From Sphingomonas insulae (GTDB lineage Bacteria > Pseudomonadota > Alphaproteobacteria > Sphingomonadales > Sphingomonadaceae): a stretch of DNA of 64,000 nucleotides. The position numbers were made by a program, and so were the translations under genes. This document shows, in pieces, positions 1 to 64,000 of this stretch (position 1 is its first letter; each line of letters opens with the position of its first letter). Where the stretch lies: contig NZ_CP048422.1 of the NCBI RefSeq assembly GCF_010450875.1, positions 1,891,001 to 1,955,000 on the forward strand, in the 5' to 3' direction. The notes below the pieces were generated by a model, which did not search any database, had not been told where the DNA came from, and worked only from the letters and a program-made list of their open reading frames with translations.

Positions 1-682
1 GCGCCGCGACGATCTCCGCCTCGCCCTCGGGCGTGTACCATTTTTCCTGCCGCGGGGTCTTCACGTTGCCGGGGATGACGGCGTTGACGCGGATGTTGTC
101 GCGGCCCAGGTCGCGCGCCAGGCTACGGGTCAATCCCTCGATCGCCGCCTTGGCGGTCTGGTACAGGATCAGGTCTTCCAGCCCCAGATGCCAGCTGATC
201 GACCCGAAATTGACGATCGATCCACCGCCCGATTCCCGCATTTTCGGAATCACCGCCTTCGCCGCAAAGAATTGGTGCCGCAAATTAACGTTCATCCGCT
301 CATCCCAATAGGTTGGCGTGACGTCAGCGATCGCGTGGCGGTCGTCGTTGGCGGCGTTGTTCACGAGAACGTCGACGCCGCCCAGTGCCTCCAGCAGATC
401 GGCGAAGACGGTGGCCAGCGCGGTCAGATCGATGAGGTCGAGGCGGCGGAATATCGGCACATGGTCCGCATCCGCCAGATGCGCGACCAGCGCCATGCTA
501 TCCGCTTCGGCGACATCGACGAACGCAACCCTGGCGCCTTGCCTGGCAAATGCCTCGACCAACCCTGCGCCTATGCCGGATCCGCCGCCGGTGACGATCA
601 CCCGCTTGCCACGCAATGACGGGTATTGCGCACGGCGATCGTGCTCGCCGACAGTCGTATCGTTCACGTTCGTATCCCTCAT
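1..682 (-). CDS. xylB: D-xylose 1-dehydrogenase (SDR family), partial at left edge
   Basis: NAD(P)-dependent short-chain dehydrogenase, probably oxidising D-xylose to xylonolactone at the start of the Weimberg pathway. The N-terminal nucleotide-binding motif GGGSGIG, the NNAAND motif and the catalytic YQTAK (Y-x-x-x-K) are all visible. The stretch FGSISWHLGLEDL and the block PGNVKTPRQEKWYTPEGEAE closely resemble my recollection of Caulobacter XylB. The C-terminus lies beyond the left edge. The ATG overlaps the TGA of the upstream FAH-family gene as ATGA, so the two are probably translationally coupled. Family assignment is firm; the sugar specificity is inferred from resemblance and context. 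Confidence 0.88.
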   Translation of the reverse strand, partial: MRDTNVNDTTVGEHDRRAQYPSLRGKRVIVTGGGSGIGAGLVEAFARQGARVAFVDVAEADSMALVAHLADADHVPIFRRLDLIDLTALATVFADLLEALGGVDVLVNNAANDDRHAIADVTPTYWDERMNVNLRHQFFAAKAVIPKMRESGGGSIVNFGSISWHLGLEDLILYQTAKAAIEGLTRSLARDLGRDNIRVNAVIPGNVKTPRQEKWYTPEGEAEIVAA

Positions 683-1821
683 GCCGACAGCAGTCTGCGT
701 GCCGCCAGATTGCCGAACAGTGCAGATAGTCCGAACGTCCAGGGCGGTGCCGCCTTCGACGTGGTGACGGTGTTGACCAGCCGCCCCAGCTTGGGCGTCG
801 TGATCGCAACGGTATCGCCGACCTTATGCGTAAAGCCTTGTCCGACCTGGTCCCGATCCTGTGTCGGGGCGAACAAGGTACCGAGAAACAGCACTAGACC
901 ATCCGGGTACTGATGTTCGCTCAACGCCTGTCGCACCAGGTCCTCGGGGTCGCGGCTGATCTGATCCATCGCACTTGCACCATCGAGCGTGTAGCCGTCG
1001 GCACCGTCGATCCGCAGTGTGATCTCCGCCTGCCGAACGTCGTCCATCGTAAAGGTTTCATCGAACAGCCGGACGAAGGCGCCCAGGGAACAGGAAGCGT
1101 TGTTATCCTTCGCCTTGCCAAGCAGCAGCGCCGATCGACCTTCGAAGTCACGCAGGTTGACGTCATTGCCGAGCGTCGCCCCGACGACCCGGCCATCGGG
1201 ACTGACCAGCAACACGATCTCCGGCTCCGGATTGTTCCAGGTCGAATCGGAACGGATGCCGACATCAGCACCCCAGCCCACCGTTGCCAGCACGGGGGCC
1301 TTGGTGAAGATCTCGGCATCCGGGCCGATCGCGACTTCCAGATATTGCGACCACAGACCCTCGTCGATCAGCGCCTGCTTCAGGACCATCGCCTCGTCGG
1401 AGCCCGGCCGGACAGCGCGCATGCTACCGCCGATCCGTTCTTCCACCCGCGTTCGGACGTCTGCCGCCGCACCAGCATCGCCCCGTGCGCGTTCTTCGAT
1501 GACTCGCTCCATCGCCGATACCGCGAACGTAACGCCCGCTGCCTTGACGCACTGCAGATCGATGGGGCTCAGCAAGCGCGTGTTGCCGTCCACAGACAAT
1601 CCGATCGCATCCAACGCGCCAATCGCGTCACCCTGCGCAGGATCGAAAGCATTGCGTGACACCAAATGCGCTGTCGTCGGTGCGACCCTGCTCATGTCGT
1701 GGACAATTCCGCCGACAATCAAGACGGGGCAGGGACCGTTCCCGCGATCGATGCGACCGATCCAGCGACCGGTGCGCCAGTCTTCGCCGACTGCATCGGC
1801 GGCGTTGAAAGGGGGCGGCAT
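679..1821 (-). CDS. xylX: FAH-family dehydratase, likely 2-keto-3-deoxy-D-xylonate dehydratase
   Basis: A 380-residue fumarylacetoacetate-hydrolase-family protein. Beside the xylose-dehydrogenase-like gene the likely reaction is dehydration of 2-keto-3-deoxy-xylonate to alpha-ketoglutarate semialdehyde. The C-terminal FAH fold is recognisable from the region around AEIFTKAPVLATVGWGADVG and the later DNNASCSLGAF segment. I chose ATG 1821 because GGAGAG stands seven bases upstream; ATG 1836 and GTG 1845 are in-frame alternatives without such a site. It is the first gene of the operon and overlaps xylB by four bases. An L-arabinonate or rhamnonate pathway enzyme of the same family remains possible. 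Confidence 0.8.
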   Translation of the reverse strand: MPPPFNAADAVGEDWRTGRWIGRIDRGNGPCPVLIVGGIVHDMSRVAPTTAHLVSRNAFDPAQGDAIGALDAIGLSVDGNTRLLSPIDLQCVKAAGVTFAVSAMERVIEERARGDAGAAADVRTRVEERIGGSMRAVRPGSDEAMVLKQALIDEGLWSQYLEVAIGPDAEIFTKAPVLATVGWGADVGIRSDSTWNNPEPEIVLLVSPDGRVVGATLGNDVNLRDFEGRSALLLGKAKDNNASCSLGAFVRLFDETFTMDDVRQAEITLRIDGADGYTLDGASAMDQISRDPEDLVRQALSEHQYPDGLVLFLGTLFAPTQDRDQVGQGFTHKVGDTVAITTPKLGRLVNTVTTSKAAPPWTFGLSALFGNLAARRLLSA

Positions 1822-1979
1822 GATCGATCTCTCCATGGCAGGCACGCTAGTTGCCAGGGTATAAATGCGTTCCGAGGGACGGCGACGGGACGCTGATGTC
1901 TTGGAATGAGTCAGCTTGGACCGCTATGCTGTTGTTGCGCTTTCATACCTTTGGGCATCAACGTTCCGCACGACATCCC

Positions 1980-1993
1980 TGTTAGCGATACCA
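1980..1993. promoter_or_regulatory. Candidate LacI/GalR-type operator upstream of xylX
   Basis: TGTTAGCGATACCA is an imperfect 14-bp palindrome (10 of 14 positions symmetric) with the central CG step typical of LacI-family operators. It lies about 160 bases upstream of the xylX start. Caulobacter xylose genes are controlled by a LacI-type XylR, so a XylR-like repressor is the natural inference; no regulator gene is in the window. The rest of the 1822-2168 gap shows no convincing gene. Confidence 0.45.
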
Positions 1994-2168
1994 TTATCGG
2001 ATGGTCGACGTCTGTCAACGGATGTGCAGCAGGATCGATAGCGCGCAGGGACGTGATCGGCTCTGAACGGGTTGCCATTATTGAGGTGCGCTGCTAGGGG
2101 GACCGTTCACACGGCGCGGACCTACCGTCTGCGGCCGCATTAGCTATTGACCGGAGTGATTGGGTTTT

Positions 2169-2375
2169 ATGCAGATCGTCGTCCGCGACAACAATGTCGA
2201 CCAGGCTCTTCGCGCGCTCAAGAAGAAGCTGCAGCGCGAGGGTGTGTATCGCGAGATGAAGCTGCGCCGTCATTACGAGAAGCCGTCGGAAAAGCGCGCT
2301 CGCGAGCGTGCCGCAGCGGTCCGCCGCGCCCGCAAGCTCGAGCGTAAGCGCGCCGAGCGTGATGGTGCGCGTTAA
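2169..2375 (+). CDS. rpsU: 30S ribosomal protein bS21
   Basis: A 68-residue, very basic protein beginning [20 protein letters not shown] and ending in an Arg/Lys-rich tail, the standard bS21 pattern including the [16 protein letters not shown] region. bS21 binds the 30S platform near the anti-Shine-Dalgarno end of 16S rRNA. The ATG at 2169 gives the conserved start; an in-frame TTG nine bases upstream only adds three residues. It is followed after about 100 bases by an FKBP isomerase gene in the same direction. Confidence 0.95.
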
Positions 2376-2481
2376 GTTGTTCTAATCGTTACAGTGGCGC
2401 GCTGTAGAAGCGTGACCTTTGTGACTTTCAGTGAAACCAACCGGTGACGGCCGGCCCGGCACCACAACTCCAGGTGCAACG

Positions 2482-3057
2482 ATGTCGACCGTCACTGCCG
2501 TCCCGCTGCAGCCCGTAAAGCGCAGCTATCTCGTCTACCTTTGGGTCGGCATCGTGCTTGCCTGCGTGGCGGCGTTCCTGCTGGCTCGACAAGGCGACGA
2601 TTTCCTGACCCGCAACGCGCGCGAGAGCGGTGTTGTGACGACCGCATCCGGGCTTCAGTACACGGTATTGCAACCCGGCCAGCCTGGTGCGCCCAAGCCC
2701 TCCGACACGGACGTCGCACTGGTCAACTACGAGGGCAAGTTGCTGAACGGCACCACTTTCGACAAGTCGCAGCAGCCAACCCCCATGCCCGTCGCGGGCG
2801 TCGTTCCGGGGTTTTCCGAAGCGTTGAAGCTGATGCCGAAGGGCGCGAAATATCGCGTCTGGATCAAGCCGTCGCTGGGTTATGGCGCTGAGACCAAGGG
2901 GCCGATCCCCGGTAATTCCACGCTCGTCTTCGACGTCGAATTGATCGATTTTCTTCCTGAATCGGTTGTTCGCCGGTTGCAGGCGCAGGCCCAGCAGCAG
3001 GGTGCGATGGGTGGCATGCCCGGCGCTCTCCCCCCGGGTGTTACGACCGGCCGATGA
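2482..3057 (+). CDS. Membrane-anchored FKBP-type peptidyl-prolyl isomerase
   Basis: A 191-residue protein with one N-terminal transmembrane segment (about residues 18-35, YLVYLWVGIVLACVAAFLLA) followed by an FKBP domain facing the periplasm. FKBP hallmarks are VALVNYEGKLLNGTTFDKS, PGFSEALKLMPKGAKYRVWI, SLGYG and the terminal LVFDVELIDF. It should catalyse proline cis-trans isomerisation of exported proteins. ATG 2482 is preceded by AGGTG at good spacing; an in-frame GTG 51 bases upstream would add a proline/glycine-rich leader and is less likely. The C-terminus is Gln/Gly/Met-rich and probably disordered. Confidence 0.88.
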   Translation: MSTVTAVPLQPVKRSYLVYLWVGIVLACVAAFLLARQGDDFLTRNARESGVVTTASGLQYTVLQPGQPGAPKPSDTDVALVNYEGKLLNGTTFDKSQQPTPMPVAGVVPGFSEALKLMPKGAKYRVWIKPSLGYGAETKGPIPGNSTLVFDVELIDFLPESVVRRLQAQAQQQGAMGGMPGALPPGVTTGR

Positions 3058-3460
3058 CATTTGAAGGCGGCGGCTTGAGGTGACACGCATGGTTCCTCTG
3101 GCCGCCATCGGCTCAAGAGGCGGGTCACCGAAGATTATTCGGAATCAATGGACTGGAAAGTCGGCGCTCATCGTGGCGTCGGCTTTTGCGTATGCGCCAA
3201 AGCTTTGCGCAGCTTCGTAAATCCGGTCGCACCGCCGAGCCGGCTAGAACATCGTCTAGGTTCGCCTCTCGCAACGATGCCCACGGCAAACTTGGCTCGT
3301 CGGTCCTGTCGCCCTGTCGAGAGATTGATGGTCGAATGCGTCGGCCACGTTTTTGCCCACCATCCTGAAAACTCGATGGCCGGACGGCTACGACCTCTGT
3401 CTCAAAAAGGTGATGAGCTTCGCAACCAAGGTCGGCTTCCGGTGCCGATTTACCGCAGGC
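3058..3460. other. Intergenic stretch with no recognised gene
   Basis: About 400 bases between the FKBP gene and the terminator of the convergent small-protein gene. A 115-codon open frame is present on the plus strand, but its product (Cys/Arg/Pro-rich, no domain) reads like chance coding in GC-rich DNA. No tRNA, riboswitch or clear promoter was recognised. Confidence 0.4.
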
Positions 3461-3489
3461 AAAAAAATAGCGGCCCGAAGGCCGCTATT
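3461..3489 (-). terminator. Rho-independent terminator of the small membrane protein gene
   Basis: AATAGCGGCC-CGAA-GGCCGCTATT is a perfect 10-bp stem with a tetraloop. On the minus strand it is followed by seven T residues (complement of the A-run at 3461-3467), placing an intrinsic terminator just downstream of the leftward gene ending at 3514. Confidence 0.85.
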
Positions 3490-3513
3490 CCCTAGCCGAA
3501 GCTAACGATCAGC

Positions 3514-3759
3514 TTAGTTGCTGTCCGCGTTGTCGTCGCTGTCTGCAACAACGACGATACCAGCAACGACTGCAGCAGCCGCGACCAGCGCGATGATGAT
3601 GCCGCCGCCGGCCAGATCGCTCTTTTTCTTCGAAACCGAACCGGTGCGAACCGACTTCGAAACCGACAGGCTGGCAGCCGGATTTGTCGGAGCGGCAACC
3701 GCCGGAGCGACGGTCATCGTGGCAGCAGCTGCTGCTGCGAGATACTTCCCAAGACGCAT
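3514..3759 (-). CDS. Small secreted/membrane protein of unknown function
   Basis: An 81-residue protein with an N-terminal signal-like segment (MRLGKYLAAAAAATMTVAPAV, Ala-rich with an APAVAA cleavage-like site), a basic serine-rich middle (SVSKSVRTGSVSKKKSD) and a second hydrophobic stretch (GGGIIIALVAAAAVVAGIVVV) ending in acidic DSDDNADSN. I do not recognise a named family. ATG 3759 is chosen because AGAGGGAA precedes it; an upstream in-frame ATG adds a hydrophilic dodecapeptide before the signal and is less plausible. The dedicated strong terminator suggests an independent, well-expressed transcript. Confidence 0.75.
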   Translation of the reverse strand: MRLGKYLAAAAAATMTVAPAVAAPTNPAASLSVSKSVRTGSVSKKKSDLAGGGIIIALVAAAAVVAGIVVVADSDDNADSN

Positions 3760-3926
3760 AATCAGTTCCCTCTTGTGCTCGTCAGTGAGTGCCATGCCAG
3801 AACTAGGTCAGCACGACAACCGCTTATCAACCACCAATCTCGAATGATCCGAGACCGTTGCCGCGCTGCAACATTGCAGAGCTGCATGCTGCGCATAGCA
3901 TGGCAGCCGACCATGTGAAGCCTTAT

Positions 3927-4721
3927 TCACACCAATATCGGCTCATGTGATCGTGTAAAATGACCGGCCTGTATCGTCCAATGCGAAGTGCCTTCCAGCC
4001 CGAGCGCAGTCAATCGACCCGTTTCATATGCACCCGTATCTACACCAATGCGGTGCGGCTGGAGGTCCAAGTCTTCGCTGATGGTATGGCCATGAACAAC
4101 CATCTTTTCAAAAGGTCGATCGTGCCCCAAAAACGGATTGCGTATCCACCTCAAATCCGCGGTTCGCTGGTTGGATAGTTCGACACCGGGGCGGATGCCG
4201 GCGTGGACGAAGAGGTAGTCTCCGATTGTGACCATGTCTTCGAAGCCGAGCATGAATTCCTGATGATTTGCGGGCACCCGATCGACCATTGCGGCGTGCA
4301 GTTCCTCATAGTCCATCCGGTCGTAGTCGGCGGCATCGACGCCGTAGCTGACGATCGTCTCCCGGCCACCGATACGGCAGAACATCCGCAGCGCCTTGGG
4401 ATCGCCCTTGAGCGATTCGAGGAACACCTCCTCGTGGTTGCCGAGCAGGAAGCGGGTGTCGGGCCGGCTGGCGGACAGCAACCGCAGCCGTTCGATCACG
4501 GCGGCGGAGGCAGGGCCGCGATCGACGAGGTCGCCAAGGAAGACGATCGTCGTCCGTGCCGATTCGCGCGCGGCGTCATCCGCGTCGATCCGGGACAGGA
4601 GTTCGCCGAGCAGATCGTCGCAGCCGTGGACATCGCCGACCGCGTAGACACGTTCGCCGGCCGGAATGGCGGCGACGGGCGATGCCGACGCACGGCGCGC
4701 CCTGAGCAGCTTTTTGAGCAT
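3927..4721 (-). CDS. PPP-family serine/threonine metallophosphatase
   Basis: A 264-residue calcineurin-like phosphatase carrying all signature blocks: VGDVHGC, FLGDLVDRG, LLGNHEE and a late VHGHT, supplying the dinuclear-metal ligands. It resembles bacterial PrpA/B-type or bis(5'-nucleosyl)-tetraphosphatase-like phosphatases; the substrate cannot be read from sequence. ATG 4721 is preceded by AGGA six bases upstream; a longer frame starting 60 bases earlier has no such site. It lies downstream of wecC in the same direction, so it could be the last gene of that transcript. Confidence 0.85.
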   Translation of the reverse strand: MLKKLLRARRASASPVAAIPAGERVYAVGDVHGCDDLLGELLSRIDADDAARESARTTIVFLGDLVDRGPASAAVIERLRLLSASRPDTRFLLGNHEEVFLESLKGDPKALRMFCRIGGRETIVSYGVDAADYDRMDYEELHAAMVDRVPANHQEFMLGFEDMVTIGDYLFVHAGIRPGVELSNQRTADLRWIRNPFLGHDRPFEKMVVHGHTISEDLDLQPHRIGVDTGAYETGRLTALGLEGTSHWTIQAGHFTRSHEPILV

Positions 4722-4802
4722 GAAATCCTGTCGTTCGAGCCGAAGCGTGCAGTTAGGCGCCGTCACCCCTGGCTGCAACACCCTGAACCGCAGGTGAAAG
4801 CG

Positions 4803-6101
4803 TCAGCTCGCCAGTCGCAACGCTTCCGTGGCCGCTACCGCGGCGGGCTGATCCGGCCAGATGCCGCGCGTGTCGAGCACGGCCTTGTCGCGCCGTTCTT
4901 CGAGCGGCACCGAGCGGAACACGTCGTGATCGACCAGCACGATCATGATCGGGCAAGTTTCGATCGCGGCATCGATATCGATCAGCCGGGCGCCCGTGCC
5001 GTCGAACGCGGCAGGCAGCGTGCCGGCATAGGGCTCGACGATCCGTATCCGATCGCCGAACCGGGCGGCGAGCAGGTGCGCGATCTTCAACGCCGGGCTT
5101 TCCCGAAAATCGTCGATATTGGCCTTGAAGGCGAGGCCCAGGCAGGCGACCGGCGCGCCCGGTCGCGCTTCGATCAGGGCGGTCGCCTGCGCGACGACGT
5201 GATCGGTCTTGCCATCGTTGACCAGGCGCGCCGTCCGGATGAGCGGCGTGTTGGCGGGATCGGCATGGACGAGGAACCACGGATCCACCGCGATGCAATG
5301 GCCACCGACGCCGGGCCCCGGCTGCAGGATGTTGACGCGCGGGTGACGATTGGCGAGCCGGATCACCTCCCACACGTCGACGCCCATCGTATCCGCGACG
5401 AGGCTGAGTTCGTTGGCGAAGGCGATGTTGACGTCCCGAAAGGCGTTTTCGGTCAGCTTGGTCATTTCCGCCGCGCGAGCGGTGGTCGTGACACAGGCAC
5501 CGCGGACGAAGCGGCGGTAGAAGGTCAGCGCCTTGCGTGCGCACCGCGGCGTGATGCCGCCGATCACCCGGTCGTTGTCGATCAGTTCGACGAGGATGCG
5601 GCCCGGCAGCACGCGTTCCGGGCAATAGGCGATCGCGACGTCGGCAGCGTCCCCGGTGCGCCCGGGTACGCGCAGGTCCGGGCGCAACTGCGCGAGCAGG
5701 TCGCGGACCTTTTCGGTCGTACCGACCGGTGAGGTCGATTCGAGGATGATCGTGTCGCCGGTCTTGAGCACTGCAGCGATGGTCGTCGCGGCTTGCAGGA
5801 CATAGCCGATGTCGGGCGCGTGATCGTCGGCGAACGGCGTCGGCACGGCGATGACGAAGACGTCCGCAGGTTCAATCATCGTCGATGCGCGCAGCGATCC
5901 CCGTGCGACGACGCCGGACACGAGGCCGTCGAGGTCGACTTCCTCGATATGCACCTTGCCCGAATTGACGGTATCGACGACCGATTCGGTAACGTCGACC
6001 CCGAGCACGCGCGCACCGGTACGGGCGATGATGGCGGCGGTCGGCAGGCCGATGTAGCCGAGACCGAGAACGACGACCTTCAGTTCAGAGTCCGAAATCA
6101 T
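4803..6101 (-). CDS. wecC: UDP-N-acetyl-D-mannosamine dehydrogenase
   Basis: A 432-residue nucleotide-sugar dehydrogenase of the UDP-glucose/GDP-mannose dehydrogenase family. The Rossmann motif VVVLGLGYIGLPTA, VPTPF, ESTSPVGTTE, the central KLTENAFRDVNIAFANEL and the catalytic-cysteine motif GPGVGGHCIAVDPWF are present, followed by the C-terminal domain LGLAFKANIDDFRESPA. It should oxidise UDP-ManNAc to UDP-ManNAcA for surface polysaccharide. It starts inside the end of wecB (17-base overlap), consistent with coupled synthesis of substrate and product enzymes. Confidence 0.92.
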   Translation of the reverse strand: MISDSELKVVVLGLGYIGLPTAAIIARTGARVLGVDVTESVVDTVNSGKVHIEEVDLDGLVSGVVARGSLRASTMIEPADVFVIAVPTPFADDHAPDIGYVLQAATTIAAVLKTGDTIILESTSPVGTTEKVRDLLAQLRPDLRVPGRTGDAADVAIAYCPERVLPGRILVELIDNDRVIGGITPRCARKALTFYRRFVRGACVTTTARAAEMTKLTENAFRDVNIAFANELSLVADTMGVDVWEVIRLANRHPRVNILQPGPGVGGHCIAVDPWFLVHADPANTPLIRTARLVNDGKTDHVVAQATALIEARPGAPVACLGLAFKANIDDFRESPALKIAHLLAARFGDRIRIVEPYAGTLPAAFDGTGARLIDIDAAIETCPIMIVLVDHDVFRSVPLEERRDKAVLDTRGIWPDQPAAVAATEALRLAS

Positions 6102-7263
6102 CGGCGACGATCCTTGCGATCCGATTGCTTGCCAGGCCGTCCCCGAATGGATTGTGGGCACGCGCCATTGCGGAATAGGCGGCTTTGTCGTCCAGAAGCG
6201 TGAAGACTTCGGAAACGATCCTGCTCTCGTCCGTCCCGATCAGCTTTGCCGTGCCGGCCGCGACGCCTTCGGGACGTTCGGTGGTGTCACGCATCACGAG
6301 CACGGGCTTGCCCAGCGCCGGCGCTTCTTCCTGCACGCCGCCGGAGTCGGTCAAGGCGAGGTCGCAGAGTTCGAGCGCGCGGATGAACTGGGGATAATCG
6401 AGCGGGGCGATGCGTGCGACATTGGTGGCATCGCCGAGCACGGCGTCCATGACCGCGCCGACATTGGGATTGGGATGCATCGGAAACAGGATCGCCACAT
6501 CCTTCCGCGCCGCGATGCGGGCGATGCTGCGCGCGATCGCTGCCATGCCGTCGCCGAAATTTTCACGCCGGTGGGTGGTCACCAGGATCACGCGCTTGCC
6601 CACAAACCGATCTGCCAGCGAATCGAGGCCGGCTGCCAGTGCGGGCGTCGCCGCGATCCGGTCGCGCGTCCAGTGCAGCGCGTCGATCACCGTATTGCCG
6701 GTGACGTGCACGCCGGACGTCACATTCTCGCGTGCCAGCGCCGCAGCGGCGGTGTCGGTGGGGGCGAAGTGAAGGTCGGCGATCGGCGCGACGATGCGGC
6801 GGTTCACCTCTTCGGGCCAGGGATGATAGATATTGCCGGACCTTAGCCCCGCCTCGACATGCGCGACCGGGATCTTGCGATAATAGCCGGCCAGCGCACC
6901 CACCATCGCCGTCGCCGTATCGCCCTGTACGATGATCCGGTCGGGTGCGACGCGGTCCATCACCTCGCCCAGCCCGGTGAGGAGGCGTGCGGTCAGCCGA
7001 TCGAGCGACTGGCCGGGTTCCATCAGGTCGAGGTCGATATCGGGCGTCAGCCCCGCGATGGCCAGCACCTGGTCGAGCAGGCCGCGATGCTGCGCGGTGA
7101 CGCAGGTGACGACGTCGATGCCGCCGGCGTATTCGAGCGCGCGGATCACCGGGAACAGCTTGATCGCCTCCGGCCGCGTGCCGAAGACGATCAGCACCCT
7201 GGGGCGCGTAGGTGTGCGCGATGGCGGGCGCGTGGGCGAGTCCATGGCGGCCGGGTCTATCAT
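6085..7263 (-). CDS. wecB: UDP-N-acetylglucosamine 2-epimerase (non-hydrolysing)
   Basis: A 392-residue epimerase converting UDP-GlcNAc to UDP-ManNAc. Family marks are VFGTRPEAIKLFPVI at the N-terminus, HVEAGLRSGN, PWPEEVNRRI, VTTHRRENFG, FPMHPNP and the C-terminal LTDSGGVQEEAPALGKPVLVMRDTTERPEG. AAGG precedes ATG 7263 at good spacing; ATG 7245 is an alternative. It heads a wecB-wecC operon divergent from galU. The short 94-base divergent gap to galU probably carries both promoters. Confidence 0.93.
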   Translation of the reverse strand: MIDPAAMDSPTRPPSRTPTRPRVLIVFGTRPEAIKLFPVIRALEYAGGIDVVTCVTAQHRGLLDQVLAIAGLTPDIDLDLMEPGQSLDRLTARLLTGLGEVMDRVAPDRIIVQGDTATAMVGALAGYYRKIPVAHVEAGLRSGNIYHPWPEEVNRRIVAPIADLHFAPTDTAAAALARENVTSGVHVTGNTVIDALHWTRDRIAATPALAAGLDSLADRFVGKRVILVTTHRRENFGDGMAAIARSIARIAARKDVAILFPMHPNPNVGAVMDAVLGDATNVARIAPLDYPQFIRALELCDLALTDSGGVQEEAPALGKPVLVMRDTTERPEGVAAGTAKLIGTDESRIVSEVFTLLDDKAAYSAMARAHNPFGDGLASNRIARIVADDFGL

Positions 7264-7357
7264 GTGTGCCTTAATATGGGGCTAAGCATCCCGCCGGCGG
7301 ATTTGCCAACCCGCACCGGCGCACCTAAACCCCCGTGCCGCAACGAATGGGGTAACG

Positions 7358-8227
7358 ATGACGATCAAGCGAGTGCGCAAGGCGGTCTTTCCGGTGGCGG
7401 GTCTCGGCACGCGATTTCTGCCGGCGACGAAGGCAATGCCGAAGGAGATGCTGACCGTCGTCGACAAGCCGCTGATCCAATATGCGGTCGAAGAGGCGCT
7501 GGAAGCCGGCATCGAACAGATCATCTTCGTCACCGGGCGCGGCAAGGGCGCGCTCGAGGATCACTTCGATATCTCGTACGAGCTGGAGGACACGATGCGC
7601 GCGCGCGGCAAGTCGCTGAGCGTGCTCGACGGCATCCGGCAGAAGCCGGGCAGCCCGTGCTACATCCGCCAGCAGGAGCCGCTGGGCCTGGGCCATGCGG
7701 TGTGGTGCGCGCGCGAGATCGTCGGCGACGAGCCGTTCGCGGTGCTGCTGCCCGACGAACTGATGGTCGGCAAGCCCGGCTTCATCAAGCAGATGGTCGA
7801 GGCCTATGAGCGGGTCGGCGGCAACATCGTCGGCGCGCTGGAGGTGCCGGACAGCGAGACCGACAAATATGGCATCATCTCGCCCGGCGCGGTCGATGGC
7901 CGGCTGACCGAGGTGAAGGCACTGGTCGAGAAGCCCAAGCAGGGCACCGCGCCGTCGAACCTGATGATCCCCGGCCGCTACATCCTCCAGCCCGAGGTCA
8001 TGCGGATCCTCGAGAGTCAGGAAAAGGGCGCGGGTGGCGAGATCCAGCTGACCGATGCCATGGCGCAGTTGATCGGGCAGCAGCCGTTTCATGGCTTCAC
8101 CTTCGACGGGCAGCGCTACGATTGCGGCGACAAGGCCGGGTACATCCAGGCGAACCTCGCGCTGGCACTGGCGCGCGAAGACATCGGTCCGGCCGTGCGC
8201 GCGTTCGCGGAAACGGCGCTGCGCTGA
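7358..8227 (+). CDS. galU: UTP-glucose-1-phosphate uridylyltransferase
   Basis: A 289-residue nucleotidyltransferase making UDP-glucose from UTP and glucose-1-phosphate. The signature GLGTRFLPATKAMPKEML near the N-terminus, the LGLGHAVWCAREIVGDEPFAVLLPDEL block and the C-terminal GEIQLTDAM and YDCGDKAGYIQAN motifs are all present. Length fits the family. Divergently arranged with wecB-wecC, it points to surface polysaccharide precursor supply. Confidence 0.95.
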   Translation: MTIKRVRKAVFPVAGLGTRFLPATKAMPKEMLTVVDKPLIQYAVEEALEAGIEQIIFVTGRGKGALEDHFDISYELEDTMRARGKSLSVLDGIRQKPGSPCYIRQQEPLGLGHAVWCAREIVGDEPFAVLLPDELMVGKPGFIKQMVEAYERVGGNIVGALEVPDSETDKYGIISPGAVDGRLTEVKALVEKPKQGTAPSNLMIPGRYILQPEVMRILESQEKGAGGEIQLTDAMAQLIGQQPFHGFTFDGQRYDCGDKAGYIQANLALALAREDIGPAVRAFAETALR

Positions 8228-8252
8228 CGCACGGCGCTGGTCCGGGCGGGCA

Positions 8253-8290
8253 GCGGGTGGGGCGCGGACGATGAGCCGCGCCCCACCCGC
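8253..8290. terminator. Long perfect hairpin between convergent galU and moeB
   Basis: GCGGGTGGGGCGCGG and its exact complement form a 15-bp stem with an 8-base loop, exactly filling the space between two convergent genes. It has no T-tract on either side, so it is either an unusual bidirectional terminator or an mRNA 3'-end stabiliser. Confidence 0.6.
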
Positions 8291-8291
8291 G

Positions 8292-9041
8292 TCAACCGCA
8301 GGTGGGGCAGCCCGGGTCCTTGGGCAGGCGTAGCGTCCTGAACCGCAACGCCAGCGTGTCGGCGAGCAACAGCTTGCCGGCGCTGTCCTCGCCAAAGGGA
8401 TGCAGCGCGCGCAGCACTTCCAGCGCGGCGAGGCTGCCGATCGCCCCCGCCATCGGCCCCAACACCCCATCCTCGGCGCAGCTTGCACCGGCGCGCTCGG
8501 GATCGCTGCCGACGAAGCAGCGATAGCAGGGCTTGCCTGCCTCCCAGCCGCGAAACACGCCGAGCTGCCCGTCGAACTGGCCGATCGCGGCGGAGACGAG
8601 CGGCACGCGTGCGGCATATGCGGCGTCGGCGACGCACAGCCGCGTTGAGAAATTGTCGCAACCATCGAGGATCGCGTCCACATCCGCCAGCAAGGCGGCG
8701 ACATTGTCCCCGTCGATCCGGATCGTACGCGCCCGCGCGTCGACATGCGGGTTGATCCGCCGCGCCGCGCCGGCCGCCGCCACGGCCTTGCCCAGCCCGA
8801 TGTCGGCGGTCGCATAGATCGTCTGGCGTTGCAGATTGGTCAGGTCGACATGGTCGTCGTCGACGACCGTCAGTTGGCCGATACCCGCCGCGGCGAGATA
8901 CTGGATCGCCGGCGATCCGATGCCGCCCGCGCCGACGACCAGCACATGCGCCGCCCGGAAGCGGTGCTGGCCGCCGCCCCCGACCTCTTTCAGGACGATA
9001 TGCCGGGTGTAGCGAACGAGTTCGTCGTCGGAGAGGGTCAC
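8292..9041 (-). CDS. moeB: ThiF/MoeB/HesA-family adenylyltransferase
   Basis: A 249-residue E1-like enzyme that adenylates the C-terminus of a ubiquitin-like sulfur carrier (MoaD or ThiS). The ATP-binding loop VVGAGGIGSPA, the VDDDHVDLTNLQRQ motif and two zinc-binding Cys pairs (CYRC and the terminal CPTCG) are visible. Whether the partner is MoaD or ThiS cannot be decided here. It is the last gene of the ubiE-to-moeB cluster; its start overlaps the stop of the preceding small gene (ATGA). Confidence 0.88.
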   Translation of the reverse strand: MTLSDDELVRYTRHIVLKEVGGGGQHRFRAAHVLVVGAGGIGSPAIQYLAAAGIGQLTVVDDDHVDLTNLQRQTIYATADIGLGKAVAAAGAARRINPHVDARARTIRIDGDNVAALLADVDAILDGCDNFSTRLCVADAAYAARVPLVSAAIGQFDGQLGVFRGWEAGKPCYRCFVGSDPERAGASCAEDGVLGPMAGAIGSLAALEVLRALHPFGEDSAGKLLLADTLALRFRTLRLPKDPGCPTCG

Positions 9042-9433
9042 GCCGGCCAGGAGAAGGTGAGGCTGGTACGATACCAGGTGTCGGGTTCGGCAGCGGAAAC
9101 CGCGATGTTGCCGCGCGCCATGCTGGAGATGAGCCCGGCGGCATATTGTTCGACCGACGGGCAGGCGATCGCCCGCGGCACGACGCGCCGCGGCTGCGCG
9201 CCGGGTCCGACGAGCACCGCCAGATCGATCTTCAGCATCCAGCCCTGTTGCATCGCGACGGCGGCGGTGCAGCGGCCGGCCTTCACCTCGGCACGGACGA
9301 AGGCCGACAGGTTGGCGCCATCATCGGATTCCCGCGTCAGGGGCAATGGACGCAGGCCACTCCAATCCTGCGGTGGCATCGGCGAAGGCGACGCACCGGC
9401 CAATTGTGCAGCCAGGACAAGCATTTCGATCAT
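9038..9433 (-). CDS. Small protein of unknown function between dut and moeB
   Basis: A 131-residue protein with a short hydrophobic N-terminus ([18 protein letters not shown]) that could be a weak signal peptide, then a mixed domain with two cysteines (AGRCTAAV and [13 protein letters not shown]) and an aromatic C-terminus ([14 protein letters not shown]). I do not recognise the family. Both ends overlap neighbouring genes by four bases, so it is a genuine operon member. The two separated cysteines in a possibly exported protein could form a disulfide. Confidence 0.7.
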
Positions 9434-9876
9434 CGGCCGGTCGATCCGAACCCTCCGCTTCCACGCATGGTATCGTCCAGTTCGTCGACGATTTCCAGCG
9501 TCGCGCGCTGAACCGGGGCGGCGACAAGCTGAGCGATGCGATCGCCGCGGGCGATGACGAAGGGGGTGTCACAGAGGTTGACGAGGATCACCTTCACCTC
9601 GCCGCGATAGTCGGAATCGATGGTGCCCGGCGTGTTGAGGCAGGTGACCCCGTGTTTCAGCGCCAGCCCCGAACGCGGGCGGACCTGTACCTCGTAACCG
9701 TCGGGAATCGCGATCGCGAACCCGGTGGCCACCGCGGCGCGGGCGCCGGGTGCGAGGGTCAGCCCCTCGGCCGACACGACGTCCAGTCCGGCGGCGCCCG
9801 CGGTGGCATAAGCGGGGACCGGCAGGTCCGCGCCATGGGGCAGGCGGCGGAGGCGGATGGCGATCGTATCGGTCAT
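9430..9876 (-). CDS. dut: Deoxyuridine 5'-triphosphate nucleotidohydrolase
   Basis: A 148-residue trimeric dUTPase that hydrolyses dUTP to dUMP. All five motifs can be read: [46 protein letters not shown] and the flexible C-terminal arm [11 protein letters not shown]. It lies 31 bases downstream of coaBC in the same cluster; the coaBC-dut order recurs in many proteobacteria. The product provides dUMP for thymidylate and limits uracil in DNA. Confidence 0.96.
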
Positions 9877-9907
9877 GCGTAGCGGCTACCCGGCCTGTGC
9901 GAACGGA

Positions 9908-11086
9908 TCAAGAACCCAGGGCGTCGGCGATACGCTGCGCCAGGCGGCGTGCGACCTCGTCCTTGGGCATCCGCTCCCAATGTTCCACGCCATTGGCGGT
10001 AGCGAGGTGGACGGTGTTGGCATCGCCGCCGAAGACGTCGCCCGACACGTCGTTGGCGACGATCCAGTCGGCACCCTTGCGGACGCGCTTGGCGGCGGCG
10101 TGGGCGACCACGTCCTCGGTCTCGGCAGCGAAGCCGACGACGAGGCGGGGCCGGCGGGCGTCATGTGCGAGCGTCGCGAGGATATCGACGTTCTCGGTCA
10201 GGGCGAGCGCCGGGGGTGCCGCGCCCTTCTTGACCTTGTGCGGTGCCGCGGCGACCCGCCAGTCGGCGACCGCGGCGACCATGACCGCGGCATCGGCGGG
10301 CAGGGCGCCAGCGACGGCGTCGGCCATGTCCTGTGCGGTGACGACGTCGATGCGCTCGACCCCGGCGGGGGTGGCGAGCGCGACGGGGCCGGCGACCAGC
10401 GTCACGCGGGCGCCCAGCGCGGCGAGGGCGCCGGCGATGGCGAAGCCCTGCCGCCCCGACGAGCGGTTGGCGATGTAGCGGACCGGGTCGATCGGTTCAT
10501 GCGTGGGGCCGGCGGTGACGAGGATATGGCGGCCGGCGAGCGGCCCCGCGGCGGGGAAGAGCGCCGCCTCGATCGCGGCGGCGATGGCGGTGGGTTCGGG
10601 CAGGCGACCGGGGCCGTATTCGCCGCACGCCATCGCCCCCTCGTCGGGGTCCAGCACGGTGATGCCGTCGGCGCGGAGGCGTGCGACGTTGCGCTGCGTG
10701 GCGGCATGGGTCCACATCCGCACGTTCATCGCCGGCGCGGCGAGCACCGGCGTGTCGGTGGCGAGCAGCAACGTCGTCGCGAGATCGTCGGCGATGCCCG
10801 CCGCCATGCGCGCGATGAGGTCGGCGGTAGCGGGTGCGACGACGATCAGGTCGGCCTGGCGGCTGAGCTGGATATGACCCATCTCGGCTTCGTCCTTGAG
10901 ATCCCACAGCGTCGTGTAGACCTTGTCCTCGGACAGCGCGGCAAGCGTCATCGGCGTGACGAAATGGCTGGCGCCCTCGGTGAGGACGCAGCGGACGGCA
11001 TGGCCGTGCCTGCGCAGCAGCCGGATCAGCTCCGCCGCCTTATAGGCCGCGATGCCGCCGCCGACGATCAACAGGACACGCTTCAT
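9908..11086 (-). CDS. coaBC: Bifunctional phosphopantothenoylcysteine decarboxylase / phosphopantothenate-cysteine ligase
   Basis: A 392-residue two-domain coenzyme A enzyme. The N-terminal flavoprotein decarboxylase (CoaC) begins MKRVLLIVGGGIAAYKAAEL and has the substrate motif PAMNVRMW; the C-terminal ligase (CoaB) starts at TAGPTHEPIDPVRYIANRSSG. ATG 11086 is the natural start; the same open frame runs on upstream through the membrane-protein gene only because of high GC. It overlaps the upstream gene's stop by four bases. Confidence 0.95.
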   Translation of the reverse strand: MKRVLLIVGGGIAAYKAAELIRLLRRHGHAVRCVLTEGASHFVTPMTLAALSEDKVYTTLWDLKDEAEMGHIQLSRQADLIVVAPATADLIARMAAGIADDLATTLLLATDTPVLAAPAMNVRMWTHAATQRNVARLRADGITVLDPDEGAMACGEYGPGRLPEPTAIAAAIEAALFPAAGPLAGRHILVTAGPTHEPIDPVRYIANRSSGRQGFAIAGALAALGARVTLVAGPVALATPAGVERIDVVTAQDMADAVAGALPADAAVMVAAVADWRVAAAPHKVKKGAAPPALALTENVDILATLAHDARRPRLVVGFAAETEDVVAHAAAKRVRKGADWIVANDVSGDVFGGDANTVHLATANGVEHWERMPKDEVARRLAQRIADALGS

Positions 11087-12201
11087 CGGACGATCCTCCT
11101 CACCGTGATCTGCCGCCGGTCGGACAGGGCGGCGAACAGGTCGCGCAGGCCATCGGGCACGAACGCCAGCCCGACGAGCATCAGCGGCGCCACCAGCAGG
11201 CCCCAGTAGAACGTGTCGAGCCGGCCGAACACGCTCAGCACCGCGGCATAAGCGGCGAGCACGACCAGCACGCGCAGACCGATCGGGTCGCGCCACGCCG
11301 CCCAGCCGAACAGCGCCAGCCCGACGAGGGGCGCGGCGAGCCACACGGGCGCGAGCGCCAGCGCGGTCGACACGGCCATCGTCCGCACGAAGAAGCCGAA
11401 GCCGAGATGGCCGGACCAGCCTGGCGAGGCGGGATCGAGCGGACGGACGACGGCGGCGACGGCATGGGCATGCGCCGCCAGCACGACCGCCAGGATCGCG
11501 CCCGCAACCAGCCAGCCGATCGCCTCGCGCCGCGCACCGGCGGCGAGCGCGAGCAGCAGCATCAGCGCGAGGTACAGGCCCGCCGTCTCGCGGATCAGCG
11601 CCGCCGCCAGCCCGAACGCGACCGAGGGCAGCCACGCCGCCGGGCGATGGACGCCGAGCGACAGCGCGAGGAACAGGCCCGCCCAGATCTCGTGAAAGGC
11701 GATGAGGTCGCTCTGGACGAACGCCATCAGCCCGCCGGCAAGGAGGGTCATGGCGACGATCCGTGGCGGCGGGCGGGCGAAGGCGGGCGCCAGCCGCGCA
11801 TACCAGGCGAGCGCGACCGCGGCGGCGAGGATGTAGAGCAGCGCGACGACGACGGCATGCGGCAGCGACGCCTGCACCGTGGCGAGCGTCGGCAGGCGGA
11901 AGGTGACGAACGGCTTCAACGGATAATTGCCGCTGCGCATCGCGTCGGCGGCGACCGCATAATAATCGCCGCCGTGGCGGACGTTCTCGACGATCGTCTC
12001 GTAGAGCATGACGTCGGCCTGATCGTCGGCGCGGTTGCTCGCGGCGCCGCTGGCGGCGGGCGGTGCCGGCGTGGCGAAGACCAGCAGGGTCGCGAGCAGC
12101 AGCACCGCGAGCGCCGCCAGTGCCGCCCCGGCGTTGCGCGGCGACAGGCCCGCGCAGCGCGACGGTTCGGTCAGCCACACCGGGGCGAGCGACCGGCGCA
12201 T
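11083..12201 (-). CDS. Polytopic membrane protein of unknown function
   Basis: A 372-residue integral membrane protein with roughly nine to ten hydrophobic segments (for example AALAALAVLLLATLLVFATP near residue 30 and VVVALLYILAAAVALAW). An extracytoplasmic loop after the first segment carries DDQADVMLYETIVENVRHGG, and a later one HDEIWAGL-like sequence (AFHEIWAGLF). The early D/E-rich loop and layout recall GT-C type glycosyltransferases, but I see no decisive signature. It starts five bases after the ubiB stop and overlaps coaBC, so it is embedded in the cluster. Confidence 0.72.
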   Translation of the reverse strand: MRRSLAPVWLTEPSRCAGLSPRNAGAALAALAVLLLATLLVFATPAPPAASGAASNRADDQADVMLYETIVENVRHGGDYYAVAADAMRSGNYPLKPFVTFRLPTLATVQASLPHAVVVALLYILAAAVALAWYARLAPAFARPPPRIVAMTLLAGGLMAFVQSDLIAFHEIWAGLFLALSLGVHRPAAWLPSVAFGLAAALIRETAGLYLALMLLLALAAGARREAIGWLVAGAILAVVLAAHAHAVAAVVRPLDPASPGWSGHLGFGFFVRTMAVSTALALAPVWLAAPLVGLALFGWAAWRDPIGLRVLVVLAAYAAVLSVFGRLDTFYWGLLVAPLMLVGLAFVPDGLRDLFAALSDRRQITVRRIVR

Positions 12202-12206
12202 CGGCG

Positions 12207-13742
12207 CTAGTGGACGATCAGCCAGGTCGCAGCGACACTGGCGAGCGCGGTGACCAGGGCGACCGCGGCATAGCGCCAGCCGCCGCCGATCCGCACCACC
12301 TCGATCTCGCGCAGCGGCGGGGCGGGGGGCTCGCCGCCGGGCGCGGGATAACGCGCCTCGATCCGGCGGATCAGGTCGGGCAGGCCGGCGAGGGTGCGCA
12401 CGTCCTGGATCAGGCGATCGGCAATGGCGGCTTCCGGCCCCAGTTCGGTGCGGATCCATTCGCGCACGAACGGCGCCGCCGATTCCCACAGGTTGATGTC
12501 GGGATCGAGCCCGGTGGCGACGCCCTCGACCATCACCATCGTCTTCTGGAGCAGCAGCAGGTGCGGCTGCGTCACCATGTCGAAATCGCGGGTGATGCTG
12601 AACAGCCCGTCGAGCATCATGCCGATCGACATGTCCTTGACCGGCAGGCCGCGCATCGGTTCGCCCACCGCGCGCAGGGCCGTGGCGAATTCGGCGACGT
12701 TGTGATGGCTGGGGACGTAGCCCGCCTCGAAATGGATTTCGGCGACGCGTTTGTAATTGCCGGTGATGAGGCCGTAGAGAATCTCGGCCAGCCATACCCG
12801 CGCGCGCCGGTCGATCCGGCCCATGATCCCGAAGTCGATCGCGGCGATCTTGTTGCCGGGCAGGGCGAACAGATTGCCCTGATGCATGTCGGCGTGGAAG
12901 AACCCTTCCGCGATCGCCTGGCGCAGGAAGGCCTGCACCAGCGTGTTGGCGAGCCGGGGCAGGTCGTAGCCCGCCGCGATCAGGGCGGTGCGGTCCGACA
13001 GCTTGATGCCGTCGACCCATTCCACCGTGAGCACGCGCGCGGTCGATCGCTGCCAGTCGATCGCGGGGACCATGAAGTCCGGCTCGGCCGTCATCGATTC
13101 GGCGAGTTCGGAGGCAGACGCCGCCTCGCGCCGGAAGTTGAGTTCGCGCGCGGTCCAGCGCTTGAAATTCTCCACGGTCAGGCGCGGCCGCAGGCGACGC
13201 GCCTCGACGCTCATCCCCTCCAGCTGCGCGGCGGCCCATTCGTAGGTGGCGATGGCGCGGGTGAAATCCGCCTCGACGCCGGGCCGCAGCACCTTGACCG
13301 CGACGGTGCGGCCATCGGTGGTGACCGCGCGATGGACCTGCGCGATCGATGCGGCGCCGACCGGCACTTCCTCGATACTGGCGAACAGGTCGGATGGCGG
13401 GCGGCCGAAACTGCCCTCCATCGCGGCGGCGATTGTCGCATAAGGGACGGGCGGCAACTGGTCCTGCAGCCGCAGCAGGTCCTGCGTCGCGACATCGCCG
13501 ACGAGATCGGGTCGGGTGGCGAGCGTCTGGCCGAGCTTGATCGCCGCGGGGCCGATCGCCTGAAACGCATCGGCGTAGCGCGGCACCTTGGGTACCCGCG
13601 CGCCGAACCGCGCGATCCGCGCCAGCCGCCGGACCGGGACCGGCGTATTGGGATCACGCTCGATCCCGCGCAGCGCACCGTGCCGCGCGAGGATACGGCC
13701 CCACTTCAGCAGCCGCCAGACATGGACGACGGAAGCGGTCAC
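12207..13742 (-). CDS. ubiB: UbiB/ABC1-family atypical kinase for ubiquinone synthesis
   Basis: A 511-residue protein with the ADCK/UbiB signature KLGQTLATRPDLVG, the Ala-rich nucleotide loop VPVGAASIAQVHRA, HADMHQGNLF and the metal-binding DFGIMGRID, ending in a C-terminal hydrophobic anchor (YAAVALVTALASVAATWLIV). These are atypical kinase/ATPases supporting ubiquinone biosynthesis at the membrane. GTG 13742 is preferred because it gives MTASVVHVWRLLKWGRIL and lies after the ubiE stop; the longer open frame would overlap ubiE by 77 bases with a non-family leader. Confidence 0.92.
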   Translation of the reverse strand: MTASVVHVWRLLKWGRILARHGALRGIERDPNTPVPVRRLARIARFGARVPKVPRYADAFQAIGPAAIKLGQTLATRPDLVGDVATQDLLRLQDQLPPVPYATIAAAMEGSFGRPPSDLFASIEEVPVGAASIAQVHRAVTTDGRTVAVKVLRPGVEADFTRAIATYEWAAAQLEGMSVEARRLRPRLTVENFKRWTARELNFRREAASASELAESMTAEPDFMVPAIDWQRSTARVLTVEWVDGIKLSDRTALIAAGYDLPRLANTLVQAFLRQAIAEGFFHADMHQGNLFALPGNKIAAIDFGIMGRIDRRARVWLAEILYGLITGNYKRVAEIHFEAGYVPSHHNVAEFATALRAVGEPMRGLPVKDMSIGMMLDGLFSITRDFDMVTQPHLLLLQKTMVMVEGVATGLDPDINLWESAAPFVREWIRTELGPEAAIADRLIQDVRTLAGLPDLIRRIEARYPAPGGEPPAPPLREIEVVRIGGGWRYAAVALVTALASVAATWLIVH

Positions 13743-13791
13743 CCCCGGCCCCGCAACGTGCGACCTTGCGGGCAACCCCAACCAGGACCCA

Positions 13792-14538
13792 TCAAATCTT
13801 CCAGCCGCTGTGGATCGCGACCAGACCGCCGAGGATCGGTTCCGCCCTTGTCCGCACGAAGCCGGCATCGGCGATCATGCCCCTGAAGGTCGGCATGTCG
13901 GGGAAGCGGCGAATCGACTCGATCAGGTAGCGATAGCTGTCGGCGTCCTGCGCCAGCATCTGCCCCAGCTTCGGCACCAGCCGGTGCGAATAGCTGTCGT
14001 ACACCTCCTTGAACCCCGGCCAGGTCGTGGTCGAGAATTCAAGACAGTAAAAGCGCCCGCCACGGCGCAGGACGCGATGCGCCTCGCGCAACGCCTTGGG
14101 AATGTCGGTGACGTTACGGATGCCGAAGGCGATGGTGTAGGCATCGAAGAACCGGTCGGGGAAGGTCAGCGTCTCGGCATTGGCCTCGGTCCACACCAGG
14201 CCGTCGACGCCGCGCTTGGCGGCGCGTTCCATGCCGACCTCCAGCATCGCCGGATTGATGTCGGCGACGGTCACCGATGCGCCTGCGGCCGCGAGGCGGA
14301 AGGCGATGTCGCCGGTGCCGCCCGCCATGTCGAGGATCTGCTGCCCCTCCTGCGGCTGGACGCGGCGGACGAAGCGGTCCTTCCACAGCCGGTGCATGCC
14401 GCCCGACATGGCATCGTTCATCAGGTCGTAGTTCTTGGCGACGCTGGAAAAGACGCCGCCGACGCGGGCGGTCTTTTCCTCCGGCGCGACGTCCTCATAG
14501 CCGAAGGATACGGTTCCGGTGCTGGCGGTATCGGTCAT
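13792..14538 (-). CDS. ubiE: Ubiquinone/menaquinone biosynthesis C-methyltransferase
   Basis: A 248-residue class I SAM-dependent methyltransferase that C-methylates the quinone ring. The SAM motif ILDMAGGTGDIAF, the UbiE signature FFDAYTIAFGIRNVTD and the N-terminal VFSSVAKNYDLMNDAMSGG are clear. It is first in a leftward cluster (ubiE, ubiB, membrane protein, coaBC, dut, orphan, moeB) and divergent from mutM over only 55 bases, where both promoters must lie. Confidence 0.95.
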   Translation of the reverse strand: MTDTASTGTVSFGYEDVAPEEKTARVGGVFSSVAKNYDLMNDAMSGGMHRLWKDRFVRRVQPQEGQQILDMAGGTGDIAFRLAAAGASVTVADINPAMLEVGMERAAKRGVDGLVWTEANAETLTFPDRFFDAYTIAFGIRNVTDIPKALREAHRVLRRGGRFYCLEFSTTTWPGFKEVYDSYSHRLVPKLGQMLAQDADSYRYLIESIRRFPDMPTFRGMIADAGFVRTRAEPILGGLVAIHSGWKI

Positions 14539-14593
14539 GCATCCGCCCTAGCGGCGGCTTGTGGCCGGGGCAAACGCAACCTAGCTTTTGGGC

Positions 14594-15409
14594 GTGCCAG
14601 AACTTCCCGAAGTCGAAACCACCGTCCGCGGGCTGACGCCCGTCCTTGCCGGCCAGCGCCTGACCAACGTCGAGCCGCGGCGCGCCGACCTGCGCAAGGC
14701 CATCCCCGTCGACCTGCGCCAGCGGATGACGGGGGCGACGGTGACCACGCTGCGGCGGCGCGCCAAATACGGCATGATCGACACCGATCGCGGCGATACG
14801 CTGATCTTTCACCTCGGCATGTCGGGGCGTTGGCGGGTCGATCCGGCCGAACCGCTCGCCCACGATCACCTGTTGATCGAGACGGCGGCGGGGCGGCACC
14901 TGGCGCTCAACGATCCGCGGCGATTCGGCTTTCTCGACCTGGTCGAAACGGCGGCGCTGGAGGCCTATGCGCCATTTGCGGCGATGGGGCCGGAACCGCT
15001 CGGCCCGGATTTCACCGGCGCCTATCTGCACGAGGCGTTGAAGGGGCGGATCGCCCCGATCAAGGCGATGCTGCTCGACCAGCGCATCGTCGCAGGACTC
15101 GGCAATATCTATGTGTGCGAGGCGCTGCACGTCGCGCGGATCGCACCGACGCGCGCGGCGGGACAGATCGCGCCGGCACGGCTCGAACGGCTGGCGGTCG
15201 CGGTACGCGAGGTGTTGCTGGCAGCGATCGAGGCGGGCGGATCGACGTTGCGCGACTATGCGCGGCCCGACGGCGAACTGGGCTATTTCTCCAAGCAGTT
15301 CCTGGTCTATGGCCGGGAGGGAGAGCCCTGCCACTGCGGTGGCACGGTACGGCGGCGGGTGGATAGCGGACGGTCCACCTTCTATTGTCCGACGTGCCAG
15401 CGGAGTTGA
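14594..15409 (+). CDS. mutM: Formamidopyrimidine-DNA glycosylase
   Basis: A 271-residue Fpg/MutM base-excision enzyme removing 8-oxoguanine and formamidopyrimidines. After Met removal the N-terminus is PELPEVET, giving the catalytic Pro and Glu; RRRAKYG supplies the conserved lysine, and the C-terminal zinc finger CHC...CPTC is intact. GTG 14594 is chosen because Fpg needs Pro directly after the initiator; the TTG two codons upstream would bury it. Confidence 0.95.
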   Translation: MPELPEVETTVRGLTPVLAGQRLTNVEPRRADLRKAIPVDLRQRMTGATVTTLRRRAKYGMIDTDRGDTLIFHLGMSGRWRVDPAEPLAHDHLLIETAAGRHLALNDPRRFGFLDLVETAALEAYAPFAAMGPEPLGPDFTGAYLHEALKGRIAPIKAMLLDQRIVAGLGNIYVCEALHVARIAPTRAAGQIAPARLERLAVAVREVLLAAIEAGGSTLRDYARPDGELGYFSKQFLVYGREGEPCHCGGTVRRRVDSGRSTFYCPTCQRS

Positions 15410-15509
15410 CCTGCACCCGTGCAATCGCTAAGGGCGCTGCCTTCGAGACGGCGTAGGGTGATCCCGGCGCCTCTTCACATCGACAACATTACTCGCAAGG
15501 ACGTACCGA

Positions 15510-15773
15510 ATGGCGAATACGCCGCAAGCCAAGAAGCGCATCCGTCGCAACCAGCGCCGTGCCGACATCAACGGTGCACGCGTCGGCCGCATCCGTACCT
15601 TCATCAAGAAGGTCGAAGCGGCGCTTGCTTCGGGCGACAAGGCTGCGGCGACCACCGCGCTGGCCGCTGCGCAGCCGGAGTTGCAGCGTGGCGTCGCCAA
15701 GGGCGTGCTCCACAAGAACACCGCCAGCCGCAAGTTCTCGCGTCTGACCAAGGCGGTCACGACGCTCGCCTGA
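15510..15773 (+). CDS. rpsT: 30S ribosomal protein bS20
   Basis: An 87-residue basic protein beginning [20 protein letters not shown] with the typical [20 protein letters not shown]-terminus. bS20 binds 16S rRNA early in 30S assembly. It stands alone between mutM and dnaA with its own terminator. Confidence 0.96.
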
Positions 15774-15799
15774 CACGCGTTCAGCGATACGTATCATAG

Positions 15800-15830
15800 C
15801 CCGTCGGGACCTAGTCCCGGCGGGTTTTTT
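15800..15830 (+). terminator. Rho-independent terminator of rpsT
   Basis: CCCGTCGGGAC-CTA-GTCCCGGCGGG forms an 11-bp stem (one G-U pair) followed directly by six T residues, 26 bases after the rpsT stop. Confidence 0.88.
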
Positions 15831-16195
15831 GATGTCCGTTTCGGGCAAAATGAGAACGAAAAGAGGAAAGGCAGGACTCACCGCGATTCGTGCCGTGCAA
15901 TGTTCGCGTCGAACTCGCAAAATCGTTCTCTCTCAAGCACTTGTCACTTTGTTCGACGCATTTCCGCGGCCCGTGGGCTGTCAATCCCGTTTATTTCAGG
16001 AATGTGACCGGGCGGGGGCTTGATCGACTCGGGCAAGGCTTCATAACTCGCCTTCACCGCAGCGATATTCATCGCGGTCGGGGACCTGAACAGCGTGGGC
16101 ATGCCGAACGGCCGTTGGCCGGAGGGGGGAATTGTCTGTCCTGAACACAGCCGTTGGCGCGACATTCCGTCGTTCCGACATCGGAGACGTGTGCG
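15831..16195 (+). promoter_or_regulatory. dnaA upstream region with GANTC sites
   Basis: A gene-free stretch of about 365 bases before dnaA. Three GANTC sites (15875-15879, 15885-15889, 16026-16030) are present, the recognition sequence of the alphaproteobacterial cell-cycle methylase CcrM; in Caulobacter, methylation of such sites influences dnaA transcription. No consensus DnaA box cluster or AT-rich unwinding region is seen, so it does not look like an origin. Confidence 0.35.
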
Positions 16196-17644
16196 TTGAA
16201 CGATCAGCAGGCCATGGCGATGACGGAGAGCGAGGCGCAGCGCGCCTGGGCTCGCGTCCGCAGCAACCTGCGTGAATCCGCCGGTGCCCGCCTGTTCGAA
16301 CAATGGCTGAAGCCGATGGACCTGATCGAGGACGGCGACGCCGACACGATTCGCCTGGCGCTGCCATCGGCGTTCATGACCAACTGGGTCCGCAATCATT
16401 ACGCCGACCGGCTGGTGCTCGAATTCCGGGCGCTGCTGCCCAACGTTCGCGGCGTGTCGATCGAGACCCGGCTGGCGGCGCCGGCGCCGGTCAAGCTGGT
16501 CGCGGAGCCTGCCGAGGCACCGGCAGCGCGGATGCCCGGACCGGTCGCGGCGGCGCCGCAGCCGGCCGTCCAGGCCGTGCTGCCGTTGGCCACGCCGGTT
16601 GTCGCGAAGCCCGCTGCCGAACGCCCGCCGCTCGATGCCCGCTTCACCTTCGACCGCTTCGTCGTGGATGCCGCCAACCGCGTCGCCTTCAACGCCTCGC
16701 GCGCGCTGGCGGAGCCGGGCGTGCCGCGGTTCAGCCCGCTGTTCCTCCATTCCGGTACCGGTCAGGGCAAGACGCACCTGATGCATGCGATCGGCCATGC
16801 CTTTCTGGCCCAACATCCCGATGCCACCGTCATCTGCATGTCGGCCGAGCGGTTCATGTTCGATTTCGTCGCGGCGATGCGCGCGCGCGACACGCACAGT
16901 TTCAAGCAGCGGCTGCGCGGCGCCGACCTGCTGCTGATCGACGACCTGCAGTTCATCGCCGGCAAGGATGCGACGCAGGAGGAATTCTTCCACACCGTCA
17001 ACGAGATCATGAGCGCCGGCAAGCGCCTCGTCATCTCCGCCGACCGTTGTCCGCAGGCGCTGGACGGCGTCGAGGCGCGGATCGTCAGCCGCATGTCGGT
17101 GGGGCTGGTCGCGGACATCAAGGCACCCGACCTGACGTTGCGCCGTGCCATACTGGACAGGAAACTCAGCGACCTGCCGGAGGCGAAGGTCCCCGCCGAA
17201 GTGCTGGACCTGCTCGCCGCGCGCATCCACGCCAACATCCGCGAGCTGGAAGGCGCGCTGAACCGCGTCGTCGCCTATGCGCAGCTGACCGGCGACAGCA
17301 TCGACATGGATTTCGCGATCGCGACGCTCGGCGACGTGCTGCGCGGTGCCCAGCGCCGGGTGACGATCGACGAGATCCAGAAGCTGGTCAGCCAGCATTT
17401 CGAGCTGAAGCCGCTCGACCTGGTGTCCGCCCGGCGCAGCCGCGCGGTGGCCCGCCCGCGGCAGATCGCGATGTATCTGGCCAAGCGCCTGACGACGCGT
17501 TCGCTGCCGGAGATCGGCCGCAAGTTCGGCGGGCGCGACCATTCGACGGTGATCCACGCGGTGCGCAAGATCGAGGAACTGCGCGATCAGGACCGCGACA
17601 TCGATAGCGCTGTGCGGACGCTGATGCGCGAACTGGAGGCGTAA
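16196..17644 (+). CDS. dnaA: Chromosomal replication initiator protein DnaA
   Basis: A 482-residue AAA+ initiator with domain I around residues 1-85, a Pro/Ala-rich linker, the ATPase core with Walker A SGTGQGKTHLMHAIG and Walker B LLLIDDLQFIAGK, and the C-terminal DNA-binding domain with GGRDHSTVIHAVRKIEEL. It binds DnaA boxes and melts the origin. TTG 16196 is favoured by GGAG a few bases upstream; ATG codons six and eight codons later are alternatives, and a TTG 42 bases upstream has no supporting site. Confidence 0.95.
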   Translation: MNDQQAMAMTESEAQRAWARVRSNLRESAGARLFEQWLKPMDLIEDGDADTIRLALPSAFMTNWVRNHYADRLVLEFRALLPNVRGVSIETRLAAPAPVKLVAEPAEAPAARMPGPVAAAPQPAVQAVLPLATPVVAKPAAERPPLDARFTFDRFVVDAANRVAFNASRALAEPGVPRFSPLFLHSGTGQGKTHLMHAIGHAFLAQHPDATVICMSAERFMFDFVAAMRARDTHSFKQRLRGADLLLIDDLQFIAGKDATQEEFFHTVNEIMSAGKRLVISADRCPQALDGVEARIVSRMSVGLVADIKAPDLTLRRAILDRKLSDLPEAKVPAEVLDLLAARIHANIRELEGALNRVVAYAQLTGDSIDMDFAIATLGDVLRGAQRRVTIDEIQKLVSQHFELKPLDLVSARRSRAVARPRQIAMYLAKRLTTRSLPEIGRKFGGRDHSTVIHAVRKIEELRDQDRDIDSAVRTLMRELEA

Positions 17645-17699
17645 GCCTGCGCAGGCGAAACTGAGACTATGGCGTGGAACGCAGCCTTTGGTTTACCTC

Positions 17700-17806
17700 G
17701 TCACCCCGGACTTGTTCCGGGGGCCACTGAGCGGCAAGCTTAGCGGCAAGAGGCTCAAGGATATGGCTCGCGGCGCGGTGGACCCCGGAACACGTCCGGG
17801 GTGACG
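17700..17806. repeat. REP-like inverted repeat between dnaA and trpS
   Basis: The left arm GTCACCCCGGACTTGTTCC (about 17700-17718) is mirrored by GGAACACGTCCGGGGTGAC (about 17787-17804), making a long imperfect hairpin around a 60-70 base centre between two convergent genes. This kind of element is scattered in sphingomonad genomes and probably acts as a 3'-end structure or a mobile palindromic repeat. Confidence 0.7.
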
Positions 17807-17861
17807 GTGATTTCGGGGTGGTCTTCTTTTTCGGCCGAATGTCGCCGTTCGACCTGGGCCG

Positions 17862-18878
17862 TTACAGCACCAGCCCCATCGCCTCTTGCGCGCCGCGCAA
17901 CACCGGGGCTGCCAGATCGCGCGCCTTTTCCGCGCCCTTGTTCAGGATCGCGTCGATCGCGCTGCGGTCGTCGAGCAGGCGCACCATTTCGTTGCGGATC
18001 GGACCGAGCTTCGCCACCGCGAGGTCGGCGAGGTCCGGTTTGAACGCGCCGAACCCCTTGCCCGCGTAATCGCCCAGCACGTCGGCCGGGGTGCGATCCG
18101 CCAGGGCGGCGAAGATCGTCAGCAGGTTGCGAGCCTCCGGCCGGTCGGCCAGTTCCTCGATGGTGGCGGGCAGCAGGTCGGGATCGGTCTTGGCCTTGCG
18201 GAACTTGTCGGCGATCACCTCGTCCGAATCGACCAGCTTGACCACCGATTGCTCGGACGGGTTCGACTTGGACATCTTCGCCGATGCATCGCGCAGGCTC
18301 ATGATCCGCGGCGCGGCGGCGCTGATGAGCGGTTCCGGCAGGGTGAACAGCGTGGTCGCATAATCAGTGTTGAACTTGGTCGCGATGTCCCGCGCCAGCT
18401 CGAGATGCTGCTTCTGGTCCTCGCCGACCGGCACGTGCGTCGTGTTGTAGAGCAGCACGTCGGCCGCCATCAGCACCGGGTAATCGTACAGGCCGACGCT
18501 GGCGCCCTCGCGGTTCTTGCCCGCCTTGTCCTTGAACTGGGTCATGCGATTGAGCCAGCCGACCCGCGCGACGTTGTTGAGCAACCACGACAATTCGCTG
18601 TGCGCGGGCACGCGGGCCTGGTTGAACAGGATCGACCGGTCGGGGTCGATGCCGGCGGCGACCAGCGTCGCGGTCATCTCGATCGTCTGCTGGCGCAGGT
18701 CGGCGGGCGCGATCCATTCGGTGAGGCCGTGGAGATCGGCGATGAAGTACATCGTCTCGCCGCCCTCCGCCTGGACCCGATCCTGCATCGCCGTCCATTG
18801 CTTCACCGCCCCCAGATAATTGCCGAGGTGGAGGTTGCCGGTGGGCTTGATACCGGACACGACACGTTTTGCGGGCAT
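17862..18878 (-). CDS. trpS: Tryptophanyl-tRNA synthetase
   Basis: A 338-residue class I aminoacyl-tRNA synthetase. The HIGH-like site is PTGNLHLGNYLGA, and KMSKS is exact in DASAKMSKSNPSE. ATG 18878 gives the conserved MPAKRVVSGIKPTG start; an upstream extension of the frame lies in the tail of murJ. It follows murJ after ten bases, in a secB-murJ-trpS order. Confidence 0.95.
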   Translation of the reverse strand: MPAKRVVSGIKPTGNLHLGNYLGAVKQWTAMQDRVQAEGGETMYFIADLHGLTEWIAPADLRQQTIEMTATLVAAGIDPDRSILFNQARVPAHSELSWLLNNVARVGWLNRMTQFKDKAGKNREGASVGLYDYPVLMAADVLLYNTTHVPVGEDQKQHLELARDIATKFNTDYATTLFTLPEPLISAAAPRIMSLRDASAKMSKSNPSEQSVVKLVDSDEVIADKFRKAKTDPDLLPATIEELADRPEARNLLTIFAALADRTPADVLGDYAGKGFGAFKPDLADLAVAKLGPIRNEMVRLLDDRSAIDAILNKGAEKARDLAAPVLRGAQEAMGLVL

Positions 18879-18888
18879 AAGCGAAGCC

Positions 18889-20466
18889 TCAGGATCTGGG
18901 ACGGATGAGCTGGCGGATATCGCGCGGCCTGAGCGCGCCGGTCGCGAACACCGCGGCCGCATAAACCAGCGCGCCGGTGCCGACCAGCACGGCCATCGCG
19001 CTCCAGCGGACGAGGTTGGCGGCGGTGGTATAGGGCTGGAACAGGTCGTTGAGGAAGAACATCACCGCGCCCATCGCCAGCGCGGCGACCAGCAGCCGCG
19101 GGGCGCGGCGCTTCAGCTGCGCATCGGGGGTGAACTGACCGCGTCGCACCAGCGTCCTGTACAGCAGCGCGACGTTGACGGTGCTGGCGATCGCGGTGGC
19201 GAGCGGCGGACCCATGTGGCGCAGCGGCACGATCAGGATGAGGTTGAGCGCGAGGTTCACGCCCATCGAGATGGTGGCATAGCGTACCGGCGTGCGCGTA
19301 TCCGAGCGCGCATAATAGCCCGGCGTCAGCACCTTGACGAGGATGTACGACGGCAGGCCGATCGAAAAGGCGGCGAGCGCCTGCGCGGTCAGATGGGTGT
19401 CGGTGGCGTCGAACTTGCCGTGCTGGAACAAAGCGGCGGCGATCGGCGTGCCGCAGATCACCAGCGCGACCGTGGCGGGAAGGGTAAGCAGCAGCGCCAG
19501 TTCCATGCCGCGGTTCTGGGTGGTCATCGCCGCCGCCTCCTCGCCGCGCCCGAGCAGGCGCGAGATCGTCGGCAGCAGGACGGTGCCGAGGCCGATGCCG
19601 ATCAGGCCCAGCGGCAGCTGGTTGAGCCGGTCGGCGGCATAGATGTAGGACACCGATCCGGACGGCAGCAGCCGCGCGGCGAGCGCGGTCGACACGACGA
19701 GGTTGATCTGGACGGCACCCGCGCCGGCGGCGGCGGGGCCGATCAGCGCCAGCAGCCGCCGCACGTCCGGCCCCAGCCGCGGCAGCTTCAGCCGCAGCGT
19801 CACGCCGGCGCGGCGGCACGCGTACCACAGCCACAACAGCTGCAACGCCCCCGAGACGGTGACTGCGATCGCCTGGTTGCGTGCGGTGAGCAGCGGCACG
19901 GTATCGTGGAAGAACAGCAGCGCCGCGATCAGCGTCGCGTTGAGCAGGATCGGCGCCGCGGCATTGACCCAGAAGCGATGCAGCGAATTGAGGATGCCGC
20001 CGAGCAGCGAGACCAGGCTGATGAACAACAGGTAGGGAAAGGTCAGCCGGGCCAGCTGGACGGCGAAGTCGAACTGTTTGGGATCGACGCCGTTGAAGCC
20101 GCCCGAAAGCGCATAGGTGACGGGCCAGGCCGCGACCTCCATCACCGCCGTCATCAGGATGAGGATCGGCAGCAGGATCGACAGGGCATCTTCGGCAAAG
20201 GCGATGCCGTGGGCGAGGCCGGACCCCTCCGCCGTCCGGTCACCCTCTGCCACCTTGCGGTTGAACATCGGGATGAAGGCGGCGGAGAAGGCGCCTTCCG
20301 CGAACAGGGCACGGAAGAGGTTGGGCAGGCGGAACGCGATCATGAACGCATCCGACGCGAAGCCTGCCCCCACGAAACGGAAGAACAGCGAATCGCGCAC
20401 GAGCCCCAGCACCCGGCTGGCGAGCGTCAGCCCGCCGACCGAGCCGAGCGCCTTGGTCAGGTTCAC
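18889..20466 (-). CDS. murJ: Lipid II flippase MurJ
   Basis: A 525-residue MviN/MurJ protein with about fourteen transmembrane helices, moving lipid II across the inner membrane for peptidoglycan synthesis. The N-terminus LTKALGSVGGLTLASRVLGLVRD and the segment FAEGAFSAAFIPMFNR are diagnostic. It is sandwiched between secB (24-base gap) and trpS (10-base gap). Confidence 0.95.
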   Translation of the reverse strand: MNLTKALGSVGGLTLASRVLGLVRDSLFFRFVGAGFASDAFMIAFRLPNLFRALFAEGAFSAAFIPMFNRKVAEGDRTAEGSGLAHGIAFAEDALSILLPILILMTAVMEVAAWPVTYALSGGFNGVDPKQFDFAVQLARLTFPYLLFISLVSLLGGILNSLHRFWVNAAAPILLNATLIAALLFFHDTVPLLTARNQAIAVTVSGALQLLWLWYACRRAGVTLRLKLPRLGPDVRRLLALIGPAAAGAGAVQINLVVSTALAARLLPSGSVSYIYAADRLNQLPLGLIGIGLGTVLLPTISRLLGRGEEAAAMTTQNRGMELALLLTLPATVALVICGTPIAAALFQHGKFDATDTHLTAQALAAFSIGLPSYILVKVLTPGYYARSDTRTPVRYATISMGVNLALNLILIVPLRHMGPPLATAIASTVNVALLYRTLVRRGQFTPDAQLKRRAPRLLVAALAMGAVMFFLNDLFQPYTTAANLVRWSAMAVLVGTGALVYAAAVFATGALRPRDIRQLIRPRS

Positions 20467-20490
20467 AGCCGTCCGCCCCCGCCCTGAGGA

Positions 20491-21015
20491 TCAGGCGTGG
20501 CCGACGTCGCTGACCTGGAACGACCCGTTCTGGTCGGACCCGTTCTGCTGCGACTGGGCGAGATACAGCTGCGCGAAGTCGATCGGTTCGAGCAGCAGCG
20601 GCGGGAAGCCGCCGTCGCGGACGCAATCCGCGAGCACGCGGCGGGCGAAGGGGAACAGCAGGCGGGGCGCTTCGCCGAGCAGGAACGGCTGGATCGCATC
20701 GGCCGGCACGTTGCGCAGGCCGAACAGGCCCGCATAGGTGAGGTCGACGATGAAGGCGGTCTGGCCATCGGCATCCGCCTTGACGTCGATCTTCAGCAGC
20801 ACCTCGTGCACCTCTTCGCCGACCTGCGCCGTACCGATGTTGAACTGCACGTCGATCGCGGGCGGGTTGGGGTTCTGGAAGATCGCCGGCGCGTTCGGAT
20901 TCTCGAACGACAGGTCCTTGACGTATTGCGAGATCAGGCCGGCAGCGGGCGCGGTGTCGTCGCCGTTGGTCGCCGGCTGGGTGTCGATCGTGGTGCCGTT
21001 GTCCTGGTCGGCCAT
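20491..21015 (-). CDS. secB: Protein-export chaperone SecB
   Basis: A 174-residue cytosolic chaperone that holds preproteins unfolded for SecA. QYVKDLSFENPNAPAIF, VLLKIDVKA, DLTYAGLFGLRNVP and LLFPFARRVLADCVRDGGFPP are standard SecB blocks. The N-terminal 25 residues are polar and low-complexity. ATG 21015 is chosen; an upstream frame extension is Arg-rich shadow. The C-terminal SQQNGSDQNGSF tail is unusually Gln/Asn/Ser-rich. Confidence 0.95.
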   Translation of the reverse strand: MADQDNGTTIDTQPATNGDDTAPAAGLISQYVKDLSFENPNAPAIFQNPNPPAIDVQFNIGTAQVGEEVHEVLLKIDVKADADGQTAFIVDLTYAGLFGLRNVPADAIQPFLLGEAPRLLFPFARRVLADCVRDGGFPPLLLEPIDFAQLYLAQSQQNGSDQNGSFQVSDVGHA

Positions 21016-21203
21016 GATATGATCCTCGAGAGTGGAGCGGAGAAAGGGGGACCGAAGCAGCCCGTCGGGCGTTCGATGCCGATGGCGCCCGCGCCTAGCA
21101 GCGCCCGTCCGCACTTACAACGTCGGCCGGGTGTCATGGTATGACAGTGTCGTTTGAATAACAGGGGCTTTCGGCCTATGTATCGGTCAAGATCGGAGGC
21201 ACG

Positions 21204-21854
21204 GTGTTCTACGTAGTTCTTCTCGCGATGGTGGCGGCCTTTCTGGCGCTCCGTCTCTACAGCGTGCTCGGCAAGCGGACCGGCCACGAACAGCAGCCGT
21301 TGCCACGTGCCGCCGAGGATCGTCCCACGGCGTTGCCCGTCGCGCCGCGCACGATCGATGCGACGCCGGATGCGCGCGAAACGGTCAACCGGAACATCGA
21401 GCCGCGGGCCGAGGCCGGATTGCGGGCGATCATCGCCGGCGAACAGGGTTTCGACGTCACCCAGTTCCTGGGCGGCGCGCAGGCGGCGTATCGCATGACG
21501 CTGGAAGCCTTCTGGGCCGGTGACGAAGCGGCGCTGGCCGAACTGGCGCAGCCCGATGTCGCCCATGCCTTCGGTGAGGCGATCGCGGCCCGGCGCGATG
21601 CCGGCGAGACGCTCGACAATCGCCTGATCTCGATCGAGCGCGCGGTGATCGCCGACGCTGGCCTGGACGGTCGCGAGGCACGCATCACCGTGCGCTTCGA
21701 TGCGGACATCGCCGCGGTGACGCGCGACGCGGAGGGTAACGTGATTGCCGGATCGCTGACCGACGCGGTCGAGACCCACGACGTCTGGACCTTTGCCCGC
21801 ACGTTGAAGAGCCGCGATCCCAACTGGAAGCTGGCCGACACCGACGAGGAATAG
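21204..21854 (+). CDS. Tim44/TimA-family membrane-anchored adaptor
   Basis: A 216-residue protein with an N-terminal transmembrane anchor (FYVVLLAMVAAFLALRLYSVLG), a proline-rich linker and a C-terminal Tim44-like domain (from about residue 75; LGGAQAAYRMTLEAFWAGDEAALAEL, later DDEVWTFART-like VETHDVWTFARTLKSRDPNWKL). Alphaproteobacterial TimA proteins are relatives of mitochondrial Tim44; the molecular role in bacteria is uncertain. GTG start. Divergent from secB, a suggestive but unproven link to protein export. Confidence 0.82.
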   Translation: MFYVVLLAMVAAFLALRLYSVLGKRTGHEQQPLPRAAEDRPTALPVAPRTIDATPDARETVNRNIEPRAEAGLRAIIAGEQGFDVTQFLGGAQAAYRMTLEAFWAGDEAALAELAQPDVAHAFGEAIAARRDAGETLDNRLISIERAVIADAGLDGREARITVRFDADIAAVTRDAEGNVIAGSLTDAVETHDVWTFARTLKSRDPNWKLADTDEE

Positions 21855-22016
21855 GCGCGCGGCTTTCGGCGACTATCGGCCCGTCGTGAAACAACGGCTT
21901 GTCCTCGTCCGCCGGCTTCGGCACAGCCGGCGCCACGCGCCCGCGGCGATGCGGGCCATCCATGCGGGCAGACATCGATGATAACAGACGTCGATGCTGG
22001 TAGACGGGGATCAAGA

Positions 22017-23378
22017 ATGACCGGCAGACGTACGATCGCCAGCATCGCGCTGGCCATGGCGCTCGGCGCGTGCGGTGGTCGCGTGGTGCCCCTTTCCACG
22101 CAAGCGCCACCACCACGCCAGACGGCCGGGCAATATGTGCGGCCGACCGCGCGGCCCGCGGCACCGGGTCAGCAGGCCGCCGGCCAGCAGATCGCGAGTG
22201 GCCGCACGTTCGATGGACAGATCAGGGGTGCCACGCCGCTGCTTGCGGTCCCCGTGCCGGCCAACCCCGGAGCGACCACGGCCGCGACGGCAGGCATCGT
22301 TCCCGGTCCGTCGGTCGCGACCCTGCCGTTCACCGACGAACAGGCCGAGGCGGCGCGCCGGGCGTTCCTGTCGAGTTGTCCCGGCCTGATGCGGCGCACC
22401 GATGCGTCGGGCCTGACCCGCGGCAGCGACTGGCAACCGGCATGCAGCGCGGCGGCCAACGTGGCGCGGGGCGGTGCACGCGCGTTCTTTGCGAGCTATT
22501 TCGAGGCCGTCCAGGTCGCCGACGGCAGGGCATTCGCGACCGGGTATTACGAGCCGGAAATCGCCGCCTCACGTGAGCGGCGCCCGGGGTATACGGTGCC
22601 GATCTACGCGCGGCCAAACGACCTGATCGACGTCGATCTCGGCCAGTTCAGTGATGCGCTGAAGGGAAAGAAGGTGCGCGGACGCGTGTCTGGCAGCAAT
22701 CTGATCCCCTATTACGATCGCGCCGCGATCGACACGGGCGTGCTGGACGGCAAGGCGCCGGTGCTCGCCTGGGGGGCGGACGAAGCGGCGGTGTTCTTCC
22801 TCCAGATTCAGGGTTCGGGTCGACTGCGGCTGCCCGATGGCGGGATCATGCGCGTCGGCTACGACACGCAGAACGGGCGGGACTATACAGGTATCGGTGC
22901 GCTGATGAAGGCGCGGGGGCTGCTGCAACCCGGCCAGACATCCATGCGGGGGATCGTCGCCTGGCTGCACGCGCACCCCGACGAGGGCCGGGCGATCATG
23001 GCCGAGAACAAGAGCTTCGTGTTCTTCCGCGAACTGAACACGCCGCCGGTCGGCGCGATGGGTTATGTGGTCAACGGTGGTGTCAGTGCTGCGGCCGATG
23101 TCAAATACGTGCCGCTCGGCGCGCCGGTGTTCCTGTCGATGGACCGGCAGGATGCATCCGGCCTGTGGGTGGCGCAGGACACCGGCGGCGCGATCAAGGG
23201 CAGCAACCGCTTCGACACCTTCTGGGGTGCCGGCCCGGTGGCGGAGGCCACCGCGGGCGGCATGGCGGCGCGTGGGACCGCGTTCCTGCTGTTGCCGATC
23301 GGCACATTGGCACGGGTACAGGGCAACCAGCCCGTGCCATCGTTCGAGACGGGGACAGGTGCGCCAGCTCAACCCTGA
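22017..23378 (+). CDS. mltA: Murein transglycosylase A, outer-membrane lipoprotein
   Basis: A 453-residue lytic transglycosylase. A lipoprotein signal ends in the lipobox LGAC (about residues 17-20), followed by a Pro/Ala-rich linker. The MltA domain carries FATGYYEPEIAASRERRPGYTVPIY, the 3D-type core VFFLQIQGSGRLRLPDGG and the late AQDTGGAIKGSNRFDTFWGAG with catalytic Asp. ATG 22017 directly precedes the signal sequence; the longer start adds a charged leader. It overlaps smr by 20 bases. Confidence 0.92.
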   Translation: MTGRRTIASIALAMALGACGGRVVPLSTQAPPPRQTAGQYVRPTARPAAPGQQAAGQQIASGRTFDGQIRGATPLLAVPVPANPGATTAATAGIVPGPSVATLPFTDEQAEAARRAFLSSCPGLMRRTDASGLTRGSDWQPACSAAANVARGGARAFFASYFEAVQVADGRAFATGYYEPEIAASRERRPGYTVPIYARPNDLIDVDLGQFSDALKGKKVRGRVSGSNLIPYYDRAAIDTGVLDGKAPVLAWGADEAAVFFLQIQGSGRLRLPDGGIMRVGYDTQNGRDYTGIGALMKARGLLQPGQTSMRGIVAWLHAHPDEGRAIMAENKSFVFFRELNTPPVGAMGYVVNGGVSAAADVKYVPLGAPVFLSMDRQDASGLWVAQDTGGAIKGSNRFDTFWGAGPVAEATAGGMAARGTAFLLLPIGTLARVQGNQPVPSFETGTGAPAQP

Positions 23379-23928
23379 CGAAGCCGACCTGTGGGCGCGG
23401 GTGATGGCGACGGTGAAGCCGCTGCGCGCGGTGCCGCCGCCCGCCCCGCGCCCGGCCGTGCCGCCGCCGGCACAAGCACCGGTCAAGGCGACCAAATCGT
23501 CCAAGGCGCTGGTGCGCGCCGTCGCGGCGGGTCGCGCGGTCGCGGCCAGGCCGGTCGTGGCACCGCCGCCACCGTCACCGCGCCAGAACACGCTGGATGG
23601 CAGCTGGGACAAGCGGCTGACCCGCGGCATCGTCAGCCCCGACAGTTCGATCGACCTGCATGGTCATACGCTGTCGTCGGCGCATGCGATGCTGGACGAC
23701 GGGCTGTCGCGTGCGATCGCGCGTGGCGACCGCGTACTGCTGCTGGTGACCGGCAAGCCGCCACGCCCGGAGAGCGAACGTCCGCACGCGCGCGGCGCCA
23801 TCCGCGCGGCGATCGCCGACTGGCTCGCCGCGTCGCGCCATGCCGATGCGATCGCCGCCGTCCGGGGCGCGCATCCGCGACATGGCGGGCAGGGGGCTTT
23901 GTACATCGTGCTGCGGCGTGGGCGTTAG
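23359..23928 (+). CDS. Smr-domain protein
   Basis: A 189-residue protein with a Pro/Ala-rich N-terminal half and a C-terminal Smr (small MutS-related) domain: SIDLHGHTLSSAHAMLDDGL, LLVTGKP and GGQGALYIVLRR. The LDLHG-like and TGKG-like motifs are the family marks; Smr domains can have nicking or RNA-cleaving activity, and here the second motif reads TGKP. GTG 23359 (VRQLNPDEADLWARV) lies within the end of mltA, indicating coupling. Confidence 0.88.
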   Translation: MRQLNPDEADLWARVMATVKPLRAVPPPAPRPAVPPPAQAPVKATKSSKALVRAVAAGRAVAARPVVAPPPPSPRQNTLDGSWDKRLTRGIVSPDSSIDLHGHTLSSAHAMLDDGLSRAIARGDRVLLLVTGKPPRPESERPHARGAIRAAIADWLAASRHADAIAAVRGAHPRHGGQGALYIVLRRGR

Positions 23929-24000
23929 CGGCGTCGCGCTGCGAGGGTCGCGTCATCCGGGTTCGGTGTCGCGGAGGCGTGACGGCCGGTAGCAAGATGG

Positions 24001-24130
24001 TTCACGCGGAGGCGCGGAGGCGTGGAGATGGTGCGCCGCAGGCTGTCTTCAGCCTTCCCGACAGACATGATGAACGGGCCACGCCTGCGGCTAGGCGCGA
24101 CACCTCCGCGCCTCCGCGCCTCCGCGTGAA
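24001..24130. repeat. Large palindromic intergenic repeat
   Basis: A 27-base left arm starting TTCACGCGGAGGCGCGGAGG is mirrored by a right arm ending CCTCCGCGTGAA with a single mismatch; inside, GCCGCAGGC and GCCTGCGGC form a nested stem. The 130-base unit lies in the gene-free gap between smr and dapE and looks like a MITE- or REP-type element. Confidence 0.75.
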
Positions 24131-24177
24131 TCACCCTCTTTCGTGACGGTTTGCATCGACGTCGTCGCATCTGTGCC

Positions 24178-24280
24178 CGTCATCCCGGCGACGGCCGCGA
24201 TGCATGGTTCGATCGGCAGGCGAGCCGTGATGCGGTGAATCCAGCGTGCCCATGGGTCCCGGCGTTCGCCGGGATGACGA
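24178..24280. repeat. Second palindromic repeat, CGTCATCCCGGCG type
   Basis: CGTCATCCCGGCG at the left and CGCCGGGATGACG at the right are exact inverted copies about 75 bases apart, with an internal partial hairpin GGTCCCGGCGTTCGCCGGGAT. Its sequence differs from the neighbouring element, so two repeat families sit side by side. Nothing else is seen in 23929-24301. Confidence 0.7.
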
Positions 24281-24301
24281 TGGGGGGATGGCCGGCCCGA
24301 G

Positions 24302-25414
24302 TTAGCCCACCCGTTCGATCACGTTGGCATAGATGGCGGTCAGCGTTTCGAGGTCCGCGACGGCGACGGCCTCATCGATCTGGTGCATCGTCGCGTTGAT
24401 GAGGCCCAATTCCATCGTCGGGCAGAGTTTCGAGAGGAAGCGCGCGTCGGAGGTGCCGCCCGAAGTCGACAATTCGGGTACGATACCGGTGCGCGCCTCG
24501 ATCGCGGCACTGACCAGCGCGGTGAAGGCGCCGGGTTCGGTCAGGAAGGCCTCTCCCGACACCTTGCCTGTGACGATCGCGCCGGGGGCATATTCGCGCA
24601 CCACGGTGGTCACGCGGTCGACCAGGTCGGCGCCACGCTGTTCGTCGTTGAAGCGGATGTTGAGCCGGGCGGTCGCGCGGGCGGGGATGACGTTGTGCGC
24701 GGCGTTGCCGACGGCGATGTCGGTGATTTCGAGGTTCGAGGGCTGGAACCAGGCATTGCCGTGGTCGAGGCCCATCGCCTCCAGCGCGGCCAGCGCGCGC
24801 GCCAGCTTGCCCGCCGGATTGTCGGCGAGGCCGGGATAGGCGACATGGCCCTGCCGGCCCGGCACCTCGATCCAGATGTTGACCGAGCCGCGCCGCCCGA
24901 TCTTCACCATGTCGCCAAGCTGCCGCACCGAGGTCGGTTCGCCGACCAGGCAAAGGTCGGGCGCGATCCCGCGCGCCGCTAGCCGCTCGATCAGCAGCGG
25001 GGTGCCATAGGTCGCCGGCCCTTCCTCGTCACCGGTGATGAGCAGGCTGAGCGTCGGTCCGGCGGTGCGGGACGCGGCGGCGGCGAAGGCGGCCACCGCG
25101 CCCTTCATATCGACCGCGCCGCGACCGTAGAGCAGGTCGCCGCGCACCTCGCCCGACCAGGGCGATCCGTGCCAGCCCTCGCCCGGCGGGACGACGTCGA
25201 CATGGCCGGCGAAGGCGAGGTGCGTCGACGCGCCGGGACGAACCGCGATCATGTTCTCGACCGGGCCGTCCGGCGCCTCGCCGACGACGAAGCGGTCGAC
25301 CGCGAAGCCGATCGGCACCAGCGCCGATTCGAGCACGTCGAACACCGGCCCGCGCGCCGGCGTGACGCTGTCCGCCCGCAGCAGTGCCTGGGCCAGCGCC
25401 AGGACGTCGATCAC
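24302..25414 (-). CDS. dapE: Succinyl-diaminopimelate desuccinylase
   Basis: A 370-residue M20-family metallopeptidase-fold enzyme releasing succinate from N-succinyl-L,L-DAP in lysine/peptidoglycan precursor synthesis. Metal-site motifs FAGHVDVVPPG, GRGAVDMKGAVA and TGDEEGPATYGT, and the C-terminal STSGGTSDARF and MHQIDEAV blocks are all present. GTG 25414 gives the family start VIDVLALAQALLRADSVTP; the longer open frame is a shadow inside the GST gene. It begins ten bases after the GST gene ends. Confidence 0.93.
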   Translation of the reverse strand: MIDVLALAQALLRADSVTPARGPVFDVLESALVPIGFAVDRFVVGEAPDGPVENMIAVRPGASTHLAFAGHVDVVPPGEGWHGSPWSGEVRGDLLYGRGAVDMKGAVAAFAAAASRTAGPTLSLLITGDEEGPATYGTPLLIERLAARGIAPDLCLVGEPTSVRQLGDMVKIGRRGSVNIWIEVPGRQGHVAYPGLADNPAGKLARALAALEAMGLDHGNAWFQPSNLEITDIAVGNAAHNVIPARATARLNIRFNDEQRGADLVDRVTTVVREYAPGAIVTGKVSGEAFLTEPGAFTALVSAAIEARTGIVPELSTSGGTSDARFLSKLCPTMELGLINATMHQIDEAVAVADLETLTAIYANVIERVG

Positions 25415-25424
25415 GCGCGCCGGC

Positions 25425-26087
25425 TCATGCGGGCGACTGTTCGTATTGCTGGATGACCCAATCCTCTTCCTGCGCGCCGGCGATCCAGTCCTGCATCCAG
25501 GGATGCTGGATGACCGCATCGATATAGGCGGCGGCGAAGCGGGCGATCGGCAGTTGGTAGGAGATGATGCGGGTGCAGACAGGGGCGAACATGATGTCCG
25601 CCGCCCCGAACTGGCCGAACAGAAACGCGCCATCGCTTCCCCAGCGGGCGCGGGCCTGCGCCCACAATTCCATGATCCGGCCAAGGTCGGCGAGCACGTC
25701 GTCGTCGGGGCGGGTGGCGGGAAAGACCTGGCGGATGTTCATCGCATGCTTGCGGCGCAATGCGGTGAAGCTCGAATGCATCTCTGCCGCCATCGATCGC
25801 GCCATCGCCCGCGGCGCCTCGTCCTGCGGCCAGAAGCGGTCGCGGCCGACCTTGTCGGCGAGATAGTCGACGATGGCGAGGCTGTCCCACACCACCGCAT
25901 CGCCATCCCAAAGGATCGGTACCTTGCCCGACGACGGCGCGAATTCCGCGCCCTCGCGGCGTCGATCCCATTCGGCATCGTAGAGGGGCACGACCACCTC
26001 CTCGAACGGGAGGCCGGACTGTTTGCATGCCAGCCAGCCGCGCAGCGACCAGGAGGAATACGCCTTGTTGCCGATGATGAGCTTCAT
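25425..26087 (-). CDS. Glutathione S-transferase family protein
   Basis: A 220-residue GST with an N-terminal thioredoxin-like domain (MKLIIGNKAYSSWSLRGWLA, later GKVPILWDGDAVVWDSLAIVDYLAD with the Glu/Asp-Ser glutathione site as DS) and an all-helical C-terminal domain. The SSWSLR segment supplies the probable catalytic serine. Substrate unknown. It is cotranscribed with dapE. The 228 bases upstream to engB hold no recognised gene. Confidence 0.88.
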   Translation of the reverse strand: MKLIIGNKAYSSWSLRGWLACKQSGLPFEEVVVPLYDAEWDRRREGAEFAPSSGKVPILWDGDAVVWDSLAIVDYLADKVGRDRFWPQDEAPRAMARSMAAEMHSSFTALRRKHAMNIRQVFPATRPDDDVLADLGRIMELWAQARARWGSDGAFLFGQFGAADIMFAPVCTRIISYQLPIARFAAAYIDAVIQHPWMQDWIAGAQEEDWVIQQYEQSPA

Positions 26088-26315
26088 GGACGACGGGGTA
26101 GCGGCGGGTCGCGGGGAGGTCCAGCGTGCAGCGGCAACGTGGACAAGTGGGGCACTCGTACGGAAACGTTGCGCGCCGATGGTTTCCGTTTCCGGACCAT
26201 CGAGCGCGGCGCGCGTCACCGCCGGGCTATGGCGCCTTACCGTCGTGCAGGACAGGGCGGGCGGATTTTTGCCCGGTTACAATACCTTATCGCGAGTTCC
26301 GACCAACAGGTGCGG

Positions 26316-27026
26316 TCAGCCGATCGATTCGAGCACCGCGGCGCGCAATTCGGGGATGCCCATGCCGCCTTCGCTGGATGTCGCGAGGATGTCCGGATGG
26401 GCGGCGGGGCGCTTGCGTGCTTCCGCGGCGACGCTGGCCATCACGTCGGCCAGTTCGGTAGCCTTGACCTTGTCCGCCTTGGTCAGGACCAGGCGATAGC
26501 TCACCGCCGCCTTGTCCAGCATCTCGAGGATGTCGCGATCGACCTCCTTGATGCCGTGGCGCGAATCGATCAGCACCAGCGCCCGCTTCAGCGTGTCGCG
26601 ACCACGCAGGAAGTCGTTGACCAGGAAACGCCATTTGCGGACGACATCCTTGGGGGCCTTGGCAAAGCCATAGCCGGGCATGTCGACCAGCCGGAAGGTC
26701 AGCGGCAGGCCGACATCGAAGAAGTTCAGCTCCTGCGTCCGGCCCGGCGTGTTCGACGTCCGCGCCAGCCCGTTGCGCCCGGTCAGCGCGTTGAGCAGCG
26801 ACGACTTGCCGACGTTCGAACGGCCGGCGAACGCCACCTCCGGCACGATCGGCGCGGGCAGATGCTCCAGCGCAGGCGCGGATTTCAGGAAGCTGATCGG
26901 ACCGGCGAAGGTCTTGCGGGCATGCTCGATCAGGTCGGGCGAAAACCCGTCACCGGCGGGTGCGACGACGTCGTGCGGGACGGCTTCGCCCGGCACGGCA
27001 TCGTTCGGATGGGGCTCGTCGCTCAC
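26316..27026 (-). CDS. engB: Ribosome biogenesis GTP-binding protein YihA/YsxC (EngB)
   Basis: A 236-residue TRAFAC GTPase acting in 50S assembly. G1 [16 protein letters not shown]3 [12 protein letters not shown]4 TKADK and G5 TSSEGG can be read. The 60-residue N-terminal extension is acidic and proline-rich. GTG 27026 overlaps the yidC stop as GTGA, which decides the start. Confidence 0.94.
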
Positions 27027-28729
27027 TTGGCGGCCGCGATCTTGAGGCCGGGATGGCGGGCATACAGCACTCGCTGCTGCAGGATCGCGAGGAAGTTCGA
27101 TGCGATCCAATAGACTTGCAGGCCGACCGGATAGCTCGCCATCACGAACATCAGCACCCATGGGATGATCGCGAACACCTGCTTCTGCGTGTCGTCCATC
27201 GGCGCCGGGTTCAGCTTGAACTGGAAGTACATCGAAATGCCGAGGATGATCGGCACGACGCCGATCGCGATCATGTGCGGCGGGGTGAAGTGCAGATAGC
27301 CGAACAGGTTGAGCGGGGTCAGCGGATCGGGCGCGGACAGATCCTTGATCCAGGCGACGAACGGCTGGTGCCGCATCTCGATCGTCAGCATCAGCACCTT
27401 GTACAGCGCGTAGAAGATCGGGATCTGGAGCAGCGTGGGCAGGCAGCCGGAGACGGGGTTGACCTTCTCCGTCTTGTAGAGGGCCATCACCTCCTGCTGC
27501 ATCTTGGGCTTGTCGTCCTTGAAGCGTTCCTGGATCGCCTTCATCTTGGGCTGGATCGCGCGCATCTTGGCCATGCTGGCGAACTGGCGCTGGGCGATCG
27601 GGAACATCAGGCCGCGGATGGTCAGCGTCAGCAGGATGATGGCGACACCGAAGTTCCCGATCATCCGGAACAGCCAGTCGAGATAGGTGAAGATCGGCTT
27701 TTCGACGATCTCGAACCAGCCCCAGTCGATCGCCTTGTCCAGCTTCGCGACCCCGGCATCGTTCTCGTAATGCTGAAGGGCCTTCACCTCCTTGGCACCG
27801 GCGAAGAAGCGGCTGGTCTGGGTGATCGCGCGACCGGCGGGCAGCAGCTTGGGCGCAAAGGCGTAATCGGCCTGATAGGCGGTGTTGGTGCCGGCGCGGA
27901 ACTGGCCGTCGAACTGCGCCGCCTGATCGGGGACGAGCGCGGTCAGCCAGTATTTGTCGGTGAAGCCGAGCCAGCCGCCGGTGGTCGTGAATTTCTCGGG
28001 CGCCTTGTCAAGGTCCTTGAACTTGGTGCCGTAATCGGCACCGCCGCCGTGGACGGACATCGGGCCGGTGTGGATCTGCCACGTGCCGGGGTCCTTCGAC
28101 ACGCCGACGCGGTTGACGTAGCCATAGGGCGCGACCGGCACCGGGGCGCCGCCGCCGTTCTGAACCGTCTGCCTGACGGTGAACATATATTGATCGTCGA
28201 CCGACAGTTCGATCGCGAAGCGCTGACCCGTAGCGTTTGCGGCGGTGAGCGTTACCGGACGACCGGGCGCCAGCAATTGCGACGATGCGGTCCACACCGC
28301 GTCCGCCGCGGGCGGCTTCAGGCCGTCGTCGCGCCAGCCGAAGCCGGCGAAATAGGCCTCGGGCGCGCCGGCGGGGGACAGCAGGCGGATCGGCGGCGAA
28401 TCCTTGGCGATCGTTTCCTTGTACTTGACCAGCACCAGATCGTCGATGCGCGCGCCCTTGAGGTTGATCGAGCCGCGCAGCGTCGGCGTGTCGATGCGGA
28501 CGCGCGGGGATTCGCCCAGCACGACTTGGCGGTTGCGCACCGCGCGGGGAGTGTCGGCAGTGGGGTCGGCGGTCTTGTTGGCGACGACGGGGACCGATTT
28601 GCCGTTGACGATCTTCGTCACCGGGGGGTTCGCCACGGGGAAGAACTTGCCCTGGATCAGCGGCCACGCGAACAGGATCAGCGCGGCGATGACCGCGAAC
28701 AGGACGAAATTCTGGCGTTCTTTGTTCAA
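27023..28729 (-). CDS. yidC: Membrane protein insertase YidC
   Basis: A 568-residue Oxa1/YidC insertase: N-terminal transmembrane helix ([19 protein letters not shown]), a large periplasmic beta domain (about residues 60-350) and the conserved C-terminal five-helix core including [48 protein letters not shown] and [19 protein letters not shown]. It inserts membrane proteins alone or with SecYEG. It is downstream of rpmH-rnpA-yidD in the standard order. Confidence 0.96.
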
Positions 28730-28748
28730 GGTCTTGCCCCGTCTTGGC

Positions 28749-28961
28749 TCAAGGGACGGGATCGGGTCCGTACCCGCCCCAAGGATGACAGCGCGCGATC
28801 CGCTTTACCGCCAACCAACTCCCTTTCGCCGCGCCATAGCGGCGAAGGGCGGTGATTGCATAGGCGGAACACGACGGCTGGTAACGGCAGGTCGGCGGCA
28901 ACACCGCGGACGGTCCCAATTGCCAGCCGCGGGCCAGCAGGATCAGCGCGCGGGCGATCAC
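28749..28961 (-). CDS. yidD: Membrane protein insertion efficiency factor YidD
   Basis: A 70-residue protein with the family pattern [21 protein letters not shown] and the C-terminal [14 protein letters not shown]. The GTG start overlaps the rnpA stop by four bases. It assists YidC-dependent insertion. Confidence 0.95.
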
Positions 28962-29332
28962 CGTTTCGGCTTGCCGGGATGACGCGGTCGTGACGGTGCG
29001 CTTTCGCCGCGGCCAATCTTTGCCAGCGCCTTGGCCAATTCGGCCTTCAGCGCGGCATGGTCCCGCTCGATGCCGCCATCGCGGCCGATCAGCACATGAT
29101 CCGCGCCGCGGATGCCGCCCGCCGGCAACAGTTCACGCGCCAACGCCCGCAACCGCCGTTTCATGCGGTTCCGGACGACGGCGTTGCCGACTTTCTTGGT
29201 GACGGTGAAGCCGACGCGCATCGCGGGGTCACCGTCTTCGCGGTCGCGCACCAGCAGGACGAAGCCCGGCATCGGTGCGCGCCGTCCCGCATTCGCCGCG
29301 AGGAAGTCGCGGCGCAGCGACAGCGTCGTGAT
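28958..29332 (-). CDS. rnpA: Ribonuclease P protein component; start codon unclear
   Basis: Protein subunit of RNase P, which matures tRNA 5' ends. The core is clear: [54 protein letters not shown] (RNR motif) and a basic tail. The expected start falls at [10 protein letters not shown], but that codon is ATC and no ATG, GTG or TTG occurs in frame before it until ATG 29500, which lies upstream of rpmH and would make rpmH fully nested out of frame in a 180-residue product. The interval given here starts at the ATC codon (124 residues); the true start is unresolved. Confidence 0.85.
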
Positions 29333-29358
29333 GACGGCGCTGTCGGCGGGGGTGTGGA

Positions 29359-29493
29359 TTACGCCGACAGCTTCTTGCGACCGCGGGCCCGGCGTGCGCG
29401 GATCACTGCGCGACCGCCCACCGTGGCCATCCGCGAGCGGAAGCCGTGGCGACGTGCACGCACCAGGTTGCTCGGCTGAAAGGTCCGCTTCAT
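29359..29493 (-). CDS. rpmH: 50S ribosomal protein bL34
   Basis: A 44-residue basic protein [20 protein letters not shown]...KKLSA, unmistakably bL34. AGGGA stands seven bases before ATG 29493, exactly right for this start; another ATG seven bases upstream (29500, other frame) directly abuts the same site and belongs to the alternative rnpA reading frame. First gene of the rpmH-rnpA-yidD-yidC-engB operon. Confidence 0.97.
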
Positions 29494-29519
29494 GATTCAT
29501 TCCCTGATCGTCTGAATAG

Positions 29520-29545
29520 AAAACGGCCGCCACGCGGGACGGCCT
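29520..29545 (-). terminator. Possible terminator upstream of rpmH
   Basis: On the minus strand GGCCG and CGGCC form a short stem around a ten-base loop, followed by GTTTT, 36 bases after the stop of the small membrane protein gene. The stem is only five pairs, so this is tentative. Confidence 0.4.
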
Positions 29546-29580
29546 TGATGGGGTGCGCTTACCGAGAGGCGCCGGATAAG

Positions 29581-29859
29581 TCAACGCGAACGCAGCCGCT
29601 TGTCGCGGGCATGGCGGCGCAGCGCGCTCCGCCGCCGCATCGTCCGGTCGACAAGGCCGCCGATCCGCGGCCAACGACGCTTGGCCCGGGCGAACTTCAC
29701 CTGCGCCAGCCGCGAGTTGCGCAGGATCAGCACCAGCCCGCCGGCGAACAGGAAGATGCCACCCGGTCCCGGCAGCGGCCCGACGACCGCGGCGCCGAGG
29801 ATCAGCAGGCCGCCCAGCACGAGCTGCAACGCGCGACTGACGGGATGGCGATCCTGCAT
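29581..29859 (-). CDS. Small PGPGW-type membrane protein
   Basis: A 92-residue protein with one long hydrophobic hairpin-like region (ALQLVLGGLLILGAAVVGPLPGPGGIFLFAGGLVLIL), including the GPLPGPGG turn typical of small putative transmembrane proteins of this type, and a very basic C-terminal tail (RRRSALRRHARDKRLRSR). Function unknown. ATG 29859 places the start just before the helix; a longer frame adds a basic Cys-containing leader. Confidence 0.72.
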   Translation of the reverse strand: MQDRHPVSRALQLVLGGLLILGAAVVGPLPGPGGIFLFAGGLVLILRNSRLAQVKFARAKRRWPRIGGLVDRTMRRRSALRRHARDKRLRSR

Positions 29860-29987
29860 GCTGCTCACTTGGGGCTGGTGTGTTATTTGTACAAGACGGC
29901 AAGGAAATGTTCGAAACGGTCTCTTTCTCACCCTGCGAATATCGTTATGACCCGGTGGTGACGCCAGCGTGACATGAGGAGACTGAC

Positions 29988-31496
29988 ATGGTGGCGATCG
30001 TCCAGACGGCGGCGTACCTGGGGCTGGAAGCGCGCGGGGTCGAGGTGCAGGTGCAGCTGATCCCCGGTCTGCCGAACTTCATCGTCGTCGGGCTGGGGGA
30101 CAAGGCGGTCGCGGAAAGCCGGGAACGGGTGCGCGGCGCGATCTCCGCGCTCGGCCTGGCGCTGCCGCCGAAGCGGATCGTGGTGAACCTGTCGCCGGCG
30201 GACCTGCCCAAGGAGGGGTCGCATTTCGACCTGCCGATCGCGCTGGCGCTGCTGGGCGCGATGGCGGTGATCGATGTCGAGGCGCTGGCGGACTATGTCG
30301 TCGTCGGCGAACTGGGCCTGGACGGGCGCATCGCCCCGTCGCCCGGCGTGCTGCTCGCCGCGTTGCACGCTGCGGGCGAGGGCAGGGGGCTGGTCTGTCC
30401 CGCCGCGCAGGGATCGGAAGCGGCCTGGGCGGGGTCGGTCGACGTGCTCGCCGCGCCGGACCTGCTGGCGCTCATCAACCACTTCAAGGGCCATGGCCTG
30501 CTTTCCCCACCTGCCGCCGGCACGGTGGAGCCCGCCGGCCATGGCCCCGACCTGCGCCAGGTGAAGGGGCAGGAGGTCGCCAAGCGCGCGCTGGAGATCG
30601 CCGCTGCCGGTGGCCACAACCTGTTGATGGTCGGCCCGCCGGGTGCGGGCAAGTCGCTGATGGCATCCTGCCTGCCGGGCATCCTGCCGCCGCTCGATGC
30701 CGCCGAGGCGCTGGAGGTGTCGATGGTGCAGTCGGTCGCGGGCACGCTGACCGGTGGACGGCTGACGCGCAATCGCCCCTTTCGCAGCCCGCATCACAGC
30801 GCATCGATGGCGGCGCTGACCGGAGGCGGACTGAAGGTTAAGCCGGGCGAGGTCAGCCTGGCGCATCTGGGCGTGCTGTTCCTCGACGAACTGCCGGAAT
30901 TCCAGCGTGCCGTGCTCGATTCGCTGCGCCAGCCGCTGGAGGCGGGCGTGGTCAGCGTCGCACGCGCCAATGCGCACGTCACCTTTCCGGCGCGGGTGCA
31001 GCTGATCGCGGCGATGAACCCGTGTCGGTGCGGGCATCTGGGCGATGCCAGCCTTGCCTGCGCCCGCGCCCCGCGCTGCGCCGCCGATTATCAGGCGAAG
31101 GTGTCGGGACCGCTGCTCGACCGCATCGACCTGCATGTCGAAGTCGCCGCGGTGAGTGCCGCTGACCTGATCCTGCCGCCGCCGGTCGAGGGATCGGCGC
31201 AGGTCGCCGCGCGCGTCGCCGCCGCCCGCGCGATCCAGTCCGGTCGCTATGCCGGCGAGGAGGCGCGTACCAATGCGGAGGCGGACGGGGCGCTGCTCGA
31301 TCGTGTCGCGACCCCCGATCCGGCGGGATGCGCGCTGCTGGCGCAGGCGGCAGAGGTGATGAGGATGTCGGCGCGCGGCTATACCCGCGTGCTGCGGGTG
31401 GCGCGCACCATCGCCGATCTGGCCGGGAGCGAGACGATCGGGCGCGTGCATGTTGCCGAAGCGTTGAGTTACCGTCGGCGCGCTCCGGTTCCATGA
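29988..31496 (+). CDS. YifB/ComM-family Mg-chelatase-like AAA+ ATPase
   Basis: A 502-residue AAA+ protein: N-terminal ChlI-type domain (LEARGVEVQVQLIPGLPNFIVVGL), Walker A GPPGAGKSLMASCLPGILP, Walker B LFLDELPEFQ, sensor region AAMNPCRCGHLGD and the C-terminal Mg-chelatase lid. In naturally transformable bacteria ComM is a branch-migration helicase; the name YifB is used elsewhere. It ends about 110 bases before the tRNA-Leu gene. Confidence 0.93.
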   Translation: MVAIVQTAAYLGLEARGVEVQVQLIPGLPNFIVVGLGDKAVAESRERVRGAISALGLALPPKRIVVNLSPADLPKEGSHFDLPIALALLGAMAVIDVEALADYVVVGELGLDGRIAPSPGVLLAALHAAGEGRGLVCPAAQGSEAAWAGSVDVLAAPDLLALINHFKGHGLLSPPAAGTVEPAGHGPDLRQVKGQEVAKRALEIAAAGGHNLLMVGPPGAGKSLMASCLPGILPPLDAAEALEVSMVQSVAGTLTGGRLTRNRPFRSPHHSASMAALTGGGLKVKPGEVSLAHLGVLFLDELPEFQRAVLDSLRQPLEAGVVSVARANAHVTFPARVQLIAAMNPCRCGHLGDASLACARAPRCAADYQAKVSGPLLDRIDLHVEVAAVSAADLILPPPVEGSAQVAARVAAARAIQSGRYAGEEARTNAEADGALLDRVATPDPAGCALLAQAAEVMRMSARGYTRVLRVARTIADLAGSETIGRVHVAEALSYRRRAPVP

Positions 31497-31605
31497 CGCA
31501 GGCGCGTGCCCCGCGGTGGCTGGCCGGGTTCACCGGGCGACGTATGCGGATGGGTGACGGCCCTTGCGAACCCCCGCCCGCCCCGCTATCGGGCGATGCT
31601 TCGCT

Positions 31606-31690
31606 GCCCCTGTGGCGAAATTGGTAGACGCATTCGACTCAAAATCGAACGCCGCAAGGCATGCTGGTTCGAGTCCGGCCAGGGGCACCA
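31606..31690 (+). tRNA. tRNA-Leu (anticodon CAA)
   Basis: GCCCCTG pairs with CAGGGGC for the acceptor stem, the anticodon stem TTCGA/TCGAA encloses loop CTCAAAA (anticodon CAA at 31640-31642), a variable arm follows, and the T-arm contains GGTTCGAGTCC. The 3' CCA is encoded. A tyrosine integrase begins 160 bases downstream, so the 3' end is the probable attachment core. Confidence 0.95.
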
Positions 31691-31701
31691 ATCGCCGATC
31701 T

Positions 31702-31785
31702 CACGCTGTCTCATCCCGTCCCGAAAGGGGTGGGATTAGCGTCATTTACGCCCTTGCGGGCCGTCTCACGCCGTCTCATACCGTC
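31702..31785 (+). repeat. 19-base direct repeat pair between tRNA-Leu and integrase
   Basis: CACGCTGTCTCATCCCGTC (31702-31720) and CACGCCGTCTCATACCGTC (31767-31785) are the same sequence with two mismatches, 65 bases apart in direct orientation. Position next to the attachment site suggests integrase or excisionase arm-type binding sites. Confidence 0.55.
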
Positions 31786-31805
31786 GCCATGCAGCGCAGA
31801 CTTTT

Positions 31806-31846
31806 TGGGGGCATTCTGGGGGCACCGCTATCCCAGGCTGGGGGCA
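31806..31846 (+). repeat. Three phased TGGGGGCA repeats before the integrase
   Basis: TGGGGGCA occurs at 31806, 31817 and 31839, that is at 11- and 22-base steps on one face of the helix, ending four bases before the integrase start. Probable arm-type integrase sites, which may also autoregulate int. Confidence 0.6.
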
Positions 31847-31850
31847 CTCG

Positions 31851-33134
31851 GTGCTGACGGATATCGCCTGCAAGAAAGCCCCGCCGAAGGCCAAGCCGTA
31901 CAAGCTCGCGGACGGGCAGGGGCTGTACCTGTACGTGACGCCGACCGGCTTCAAAAGCTGGCGCTGGAAGTATCGAATCGGCGGCAAAGAAAAGCGCCTG
32001 GTCTTCGGACCTTATCCCAGCATCACGCCAGCCAAGGCGCGGATGATGCGCGAGGATGCTTCGCGACAGTTGATCAACGGCGTGGATCCGGCGATCGACA
32101 AGGTGCAGCGGGCGGCTGCCGAGATCGCGCGAATGGGTGCGACCTTCAGGACGATTGCCGAGGATTGGCTGGAAAGCCAGGCTGCGATCTGGACCAAGGG
32201 GCACGCGAAGGTCGTGAAGGCGAGCCTGGAGCGCGACGTCTTTCCAACCTTGGGGCACCTGCCTATCGACACGATCACGACACCGATGGTGGCGAATCTC
32301 TTGCGCGCGGTCGAACAGCGCGGCGCGATCGAGACAGCGCATCGCGCTCGACAGCGGATATCGGACGTCTTCGCGATGGCGATCGGGCGGGGTATTGTGC
32401 AGCTCGATCCCTCGGCCGTCGCGCAGAAGGGCCTTTCCCCGATACTGCGGGGCAAGCAGCCTGCCGTACGGACGATCGAGGCGGCGCGGAACGTCCTGCG
32501 AAAGGTGGAAGAGCAGCCGGCGCACCCGCTGACGAAGCTTGCATCCCGACTGCTCGCGTTGACCGCGGTGCGATCGGGCGTGCTGCGCATGGCGGCGCCG
32601 CAGGAATTCGAGGGGCTCGACGGATCGGAGCCTCTCTGGCGTATCCCGGCTGCGAAAATGAAGCTCGTGCTGGAGCAGAAGAACGACGCGGCCTACGACT
32701 TCATCGTGCCGCTCTCTCGGCAGGCCGTGGAGGTCGTGAAGCTGGCGATGACGTTTTCGGGCAATGGCCCGGTGATCTTTCGCAGTATCCGTCATCCTCG
32801 ACGGCCGCTGAGCGACAGCACCATCAGCAAGGTGTATCGGGAAGCGGGCTTCACGGGCGTGCATGTGCCGCATGGATGGCGCAGCACGTTCTCAACGATC
32901 ATGAACGAAGCGCTGGAGCGGGAGTATCACAGCCGCGGGGGCACCGGTGTGGCCCCAGATCGGGCGATTGTAGAACTAATGCTGGCCCATGTGCTGGGCG
33001 GCGTCGAGGCGCATTACAACCGCGCCGCCTACATGCCCCGGCGCCGCGAGCTGGCGCAGCAATGGGCCGACATGCTGGTGCAGGATCTCGCGCCGCCCCG
33101 CAGTCTGCTGGAAGGGCTGCGACAGCACGGCTGA
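31851..33134 (+). CDS. int: P4-type tyrosine integrase
   Basis: A 427-residue site-specific recombinase. The N-terminal DUF4102-like arm-binding domain (YKLADGQGLYLYVTPTGFKSWRWKYR) is followed by a core-binding domain and a catalytic domain with R241 (LTAVRSG), H341-x-x-R344 (HGWRSTF), H380 and nucleophile Y389 (HYNR). It should integrate the element at the adjacent tRNA-Leu. The GTG start at 31851 fits the domain boundary. The insert RGGTGVAPD near residue 365 is family-typical. Confidence 0.93.
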   Translation: MLTDIACKKAPPKAKPYKLADGQGLYLYVTPTGFKSWRWKYRIGGKEKRLVFGPYPSITPAKARMMREDASRQLINGVDPAIDKVQRAAAEIARMGATFRTIAEDWLESQAAIWTKGHAKVVKASLERDVFPTLGHLPIDTITTPMVANLLRAVEQRGAIETAHRARQRISDVFAMAIGRGIVQLDPSAVAQKGLSPILRGKQPAVRTIEAARNVLRKVEEQPAHPLTKLASRLLALTAVRSGVLRMAAPQEFEGLDGSEPLWRIPAAKMKLVLEQKNDAAYDFIVPLSRQAVEVVKLAMTFSGNGPVIFRSIRHPRRPLSDSTISKVYREAGFTGVHVPHGWRSTFSTIMNEALEREYHSRGGTGVAPDRAIVELMLAHVLGGVEAHYNRAAYMPRRRELAQQWADMLVQDLAPPRSLLEGLRQHG

Positions 33135-33153
33135 CGGGCCTCGGGGGCGCACT

Positions 33154-33843
33154 GTGAGCGCCCGGTCGGTTCATGAGGTGGCCGGCGGCAAGCCGCTGCG
33201 CCAGCGCACAGGCCAACCGGTGCGTCGCAACAGCCATAATGCCGGCGGTGCGGAGATGGCCTTGTGGCGGCAACATAACATGTTCCCGAAGTCGGAACAC
33301 AACGCACGCATGCGGGATCTTGAGGAATTCGAGCGTGAGACGAAGCTCCCCGGAAAGCGCAATGGTGCAATCGGCGGCGTTGGGTTGCAGGTGTATCGCT
33401 ACCTGCTGCGCCTCCGCGGTAAGAAGACCGGCCGCCTAGATCCGACCGTGCGTTGGATCGCCGATGCCATAGGACGATCGCGCAGCGCCGTGCACGCGGC
33501 GCTGACGCGCCTCAAGGAGCATGGCTACCTCGACTGGATCCGGCGATGCCAGCCGATTGAGAATGCCGAGCCTGACGAGCAGCAGACCGAGCAGATCGCC
33601 AACGCCTACATCCTTCAGACGCCGGCGACGGCCAAGGAGCGCGTCCGCCGCATGCTGCGCCGTCCGACGGAGTTCGTGCGCGCCGTCGCCGACAAGCTTG
33701 CCCGTCAGCGCAAGCTGGAGACCAGTACCGTAAACGACGTCATCGCCGAGGCTACCGACCCCGGATTGCGCGCTGTCCTCGAACGGCTCCGCGATGCCGT
33801 TGAGGGTGCAAATCCGCCGAGCGGACAGACAGAGGCCCTGTAA
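33154..33843 (+). CDS. Phage helix-turn-helix protein, possibly replication-related
   Basis: A 229-residue protein with a winged-helix-like segment around residues 95-130 (WIADAIGRSRSAVHAALTRL, then KEHGYLDWIRR), preceded by a basic region. A C-terminal helical part follows. Such HTH proteins occur beside integrases in sphingomonad prophages and are sometimes labelled replication proteins; I cannot decide between replication and regulation. GTG 33154 begins after the integrase stop; the upstream extension of the frame is integrase shadow. Confidence 0.7.
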   Translation: MSARSVHEVAGGKPLRQRTGQPVRRNSHNAGGAEMALWRQHNMFPKSEHNARMRDLEEFERETKLPGKRNGAIGGVGLQVYRYLLRLRGKKTGRLDPTVRWIADAIGRSRSAVHAALTRLKEHGYLDWIRRCQPIENAEPDEQQTEQIANAYILQTPATAKERVRRMLRRPTEFVRAVADKLARQRKLETSTVNDVIAEATDPGLRAVLERLRDAVEGANPPSGQTEAL

Positions 33844-34348
33844 GGATCAAAGATAAAAGGAACGGCTACGCCGTGCGCTGTTTGCTGCTTCACCAAGCCC
33901 CTAGGCCCCGAGCCAATGCCCTGACAGCGTCAAGCGACCGCTGTCGGACGTGGCCGCTTGGGCGGCCCCGAGGCTCCCTAGGGGGAGCATGCGAATTCTG
34001 GCGCCTGTCAACCGCTGCCGCAGCTCGATTTGACCCGTCGCTGCACCGAAACGCACCGGTGATCGATATTCCTCATAAGCCCCAAACCTTAGGATTGAGG
34101 CCGGGGCGCTTGGGCGTCGATGACTGCACCAAAAGCGACACGAAAAGGGCGCGGGCGAGGTGGGGGGAAAAGCGCGTAATTCGGGGTGGCAGGGTCGGGC
34201 TGCGGTCGGCCGGCTGCTGGCCGGCGGTGCCCCGTGGGGCGCAGCGCAGGCCGGGCAGCAGTTCGGATCGACCATCGCGTCTATCGCGCCCTGCGGGGCT
34301 TAGCGGCGACCGTCATAGCGTCGGGCAGGACGTCATTTAAAAATCTGC
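33844..34348. other. Gene-free early-region stretch with inverted repeats
   Basis: About 500 bases without a convincing gene. It holds GACAGCG/CGCTGTC (33923-33945, nine-base spacer) and the palindrome GCTCCCTAGGGGGAGC (33973-33988), plus a GC-rich hairpin near 34205-34230. These could be operators or a replication origin of the prophage, but no assignment can be made from sequence alone. Confidence 0.4.
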
Positions 34349-34363
34349 GTTCCCTTTGTGTTC
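34349..34363 (+). promoter_or_regulatory. LexA (SOS) box of umuDC
   Basis: GTTCCCTTTGTGTTC is an exact match to the alphaproteobacterial LexA operator GTTC-N7-GTTC, 24 bases before the umuD start. It predicts LexA repression and induction by DNA damage. Confidence 0.85.
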
Positions 34364-34386
34364 CGCATCGCGCTACATGCTGCGGG

Positions 34387-34812
34387 ATGCAGACGCTCCG
34401 ACTCATCGACGTCCCTTTCGAGCTGATCCCCCGTGAGGCATCGCTCTTCCTGACGCGCACCCCCGCCGGCTTCCCCTCGCCGGCGCAGGACGACATGGAA
34501 GAGCCGATCGACCTCGGCGCCTATCTAATGGAACATCCGGCCGCGAGTTACCTGATGCGGATCGAGGGCCATTCCATGACGGGCGCCGCCATCAGCGACG
34601 GCGACCTGGTCGTCGTCAACCGCGCGAAGAAAGCGCGGCCCGGCTCGATCGTCGTGGCGCTGGTCCACGGCGAGCGCACCCTCAAACGGCTGCGCTTCAT
34701 CGACCGACGACACTGGCTGGTGGCCGAGGCCGAGGGCTATCCGCCCATCCTGGTCGACGAATATGTCGAAATCTGGGGCGTCGTCGTCGCGGTCGCGCGC
34801 CGGCTGTCGTGA
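34387..34812 (+). CDS. umuD: UmuD-like translesion polymerase subunit (S24 peptidase)
   Basis: A 141-residue LexA/UmuD self-cleaving protein. The cleavage site is A27-G28 in [12 protein letters not shown], and the catalytic dyad is S63 (EGHSM) and K100 (ERTLKRLR). RecA-stimulated cleavage would yield UmuD' that activates UmuC. ATG 34387 gives the standard UmuD length. Its stop overlaps the umuC GTG start, and an SOS box stands directly upstream. Confidence 0.93.
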
Positions 34813-36077
34813 CCACGCCCATCGCGCTGATCGACTGCAACAGCTATTACGTCTCGTGCGAGCGCGCCTTCGACGCCAGCCTGAAGGACGTACCCGTCGT
34901 CGTCCTGTCGAACAATGACGGATGCGTGATCGCCCGCTCGGCCGAATCGAAGGCCCTGGGCATCAAGATGGGCGATCCCATCCATCACCTGCGCGACATG
35001 GTGCGCCGACACGGCATCCGCGTTCTGTCGTCTAATTACACGCTGTACGGCGACATGCAGCGCCGCGTGATTGCCGCCTGCGAAGCCTTCGCGCGAGACT
35101 TCGAGATCTACTCGATCGACGAAACGTTCCTCGATTTAGCGGGGTTCGAAGACCGCGACCTGGTCGCGCATGCCCAGGCGATGCGGAACCAGGTGCAGCA
35201 ATGGACGACCATTCCGACCTGCGTCGGCATCGCCGGCACGAAGACGCTGGCGAAGCTGGCGAACCGCGCCGCCAAGACAGATCCGCGATTCGGCGGGGTG
35301 GCGGACCTGCGCGACGACGCCGTGCGTCGCAAAGTCATGGACGTGATTGAGGTCGGAGACGTCTGGGGGGTCGGCCGCGCGACGGCGACGAAGCTGCTGG
35401 ATCTCGACATCCGCACCGCCGCGGCCTTGCGCGATATGCCGATGAAACAAGCCCGCGCCGTCGGCACTGTCGTATTGGAGCGGCTGGTGGCCGAGCTGCG
35501 CGGGGAGGCCGCCAATGCGGTCGAGGCTATCGAGCCGCAGCGCAAGGGGATGGCCGTCACCCGATCATTCGGCACCCCCGTGACGCGGTTCGACCATCTC
35601 ATGGGTGCGTTGACCGAATATGCCATGCGCGCCGGCGAGAAATTGCGCGCGCACGGTCTCGTTGCCGGCCGACTTACCGCCTTCTTCCACACCAACCGCC
35701 ACCGCCCCGATCGGCCCCAATATGCCGCCTCGCGCGCCGTGACGCTGCATCCGATGACGGCCGACAGCCTGAAATTGATCGCCGCGGCGCGGCGCGGGGC
35801 CGAACGCGCATGGCGCGATGGCTATGCCTTCACCAAGGCCGGCGTTATTCTGGAAAACCTCGTTGCCTCAGAGCTGCGCCCACGCACGCTGTTCGAAGAG
35901 CCAGATGATCGCCGCGCACGGCTGATGTCAGCGCTGGATGAAATTAACGGTAGGTTTGGAAAATGGTCTGCGGTGACGGCATCGCAGGGCTTCAAACGTG
36001 AATGGAAGCTTCGTGCTGATAGCCGGTCGCCCGCATGGACTACGCGTCTAAGTGATTTGCCATTGGTCAAGACGTAG
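34809..36077 (+). CDS. umuC: Y-family DNA polymerase V catalytic subunit UmuC
   Basis: A 422-residue translesion polymerase. [18 protein letters not shown] supplies the first metal-binding Asp, [10 protein letters not shown] the acidic pair, followed by helix-hairpin-helix and little-finger domains ([23 protein letters not shown]) and a C-terminal UmuC tail. It forms Pol V with UmuD' for mutagenic bypass. The GTG start is coupled to umuD (GTGA). Carriage on the prophage means the phage brings inducible mutagenesis to its host. Confidence 0.94.
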
Positions 36078-36097
36078 AGATGCCAGTCAAGATATGC

Positions 36098-37321
36098 TCA
36101 AGGCCAGCTCCTACTAACTGTGATGCCATGCTCTGTAACAAATAAATCTTCCTTAGACGGCTCTGATTTTTTTAGCTTGCTCGATGAAACAGCTTTCGAA
36201 AGAGCAACCTGAAATGATTCAAGGGCCTCACGGAGTTTCTCATCCAAAGAAAAGTCGACGGGATCTCGCATGCCAAGGCGGAACAATAATGACTCCGCTG
36301 TCATTGAGGATATGTCGGGCCCCTCCAATGAATCGTCAATCCATTGAGAAATCTCGAAATCGCTTGTCGCAGCCCTTCCTGATCTATCAAATTTTTTTTG
36401 CCTAGATTCTCGAGATTTTCTTTTTGCCGCTTCCAATTCTTTGTCGGTAAGGGTGTTGAGGCCGCGTTGCCCGATTGCAGTGTAGAGCGCAGTGACCAAT
36501 TTGCGCGTTTTCGCGTCCGCCTCTTCCCATATTAATGACGCATCCCGGGCGTAGGCTTTTCTAAGTCGCTTCTTTCTTTTGTTGGCCACCGTTGAAACCC
36601 AAAACCCGCTCGCTATCGATGCACCTAAAATAGCGATCGCTATGAACGGATATGTGATTGTTCTGAGCAATTGCGGCAATAATCCGCCGGACCAAGCCAC
36701 TGAAGCCGCGCTGGGCGAGGGTTTGGTCATATCTGTCCGACCGACCCCGATTTCACGTAGGCCCTCGACTTTTCCAAGGCTTTGGAAAGATAACTGGCCA
36801 TTCACTGGCCTCACAATCAAAAGATCAAATTGCAAATAATCAGCAGGATCAATGATTAAGCCGGGTGGCAACCTAAACGCCTCGCCCGAACGAACAGGTA
36901 TGCCCAACTTGCGGAGATGCTCGGATGTTGCGCCGCGCTCATATAGCCGAACAACTTCCCCACCCCGAACAGTAAACCCTAAGGGGTCTTGAGGTGTCGT
37001 GTTCCGAGAATTTATTCCGATTTCGCCATCATTTCTAAGCCTTAATCTTACCGCAACAAGGTCTCGTTTTGACTGTGTTAAATCCTGCGAATTGAGCTGC
37101 ACCGAAAGGCCTGGGACAGGTTGGCGAACGGCGAAAACCGGGATTTGGCTTACCACATCCAATTTTAATGACATTCTTTTCCCAAACGCGATCTCTGAGA
37201 CCGGTGGGAGGCCAATGATAAACCCAACTATGCCTAATAGTACACCAAGCGCAGAAGCGCCTTGGAACCAGGGGTTGCGAAGCAGTTGCCCTAACTGCGT
37301 GTTCTCATCTCTATCGTCCAT
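36098..37321 (-). CDS. Two-TM membrane protein of unknown function at the phage cargo position
   Basis: A 407-residue protein not recognised as any family. One transmembrane helix lies near residues 22-42 (ASALGVLLGIVGFIIGLPPV), then a roughly 180-residue domain, a second helix (FIAIAILGASIASGFW, about residues 230-248), a basic stretch KRKKRLRKAY, and a long charged cytoplasmic tail. The topology suggests an extracytoplasmic middle domain with a cytoplasmic effector or regulatory tail. Base composition is visibly richer in A/T than the neighbours. It lies between umuC and portal gene Q, where P2 carries tin and old, in the same orientation as those. ATG 37321 is preferred over 37378, which only adds a non-conserved leader. 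Confidence 0.75.
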   Translation of the reverse strand: MDDRDENTQLGQLLRNPWFQGASALGVLLGIVGFIIGLPPVSEIAFGKRMSLKLDVVSQIPVFAVRQPVPGLSVQLNSQDLTQSKRDLVAVRLRLRNDGEIGINSRNTTPQDPLGFTVRGGEVVRLYERGATSEHLRKLGIPVRSGEAFRLPPGLIIDPADYLQFDLLIVRPVNGQLSFQSLGKVEGLREIGVGRTDMTKPSPSAASVAWSGGLLPQLLRTITYPFIAIAILGASIASGFWVSTVANKRKKRLRKAYARDASLIWEEADAKTRKLVTALYTAIGQRGLNTLTDKELEAAKRKSRESRQKKFDRSGRAATSDFEISQWIDDSLEGPDISSMTAESLLFRLGMRDPVDFSLDEKLREALESFQVALSKAVSSSKLKKSEPSKEDLFVTEHGITVSRSWP

Positions 37322-37398
37322 CACTGCGTGATAAACATCAAGATACGCGCTTAGCGCAAGTTCAAAACGGCAAGTCACACAAAGCGTTATCTGCTTGT

Positions 37399-37418
37399 GG
37401 CGGAGGTGGCGCGAAACC
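37399..37418. other. Candidate cos site
   Basis: GGCGGAGGTGGCGCGAAACC lies just beyond the end of gene Q, the position of cos in P2-like phages, and resembles the P2-group cohesive-end pattern (GGCG-rich left part followed by a GAAA-containing right part). This is an inference from position and partial resemblance. Confidence 0.35.
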
Positions 37419-37454
37419 TACCGACCGTTGAATATTCCTGCAAATGGAAACGTT

Positions 37455-38501
37455 TTACGGCGCACGATTGCGCGGCGCGAACGCCACCGCCGGCGCGCCA
37501 ACCTGGTCGTTCACCTCAAGCAGCCGCGACTGAATCGGCTCGATCTCCAGCTCGAAGAACATATCGACCGCCTCGCTGGGCTTGCCGAACGTCGACCCCT
37601 GCGCCGGCACGATGCCGAGCAACACCGGCGGCATGCGGTGCGCGGCCAGCATATCGTCGCGCGTGACGTTCTTGATGCCGAGGAATTCGTCGTTGGCGCC
37701 GATCTGGGCGATCGGGAGGATCTTGATCCCGCCATCCTTGCCGCCGGGCTGGTGAACGAACAGGTTGCGGAAATTGCCCGGCCCCTTCGACCGCTTCAAC
37801 GCCTCACGGATCGCCTCGACGTCGCCATCGGAGAAGTCGCCCGTGGCATGCAGGATGAATCCGGCGTGGCTGCCGTTGAGGTAATATTTCCTACGGAACA
37901 GCGTCGCCGCCTCGTTAAGCAGCGCCGATTGCAGCGCCGACAGATATTCGGGGACGCCGTAGATCTCCTGGTTGATATCCGGCTGCATCACCTGCAGCAC
38001 ACTCCCCGGCCGGAATTCGCTCTCCGCGCCGCCCGCCTCCAGATAAAAATGAGTGCCCGGCACGACGCCGACGCGCGTGAACTTCGCTGGCGTCTGTTCG
38101 AGCCGCAGCAGGTTGCCCAGCACGGCCCGGCGCTGTTCGAGGAAGCCAAAGCCGAAGATCAGGTAATCCTGCACCAGCTTTTCGAATTCGGTCCGCGACA
38201 GCCAGGGCGACGGCACGAACGACTTCACCAGCAGGTTGCGCTTCAGGATGATCGCCGAGCTGTGGTGCGGGCTGGCGCGAAACGATCGCGCCAGCCCTTC
38301 GACGCTGATCGGCGGCTCATACCATCGCCCGTTGTGCCAGCATTGCAGCAGATCCAGCACCTCGCGCCGGCTGTTCACCGGCTCCGGATCGCCGAAGGTG
38401 AACGCCTGGACCGCCGTCGACGTCCTGCCCCCGTCAATCGCGCCGGCCGCAGCGCGCGCCGCCTCGCTGCGCGCCATGCGCCGAAGGCTTGCCTTGCTCA
38501 T
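37455..38501 (-). CDS. P2-type phage portal protein (gpQ)
   Basis: A 348-residue portal that forms the DNA entry ring at one capsid vertex. P2/PBSX-type features include WYEPPISVEGLARSFRASPHHSSAI, LIFGFGFLEQRR, QPDINQEIYGVPEYLSALQSALLNEAATLFRRKYY and HRMPPVLLGIVPAQGSTFG. It is transcribed leftward after the terminase gene with a one-base gap between them, as in P2. Confidence 0.93.
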   Translation of the reverse strand: MSKASLRRMARSEAARAAAGAIDGGRTSTAVQAFTFGDPEPVNSRREVLDLLQCWHNGRWYEPPISVEGLARSFRASPHHSSAIILKRNLLVKSFVPSPWLSRTEFEKLVQDYLIFGFGFLEQRRAVLGNLLRLEQTPAKFTRVGVVPGTHFYLEAGGAESEFRPGSVLQVMQPDINQEIYGVPEYLSALQSALLNEAATLFRRKYYLNGSHAGFILHATGDFSDGDVEAIREALKRSKGPGNFRNLFVHQPGGKDGGIKILPIAQIGANDEFLGIKNVTRDDMLAAHRMPPVLLGIVPAQGSTFGKPSEAVDMFFELEIEPIQSRLLEVNDQVGAPAVAFAPRNRAP

Positions 38502-38502
38502 G

Positions 38503-40308
38503 TCACAGGATCTCCATCGTGCTCTTCTGGGCTTCCTTGCCGTCGAGCGGTTCGTTCATCAGGACGTGCATGATCGACCAGGCGAGATCGGCGTGGCCGT
38601 CCTCACCGCCGCGGCCGGCTTTGAACGTCACGTTGCGGCCTGACGTGGTCAGCGTCTTCTTGATCGACACGAAGCTGCTGACGACGTCGGTACAGATGCT
38701 GTCGAAGGCCAGGCGACCGCGGCTGATGACGTGCTGCGCCTTCATGATCATGGCCGCCTTCACCTCGAGCGAATATTCGATCCGGGTGACGCCGCGGATC
38801 CCGCTGTCGGGCTTGGCGAGTAGCTGGTAGACGCCGGCACCGACGCCGGTCGCATCGATGCCGAGGTACGTGCAATTGTACCGCGACAGCATGCCGCGGA
38901 TGAACGTCGCCTGCTGTTCGAAGTCGAGGCCGCGCAGCGGGTGACGTTCCAGCAATCGGAACGGACCGCCCTGCACCAAAGGCGGCGCAAAGATGCACAG
39001 CGACGCATTGTCGCCCGTCTCGCTGTTCTGCGGGTCGTATCCCGCCCACACCGGCCGGTCGCCATAGGGCCGGGCAGCGTCGGGATGAAAATCGGTCCAT
39101 TCCTCGATCGTGTCGACGCCGCATTTGACCAGGTCGTTGAAGCGGAACGCCGACAGGCTGTCGTCGACGAAGTCGCACAGGAACAGGTTGGCAAATTCGT
39201 CGGCCGCATATTCGTCGCGCAGCTCGTCGATATCGAACAGGTCGCAGCCGGCTTCCTCGGCGTCGAGAATGTTGACGATGTGGCGCCAGATCCGGTCCGG
39301 CCCCTGCGATCCGTCCTTCAGCGCGGCATGGCTGACGTCGATCTCGACGCGGTCTTCCTTCTTCCGGCGCCGGTTGCGCCGTTCGCCGGTCCAATACGGA
39401 TAGGCCGCGTGCGCGATCGTCGACGGTGTCGAAAAATAGGTCTTTCGCCACTTCTTGTGCGTCGCCATGCCGCTGGCGACTTTGTTCAACTCTTCGAAGC
39501 TGTGGACCCAGAAGAATTCGTCGAAGTAGAAATTGCCGTGCCGGCCCTGCGCGGTGCGGAAATTGGTGCCGAGGAAGTGCAGCTCGGCCGCAGCTTCCTC
39601 CGCCGGGCGCAACTCGCTCGTGATGAGCATCGGGTCGCCGGTCAGCGCGACGCCGACCAGCTTGGCGAAGCTGACGATGTAGGAGCGGAATTGGTGGGCC
39701 TGCGCCTTTGAGGCTGACAGGAAGATCTGATTGCGCCCGGTCTCGATGGCGTCGATCAGCGCTTCGAACGCGAAATAGTATGTCGCGCCGATCTGACGCG
39801 ACTTCAGGATCATCCGCGTGCGGAACGATAGCGCGGCAAACCACGCCTCCTGGTAGCCGTAGAGCTGGTCGAGGAAGATCGCCTTCAGCTCGGCGGCCTG
39901 GTCGGCGGTGAAGTGGTTCTTCTTCGCGCGGGGCTTCTTCTCGCCCGCGTTGCGGTTGGCGACCTTGTCGTTCAGGTCGCCGGAATGCCCGCCCGGCGCC
40001 TCATAGCGCCGCACCTTGGCCAAGCTCTCCACCTGCCGGCGCAGCGCATCGAGTTCGGTGTAATCGGCGCCGGTCTTCGACTCTTTGCAGATCAGCACCA
40101 TCAGGCGCGTCTCAAGACAGTCCTCCAGCTTCCGGATCGACGGCGCATCGTCCCACCGATCGCGCCGCGCCCAGCTCTTCACCGTGTCGTATTTCAGATC
40201 CAGTTCGCCGGCGATCTGCCCAAGCGACCAGCCGCGCCAGTATAGCGAGCGCGCGGGCCTGCGGCGTTCCTCGGGCGGGAGAGTTAAGGGATCGGCGAGG
40301 ATCGACAT
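38503..40308 (-). CDS. Terminase large subunit, P2 gpP type
   Basis: A 601-residue packaging ATPase/nuclease. An N-terminal HTH-like segment (SLGQIAGELDLKYDTVKSWARRDRW) precedes the ATPase region (AALSFRTRMILKSRQIGATYYFAFEA as an atypical Walker A, FYFDEFFWVHSFEELN as Walker B) and a C-terminal RNase H-like nuclease (WAGYDPQNSETGD, LGIDATGVGAGVY, HADLAWSIMH). ATG 40308 starts the family pattern MSILADPLTLPPEERR. It heads the leftward P-Q operon, with a palindromic control site about 59 bases upstream. Confidence 0.94.
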   Translation of the reverse strand: MSILADPLTLPPEERRRPARSLYWRGWSLGQIAGELDLKYDTVKSWARRDRWDDAPSIRKLEDCLETRLMVLICKESKTGADYTELDALRRQVESLAKVRRYEAPGGHSGDLNDKVANRNAGEKKPRAKKNHFTADQAAELKAIFLDQLYGYQEAWFAALSFRTRMILKSRQIGATYYFAFEALIDAIETGRNQIFLSASKAQAHQFRSYIVSFAKLVGVALTGDPMLITSELRPAEEAAAELHFLGTNFRTAQGRHGNFYFDEFFWVHSFEELNKVASGMATHKKWRKTYFSTPSTIAHAAYPYWTGERRNRRRKKEDRVEIDVSHAALKDGSQGPDRIWRHIVNILDAEEAGCDLFDIDELRDEYAADEFANLFLCDFVDDSLSAFRFNDLVKCGVDTIEEWTDFHPDAARPYGDRPVWAGYDPQNSETGDNASLCIFAPPLVQGGPFRLLERHPLRGLDFEQQATFIRGMLSRYNCTYLGIDATGVGAGVYQLLAKPDSGIRGVTRIEYSLEVKAAMIMKAQHVISRGRLAFDSICTDVVSSFVSIKKTLTTSGRNVTFKAGRGGEDGHADLAWSIMHVLMNEPLDGKEAQKSTMEIL

Positions 40309-40354
40309 GGCGCGCCGACCTTGCCGTGCGCGCCCAGCCGCCGCCCCCCGCTGC

Positions 40355-40379
40355 ACTTGTAGAACGCAATTCTACAAGT
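40355..40379. promoter_or_regulatory. Late-operon palindrome, copy 1 (divergent P/O control region)
   Basis: ACTTGTAGAA and TTCTACAAGT form a perfect 10-bp inverted repeat around spacer CGCAA. It lies between the divergent starts of the terminase and scaffold genes. The core TGT-N13-ACA is close to the TGT-N12-ACA of P2 Ogr late-activator sites. Placement between divergent genes rules out a simple terminator. Confidence 0.75.
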
Positions 40380-40477
40380 CCCCGCCATTGAGCGCCGGGC
40401 GCAATTCAGTCCCTGATCCGGCCTGCAAAGACGGGCGCCCGGCGCGCCGCAGACGAGAGATCGAGGGACCAGCCGCC

Positions 40478-41278
40478 ATGGGCACCAAGAGCAAGATTTT
40501 CCGCGCCTTCGTCGAGGGTGAGACGATCAGCGACGGTCGCAATGTGACCGCCGAAATGATCGACGACATCGTCGAAACCTTCAACGTCGAAACGTACGCC
40601 CCCCAGTGCAATCTGGAACACATCAGCGGCTACAGCCCCGAACCGCCGTTCAACAACCATGGCACCGTTATCGCCGTCGAGGCGCGGACCGACGATATCG
40701 TGATCGCCGGCAAGACGGAAAAGCGCCGGGCCTTGTACGCCCAGGTCGACGCCAGCGATGCGATGGTCGAGCTGTCCAAGCGCGAGCAGAAACCGTTCCC
40801 GTCGGTCGAGCTTTCGGCGAATTACGCCGGAACCGGCAAATATGGTCTGATCGGCCTCGCGTTCACCGACACGCCGGCGTCGATTGCGACGCAGCGCCTC
40901 AACTTCTTGCGCGTCAACAACCTGACCCTGTTCACCTCCAGCGAACGCGCGGCGCTGGCGTTCGAGGCCGAACAGGAAAAGGTCGACAGCATCGTCGATC
41001 GCCTGTTTTCCGCCGTCGCGGCGAAGTTCGGCAAGACGGAACAGCCCGCCGCGCCCACCCCGGCCAACGATAATTTCGATTTCGCCGCCTTCACCGCCGA
41101 CATGAAGACGGCGGTGACCGGTGTCGTCACCGCAGCGGTGCAGCCGATCGCCGAGGCGCAGGCGGCGCTGACCACCGAGCTGGCCGGTTTGAAGACGCAG
41201 CTCGCCGGCACCGAACAGCCGCGCTTCAGCCGCCAGCCGTCGACGGGCGGCGCGGACGATCAACTGACCGACTGCTGA
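40478..41278 (+). CDS. Capsid scaffolding protein / protease (gpO)
   Basis: A 266-residue P2 gpO homologue: N-terminal protease part (SKIFRAFVEGETISDGRNVTAEMIDDIVETFN, CNLEHISGYSPEPPF, KPFPSVELSANYAGTGKYGLIGLAFTDTPAS) and a C-terminal helical scaffold (about residues 185-260). gpO guides capsid assembly and cleaves capsid proteins. ATG 40478 is the family start; the open frame upstream of it is shadow. First gene of the rightward head operon. Confidence 0.93.
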   Translation: MGTKSKIFRAFVEGETISDGRNVTAEMIDDIVETFNVETYAPQCNLEHISGYSPEPPFNNHGTVIAVEARTDDIVIAGKTEKRRALYAQVDASDAMVELSKREQKPFPSVELSANYAGTGKYGLIGLAFTDTPASIATQRLNFLRVNNLTLFTSSERAALAFEAEQEKVDSIVDRLFSAVAAKFGKTEQPAAPTPANDNFDFAAFTADMKTAVTGVVTAAVQPIAEAQAALTTELAGLKTQLAGTEQPRFSRQPSTGGADDQLTDC

Positions 41279-41323
41279 TCCGCAGACCCTTCGCCCCGAA
41301 CGCCCGCCACAGGAACCGCCCCG

Positions 41324-42424
41324 ATGCTCAACGCCACCCGTGCAAAGTATGACGCCTACACCCAGCAGATCGGCAAGCTGAACAACGTCGCGGATCCGTC
41401 GCGCTCGTTCGAGGTGCTGCCCGCCGTCGCCCAGACCCTGCGCGCCAAGCTGAAGGCGTCGAGCGACTTCCTGTCGCGGATCAACATCATCCCCGTAGTG
41501 GCGCAGGAAGGCGACAAGGTCGGCGTCGGCGTGAAGGGCACGATCGCCAGCCGCACCGACACGCGTACGAAGAGCCGCGAGCCACGCTACCCCGGCGATC
41601 TCGACGCGACGCGCTATCGTTGCGAAAAGACCGACTTCGACACGCTCATTCGCTACGAGACGCTCGACGCTTGGGCGCACCAGCCCAATTTCCAGCCCCT
41701 TCTCCGCGATGCGATCATCACCGCCAAGGCGCTGGACATCATCACCATCGGCTTCAATGGCACCCACGTCGCCAAGGACACCGATCCTGACACCTACCCG
41801 CTGCTCCAGGACGTCAACAAGGGCTGGCTCCAGCACATCCGCGAGGACGCGCCCGAGCGTCACGCCGCTGGCGGCGACCTGAAGGAAGAGACGCGGAACG
41901 CGGCCGGCGTCGTCACCGCGCCCGGCAAAATCTACGTCGGTCCGGGTGAAGTCGTGGCCGCCGACAAGTCGAACCTCGCCACCGCGAAGGTCGATTTCGT
42001 CAACATCGACGCGGTCGTGTTCGCCGGCATTGAGCTGCTGCATGAAAATTATCGCGAGGACACCGACCTGGTCGTCATCGTCGGCCGCGAGCTGGTCAAC
42101 GACAAGTACTTCGCGATCGTCAACGCCTCGGGCGACAAGGCGACCGAACAGCTTGCGCGCGACGTGCTGCTGTCCGACAAGAAGCTGGGTGGCCTGACGG
42201 CCATCCGCGTGCCGAAGTTCCCGAAGAACGCCATCCTCATCACGACCTTCGCCAACCTGTCGGTCTATGAACAGATCGGCAGCGAACGCCGCAAGATCGA
42301 GGACAACGCCAGCCGCGACCAGATCGAAAACTACGAGTCGGTCAACCATGCCTATGTCGTCGAAGACATGGGCAAGGCTGCGCTAATCGAAAACATCGTC
42401 ATGGGCAGCAAGCCGGCGGCCTGA
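41324..42424 (+). CDS. Major capsid protein, P2 gpN
   Basis: A 366-residue HK97-fold major capsid protein of the P2 family: FEVLPAVAQTLRAKLKASSDFLSRINIIPV, the TRTKSREPRYPGDLDATRYRC strand, ALDIITIGFNGTHVAKDTDP and ENYESVNHAYVVEDMGKAALIENI. The N-terminus of the P2 homologue is trimmed by gpO. Length fits the family. Confidence 0.95.
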   Translation: MLNATRAKYDAYTQQIGKLNNVADPSRSFEVLPAVAQTLRAKLKASSDFLSRINIIPVVAQEGDKVGVGVKGTIASRTDTRTKSREPRYPGDLDATRYRCEKTDFDTLIRYETLDAWAHQPNFQPLLRDAIITAKALDIITIGFNGTHVAKDTDPDTYPLLQDVNKGWLQHIREDAPERHAAGGDLKEETRNAAGVVTAPGKIYVGPGEVVAADKSNLATAKVDFVNIDAVVFAGIELLHENYREDTDLVVIVGRELVNDKYFAIVNASGDKATEQLARDVLLSDKKLGGLTAIRVPKFPKNAILITTFANLSVYEQIGSERRKIEDNASRDQIENYESVNHAYVVEDMGKAALIENIVMGSKPAA

Positions 42425-42477
42425 CGGTCGCCGCCTGACGCCCCACCGCCGTTCCCGCCCCCACCAGGACACGCCGA

Positions 42478-43326
42478 ATGAGCTTCGCTCGCCGCCAGGA
42501 GCAAATCCTTGCCATGAAAGCGGCGTCCGCTCCTGCGTCCGGGGGCGGGCACACCCGCACCGCCGCGGCCCATCGCCCGGCCGCGGCGCCTGCGCCGCCC
42601 CAGCCCGCCGGCAACACCCCCGCCGCCCGCGCCGCGGCGACGATCGCAATGCGGCTGCGTCACGACATCCAGCGCCTGCGCCAGATCAAGTCGAAAGAGC
42701 GCAAGATCGCCGCGAAGCGCGTCATGCTACCCGAATACGACGCCTGGTGCGACGGTCTGCTCGACGCCGGCCGACATGCGCCGGGTTCCGCGTTGGAGCC
42801 GACCGGCGCCGACGATGTGCTGCCGACCCTGATGGTCTGGAATATCGACGTCGGGAATTACGAGCGTGCCCTCGCGCTGGCGGCCTTCGTCATCCGGTTC
42901 TCGATCCCGATGCCGAAGCGCTATGAACGCGATGCCCCGACGCTGGCCCTTGAGCTGATCGCCGAGGCGGCGTTGAATGCCCAGACCAAGGGGGACGCGT
43001 TTCCCCTCCATATTCTCGAAGCGGTCGAGGCGCTGACCGGCGGCATCGACATGCACGATCAGCCCCGCGCCAAGCTGCTGAAGGCGATCGGCGCCGAGCT
43101 GATCCGTGCCGCCGGCATGTCGACCGGCGACGCCATCGTGCCGACGATCGATCGCGCTGCAGCGGCCCTGACCAGGGCGCAGGATCTGCACGACCGCGTC
43201 GGCGTCAAGACGATGCTTCGCGGCCTCGATCGCGCCCGCGCTGCGGCGATCAAAGGCATCGACCAGACCCATTCCTCCGTTCCTGAAACCGGGAACACAG
43301 ACACGACACCGAACGACACCGATTGA
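42478..43326 (+). CDS. Terminase small subunit / endonuclease (gpM)
   Basis: A 282-residue P2 gpM homologue. A Pro/Ala/Arg-rich N-terminal 50 residues precede the conserved core MVWNIDVGNYERALALAAFVIRFSIPMPKRYERD and AEAALNAQTKGDAFPLHILEAVEALT. It should recognise the packaging site together with gpP. The C-terminal 20 residues are Thr/Asn/Asp-rich. Confidence 0.92.
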   Translation: MSFARRQEQILAMKAASAPASGGGHTRTAAAHRPAAAPAPPQPAGNTPAARAAATIAMRLRHDIQRLRQIKSKERKIAAKRVMLPEYDAWCDGLLDAGRHAPGSALEPTGADDVLPTLMVWNIDVGNYERALALAAFVIRFSIPMPKRYERDAPTLALELIAEAALNAQTKGDAFPLHILEAVEALTGGIDMHDQPRAKLLKAIGAELIRAAGMSTGDAIVPTIDRAAAALTRAQDLHDRVGVKTMLRGLDRARAAAIKGIDQTHSSVPETGNTDTTPNDTD

Positions 43327-43332
43327 CCAGCT

Positions 43333-43353
43333 CGCCCCCGGCGCTCGGGGGCG
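43333..43353 (+). terminator. Hairpin after the terminase small-subunit gene
   Basis: CGCCCCCG and CGGGGGCG form a perfect 8-bp stem with loop GCGCT seven bases after the gpM stop. No T-tract follows, so it may be an attenuator or processing site inside the head operon. Confidence 0.4.
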
Positions 43354-43436
43354 GATCGCGCGAGGCGGGAGACCTTCGGGTCGCAGGGCCGCCGTTCGAC
43401 CCGGTCCTCACCCCCGTGAATTTCGAAGGCCACCCC

Positions 43437-43658
43437 ATGATCGCCACCGTCCTCCCCATCGTCGGCTTCATCGCATGCGTCGCCGCCCTCGGCGTCGGCA
43501 TCGCCGGCACGATGCTTGGGTCGATCGTGGCGATCGTGTCGCAGCCGACCGATCGCATCCTCGGCTGCCATCCCGTTGCGGCCGGCGCGACGGCCGCATT
43601 GCTGGGGCTGCTCATCTTCCTGACGGCGGCCGTGCTGCTCGGCCAGGCGATCGTATGA
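43437..43658 (+). CDS. Small two-TM phage membrane protein
   Basis: A 73-residue protein with two hydrophobic segments (MIATVLPIVGFIACVAALGVGIAG and AGATAALLGLLIFLTAAVLLGQA) separated by a short polar loop, so possibly a holin-like or antiholin protein although it lies between head genes M and L rather than in the lysis cassette. ATG 43437 is chosen; a longer frame adds proline-rich sequence. It overlaps gpL by four bases (ATGA). Confidence 0.65.
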   Translation: MIATVLPIVGFIACVAALGVGIAGTMLGSIVAIVSQPTDRILGCHPVAAGATAALLGLLIFLTAAVLLGQAIV

Positions 43659-44137
43659 GCGACTTCATCGCGACCGTACTGTCGGATCCCGCGGATCCTG
43701 CACCGGCACTGCCGCCGATCGCCAACGACGGCTTTTTTCCGGACATCGATCCCGTCATGTGGCGCGAGCAGATGCGGATCCGCGACGGCGTGACGCCGGC
43801 GCGGATGCGCGAGGCGCTGATCGCCGCCATCATCACCGTCGGCCGCGATCTCGCCGGCTGGGCCGCCGCCCGCCGTGCCGAGGGCATCGCCTCCCTCGCA
43901 CTGGTGCCCGCCGACACGATCGACGGCGTCAGCGTCAAGCTGCTCGCCTATCGCCGCGCCGTGTTTACCGCCGCCAAGGCCGAGGTGGTCGAGCACTATC
44001 GCGATATCGACATCACCGGCGCCGGCCAGCGCAAGTCCGACGATCTCGACCCCAGCGTGACCGAGCTGCGCCGCGACTCGCTGCACGCGATCCGCGACGT
44101 CCTCGGCGTCACGCGCACTACGATCGACCTGATCTGA
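43655..44137 (+). CDS. Head completion protein gpL
   Basis: A 160-residue P2 gpL-type protein acting at the head-tail joining end. FFPDIDPVMWREQMRIRDGVTPARMREALIAAI, the Tyr-containing LLAYRRAVFTAAKAEVVEHYRDID and a C-terminal ELRRDSLHAIRDVLG fit the family. Starts within the stop of the preceding gene and shares its last base with the start of X. Confidence 0.9.
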   Translation: MSDFIATVLSDPADPAPALPPIANDGFFPDIDPVMWREQMRIRDGVTPARMREALIAAIITVGRDLAGWAAARRAEGIASLALVPADTIDGVSVKLLAYRRAVFTAAKAEVVEHYRDIDITGAGQRKSDDLDPSVTELRRDSLHAIRDVLGVTRTTIDLI

Positions 44138-44364
44138 TGGCCGCCCTCACCGACACGCTGCGCGCGCGCCAGGGCGATACGCTCGACGCCCTGATCTGGC
44201 GCGAACGCGGGCTCGGCCCTGCCGATCTGCCCACGGTCCTCGCCGCCAATCCCGGCCTCGCCGCTATTGGCCCGATCCTGCCCAAGGGCCAGGTCGTGAC
44301 CATCCCCGCCATCGCCACGCCGGCCGTCACCGTGCGCGCCGACGTCGTCAACCTGTGGGACTGA
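44137..44364 (+). CDS. Tail protein X (gpX, LysM-like)
   Basis: A 75-residue LysM-like tail protein: RARQGDTLDALIWRERGLGPADLPTVLAANPGLA and GQVVTIPAIATP are the family pattern. In P2 it is a small tail component near the baseplate. The start overlaps the gpL stop (TGATG). Confidence 0.92.
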   Translation: MAALTDTLRARQGDTLDALIWRERGLGPADLPTVLAANPGLAAIGPILPKGQVVTIPAIATPAVTVRADVVNLWD

Positions 44365-44369
44365 CCACC

Positions 44370-44717
44370 ATGCTGAAGCACCTTGCCCCGGTCTGGGACT
44401 GGATCGTCACCCTCGCGATCGGCCTGTCGCCGGCCGCCCTCGGCGCGCTCGTCGCGGTGTCCTACGAAAGGGGGCTGACCTGGGCGGACCGCTTCACCCA
44501 ATTCGCGGTCGGCGTCGTCGTCAGCTATTTCGCGACTCGCATCGTCGGCGTGCTGCTCGCCCCCGACCCCTTCGTCCTGCAGGGCATCAGCTTCTCGATC
44601 GGCATGGTCGCCTTCAAGTCGGCCCCGCGCTTCATCTCGGGCGCGGCCGACGCGCTGGGCACGCTCCCGGCGGACCTGATCTCGCGATTCCTCCCCAAGC
44701 GAAAGGATGGCAAATGA
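44370..44717 (+). CDS. Putative holin
   Basis: A 115-residue protein with three hydrophobic stretches (WDWIVTLAIGLSPAALGALVAV, FAVGVVVSYFATRIVGVLLA, QGISFSIGMVAF) and a basic C-terminus (SRFLPKRKDGK). Size, topology and its place directly before the endolysin make a holin likely; it is not assigned to a named holin family. ATG 44370 rather than an in-frame codon five triplets upstream. Confidence 0.75.
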   Translation: MLKHLAPVWDWIVTLAIGLSPAALGALVAVSYERGLTWADRFTQFAVGVVVSYFATRIVGVLLAPDPFVLQGISFSIGMVAFKSAPRFISGAADALGTLPADLISRFLPKRKDGK

Positions 44718-45370
44718 CGGCTCCCGCGCCGGCCCCCTCGGCGGCAAAGCCCGGCATAGTCCGCAAGACGCTCACCGCCGTGATCGGCAGCGCGATCGGC
44801 GCCGCGGCGCTGTTCGTGAGGGTTCCAGCCGAGGAAAGCGGTCGAACCGTCGCTGCCAAGGTCGAGCGCGATCAGACGATCACGCTGCGCCATGTCGCCG
44901 GCCCGCGCTATTTGAAGGCGTATCTCGACATCGTCCGCGTGCCGACCGCCTGCGACGGCATCACCAAGGGCGTGACGATCGGGAAGACGTACACCCCGGC
45001 GCAGTGCGACGCGATGTTGGAAACCGCACTGATCGCCCATGCCGAGCCGATCATGCGCTGCGCGCCGGGCCTCTATGGCCGCGGCAACCAGGCTGCCGCC
45101 GTCGTGTCGCTCGCTTACAACATGGGGACGGGCGCGATCTGCGCCTCGACGCTCGTTCGCCGGATCAACGCTGGCGACTGGGCGGGGGCCGCGGCCTCCT
45201 TTGCCGCATGGAACAAGGTGACGGTTTCCGCCAAAGAGGTCGCCGCCTATCGACGCCGCGGCGAAACCTGCGTGCCGAAAGCGGCGGACCGATGGTCCTG
45301 CACCGTGAAAGGCCTGACCGATCGGCGAGATCGGGAACGCCGCCTGTTCGTGCAGGGATTGCCGCTGTGA
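44714..45370 (+). CDS. GH24-type lysozyme (endolysin) with signal-anchor
   Basis: A 218-residue endolysin with an N-terminal hydrophobic anchor (LTAVIGSAIGAAALFV, about residues 19-34), so probably Sec-exported in signal-anchor manner. The muramidase domain shows LKAYLDIVRVPTACDGITKGVTIGKTYTPAQCDAML and NQAAAVVSLAYNMGTGAICAST. The position usually holding catalytic Glu (E-G-x-x-L-x-A-Y) reads HVAGPRYLKAY, that is Ala. It overlaps the holin gene by four bases. Confidence 0.85.
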   Translation: MTAPAPAPSAAKPGIVRKTLTAVIGSAIGAAALFVRVPAEESGRTVAAKVERDQTITLRHVAGPRYLKAYLDIVRVPTACDGITKGVTIGKTYTPAQCDAMLETALIAHAEPIMRCAPGLYGRGNQAAAVVSLAYNMGTGAICASTLVRRINAGDWAGAAASFAAWNKVTVSAKEVAAYRRRGETCVPKAADRWSCTVKGLTDRRDRERRLFVQGLPL

Positions 45371-45830
45371 TCGGGCTCTGGCGGTCGATCCGCAACGGGC
45401 GCGAATGGCTGACGCTCGTCGTCGTCGCCGCGATCGGCGCATGGCTGTACGTTCAACGCGCCGAGGCGATCAAGCAGCGCGACGATGCCGTGCATCGCGC
45501 CGAGATCGTCTGCGCCCGTTCCGGCGTCGAATGGACCGCGCCGGACAAGGGGGCAGGGGCGCGGCCTGCGCCCGCCACGTCGCCGACCTGGTCAAATTCC
45601 GCGCCGACGTCGATCGCAAGACGATCGATCTTTTCACCAAGGCTATGGCCGACGCCAAGGCCCGCACCGTCAACGACAACCAGGCCGCGCGCCTTGCGGC
45701 CGAAGCCGCCCGTGCCGCGGCCGAGCGCATGGAGACCGCCGATGCCGAAGCCGAACGCCGCAATCTCGTGGGGCCTGACTGGCTTGCTGCTGTCAACGGC
45801 GTTGCCGGGCTGCGCTCACCGAGCCGTTGA
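45367..45830 (+). pseudogene. Rz-like inner-membrane spanin with an apparent -1 frameshift
   Basis: The GTG start overlaps the lysozyme stop. Frame one encodes an N-terminal transmembrane anchor (EWLTLVVVAAIGAWLYVQ) and the start of a coil (RAEAIKQRDDAVHRAEIVCAR). After GEWTAPDKG-like sequence the coiled coil continues only in the -1 frame (HVADLVKFRADVDRKTIDLF, then AARLAAEAARAAAERMETAD). The switch falls at the G runs 45549-45559. It is either a one-base loss, a sequence error or programmed slippage. Rz normally spans the periplasm with Rz1 to fuse membranes at lysis. Confidence 0.7.
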
Positions 45831-46080
45831 GCGACCAGCGGTCGAGGTGCCCGCCGCGGTCGCCGTGGATCCCCCCCAGCCGCCGGCCGATCTCATGACG
45901 TGCGCCGATCGCCCCGCCGGCCTGCCCGAAGACGCCTCTCTGATCGCCCAGATCCCGGCGCCGATCCGCGCCGGCATCATCCGCTTGGCGCGCGCCTTCC
46001 GCTTCAATGCGGATAGCAAGGACCGGCTCGTCAACTGGCATGCCCCCGGCTCCTGCCCGATAGCGAAGGCCGCGCCGTGA
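45742..46080 (+). CDS. Rz1-like outer-membrane lipoprotein spanin
   Basis: A 112-residue lipoprotein nested out of frame in the 3' part of Rz, the classical Rz/Rz1 arrangement. The signal ends in lipobox LPGC (LTGLLLSTALPGCAHRAV), followed by a Pro/Val/Ala-rich linker (PAVEVPAAVAVDPPQPPADL) and a C-terminal helical part. It is longer than lambda Rz1. It overlaps the following gpR gene by four bases. Confidence 0.78.
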   Translation: MPKPNAAISWGLTGLLLSTALPGCAHRAVERPAVEVPAAVAVDPPQPPADLMTCADRPAGLPEDASLIAQIPAPIRAGIIRLARAFRFNADSKDRLVNWHAPGSCPIAKAAP

Positions 46081-46532
46081 GGAAGCCCGACAGCCTGAAG
46101 GCGGTGCTGCTGCGCAGCGTCAAGCCGCTCGCCGACAACCCGGAAAACCTGACGCTCTTCATCGATCGCGGCGCGATCGGCTGTCGCGCAGGTTCGCTGT
46201 CGTTTCAGTACAGCTACACCCTAAACGTCGTGGTGCAAGACTTCGCCGGCAACCTCGACACGCTGATAGTCCCCATCCTGGGGTGGATCGCGGAAAATCA
46301 GTCCGAGCTGCTACAGAAGGGCGATAGCCAGCCCTTCACCTTCGAAGCCGAGATCCTCGACGGCGATCTGTGCGACGTGTCGATCGACATCGCGCTCACC
46401 GAACGCGTTCGCGTGACGCCGGCGCAGGGCGGCGTTCACGTCACCCACCTCGACGATACGCTTCCGACCGATGCCTTCCCCGGCGTCGCCGGCGTCCGCC
46501 TGATCGACGGCGTGGTCGACATGACGCCGTGA
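46077..46532 (+). CDS. Tail completion protein gpR
   Basis: A 151-residue P2 gpR homologue: KPDSLKAVLLRSVKPLADNPENLTLFIDRG, SLSFQYSYTLNVVVQDFAG and ILGWIAENQSELL are typical. In P2 it completes the head-proximal tail end together with gpS. GTG start overlapping Rz1. Confidence 0.92.
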   Translation: MRKPDSLKAVLLRSVKPLADNPENLTLFIDRGAIGCRAGSLSFQYSYTLNVVVQDFAGNLDTLIVPILGWIAENQSELLQKGDSQPFTFEAEILDGDLCDVSIDIALTERVRVTPAQGGVHVTHLDDTLPTDAFPGVAGVRLIDGVVDMTP

Positions 46533-47194
46533 CCGACGATTTCACCCCGATCGAGCGGCTCGCCGGGGATCTGCTGCTACGGCTGGCCCCGGCCGAAAAG
46601 CGCAGCCTGCTGCGCAAGATGGCCCGTGCGATACGGGACCGCCAATCGCAGCGCATCGCCCGCCAGCAGAACCCCGACGGCACCGCCTATGCCAAGCGCC
46701 ATGTCCCCCGCGAACAAAAGCCCGGCGGCTATGCCGTCCGCTTCCTGTATCCCATGGGTGCCGCCGAGCCGCGGGTCGTGTTCATGAAAAGCTGGGTCCG
46801 GCAAGGACCGCTTATGACGGGCTTCGATGCCGAGGCGGGCGGCATTCGCTCGTTTTTCTTCGATAAGGTGGCGCAATGGCTTCCCGTCGATACGGCCGAG
46901 CAGAATGCCGGCGCCGGCAAACTCCGCCGGCGTGGCGCCATCCGCCGCGCAGCGATGTTCCGCAAGTTGCGGGGCGGCCGGTTCCTGCGCGGCGATGCGA
47001 CGGCGATGGAAGCATGGATCGGCTTCACCGGCCGCGCCGGCGAGCTGGCGCGCGTCCACCAGGAAGGCCGCACGGACAGCGTCGTGAAGGGTGGGCGCAA
47101 GGTCCGCTATGCCGCACGCGGCCTGCTCGGCCTTACCGAGGGCGAGCGGGGCATGGCGATCGACATGCTGCTCTCCCACGTCGTCGAACGCTGA
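46529..47194 (+). CDS. Tail completion / virion morphogenesis protein gpS
   Basis: A 221-residue P2 gpS-type protein: LRKMARAIRDRQSQRIARQQNPDGTAYAKR at the N-terminal side and GFTGRAGELARVHQEG plus ARGLLGLTEGERGMAIDMLLSHV at the end. Longer than P2 gpS. GTG start overlaps gpR. Last gene of the head operon before the second palindrome. Confidence 0.9.
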   Translation: MTDDFTPIERLAGDLLLRLAPAEKRSLLRKMARAIRDRQSQRIARQQNPDGTAYAKRHVPREQKPGGYAVRFLYPMGAAEPRVVFMKSWVRQGPLMTGFDAEAGGIRSFFFDKVAQWLPVDTAEQNAGAGKLRRRGAIRRAAMFRKLRGGRFLRGDATAMEAWIGFTGRAGELARVHQEGRTDSVVKGGRKVRYAARGLLGLTEGERGMAIDMLLSHVVER

Positions 47195-47200
47195 ACGTCT

Positions 47201-47229
47201 GCTCTTGTAGAATGCGGTTCTACAAGAGC
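47201..47229. promoter_or_regulatory. Late-operon palindrome, copy 2 (before gpJ)
   Basis: GCTCTTGTAGAA and TTCTACAAGAGC form a perfect 12-bp inverted repeat around TGCGG, sharing the TTGTAGAA-N5-TTCTACAA core with copies 1 and 3. Its centre lies 60 bases before ATG 47275 of the gpJ gene. Confidence 0.75.
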
Positions 47230-47274
47230 GCCCCATAGCCATGCCCTCGCGCACCGCCCGACATGGCCGGCGCC

Positions 47275-48174
47275 ATGTCCTCCACCTCCGCCTCGACCAC
47301 CGTCAACCTCTCACGGCTTGCCCCGCCGACGATCGTCGAGCAGCTCGACTATGAGACGATCCTCGCCCGCAAGGTGGCGCGCGTGCAGGAGCTGCTGCCG
47401 TCGTTCGATGCGACAGTCGATAGCGATCCCGCCGTCAAGATCCTGCAGGTGGCCGCCTATGACGAGCTGCTGTTGCGGCAAGACTTCAACGAGCGCCTGA
47501 CCGCCCGTCTGGTCGCTTACGCAACTGGCGCCACGCTCGATCATATCGGCGCCGCCATCGGCATCGCGCGCCTTGTCGTCACGCCTGCCAATCCGACCAC
47601 GGGCGCGCCCGCCGTCTACGAGGGCGATGATGCGTTCCGCGCGCGTATCGTTCTCGGCCCCGAGGGCTTCGCAGCGGCGGGGCCTGAGCTGGCTTGGGTA
47701 AAATGGGCAAAGGACGCCTCGCCCCTCGTCCTCGACGCCAGCGCCACCACGCCCAATCCGGGGGAAGTGCTGGTCAACGTCCTGTCGACGCTCGGCGACG
47801 GCACGGCTGATGCGGCGTTGCTCGACAAGGTACGCGTGATCGTCACCGACAAGGCGGTGCGGCCGCTCGGCGCTTTGGTCACCGTAGCCTCCGCGGCACG
47901 GCGGCCGTTCGACGTTTCCGCGCGGATCTGGACCTTCGCAGGCCCTGATGCCGCCCTCGTCCTCGCGACGGCGCGCAGCCGCCTCGACACCTATCTCGCC
48001 ACCTCGCGCAAGCTCGGGCGTGACATCACTCGCTCCAGCCTGACCGCTGCGCTAACCGCGGAAGGCGTGCAGCGCGTGGAACTGCTGGCCCCGACCGCAG
48101 ACGTCGTCTGTGATCTGACGCAGGCGGCGCTGTGCACCGACATCACGATCGGCCATGCGGGCTATGACGAATAG
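47275..48174 (+). CDS. Baseplate assembly protein gpJ
   Basis: A 299-residue baseplate wedge protein of the P2 J family: LSRLAPPTIVEQLDYETILARKVARVQELLP, LQVAAYDELLLRQDFNERL, ATLDHIGAAIG and PRRPFDVSARIW-like AARRPFDVSARIWTF. ATG 47275 is chosen because it places the start at the same distance from the palindrome as in the other late operons; ATG 47263 is four codons upstream. It overlaps gpI. Confidence 0.92.
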   Translation: MSSTSASTTVNLSRLAPPTIVEQLDYETILARKVARVQELLPSFDATVDSDPAVKILQVAAYDELLLRQDFNERLTARLVAYATGATLDHIGAAIGIARLVVTPANPTTGAPAVYEGDDAFRARIVLGPEGFAAAGPELAWVKWAKDASPLVLDASATTPNPGEVLVNVLSTLGDGTADAALLDKVRVIVTDKAVRPLGALVTVASAARRPFDVSARIWTFAGPDAALVLATARSRLDTYLATSRKLGRDITRSSLTAALTAEGVQRVELLAPTADVVCDLTQAALCTDITIGHAGYDE

Positions 48175-48820
48175 CCTGCTACCCCCGAACGCGACGCGCC
48201 TCGAACGCGCGCTCGAAGCGGGCGCCGGTCGCCTGACGCCGATCGTCACCCCGGCCGAATCGATCGACGATCCGGCAACGTGCCCGGCCGAGCTTCTCCC
48301 ATGGCTTGCCTGGGGGCTATCGGTCGATGCGTGGGACGCCGAATGGAGCGAGGCGGACAAACGGAGCGCAGTCGCTACGTCGATCGAGATGCACCGCCGG
48401 AAAGGCACGCGCCTGTCTGTCGAGACAGTCGTCGCCCGGTTCGATCAGCTCGCCCATCTTGTGGAATGGCATCAGGCGTCGCCCAGGCGTCCGGCTCACA
48501 CCTTCGACGTCGTACTGCCGATGGTCACGCCCGCCGGCATCGCGCCGGGCGGCCGCCGCGCACAAGCCGCCTTCACCGATGCCATCATCCGCGAGGTCGC
48601 GCGCGTGAAGCCGCTGCACGAGCATATGCGGATGGTGCAGCAGATCGACGCAGCCGGCGCCGTCGGGTTGCAGGCGACGCTACGCGTCCTCGCTTACTTG
48701 CGCGACGATGCCGTGATGACGATCGACACGTCTCCCGATTGGGCGGCGTACCTCCAAACCGAAGACGGCGAGCCGATCGAGGACGCCGACACCGGTGCCT
48801 ATCTGGACACCCGCCCATGA
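48164..48820 (+). CDS. Tail/baseplate protein gpI
   Basis: A 218-residue P2 gpI-type protein: LLPPNATRLERALEAGAGRL, PAELLPWLAWGLSVDAWDAEWSEADKRSAVATSIEMHRRKGT is the diagnostic region. A C-terminal extension (about residues 150-218) is not typical of P2. It begins inside the end of gpJ and overlaps the tail-fibre gene. Confidence 0.92.
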   Translation: MTNSLLPPNATRLERALEAGAGRLTPIVTPAESIDDPATCPAELLPWLAWGLSVDAWDAEWSEADKRSAVATSIEMHRRKGTRLSVETVVARFDQLAHLVEWHQASPRRPAHTFDVVLPMVTPAGIAPGGRRAQAAFTDAIIREVARVKPLHEHMRMVQQIDAAGAVGLQATLRVLAYLRDDAVMTIDTSPDWAAYLQTEDGEPIEDADTGAYLDTRP

Positions 48821-49722
48821 TCCCCTTGAAGCTCGTCATGACGACGGCCGGTCTCGGCCGTTTCACTGCCGCACAGAGCGACGCCGGTGTCGATCTAACC
48901 GTCACACAGGTCGCCTTCACCGCGACGGCATTTGTCGCGGCGCCGACGCTGACCGCGCTACCGGGCGAGTTTCGCCGTGTATCGACCGTGTCGGGCGAGG
49001 CGGCGGGCGACAACCTCGTTCACATGACGGTGCAGGACGATGCCGCGCTGACCTACACCGTCCGCGGCTTCGGGCTGTTCCTCGGCGATGGCACGCTGTT
49101 CGCGACCTACAGCCAGCCCGGCGTGATCGCCGAAAAGTCGAGCAACGCGATGCTCGCGCTCGTCATCGACATCGCCTTCCCAGAGGCGGGTGTCGACCGG
49201 ATAACCTTCGGCGACACCAATTTCCTCAATCCGCCTGGTACTACAACGCGAAAGGGAGTGGTGCGTTTCGCGACCCCTGCCGAGCGCGATACCGGCATCG
49301 CCACCGACGTCGCCTTGACGCCCTCGGACCTGCGCAGCGCCCTGCCCATCGGGACGGTGACGATGTGGTATGGCGACGCTCCGAGTGTGCCGGACGGCTG
49401 GGCAATCTGCGACGGCCGCGAGGTGGCGCGCAGCGATGGCGAGGGCACGGTCGTGACCCCTAATCTCGTCGGCCGCGCGCCGGTCGGCGCCAGCGTTGCG
49501 CATGCCCCCGGGGCGACGTTCGGTGCCAGCGAAACCACCGTCAGCGTCACGCCGAGTTATACGGGGGCATCGGTTTCCACGACCACGCGCGCGGTCGATG
49601 CCGGTGGCTCCGCAAGCGGCCTGATCGGCTCGGTCAGCTTCAACGACGCTGCTCATAGCCACGATCTGACCATCGACGTGACGCCGCCCTCGATCGCCCT
49701 CCACTTCATCATGAAGGTCTGA
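48817..49722 (+). CDS. Tail fibre protein with tail-collar domain (gpH-like)
   Basis: A 301-residue protein. The N-terminal part (MIPLKLVMTTAGLGRFTAAQ, FRRVSTVSGEAAGDNLVHMTVQDDAALTYTVRGFGLFL) matches phage tail-fibre N-domains that bind the baseplate; the C-terminal third has the tail-collar motif PDGWAICDGREV and a short beta-rich end. It is much shorter than P2 gpH, so receptor recognition may be shared with the following gene. Confidence 0.85.
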   Translation: MIPLKLVMTTAGLGRFTAAQSDAGVDLTVTQVAFTATAFVAAPTLTALPGEFRRVSTVSGEAAGDNLVHMTVQDDAALTYTVRGFGLFLGDGTLFATYSQPGVIAEKSSNAMLALVIDIAFPEAGVDRITFGDTNFLNPPGTTTRKGVVRFATPAERDTGIATDVALTPSDLRSALPIGTVTMWYGDAPSVPDGWAICDGREVARSDGEGTVVTPNLVGRAPVGASVAHAPGATFGASETTVSVTPSYTGASVSTTTRAVDAGGSASGLIGSVSFNDAAHSHDLTIDVTPPSIALHFIMKV

Positions 49723-49725
49723 CCG

Positions 49726-51564
49726 ATGGCCAAGATCTCGCTGCTTCCCGAACTGGACGCGCCTGACGGGAGCGAGCGCGTGCCCGTCCTCGTCGGCGAC
49801 AAGACCATGGCCGCCAGCATGTCGGGCCTCGTCGAGGGCGCGGTCGGCGGTCTCGCGGCCGATCTCGGCATCACCGACGCCCCTGGCGGGTGGAAAGACG
49901 TCGTGATCGATCGCGATGGCCGCATCGTGTCGGGCTATCATCCGCTCCGCGGTGAATATCAGCCCTCGGTCGACGCCGTCGACGATCGGCTCGCCCTGCT
50001 CGAACTGGCTGCCCCGCGGCTGGTCGCGCAGATCGGCGGATGGATCTCGGCAGAGGTCGACGAAGAGGGGCGGGTCGTGCGTGGCGTGCATGCCACGCGA
50101 GGTGCCTACCCGCCGCCCTCCGACATCGACGATGCCGCCGATATGGCGCTCGTCCGCCGGGCGCTGGTCGCCGCCCAGCTCCGCGGCCTGCGCCTCGAGG
50201 CGGCGCCTACCGTCCACCTCACCCCGCCGCGGGTGTTCCGGCGTGAGACGGGCAGTCCGGTCATCCCCGCCGGGCAGCGGATGACGCTCGACTTGCTCGA
50301 CGCCCGTCTCAGCTTCGGCCATGCCCCCGTGCGCCGCGGCGCCTCCGGATGGACGGCGGACTATCTGCGCGGCCAATGGGTCTCGGCATACGGGAGCCGC
50401 GAAGGCGCGACGCAATGGAGCGTGCGCTTTGTGACCGACAGCCCGCAGATCGAGCTGCCGATCACCGGCGGCCAGATCGTGCGCGTGTGGATCGATGATC
50501 AGCCGGCCAGCCTCGGCAACACAGTCGATCTGCCGGCGGATAATGAATATCTCGCCTGCATCGACTTCGGCGAAGACATGCGGCCGATCCGCCCGCGCGC
50601 GGCCATCGCGGCAGCCGGCACCGGCTATGTCGAGGGCGACGCGCTATCCGTGTCGGGGATCAAGCTCGTCGTGCGCGCCGTCACCGCCACCGGCGCCATC
50701 GCCAGCGTGTCGATCGAAGGCTTCGGGCAGCTCACCGTGCTACCATCGGCCCCCGTCGCGGCAATGGGCGGCAGCGGCAATGGTGCCACCTTCGCGCTCT
50801 CGGACTCGCTGGGCGGCGTCAGCCAGTCCGGACACACCAGCCGCCGCATGCGGCGGGTCGAAGTCGTTTTCGGGGGCGGTAACGGCTTCCTAGGGCGCAT
50901 CCGGCTGACGTCGGGCAGCACCGTGCGCCGCTGGCCCGTCGCCGGGCCGCGCCTCGTCACGATGCAAGATAGCTGGGGGCAGATCTACTCGGACGCCATC
51001 GACGGCAGCTGGGCGCAGACCGCCGGCCGGATGATCGGCATCCAAGACGTCTGGCAGAATTCGGTCGGCGGTACGGGCTTCACCAACGGCTCGGCCAACA
51101 CCCCGCGCTACATGGATCGCCTCGTCGATCTCGCCGACGCGGCCGATACCGCTGGGCGACCGATCGTGTTCCTGACGCAAGGCTCGATCAACGACGATTA
51201 TACCGACGCGAGCGATGCGGCGTTGCAAGCGGCGGTGGAAGCCTATTGGCGCGCAGCCTGGGCGCGGCTCCCGGCCGGCACCATCATGATCCAGACGGGC
51301 GTGATGCGGCGCGTCGATGGCGGCAGTCCCGACACGCGCTCGGCCGCGGTACGGCAGGGCTTCGTGGCTGTCGCCGCGGATCTCGATCCCAAGGGCCTGC
51401 GGTCCGGCTTCATCGAGACGCGTGGCCTCATGAACGTCGCCACCAACGGACCCTTCTGGATGACCGGCGACGGCGCCCACATGACCCAGCTCGGGCACGA
51501 CATGGTCGCCTGCGCGATGGCGGCAGAGCTGATCCAAATTTTCCAGTCCCTCCCGATCTATTGA
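49726..51564 (+). CDS. Tail fibre/tailspike with SGNH-hydrolase-like domain
   Basis: A 612-residue protein. The N-terminal 150 residues look structural (repeated DRDGRIVSGYHPLRGEYQP and DEEGRVVRGVHATRGAYPP units), the middle is beta-rich, and the C-terminal 220 residues resemble an SGNH/GDSL esterase: MQDSWGQIY (Ser block), VFLTQGSINDDYTD (Gly/Asn blocks) and MTGDGAHMTQLGHDM (Asp-x-x-His dyad). A virion-borne deacetylase or esterase acting on a surface glycan is likely. It follows the tail-fibre gene after three bases. Confidence 0.75.
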   Translation: MAKISLLPELDAPDGSERVPVLVGDKTMAASMSGLVEGAVGGLAADLGITDAPGGWKDVVIDRDGRIVSGYHPLRGEYQPSVDAVDDRLALLELAAPRLVAQIGGWISAEVDEEGRVVRGVHATRGAYPPPSDIDDAADMALVRRALVAAQLRGLRLEAAPTVHLTPPRVFRRETGSPVIPAGQRMTLDLLDARLSFGHAPVRRGASGWTADYLRGQWVSAYGSREGATQWSVRFVTDSPQIELPITGGQIVRVWIDDQPASLGNTVDLPADNEYLACIDFGEDMRPIRPRAAIAAAGTGYVEGDALSVSGIKLVVRAVTATGAIASVSIEGFGQLTVLPSAPVAAMGGSGNGATFALSDSLGGVSQSGHTSRRMRRVEVVFGGGNGFLGRIRLTSGSTVRRWPVAGPRLVTMQDSWGQIYSDAIDGSWAQTAGRMIGIQDVWQNSVGGTGFTNGSANTPRYMDRLVDLADAADTAGRPIVFLTQGSINDDYTDASDAALQAAVEAYWRAAWARLPAGTIMIQTGVMRRVDGGSPDTRSAAVRQGFVAVAADLDPKGLRSGFIETRGLMNVATNGPFWMTGDGAHMTQLGHDMVACAMAAELIQIFQSLPIY

Positions 51565-51574
51565 GGATTCGATC

Positions 51575-52426
51575 ATGGCCAAGACCCAGATCACGCCGCT
51601 GACCTATGCGACCGACGATAACAGCCTGCTCCTGCTCTGTGCCGATCCTGCCGCCTGCGCGCGCGGCACGACCGACTTCGTGTTCGACTGGCGCGATCCC
51701 AACCAGTGGGGCGGCGCCTTGCCGGTCGCTGGCGCGCCGCTCCCCCTGCGCGACTTCCAGAACCTCGCGCTCGACAAATCGGCAATCCTCGTCCGCGACC
51801 AGCAGATCATGGCGCCCTACGTCTACGGCACGCAGGCCCATATCTCGGACGGCAAGGGCCTGACCTCGGCGAACGGCGGCACCGTCGGCTATGCCTTGCG
51901 CCGTAGCGGTCAGCAGATGAACCGCGCGGCCAGTCCCGTCGCCGAGGGGTTCCGCAGCTTCTATCTCGACGTCTGGGTGATCCTGCGCGGCGAGGCGTCG
52001 CAATTCGCGCGCGGGATCTCGGGCCGCGGGCAGGCGTCGACTGTCGAATATGGCTTCGGCGTCGACCACACGACCGGGAACGTAGTCGAGTGGGTGAGCG
52101 GCCGGGTCCTCGCTCACGATCGGGCGTTCGGCACCCTGCTGCACCTTGGCCTGTCGCTCGACTTCGACGTGCAGGGCGATACGACCACCGCCCGCACCTT
52201 CTGCGACGGCGTCGAGATCGTCGGGGGTGCCGCCTATCCGCGTCCCAGCGCTTGGCCTGACACACAGGGGTATTTCGACTTCGTCGGACTGGCCGGATGG
52301 GGCCTTGCTCCCCTTACGCTGGTCCGCACCTCGCGCACCTTCACCGCGTGGCCAGGACAAGGGCGTCTCGATCCGATGGATCTTCATCAAGATGAAGAGC
52401 GAGGACGGTCGCGCCTGCTCTTGTAG
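51575..52426 (+). CDS. Tail-associated protein of unknown function
   Basis: A 283-residue protein, not recognised as a family. It contains beta-rich, jelly-roll-like stretches (GFRSFYLDVWVILRGEASQFARGI, TVEYGFGVDHTTGNVVEWVSG, HLGLSLDFDVQGDT, TARTFCDGVEIVGG) reminiscent of laminin-G/concanavalin-like carbohydrate binding, which is only an impression. It shares the opening MAK-x-x-I with the preceding tailspike gene. Its TAG stop lies inside palindrome copy 3. Confidence 0.7.
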   Translation: MAKTQITPLTYATDDNSLLLLCADPAACARGTTDFVFDWRDPNQWGGALPVAGAPLPLRDFQNLALDKSAILVRDQQIMAPYVYGTQAHISDGKGLTSANGGTVGYALRRSGQQMNRAASPVAEGFRSFYLDVWVILRGEASQFARGISGRGQASTVEYGFGVDHTTGNVVEWVSGRVLAHDRAFGTLLHLGLSLDFDVQGDTTTARTFCDGVEIVGGAAYPRPSAWPDTQGYFDFVGLAGWGLAPLTLVRTSRTFTAWPGQGRLDPMDLHQDEERGRSRLLL

Positions 52427-52448
52427 AAGCGCATTCTACAAGAGCAGG
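52414..52448. promoter_or_regulatory. Late-operon palindrome, copy 3 (before gpV)
   Basis: CCTGCTCTTGTAGAA and TTCTACAAGAGCAGG form a perfect 15-bp inverted repeat around GCGCA, with the same TTGTAGAA-N5-TTCTACAA core. The centre is 58 bases before the gpV start. Overlap with the previous gene's stop codon shows selection on the site itself. Confidence 0.78.
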
Positions 52449-52488
52449 CCCTCGCGTCGTTCAACGCCCCGCGCATGGTCGCGGGGCA

Positions 52489-53043
52489 ATGGTCTACTCT
52501 CCCGAATTTCACCGCCTTGTGGGCGATCTCGCGCGTGAAGGCGTCATTGTTTCCGTCGATCGTGTCGCCGGCACCGCACGCGTGGAATTCGCCGACGCGC
52601 TGACGACCGGTGATCTTCCTTGGCTGGCACCGCGCGCCGGCAAGACACGCATTTGGTCGCCGCCCTCTGTAGGCGAATGTGTCCTGGTTCTCGCGCCCGA
52701 GGCAGACGCCACCCGCGGGATCATCGTCGGCAGTCTGTCGAGTAGCGCGCATCCGCACCCTGCACAGGACGGATCGACACTTGCTGAATTCGACGATGGC
52801 GCGACGATCAGCTACGATCCCGAAACCCACGCTCTCATGGCGTACTTGCCGGCCGATGCGACGGTGATGGTAGTGGCACGCGGCGGACTGCACTTTACCG
52901 GCGACCTGACGGTCGATGGCAAGATCCACGCGACCGACACGATCACCGCCGATGGCGACGTCGTCGGCGCCGGCAAGAGCCTGAAGGACCACGTCCACAC
53001 GAAGGTACAGGCCGGCGCCGCGATCTCGGGACCGCCGCAATGA
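52489..53043 (+). CDS. Baseplate spike protein gpV
   Basis: A 184-residue membrane-piercing spike. OB-fold N-terminal domain (GVIVSVDRVAGTARVEFADALTTGDLPWL, SVGECVLVLAPEADATRGIIVGSL), then a beta-helical part and a tip with HxH (DHVHTKVQAG), which in P2 gpV binds iron at the needle point. First gene of the tail operon after palindrome copy 3; in P2 the V-W pair sits instead before J. Confidence 0.92.
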   Translation: MVYSPEFHRLVGDLAREGVIVSVDRVAGTARVEFADALTTGDLPWLAPRAGKTRIWSPPSVGECVLVLAPEADATRGIIVGSLSSSAHPHPAQDGSTLAEFDDGATISYDPETHALMAYLPADATVMVVARGGLHFTGDLTVDGKIHATDTITADGDVVGAGKSLKDHVHTKVQAGAAISGPPQ

Positions 53044-53402
53044 TCGGCATGGACCGCCACACCGGCAAGGCCATCGCCGGCACTGACCACCTGTTCCAGT
53101 CGATCGACGACATCCTGTCGACCCCCGTAGGCACGCGCGTCGGCCGTCGCGATTACGGTTCGCTCGTGCCCCGCCAGCTCGACCAGCCCAACAACCCGGC
53201 CGGGCGCCTGCGCGTCATTGCCGCTGCAGCGCTGGCGCTGATGCGCCAGGAGGGCCGCGCCCGGATCGCGCGGATCTCCCTCTCGCCCGGTGCCCAGCCG
53301 CATCAGGTCGTGCTGACCGTCACCGGTCGCCGCACTGACATCGCCGACAACCCCGCCTTTACCGCCTCGTCCACCATCCGCGCCCTCTCGGCGCTCGCCT
53401 GA
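53040..53402 (+). CDS. Baseplate protein gpW (gp25-like)
   Basis: A 120-residue lysozyme-like gp25/gpW wedge protein: HLFQSIDDILSTPVGTRVGRRDYGSLVPRQLDQP contains the conserved R-R-x-Y-G-S core. Starts on the gpV stop (ATGA). Confidence 0.94.
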   Translation: MIGMDRHTGKAIAGTDHLFQSIDDILSTPVGTRVGRRDYGSLVPRQLDQPNNPAGRLRVIAAAALALMRQEGRARIARISLSPGAQPHQVVLTVTGRRTDIADNPAFTASSTIRALSALA

Positions 53403-53413
53403 AAGGTCCACCC

Positions 53414-54586
53414 ATGAGCTTCCTGCACGGGATCAACGTCACCGAGGTGAAGAACACCAAGCGCGGCATCGCTACGATCGCCACCGCTGTCATCGGCCTG
53501 GTCGCAACCGCCCCCGACGCCGTCGCTGGCGCCTTCCCGCTCGACACGGCGGTTAAGGTCGACAATCTCGACGACGCCATCACCAAGGCCGGCGCAGGGG
53601 GCACACTGCGTGCAGCATTGCGCGCTATCGCCGGACAGGTGACCGCCCCCGTCGTCGTCGTGCGTGTGGCGCCCGGTGCCAACGCCGATGCGACGGCAAC
53701 CGCCTTGGTCGGCGCCGACGTCGCCGGCGTTAAGACGGGCATGCAGGCGCTGCTGACCGCGTCCGCGCAGCTCGATCTGCATCCCCGGATCATCGGCGCG
53801 CCGGGCCTCGAAAGTGAAAAGGTGACCAAGGGATTGGCTGCGGTCGGCAAGAAGCTGCGGGCGCACGTCTACGCACAGGCGCTTGGCCTCGACCGCGGCG
53901 AGGCGATCACGCACCGCGGCCTGTTCGCCGACGCGCGCGAACTGACCCTGCTGTGGCCAGGGGTGACCGCGCCCTATGGCGCCGACGGCGCCAGCATCCC
54001 CGTGCCGATCGCGGCGGTCGCCATGGGCGCGCGCGCCGCGATCGACCAGACGCAGGGCTGGCACAAGACGCTGTCGAATGTCGATCTCGCCGACATCGAC
54101 GGGCTGACCGCAGACGTCGCGTCCGACATTCAGGATCCCGACTGCGACGCCAACGTGTTGAATGCCTCGGGCCTGGTGACCGTCGTTCGCATGGGCGGCG
54201 CCCTGCGCTTCTGGGGCAACCGTACCTGCGCCGCGGCGGACAGCGATTTCGTCTTCGAAAGCGCCGCCCGCACGCAACAGATCCTCGCCGATACCGTCGC
54301 GCTGGGCCTGATCTGGGCAATTGACAAGCCGCTGCGCCCCAGCCTTGCCAAGGACATCGCCGAGCAGATCAACGAGAAATTCCGTGTCGAGACCCGCGCC
54401 GGCCGCCTGATGGGTGCTGTCGCCGTCTTCGACGCCAGCCGTAACCCCGACGCCAGCCTGAAGGCCGGGAAACTCGTGATCGGCTTCCGGTACACGCCCG
54501 TACCACCGCTCGAAGCGCTCTTCCTCGAGCAGGAGATCAGCGACGAATTCCTCGCCGACTTCACGTCGCTCGTCGTCGCGGCCTGA
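53414..54586 (+). CDS. Contractile tail sheath protein gpFI
   Basis: A 390-residue sheath subunit: FLHGINVTEVKNTKRGIATIATAVIGLVATAPDA at the N-terminus, PRIIGAPGLESEKVTKGL, FWGNRTCAAADSDFVFESAARTQQIL and the C-terminal IGFRYTPVPPLEALFLEQEISDEF. The sheath contracts on injection. Family length. Confidence 0.96.
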   Translation: MSFLHGINVTEVKNTKRGIATIATAVIGLVATAPDAVAGAFPLDTAVKVDNLDDAITKAGAGGTLRAALRAIAGQVTAPVVVVRVAPGANADATATALVGADVAGVKTGMQALLTASAQLDLHPRIIGAPGLESEKVTKGLAAVGKKLRAHVYAQALGLDRGEAITHRGLFADARELTLLWPGVTAPYGADGASIPVPIAAVAMGARAAIDQTQGWHKTLSNVDLADIDGLTADVASDIQDPDCDANVLNASGLVTVVRMGGALRFWGNRTCAAADSDFVFESAARTQQILADTVALGLIWAIDKPLRPSLAKDIAEQINEKFRVETRAGRLMGAVAVFDASRNPDASLKAGKLVIGFRYTPVPPLEALFLEQEISDEFLADFTSLVVAA

Positions 54587-54627
54587 TCGCGCCCGCCACC
54601 CCACCGACACTCCCAAGGACCGCCGCC

Positions 54628-55137
54628 ATGTCGATCGCCCCCAAGCTCAAGCAGATGATGATGTTCAACGACGGCGATGCCTTTATCGGCGAAACCGTCT
54701 CGGTCACGCCCCCCAAGCTTGTCCGTAAGCTGGAGGAATACCGCGCCGGCGGCATGAGCCGGCCGGTAAAGGTCGACATGGGCGGCGAGCCGCTGGAAAT
54801 GGAAGCGGTCTACGGCGGCCCCATGCGCGCCGTCCTGCGTCAATACGGCCAGCTTAACCTGTCGGGCGTGCAGCAGCGCTTCGTCGGCTCGTTCATCGAC
54901 GACGACACCGGTCAGCCCGTCGTGATCGAGATCGTCACCCGCGGCCGGCACGAAGAGATCGACATGGGCGAGATGAAGCCCGGCGAAGATAGCGAATTCA
55001 AGGTCAAGAGTCAGCTCGTCTACTTCAAGCTCTCGTGGAACGGCGTCGTCGAGATCGAGATCGACGTCCTCGGCATGATCGAGATCGTCGGTGGGGTCGA
55101 CCTGATGGCGCCGCATCGCGCCGCCCTGGGCCTTTGA
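54628..55137 (+). CDS. Tail tube protein gpFII
   Basis: A 169-residue P2 FII-type tube protein: MMMFNDGDAFIGETVSVTPPKLVRKLEEYRAGGM, EAVYGGPMRAVLRQYGQ and VVEIEIDVLGMIEIVGGVDLMA are diagnostic. Forms the inner DNA channel of the tail. Confidence 0.95.
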   Translation: MSIAPKLKQMMMFNDGDAFIGETVSVTPPKLVRKLEEYRAGGMSRPVKVDMGGEPLEMEAVYGGPMRAVLRQYGQLNLSGVQQRFVGSFIDDDTGQPVVIEIVTRGRHEEIDMGEMKPGEDSEFKVKSQLVYFKLSWNGVVEIEIDVLGMIEIVGGVDLMAPHRAALGL

Positions 55138-55143
55138 CGTAAG

Positions 55144-55161
55144 GGGCGCCCTCCGGCGCCC
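55144..55161 (+). terminator. Hairpin after the tail tube gene
   Basis: GGGCGCC-CTCC-GGCGCCC is a perfect 7-bp stem immediately after the FII stop, without a T-tract. Partial termination here would keep tube and sheath transcripts more abundant than E-T-U-D. Confidence 0.5.
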
Positions 55162-55217
55162 GCGCCGCAAACCCGCCGTCCTCCACCGCCCTCAGCTTCC
55201 CCGATAGGATTTTCACG

Positions 55218-55553
55218 ATGAGCGACCAGACCGACATGCCGACCCCTGTTGCCCCCGGCGACTTCACCCTCGAACACGACATCGTCGTCAACGGCAAGGT
55301 AGAATTGCCCGCGGGCACGACGATCCACGTGCGCAAGCCTATGGGTGGGGAGCTCCGCGGCGCCAATCTCGGTGGCCTCGTCCGCATGGATTACAACCAG
55401 GTCGCAATGGTCGCCCCCCGCGTCACCAGCCCGATCCTGCACGCGCACCTGTTCGAAGTGATGGATCCCGCCGACGTGACCCAATTCGCCGGGATCATCG
55501 TCGATTTTTTGCTGCCGACGTCGACGAAGGATGCGCTCTCCCAGAGCGCGTAG
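55218..55553 (+). CDS. Tail assembly protein gpE
   Basis: A 111-residue P2 gpE-type chaperone for tail assembly: DIVVNGKVELPAGTTIHVRKPMGGELRGANLGGL and the C-terminal MDPADVTQFAGIIVDFLL. Near its 3' end, codons 97-98 form T TTT TTG, where -1 slippage produces the longer E+E' protein. Binds tape measure in analogy with lambda gpG/gpGT. Confidence 0.92.
   Translation: MSDQTDMPTPVAPGDFTLEHDIVVNGKVELPAGTTIHVRKPMGGELRGANLGGLVRMDYNQVAMVAPRVTSPILHAHLFEVMDPADVTQFAGIIVDFLLPTSTKDALSQSA
55505..55511 (+). other. Programmed -1 frameshift site between E and E'
   Basis: T TTT TTG lies exactly in frame with gpE (X XXY YYZ). The -1 frame stays open from 55511 through the E' ATG to the TAG at 55681, so slippage yields a 154-residue E+E' fusion. 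P2 uses the same device in its tail gene operon. Confidence 0.85.
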
Positions 55554-55561
55554 AAGAGCCG

Positions 55562-55681
55562 ATGGCGGATATCGCCTTCGTCTTCCACTGGCCCCCCGAC
55601 GTCATGGACGCGTTGTCCGTGTCCGACCTGATGCAATGGCGCGAGCGCGCGGCGCGCCGTCACAACCCGGAAGGGAAATAG
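55562..55681 (+). CDS. GpE' (tail assembly frameshift extension)
   Basis: A 39-residue segment, MADIAFVFHWPPDVMDALSV followed by SDLMQWRERAARRHNPEGK, matching the small P2-type GpE' family with its FHW and W-R-E-R-A marks. Probably translated mainly as the C-terminal part of E+E' by -1 frameshifting; separate initiation at this ATG is possible. Confidence 0.85.
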   Translation: MADIAFVFHWPPDVMDALSVSDLMQWRERAARRHNPEGK

Positions 55682-55682
55682 C

Positions 55683-58418
55683 GTGTCATCCGACCGCAAT
55701 CTGCGCATCCGCATGCTTCTGGAGGCCGGCGACCGCGTCACCGGCCCGCTGCGCGATATCGCCGGCGGGTCGACCAAGGCCGCGCAGGCGCTGAAACTGA
55801 CGCGCGATCGGCTGAAGGAGATCAAGCAGGCGCAGGGCGACATCGACGGCTTTCGCGGCCTGAAGGCCGGGCTGCAATCGACCAATACCCAGCTCGACGC
55901 ATCCAAGGCGCGTGTCGCCGAGCTGCGCGGGGAGATCGCCGCCACCGACAAGCCGACGCAGGCGCTGACCCGCGCGCTCGCCAAGGCCGAACGCGAGGTG
56001 ACGACGCTGGAGGCGACCGAACGGCGCCAGACGCAGGCGTTGAGCGAAATGGGGCTGAAGCTCCACACCGCCGGCATCGACACAGAGGATCTGGCGCGTC
56101 ACCAGCGCCGCCTGCGTACCGAGGCCGTTCAGACCAACCGCGAGATCGCCGAACAGGAACGCCGCGTCGGCCAGCTCGCCGATCGCGAGCGCCGCATGGC
56201 GGCCGGCCGCGCCCGCTTCGCCAAGATCCAGGGCATGGCGACCGGCCTTGCCGCCGGCGGTGCCGCCGCGATCGGGACCGGCATGGCGATGGCCGCACCG
56301 CTGATCGGCAGCATCAAAGCCGCGCAGGAATACGAATCGGTCATGACCGATATCGGCCAGAAGGCCGATCTGTCGCGTGTCCAGGCGACCGCCCTGGGCA
56401 AGAACCTGCTCATCTCGGCCAAGGCCGCAAACCAGATGCCGGCGGACATGCAGGCCGGCGTCGACGCGCTCGCCGGGCTAGGCGCCAAGGTGCCCGACGC
56501 GGTCAAGATGATGACGCCGATCGGCCGAGCCGCCACGGCGTACAAGGCCGAGATCGCGGACCTGTCGAACGCTGCTTATGCGGCGACCGACAATTTGAAG
56601 GTGCCCGTATCGCAAACGCAGCGCATCATCGACATCATGGCGTCGGCCGGGAAATCGGGCGCATTCGAGATCAAAGACATGGCGCAATATTTTCCGGCGC
56701 TGACCGCAGCCTATCAGGGGTTGGGGCAGACCGGTACAGGCGCCGTGGCGGATCTCGCCGCGGGCCTTCAGATCGCGCGCAAGGGCGCCGGAGATGCGGC
56801 CAGCGCCGGCACCAACCTCGCCAACATCCTGCAGAAAATCGCCTCGCCCGCCACCAACAAGGCGTTCGAGAAGATGGGCGTGGATCTGCCCGCCGCGCTG
56901 AAGAAGGCGTATGCGGAGGGCAAGACACCGCTGGAGGCCATCGCCGAGCTGACCAACAAGACGCTGAAGGGCGATTTGTCGAAACTCGGCTACCTATTCG
57001 AAGACGCACAGGTGCAGCAGGGCCTGCGACCGCTGATCCAGAACATGGACGAATATCGCCGCATACGCGCCGAGGCGTCGAAGGCGGACGGCACGACCGA
57101 TCGCGACTTCGCCGAGCGCATGAAGGATTCGGCCGAGCAGACCAAGCAGCTCAAGATCAACGCGACGACGCTGGCGATCACCCTGGGCGCGCAGCTCCTG
57201 CCCACCGTCAATGCCGTCGCCACCAAGGCGAACGCCTTCGCAACGTGGATCGGCGACGTCGCCAACCGCTATCCGAACGCCACCAAGGCCATCGCGATCG
57301 GTGCCGCCGCGTTCGCAGCGCTCTTCCTCGTCCTGGGCGGCGGGGCGATCGTCATCGCCGGCTTGGTGGCGCCGTTCGCGGCTTTGTCCTTCGCGGCCGG
57401 CGCGCTCAACATCGCCATGCTGCCCCTGATCGGCATCACGCTGGGCGTCGTCGCCGGCGTCGTCGCGATCGGTGCCGCGGCGTACCTCATCTATCAGAAT
57501 TGGGGCGCCATCGGCGGCTTCTTCTCCGATATGTGGACCGGCATCGTCTCGCGGTTCACTGGCGCCGCCAGCGCGGTGACCGGCATCTTTCGCGGACTCT
57601 GGTCGGGCGTGAAGTCGATCTTCTCGATGAGCCTGCTCGACATCTATAAGAATCTGTTTTTCTTCACCGGCTATGCGCTCGGCACGCTGTTCCGGTTCGG
57701 CACGATTGCTTACAACTGGCTAACCGGAACGTTGCCTGGGCTATTGTCGTCCGGCTGGAGCGCTGCATGGGCGATGCTCACCGGCGCGATCAGCGCGTCA
57801 TGGAATTGGCTGACAACCCGATTCCCGGCGATGCTGGCGAGCGGGTGGAACATCGCCTGGGCGAGTTTCAAAGGCGCGATGCGCGCCGCGTTTATTACGT
57901 TGCCTGCGATGTTCTTCGACTTCGGCGTGATGATTATCCAGGGGCTTTGGAACGGCATCAAGAGCGCGCCCGGCCGGCTATGGAATGCCGGCGTAGCCAT
58001 GGCGCGCGCGCTGTCGGGCGGCTTCAAGAAGGCGAATGAAATTCAGTCGCCCAGCCGCGTTTTCATGCGGCTTGGCGGCCATGTCGTCGACGGCCTCACC
58101 AACGGCCTCGCGCGCCAGGAGGACGAGCCGGTGCGGCGCATGGACAGCCTCTCGAACCGCCTGTCCAAGGCAATCGTAACGGGCAGCGCGATCCCGGCAC
58201 TGGCAATGGGCGCGGTTCCCGCCGGTGCCACCACCGCTTCGCCGGCCGGCGCGGCGCCGGCGGCACGAACGTACAACATTACGATCAATCAGCTTCCAGG
58301 GCAGGACGGGCCGGCGTTGGCGCGCGCCGTTGCCGACGAGCTGGACCGCCGTGAGCGCGAGGCGGCGGCCCGCACACGATCCTCCTACGCCGACCCGGTC
58401 GATTGGGAGACCGTGTAA
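55683..58418 (+). CDS. Tail tape measure protein gpT
   Basis: A 911-residue tape measure that fixes tail length. The N-terminal 180 residues are coiled coil (KLTRDRLKEIKQAQGDIDGF, AKAEREVTTLEATERRQTQAL). A TP901/P2-type core follows (AAQEYESVMTDIGQKADLSRVQATALGKNL, ATDNLKVPVSQTQRIIDIMA), then hydrophobic helices around residues 540-600 and Trp-rich repeats (LLSSGWSAAWAMLTGAIS, MLASGWNIAWASFKGAM). The C-terminal SPSRVFMRLGGHVVDGL is family-typical. GTG start directly after E'. Confidence 0.93.
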   Translation: MSSDRNLRIRMLLEAGDRVTGPLRDIAGGSTKAAQALKLTRDRLKEIKQAQGDIDGFRGLKAGLQSTNTQLDASKARVAELRGEIAATDKPTQALTRALAKAEREVTTLEATERRQTQALSEMGLKLHTAGIDTEDLARHQRRLRTEAVQTNREIAEQERRVGQLADRERRMAAGRARFAKIQGMATGLAAGGAAAIGTGMAMAAPLIGSIKAAQEYESVMTDIGQKADLSRVQATALGKNLLISAKAANQMPADMQAGVDALAGLGAKVPDAVKMMTPIGRAATAYKAEIADLSNAAYAATDNLKVPVSQTQRIIDIMASAGKSGAFEIKDMAQYFPALTAAYQGLGQTGTGAVADLAAGLQIARKGAGDAASAGTNLANILQKIASPATNKAFEKMGVDLPAALKKAYAEGKTPLEAIAELTNKTLKGDLSKLGYLFEDAQVQQGLRPLIQNMDEYRRIRAEASKADGTTDRDFAERMKDSAEQTKQLKINATTLAITLGAQLLPTVNAVATKANAFATWIGDVANRYPNATKAIAIGAAAFAALFLVLGGGAIVIAGLVAPFAALSFAAGALNIAMLPLIGITLGVVAGVVAIGAAAYLIYQNWGAIGGFFSDMWTGIVSRFTGAASAVTGIFRGLWSGVKSIFSMSLLDIYKNLFFFTGYALGTLFRFGTIAYNWLTGTLPGLLSSGWSAAWAMLTGAISASWNWLTTRFPAMLASGWNIAWASFKGAMRAAFITLPAMFFDFGVMIIQGLWNGIKSAPGRLWNAGVAMARALSGGFKKANEIQSPSRVFMRLGGHVVDGLTNGLARQEDEPVRRMDSLSNRLSKAIVTGSAIPALAMGAVPAGATTASPAGAAPAARTYNITINQLPGQDGPALARAVADELDRREREAAARTRSSYADPVDWETV

Positions 58419-58804
58419 TGCTGCTCGCGCTTGGTATGTTCGTCTTTTCGATCGACACGCTGGCATTCGACGATCTCAATCGGCGGGCGAACTGGCGCCA
58501 CGCCACCTCAACCCGCGTCGGCACGCGCGACGCCACGCAATTCACTGGCCCCGGCGAAGAGACGATCTCGCTGCCCGGCTCGGTATTCCATGAGATCGCG
58601 GACGGCAGCGTGTCGATCGACGAACTGCGCGCCATGGCGAACACCGGCGACGCCTGGTCGTTGGTCGACGGGCGGGGTTACGTCTATGGCGCGTTCGTCA
58701 TCACCGGCATCGACGATCGCGGCAAGGGGTTCTTTCCGGACGGTACGCCCCGTCAGATCGACTTCTCGATCGAGCTGCTGCGCGTCGATCACGACGACGC
58801 ATGA
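58418..58804 (+). CDS. Tail protein gpU
   Basis: A 128-residue P2 gpU homologue: MLLALGMFVFSIDTLAFDDLNRRANWRHA and RQIDFSIELLRVDHDD. Acts in tail tip/baseplate assembly. The ATG overlaps the T stop (TAATG). Confidence 0.93.
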   Translation: MLLALGMFVFSIDTLAFDDLNRRANWRHATSTRVGTRDATQFTGPGEETISLPGSVFHEIADGSVSIDELRAMANTGDAWSLVDGRGYVYGAFVITGIDDRGKGFFPDGTPRQIDFSIELLRVDHDDA

Positions 58805-59835
58805 TCGCGAACATTCCCGCCATCCGCGTTCTGGTCGACGGCAAGGATATCACGCCGATGCTCGTCGGTAAGATACCGCAGCCGCACGGCCGCCCGCCGC
58901 GCTCGCGCCTCATCAGCCTCGGAATAACCGAAAAGCGGGGCGGGGAGGCCGACCAGCTCGACCTAGTGATCGACGATACCGACGGCGCCGTGCCGCTGCC
59001 ACGCGATGGCGCGCGGATCCACGTCTGGCTGGGATGGAAGCAGGGCAGCGACGTGACCGCGGGGCTGGTCGACAAGGGTTGGTTCATCGTCGACGAGGCG
59101 AACCATGCCGGTCCGCCCGACCTCATCACCGTCCGCGCCCGGGCGGCCGACTTCACCGGCGACATCAAGACGCGGCGCGAACAGGGCTGGCACGATACGA
59201 CGCTCGGCGCCATCGTGTCGGAGATCGCCGGCCGTAACCGCCTGACGGCGCGATGCGCGCCCGCCCTCGCCGGCATCGCGGTCACGGCAAAGGCCCAGAC
59301 CGGCGAAAGCGACCTCGCCTTCATCGCCCGGATCGGCCGCGAACATGGCGCCGTCGCCAAAGTTGTACGCGACGTCTTGGTCGTCTCGCCGATATCCGCC
59401 GGCGTGACGCCCACCGGGAAGTCGCTGGCTACCGTCACCATCGCCCGCCGCGACGGCGACAGCCACCAATTCAGCCGTCAAAAGCGCGAGGACGTGCCTG
59501 GCGTCACCGCGACATGGCACGATCGCGCCTCGGGCAAGCGACAGGAATTCGTCGCTGGCAAGAAGGATGGCGCCAAGCGCATCCGCAAGGTGTTCGGCAA
59601 CGAGCAGGACGCGGCCACCGCCGCCAACGCCGCCAAGGCGCGCGCCGGCCGCGAGCCTGTCTCACTGACCCTGACGCTCGCGCTCGGGCGGCCGGACGTC
59701 CACCCGGAAACGAAAGCCACGGTCACGGGGTATAAGGCGGTAATCGACGCGGTGGCGTGGCTCGTCGCCGAGGTGACGCACACCTACGGCGACCGGGGAT
59801 ATACGACAGGGCTTAGGTTAGAAGCGGCGAATTGA
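58801..59835 (+). CDS. Late control protein / baseplate hub gpD
   Basis: A 344-residue P2 gpD homologue (phage late control D): IRVLVDGKDITPML, LDLVIDDTDGAVPLPRDGARIHVWLGW, ARAADFTGDIKTRREQGWHDTTLGAIVSEIAGRN and the C-terminal WLVAEVTHTYGDRGYTTGLRLE. Together with gpV it builds the baseplate centre. Its last 23 bases overlap the convergent vsr gene. Confidence 0.94.
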   Translation: MIANIPAIRVLVDGKDITPMLVGKIPQPHGRPPRSRLISLGITEKRGGEADQLDLVIDDTDGAVPLPRDGARIHVWLGWKQGSDVTAGLVDKGWFIVDEANHAGPPDLITVRARAADFTGDIKTRREQGWHDTTLGAIVSEIAGRNRLTARCAPALAGIAVTAKAQTGESDLAFIARIGREHGAVAKVVRDVLVVSPISAGVTPTGKSLATVTIARRDGDSHQFSRQKREDVPGVTATWHDRASGKRQEFVAGKKDGAKRIRKVFGNEQDAATAANAAKARAGREPVSLTLTLALGRPDVHPETKATVTGYKAVIDAVAWLVAEVTHTYGDRGYTTGLRLEAAN

Positions 59836-60268
59836 TCGCCCTTTCGTCCCCACCGGTTATCATCGAATTGAGCTTTGTCTTAAGACACTCGGTGTCCCTT
59901 GTTTCACACTCCCATACGATCACGACGTTCCAACCCTTAGTGCGTAAGGCGTCCTCGTTACGCTGATCTCGGGAAACGTTAGCTGCGAATTTATCCTGCC
60001 AGAAATCCACCCTCGTTTTGGGCATGCTGGCTTTTTTACAATTCGAGTGCCGATGCCAAAAACAACCGTGTACGAATATGGCTGTCTTATATTTAGGCAT
60101 TACAATATCAGGGCGACCAGGAAGATCGCCACGATGCAGTCTAAATCGATAACCGAGGCTGTGCAGCGCCCTCCTGACTGCTATTTCCGGCTTCGTGTCC
60201 TTTCCTTTGACCTGCGCCATAAGGCGAGATCGCTGCGGACTAACGTCAGCGCGCTTCGCAGTATTCAC
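59813..60268 (-). CDS. vsr: Very short patch repair endonuclease Vsr
   Basis: A 151-residue Vsr-family nuclease. SRLMAQVKGKDTKPEIAVRRALHSLGYRFRLH, LPGRPDIVMPKYKTAIFVHGCFWHRH and the late GWNVVIVWECE are the family signature with the catalytic Asp, His and zinc ligands. Vsr normally nicks T:G mismatches arising from 5-methylcytosine deamination, which fits the adjacent C5-methyltransferase. GTG start shares one base with the dcm stop (TAGTG). It may alternatively serve as the restriction nuclease of the operon, since no other endonuclease is present. Confidence 0.93.
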   Translation of the reverse strand: MNTAKRADVSPQRSRLMAQVKGKDTKPEIAVRRALHSLGYRFRLHRGDLPGRPDIVMPKYKTAIFVHGCFWHRHSNCKKASMPKTRVDFWQDKFAANVSRDQRNEDALRTKGWNVVIVWECETRDTECLKTKLNSMITGGDERAINSPLLT

Positions 60269-61368
60269 TAAGCTGGATACGCCGCTAAGTGGCGGCGGAC
60301 TGAGCGTGCTATCACTCGACCCAAGGCAACTGGAACTGCATTGCCGATCAGTCGGCCGACGCTTCGCATATTGACCCTGTCACCCGGTCGGACGAATTCA
60401 TAGTCGCGAGGAAACGACTGCAGCATCGCACCCTCTCTTAGCGAAAGGGCGCGATCCTGTTCGGGATGACCGAACCGGCCGTTGCCGAAACCGTAGAATA
60501 GCGTTGTCATCGTCGGTGAAGGATCGTTCCAGGTCATGCGCCCATATACCGATCGGTACGTGCTACCCGATGCCGAACGGTGACAATCAGCAACCAGATC
60601 CTCTTCCCAGTCCGCCCAACTTCCGCCCGGCCGAGACGCGCGAATTCGCCTCAGATTGAGTTCCGAAAGCTTCGCTGATCTATGCAGTGGATCGCACGCA
60701 TCCACGCCACCTGCGGCAAGAGGCGGCAGATCGCCAATTTCGTCGCGTACCGAGCGGGCTTGAGCGAGAACCTCCGGTTGCTCCAGCTCGATCTTGCCGA
60801 GTTTCGACGCAAGCACAACCAAGCGATTACGCTTTTGCGGCAGCCCGTATTGAACCATTGGAACTATCCCTCGGAAAACATGATAGTTCTTGGCTTTCAA
60901 GCGCGCTTCGAAGTCACCTAAGAGTCTTCCTCCGTCGAAGTCGGCAAGCTTTGGAACGTTCTCCATTGAAACGACGTCCGGTTCGCATTCCGCAATCAGT
61001 CGAGAGAATTTTTCAACTAGCGCGTACTTGGCTTTCCCGCGTCCCTTTTGATTATAAGTCGAAAACGGTTGGCACGGCGCACATCCAACCAGCACCCGGC
61101 GACCGGATTCCGGGTACAATGAGCACAGGTCATTGGCTGTCAGCTCGTCCACGTCTCTCCTGATGAAACGAGACGCGTTGTTGTACTCGAAAGCGTACTC
61201 GCATGCCGGATCCAAGTCGATGCCCGCTGCAATGGAAAAGCCCTCATTGCGAAAGCCATGGGCAAGCCCACCCGCCCCGCAAAACAGATCGACCACCGAT
61301 GCCACCGCAGGCAAGGCAGGGCGAGGGGGCTCAGCGGAATTCGTTGGCGCAACCATAAGCCGATCCAT
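60268..61368 (-). CDS. C5-cytosine DNA methyltransferase
   Basis: A 366-residue Dcm-type enzyme: motif I VVDLFCGAGGLAHGF, motif IV GCAPCQPFSTY with the catalytic Cys, motif VI ENVPKL, motif VIII QKRNRLVVLA, a target-recognition region (about residues 210-310) and motif X RLIGNAVPVAL. The recognition sequence cannot be predicted. ATG 61368 begins eight bases after the upstream gene's stop; ATG 61356 is an alternative. Confidence 0.93.
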   Translation of the reverse strand: MDRLMVAPTNSAEPPRPALPAVASVVDLFCGAGGLAHGFRNEGFSIAAGIDLDPACEYAFEYNNASRFIRRDVDELTANDLCSLYPESGRRVLVGCAPCQPFSTYNQKGRGKAKYALVEKFSRLIAECEPDVVSMENVPKLADFDGGRLLGDFEARLKAKNYHVFRGIVPMVQYGLPQKRNRLVVLASKLGKIELEQPEVLAQARSVRDEIGDLPPLAAGGVDACDPLHRSAKLSELNLRRIRASRPGGSWADWEEDLVADCHRSASGSTYRSVYGRMTWNDPSPTMTTLFYGFGNGRFGHPEQDRALSLREGAMLQSFPRDYEFVRPGDRVNMRSVGRLIGNAVPVALGRVIARSVRRHLAAYPA

Positions 61369-61376
61369 TGCCGTGG

Positions 61377-62084
61377 TCAGGGATTCAACACAAGGCCGGT
61401 GGCCTCCTTGATGCCGTTGGTGACGTAGGCGTTTCGCTTGGCGCGGGAGTCGTTTTGAAGGTCCGCGACGATCTCGTCCATCACGTCTCGCCCCAAGATG
61501 GTCAGCACGAGGGTTAATAGCAAGCCGCACACGGTTGAGCTGCCGAGCGGGAACGTCGGACCTTTCGTGGAGCGCGGGAGTGCGCACGCGATCGGCACCC
61601 GATCAGGGGTCATGGAGTCGATCGGTTGAGCGTGATGAAACCGATGCTCGCGGCCTTGCCAACTCGGCGTTTCAAAACGGTAGCCCCAAAATTGCGGGAC
61701 ATGACCCTTCGGCGTGGTTTCCCCAGCGACCGAATGCCGGCCACCCAAGCGAAACATGCCGTAGAGAAAATGCGCCTCCGGTTGCCCCTCGAGGCGCCAG
61801 CTGCACCACAGAAACGAGTAGCCGTCATTGGTATAGCGGCTTGGTTCCAGCTCGATGAAATGATTGTCGGGAAATTGCTTGTTTAAGGAGCCTTTTTGAA
61901 GGTCGGCAAGCTCACGCTGACCCAGTCTGGCGTACTGATCGACGATCCGCCTCAGCTCGCCCGACTTTGGCTCATCTTTGGCGTGTTCCCCCGGAACCAT
62001 ACCTAGGTTGCGCCGATTCGTTTCGCCACCTCGCTGCGCGAGCTTCTGTAGGATGATTACCAGTCCCCTCGCTTCTTCCTCCAT
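61377..62084 (-). CDS. Unrecognised protein between receiver-domain and methyltransferase genes
   Basis: A 235-residue protein of no family I know. N-terminal helical part (EEEARGLVIILQKLAQRGGETNRRN, SGELRRIVDQYARLGQRELADLQ), a central beta-rich, aromatic domain (FIELEPSRYTNDGYSFLWCSWRLEG, HFLYGMFRLGG, QFWGYRFETPSWQGREHRFHHAQP) and a C-terminal hydrophobic helix (TVCGLLLTLVLTILGRDVMD) before a charged end. The helix could be a membrane anchor or a buried helix. Eight-base gaps on both sides place it firmly in the operon. ATG 62084 is chosen; the frame upstream of it is shadow. Confidence 0.75.
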   Translation of the reverse strand: MEEEARGLVIILQKLAQRGGETNRRNLGMVPGEHAKDEPKSGELRRIVDQYARLGQRELADLQKGSLNKQFPDNHFIELEPSRYTNDGYSFLWCSWRLEGQPEAHFLYGMFRLGGRHSVAGETTPKGHVPQFWGYRFETPSWQGREHRFHHAQPIDSMTPDRVPIACALPRSTKGPTFPLGSSTVCGLLLTLVLTILGRDVMDEIVADLQNDSRAKRNAYVTNGIKEATGLVLNP

Positions 62085-62092
62085 GGCCAGAC

Positions 62093-63298
62093 CTATACCG
62101 AGGCGAGGCGCCGGCTCGGGCCATAGCTGATGTCCGGATGAAAGAAGGCTAGGTATCTGACGTCGAATTGATTGTGAAAGCCCGCCCGGAACGGCTTGGC
62201 TGCGTCGAACGGTATGAAGATTGAGGCGTCCTCTGCGAACACGACGTCGGCGAATTTGGCCGGGTCGTATTCGGAGCGTCCCTTGCGAACGACGTCGAGC
62301 TTGAGGAGGTCTGGCCACCAGAACGCATCCTGCCCGAGCCAACCCGCATGCCCTTGGAATTTCGCACCGGCGACGTCATCGATCAACGCTTCCGCTCCGA
62401 ATACGATCGCTCGATTCCACGTCGCGATATCCAAAGGATCGCCCAACTCCGGACGCATCAGGAATGGCATGCGCTGTAGCAAGTGGGGAACATCCACTAG
62501 AACATTTTGTGGTCCCACCACCGCCCGCGAATACCACTTGGACAAACGCGCTACTGTCGCCGCCATAGCCCTTCGCTTATTGGACTCTATCGCTCGTGCG
62601 ACCTCCTTATGTTCCGTCGACTGCATCAGGAATTTTCGAACGCTTAGCTTTTGCAAATCATCCGCGTTCGTCACCTGGTTCGACAAAAAGCCGACCGCCT
62701 CATCGCTCAAAGCCGAGACATGTCGCTCCGGAAATTGCAATACATCAAGTATAGGCTGGTCGAATGCATCGAGTAGGCCGGACGTAAGATTTCCGCGGTT
62801 GTCGATCACCTTTCCGATATCCGGCCAAGTCCAAGGAGCGAACGTCGCGCCATCCCTTTGTCCGCCCCAGAGAGTTTGCGAACCAATCAGAGACGAGTCG
62901 ATGTTGAGATCGGCGAAGCTTTCCAAGTGACCCCGCATCTCAAGGTCGAACATGGCCTTATCGACGAACTGATTCATGACGACCACGAATGCGCAATCGG
63001 AATAAAGCCTAGCCATCCGGGCAAAGCCCTCGCCCGTATGCCGCGCATTCTGCGCATCAATCTCCAAGAGATCGTAGTCGACGACGAGAATGTCGGCTTG
63101 GTCGAATTGCGTTTCGACTTTGTCGGAGCTGCTATTCTCCGAAGTAGGGATACGCGTCAGCAGATTTCGAAATTGGGCGCGAGCATCCTCTATGCGCTCC
63201 ACGTCTACGCCTGAACCAACGGCCTTGGCTATTTGCTTCTGCCAGTCCGCCGCAAGGCTGGGATTGTCGTCGCAAACAGCGATGCGCTTAATGCTCAT
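62093..63298 (-). CDS. Receiver-domain protein with long unrecognised C-terminal region
   Basis: A 401-residue protein. The N-terminal 125 residues look like a response-regulator receiver: IAVCDDNPS (D10, D11), then ADILVVDYDLL with D74 as probable phosphoacceptor, and FVVVMNQF where a Ser/Thr would be expected. The C-terminal 270 residues match no output domain I recognise; no HTH is evident. Segments AWTWPDIGKVIDNRG, YSRAVVGPQNVLVDVPHLLQRMPFL and FAEDASIFIPFDAAKPF are notable. It overlaps the kinase gene by four bases. Confidence 0.8.
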   Translation of the reverse strand: MSIKRIAVCDDNPSLAADWQKQIAKAVGSGVDVERIEDARAQFRNLLTRIPTSENSSSDKVETQFDQADILVVDYDLLEIDAQNARHTGEGFARMARLYSDCAFVVVMNQFVDKAMFDLEMRGHLESFADLNIDSSLIGSQTLWGGQRDGATFAPWTWPDIGKVIDNRGNLTSGLLDAFDQPILDVLQFPERHVSALSDEAVGFLSNQVTNADDLQKLSVRKFLMQSTEHKEVARAIESNKRRAMAATVARLSKWYSRAVVGPQNVLVDVPHLLQRMPFLMRPELGDPLDIATWNRAIVFGAEALIDDVAGAKFQGHAGWLGQDAFWWPDLLKLDVVRKGRSEYDPAKFADVVFAEDASIFIPFDAAKPFRAGFHNQFDVRYLAFFHPDISYGPSRRLASV

Positions 63299-64000
63299 TC
63301 ACCGCTACTCCAGCTAATTTGAAATGTCGTCGGACCGCCGTCTTCTACGAATCTGACCTGGCATCCGCGCAAGCTTGCGATCATCCGCACGATCGTCAAA
63401 CCAAGACCCATACCGCCCAATCCTAAAGCCGAGCGTTCGGACGACGCCACCTGCCGCCGCCTGAATGGCTCGAAGTAGGTGTGTGAGCTGGGAACGTCTA
63501 TGGGAAGTCCGTTGTTGCTGATGCGCAGCCAACTACTGCGTCCTGTCCGCCCGAACCGGAAGGCAATTCGGGGCTCGTCTATATCAAGCATTGCATTCGC
63601 TGCGTTAACCAACACGTTTTGCAATAGAGCATGCCAATCGGCGAATGTCGCTGGTGGGAAATAGACATGACCGGGAATATCTATTTCCGTGGCTACGCGC
63701 GGCATGAGTGGCTCGGTCGCCCGTATCACCTCCTCGACGACGCTACGGACCTGCAACGCTTCCACGACATCACGGTCTTCCTGGCTTAGCATCGGAGCAA
63801 AGATGCGCCGAGTGGCTTCCAACCGATTGAGCCAAGTGTCGATGTCGCCTGCGACACCCGAAACTTCCGGATCGTCGATCCGGGCCGCAATGGATTTCAG
63901 GCGGCGGACCAATTGACGCCCGAGCCGTATCTCCTTCTTGTTCTCATGTTCCAGGGCGAGGGCGGCCATGCCAGTCGATGCGAGCGAGCCGAGTAGCGAT
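63295..64000 (-). CDS. Histidine-kinase-like ATPase, partial at right edge
   Basis: At least 235 residues; the frame is still open at the right edge. A helical dimerisation-like segment has the H-box candidate MAALALEHENKKEIRL, and a HATPase_c domain follows: N-box LLQNVLVNAANAMLD, G1-like ISNNGLPID and G2 LGLGGMGLGLTIVRMIASL. The G1 Asp appears replaced by Asn. No membrane segment is visible in the part present. First visible gene of the operon running to vsr, and presumably the partner of the receiver-domain protein. Confidence 0.82.
   Translation of the reverse strand, partial: SLLGSLASTGMAALALEHENKKEIRLGRQLVRRLKSIAARIDDPEVSGVAGDIDTWLNRLEATRRIFAPMLSQEDRDVVEALQVRSVVEEVIRATEPLMPRVATEIDIPGHVYFPPATFADWHALLQNVLVNAANAMLDIDEPRIAFRFGRTGRSSWLRISNNGLPIDVPSSHTYFEPFRRRQVASSERSALGLGGMGLGLTIVRMIASLRGCQVRFVEDGGPTTFQISWSSGE

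Follow-up and report, generated by a model that had tools for sequence, protein, structure and literature searches.

A prophage operon of Sphingomonas insulae that joins a MutL/MORC-type histidine kinase, a receiver-like protein and a conserved third protein to a C5-cytosine methylase and Vsr

Described systems closest to the operon

HEF_HK kinases and receivers with the Response_reg_2 domain have been tied to restriction-modification (R-M) genes (Bellieny-Rabelo et al. 2021, PMC8011034), with a linkage of 91.6% in 644 regions, C5-methylases among the linked genes and Vsr in 20 genera. Control of R-M systems by such pairs is proposed there as a possibility, and the role of the kinases is left open. 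The operon described below lies in a window of 64,000 nucleotides (the whole stretch of DNA analysed) and resembles this association in its kinase, with N-terminal HATPase_c_3, an H-box His with an acidic residue and C-terminal HATPase_c, in the adjacent receiver-like protein, and in the C5-methylase and Vsr nearby. The original prediction had found no named system for such a set; this needs correction, as kinases and receivers of this kind had already been linked in print with C5-methylases and Vsr. A match to the described model nevertheless extends only to the kinase architecture and the R-M neighbours: the kinase scores 13.5 bits with HEF_HK (PF19191), under the cut-off of 24.1, and PF19192 matches neither the receiver of the window nor its relatives, apart from 1 of 45 at E 0.064.

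Within the class, 385 genomes yielded four loci with PF19192, one per genome, three of them having readable frames and the fourth (L041) broken ones. In the readable loci the kinases measure 979-993 aa, the 979-aa one being read from the edge of its contig, and the receivers 525-647 aa, as against 401 aa in the operon; these loci show neither a match to the profile of protein U, the third core protein of the operon, nor a U-sized gene directly after the receiver. Since the receiver family lies outside PF19192 and the readable PF19192 loci have longer kinases and receivers and lack U, the operon is, on sequence grounds, a separate branch or variant of the published association and not a member by the PF19192 definition.

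Other described systems share the GHKL ATPase. In paraMORC R-M systems it is linked to a methylase and Vsr (Iyer et al. 2008, PMC2292703), and in the GHKL-nuclease protein VcSduA (Shedu type I-D, PMC12137116) it is needed for phage defence. The operon kinase likewise carries an N-terminal GHKL ATPase and, as in paraMORC, is tied to methylase and Vsr. Unlike both, the operon has a histidine-kinase module and a receiver, and its five proteins match neither the DUF4263 nuclease at E 1 nor a helicase model. Kinase residues 29-204 also resemble the BbrUII/HgiDII family (NCBIfam NF050001), for which C5-methylases are known (HgiDII and BbrUII, PMC5867850), but with 83.6 bits they stay far under the family cut-off of 550 bits, and the C-terminal part is a histidine kinase; the REase_II and BbrUII models match the kinase N-terminus along the ATPase stretch only. 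With Detocs (PMC11249213) the operon would share the plan of a three-gene defence built on two-component logic, but no PNP effector domain was found in its five proteins, and the Detocs glossary passage of that paper mentions no methylase. A PADLOC comparison, proposed as a check of the original prediction, was run on the receiver and U and gave no match. No phage-defence test of such a system was found among the titles and opening lines of abstracts listed in an open-access library.

The operon in its prophage

The operon belongs to a prophage of about 39.2 kb between 15-bp repeats of a tRNA end, labelled P2-like from its gene set (Table 1). The phage position given in the original prediction agrees with the integrase at tRNA-Leu, the 15-bp repeat and the recognised portal, terminase, capsid, sheath, tape measure and gpD genes. 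An IMG/VR viral contig of 38,905 bp (L036) carries an identical receiver in the same operon.

Table 1. Coordinates of the prophage and operon features in window numbering
Feature	Position	Strand	Details
Left attachment repeat, tRNA-Leu 3' end	31677..31691	+	15 bp; second copy at 70844-70858, outside the window
Prophage integrase beside tRNA-Leu	31851..33134	+	
Phage tail gene D (gpD)	58801..59835	+	3' end overlaps 3' end of Vsr; marks the proposed cargo slot
Vsr mismatch endonuclease	59813..60268	-	151 aa
C5-cytosine DNA methyltransferase	60268..61368	-	366 aa; PF00145
Protein U	61377..62084	-	235 aa; third core component
Receiver protein	62093..63298	-	401 aa; fold receiver-like from about residue 2 to 164
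Kinase	63295..64000 in window; full gene 63295-65553 (L002:4796-7054)	-	752 aa; N-terminal HATPase_c_3, C-terminal H-box (H536-E537) and HATPase_c

The five genes run in one direction in the order kinase, receiver, U, C5-methylase, Vsr. As the original prediction had stated, kinase stop and receiver start have 4 bases in common (63295-63298), gaps of 8 bases each separate receiver from U and U from methylase, and methylase and Vsr overlap by 1 base. The kinase is cut by the window end, and extension of the assembly to the right completes it. A CI-like repressor gene precedes them on the same strand by 81 bases, and the five genes, packed like one transcription unit, lie between it and gpD. At the other end Vsr and gpD converge and share their last 23 bases (59813-59835), which leaves no spacer between the cargo and the tail gene.

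The operon is richer in A/T than the phage genes, again as predicted, with a G+C of 0.574 against 0.658 (31677-59812) and 0.662 (65554-70858) in the remaining prophage. Third-position G+C is 0.54-0.66 in four operon frames (the U frame is absent from the listing) and 0.82-0.88 in six tail frames at 53414-59835; because mostly frames above 0.6 were kept outside the operon, this contrast is a rough guide only. Two further prophage genes were noted. One (36098-37378, minus strand, 426 aa) is also A/T-rich, with third-position G+C of 0.48, has a match (E 2.5e-10) to a function-unknown PHROG family and is probably another cargo gene. The other (34809-36077, plus strand), near the integrase, is a DNA-polymerase gene by PHROG match, UmuC-like by eye.

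Of 149 genomes in the same family, 17 (the own one included) have a gpD relative; the other 16 hold 17 gpD places, all of which were compared in stretches of 5.9-18 kb. Ten stretches show gpD followed by a slot of 2.3-4.8 kb and a homologue of the early gene L002:8268-8807; this homologue is absent from the fetched stretch in the other seven. According to mechanical open frames inspected by eye, all ten slots hold a helix-turn-helix repressor-like minus-strand gene, while their other content varies; only L066 matched the own CI-like repressor at E 1e-4. At the same threshold the 17 stretches, which form a small control, contain no match to any of the operon proteins. As the slots differ in content, the repressor-like gene recurs and the operon proteins occur in none of the stretches, we read the region after gpD as a cargo slot.

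Conserved features of the proteins and their recurrence

The kinase combines an N-terminal MutL/MORC-type ATPase (HATPase_c_3, 72.6 bits) with a C-terminal histidine-kinase module (HATPase_c, 61.1 bits), both above cut-off. Over 26 aligned kinases the GHKL motifs are intact, the ATP-site and phospho-His residues are conserved, and the H-box His as well as R425 within a conserved RDRL stretch are invariant; no model of an S5 domain matched after the GHKL domain. In the receiver, the receiver-like fold (best Foldseek match E 0.0021) is followed by a conserved C-terminal region that matches no Pfam model. Its acidic residues are conserved, but Asn109 takes the usual Thr/Ser position and no invariant Lys was seen at the usual place, so that classical phosphotransfer is only putative. 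Protein U (AlphaFold2 model with pTM 0.89) matched no Pfam model and has no clear fold match in the PDB. R136, E138, H147, H151, Q153 and P176 are invariant over 41 aligned rows (RxE...HxxxHxQ). The C5-methylase (165 bits with PF00145) is the sole PF00145 match in the genome, and the five operon proteins contain no stand-alone restriction endonuclease besides Vsr above curated cut-offs. The predicted two-component pair is not a normal one: a MutL/MORC-like ATPase takes the sensor position of the kinase, and kinase and receiver belong to a conserved trio with U.

A profile search of genome contigs with the receiver alignment gave 20 loci, in which the receiver is present by construction. A kinase homologue adjoins the receiver in all 20, and a C5-methylase homologue lies in the fetched stretch of all 20, those of L013, L018, L019, L020, L023 and L024 being weak phmmer matches (E 9e-12 to 1e-6) with Pfam confirmation for L013 only. 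U follows the receiver in 9/20 loci by phmmer at E 1e-3 and in 19/20 by position, length and invariant residues, with none seen in L024. Vsr occurs in 14/20, in L016 and L024 as part of a fusion with the methylase, and is missing from six, one of them a cut contig. The genes therefore do recur together elsewhere, against the refuting condition of the original prediction that they never co-occur, and kinase and C5-methylase in 20/20 loci, against 0/17 gpD stretches with any operon protein, put their co-occurrence above chance. The order kinase-receiver-U is constant, with the methylase upstream in some loci and downstream in others, and on the strand of the trio in 18 of 19 loci measured. An Eco57I-type methylase on the opposite strand adjoins the trio in L015, L018, L019 and L023, besides the C5-methylase, and a Mrr_cat restriction-endonuclease gene follows U in L007 (9962-10720, by Pfam) and in L008 (9946-10725, alike by eye).

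Pairwise identities were compared over the own operon, L037 and the genome loci other than L021 and L024 (18 of 20), with 20, 19 and 13 loci in the comparisons. They co-vary within the trio (0.62-0.75) and, lower but still significantly, with the methylase (0.43-0.55), whereas Vsr does not co-vary with the trio (0.10-0.16); part of the co-variation may reflect the relatedness of host lineages. The trio-type group is rare, its single occurrence among 396 sampled genomes of the order being the own genome, and the trio is found in assemblies, many of them metagenome bins, that carry the labels of several bacterial phyla.

Among viral contigs, the receiver alignment found three loci: the own, L037, which has all five genes and a receiver of 53% identity, and L038, a decayed copy with a receiver, a kinase remnant and, by eye, a transposase-like gene at the expected place of U. 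The kinase alignment found 19 loci, the own and L037 among them. The other 17 comprise L081-L083 with kinase, receiver and U by profile; L085-L089, where the kinase is joined by a second gene of 349-410 aa and a third of 231-260 aa, both without a match to the receiver and U profiles; L090-L097, whose second gene beside the kinase is longer (414-599 aa); and the cut contig L084. In L090-L097, possibly the published two-gene form in phages, no U-sized gene directly follows the second gene (in L091 Vsr takes this place, and L096 ends shortly behind). L037, L081, L082 and L083 have a gpD homologue a few kb from the trio (in the last as a frame with unrelated start), which makes five phage contigs with the trio near gpD, own prophage included.

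The kinase search of plasmids gave seven records at E 1e-20. In the five examined, the kinase is followed by a gene of receiver size and by a third gene, which the U profile matches in L026 and L027 but not in L028-L030. Kinase and receiver frames are broken in plasmid L027, as they are in genome locus L021, marking both as decayed copies. The third genes of L085-L089 and L028-L030 show by eye a (H/R)x(D/E) ... HxQ-like pattern, its last residue differing in L088, and may form one very divergent family.

Reading of the operon and its alternatives

A signal-gated R-M module carried by a phage, as originally predicted, fits the evidence and is the best reading, though it is not just a methylase and Vsr joined to a normal two-component pair. 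We give about an even chance to an immune system carried by the prophage, licensed by DNA methylation and gated by a phospho-relay. The C5-methylase would mark host and prophage DNA, and Vsr would repair T:G mismatches that arise from 5-methylcytosine deamination at methylated sites. The MutL/MORC-type ATPase of the kinase would serve as a sensor that grips DNA or a complex; on meeting unmarked (invading) DNA, the kinase would autophosphorylate at H536 and pass the phosphate to D74 of the receiver. The receiver C-terminal region and U, either of which could be an unrecognised restriction endonuclease, would then form or free an effector, putatively one or both of them, that destroys the invader DNA or stops the cell. 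Several observations speak against this reading: Vsr is the sole restriction endonuclease above a curated cut-off, U shows no known catalytic fold, the receiver departs from the classical residues and has a best Foldseek match of E 0.0021 only, six of the 20 loci lack Vsr and L024 lacks U, and the negative control comprises just 17 stretches. More tentatively, and with more doubt than belief, U may be an effector whose fold and active site (Arg-x-Glu ... His-x3-His-x-Gln) are both new, switched on together with the receiver C-terminal domain by a phosphate relay from a kinase that senses via a MutL/MORC-type DNA clamp.

That the operon is an ordinary HEF_HK / Response_reg_2 member, new only in host and phage location, is unlikely. 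In favour of it are the order of HATPase_c_3 and HATPase_c in the kinase, the adjacent receiver and the C5-methylase and Vsr neighbours, all as in PMC8011034; but the HEF_HK score and the receiver unmatched by PF19192 speak against it, as does a profile comparison of U-type with PF19192 receivers, whose probability is 0.8% with three sequences only on the PF19192 side, and the lack of U in the three readable PF19192 loci points to two groups kept apart. Still less probable is a sensory regulator of DNA methylation, in which the pair would control the methylase or, epigenetically, host genes and no invader would be attacked. Its appeal lies in the packing of the five genes as one unit close behind the repressor gene and in the control of R-M systems considered possible in PMC8011034. 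However, the receiver C-terminus and U match no DNA-binding family, and the trio is found with a C5-methylase on either side, sometimes plus an Eco57I-type methylase, in assemblies of several phyla; these varied partners and sides accord better with an effector module than with a regulator of particular promoters. Stand-alone phage methylases are common, and Vsr varies independently of the trio, as would be expected if methylase and Vsr protected the phage itself against host restriction and kinase, receiver and U were separate cargo that had landed beside them. This is improbable in view of the C5-methylase that accompanies the trio in every genome locus, on either side and nearly always on its strand.

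If the immune reading is true, phosphotransfer signalling and DNA methylation would feed into a single immune decision, and its sensor would be a relative of the mismatch-repair and MORC ATPases. If the more specific proposal for U is true as well, the attack of this restriction system on unmethylated DNA would be licensed by a two-component phospho-signal and not by sequence recognition only. The compact operon of less than 6 kb makes the role of such kinases testable, and the three-gene form with its unrecognised third protein extends over assemblies of several phyla, plasmids and five phage contigs, in the last near gpD.

A GHKL gene beside a methylase gene was also seen in Escherichia phage PhiR44_1 (L031, 5992-9040), where a gene annotated as paraMORC3 lies next to a Dcm gene whose product resembles the operon methylase (phmmer 9e-110); judged by annotation and similarity, this pair is another GHKL-plus-methylase cargo.
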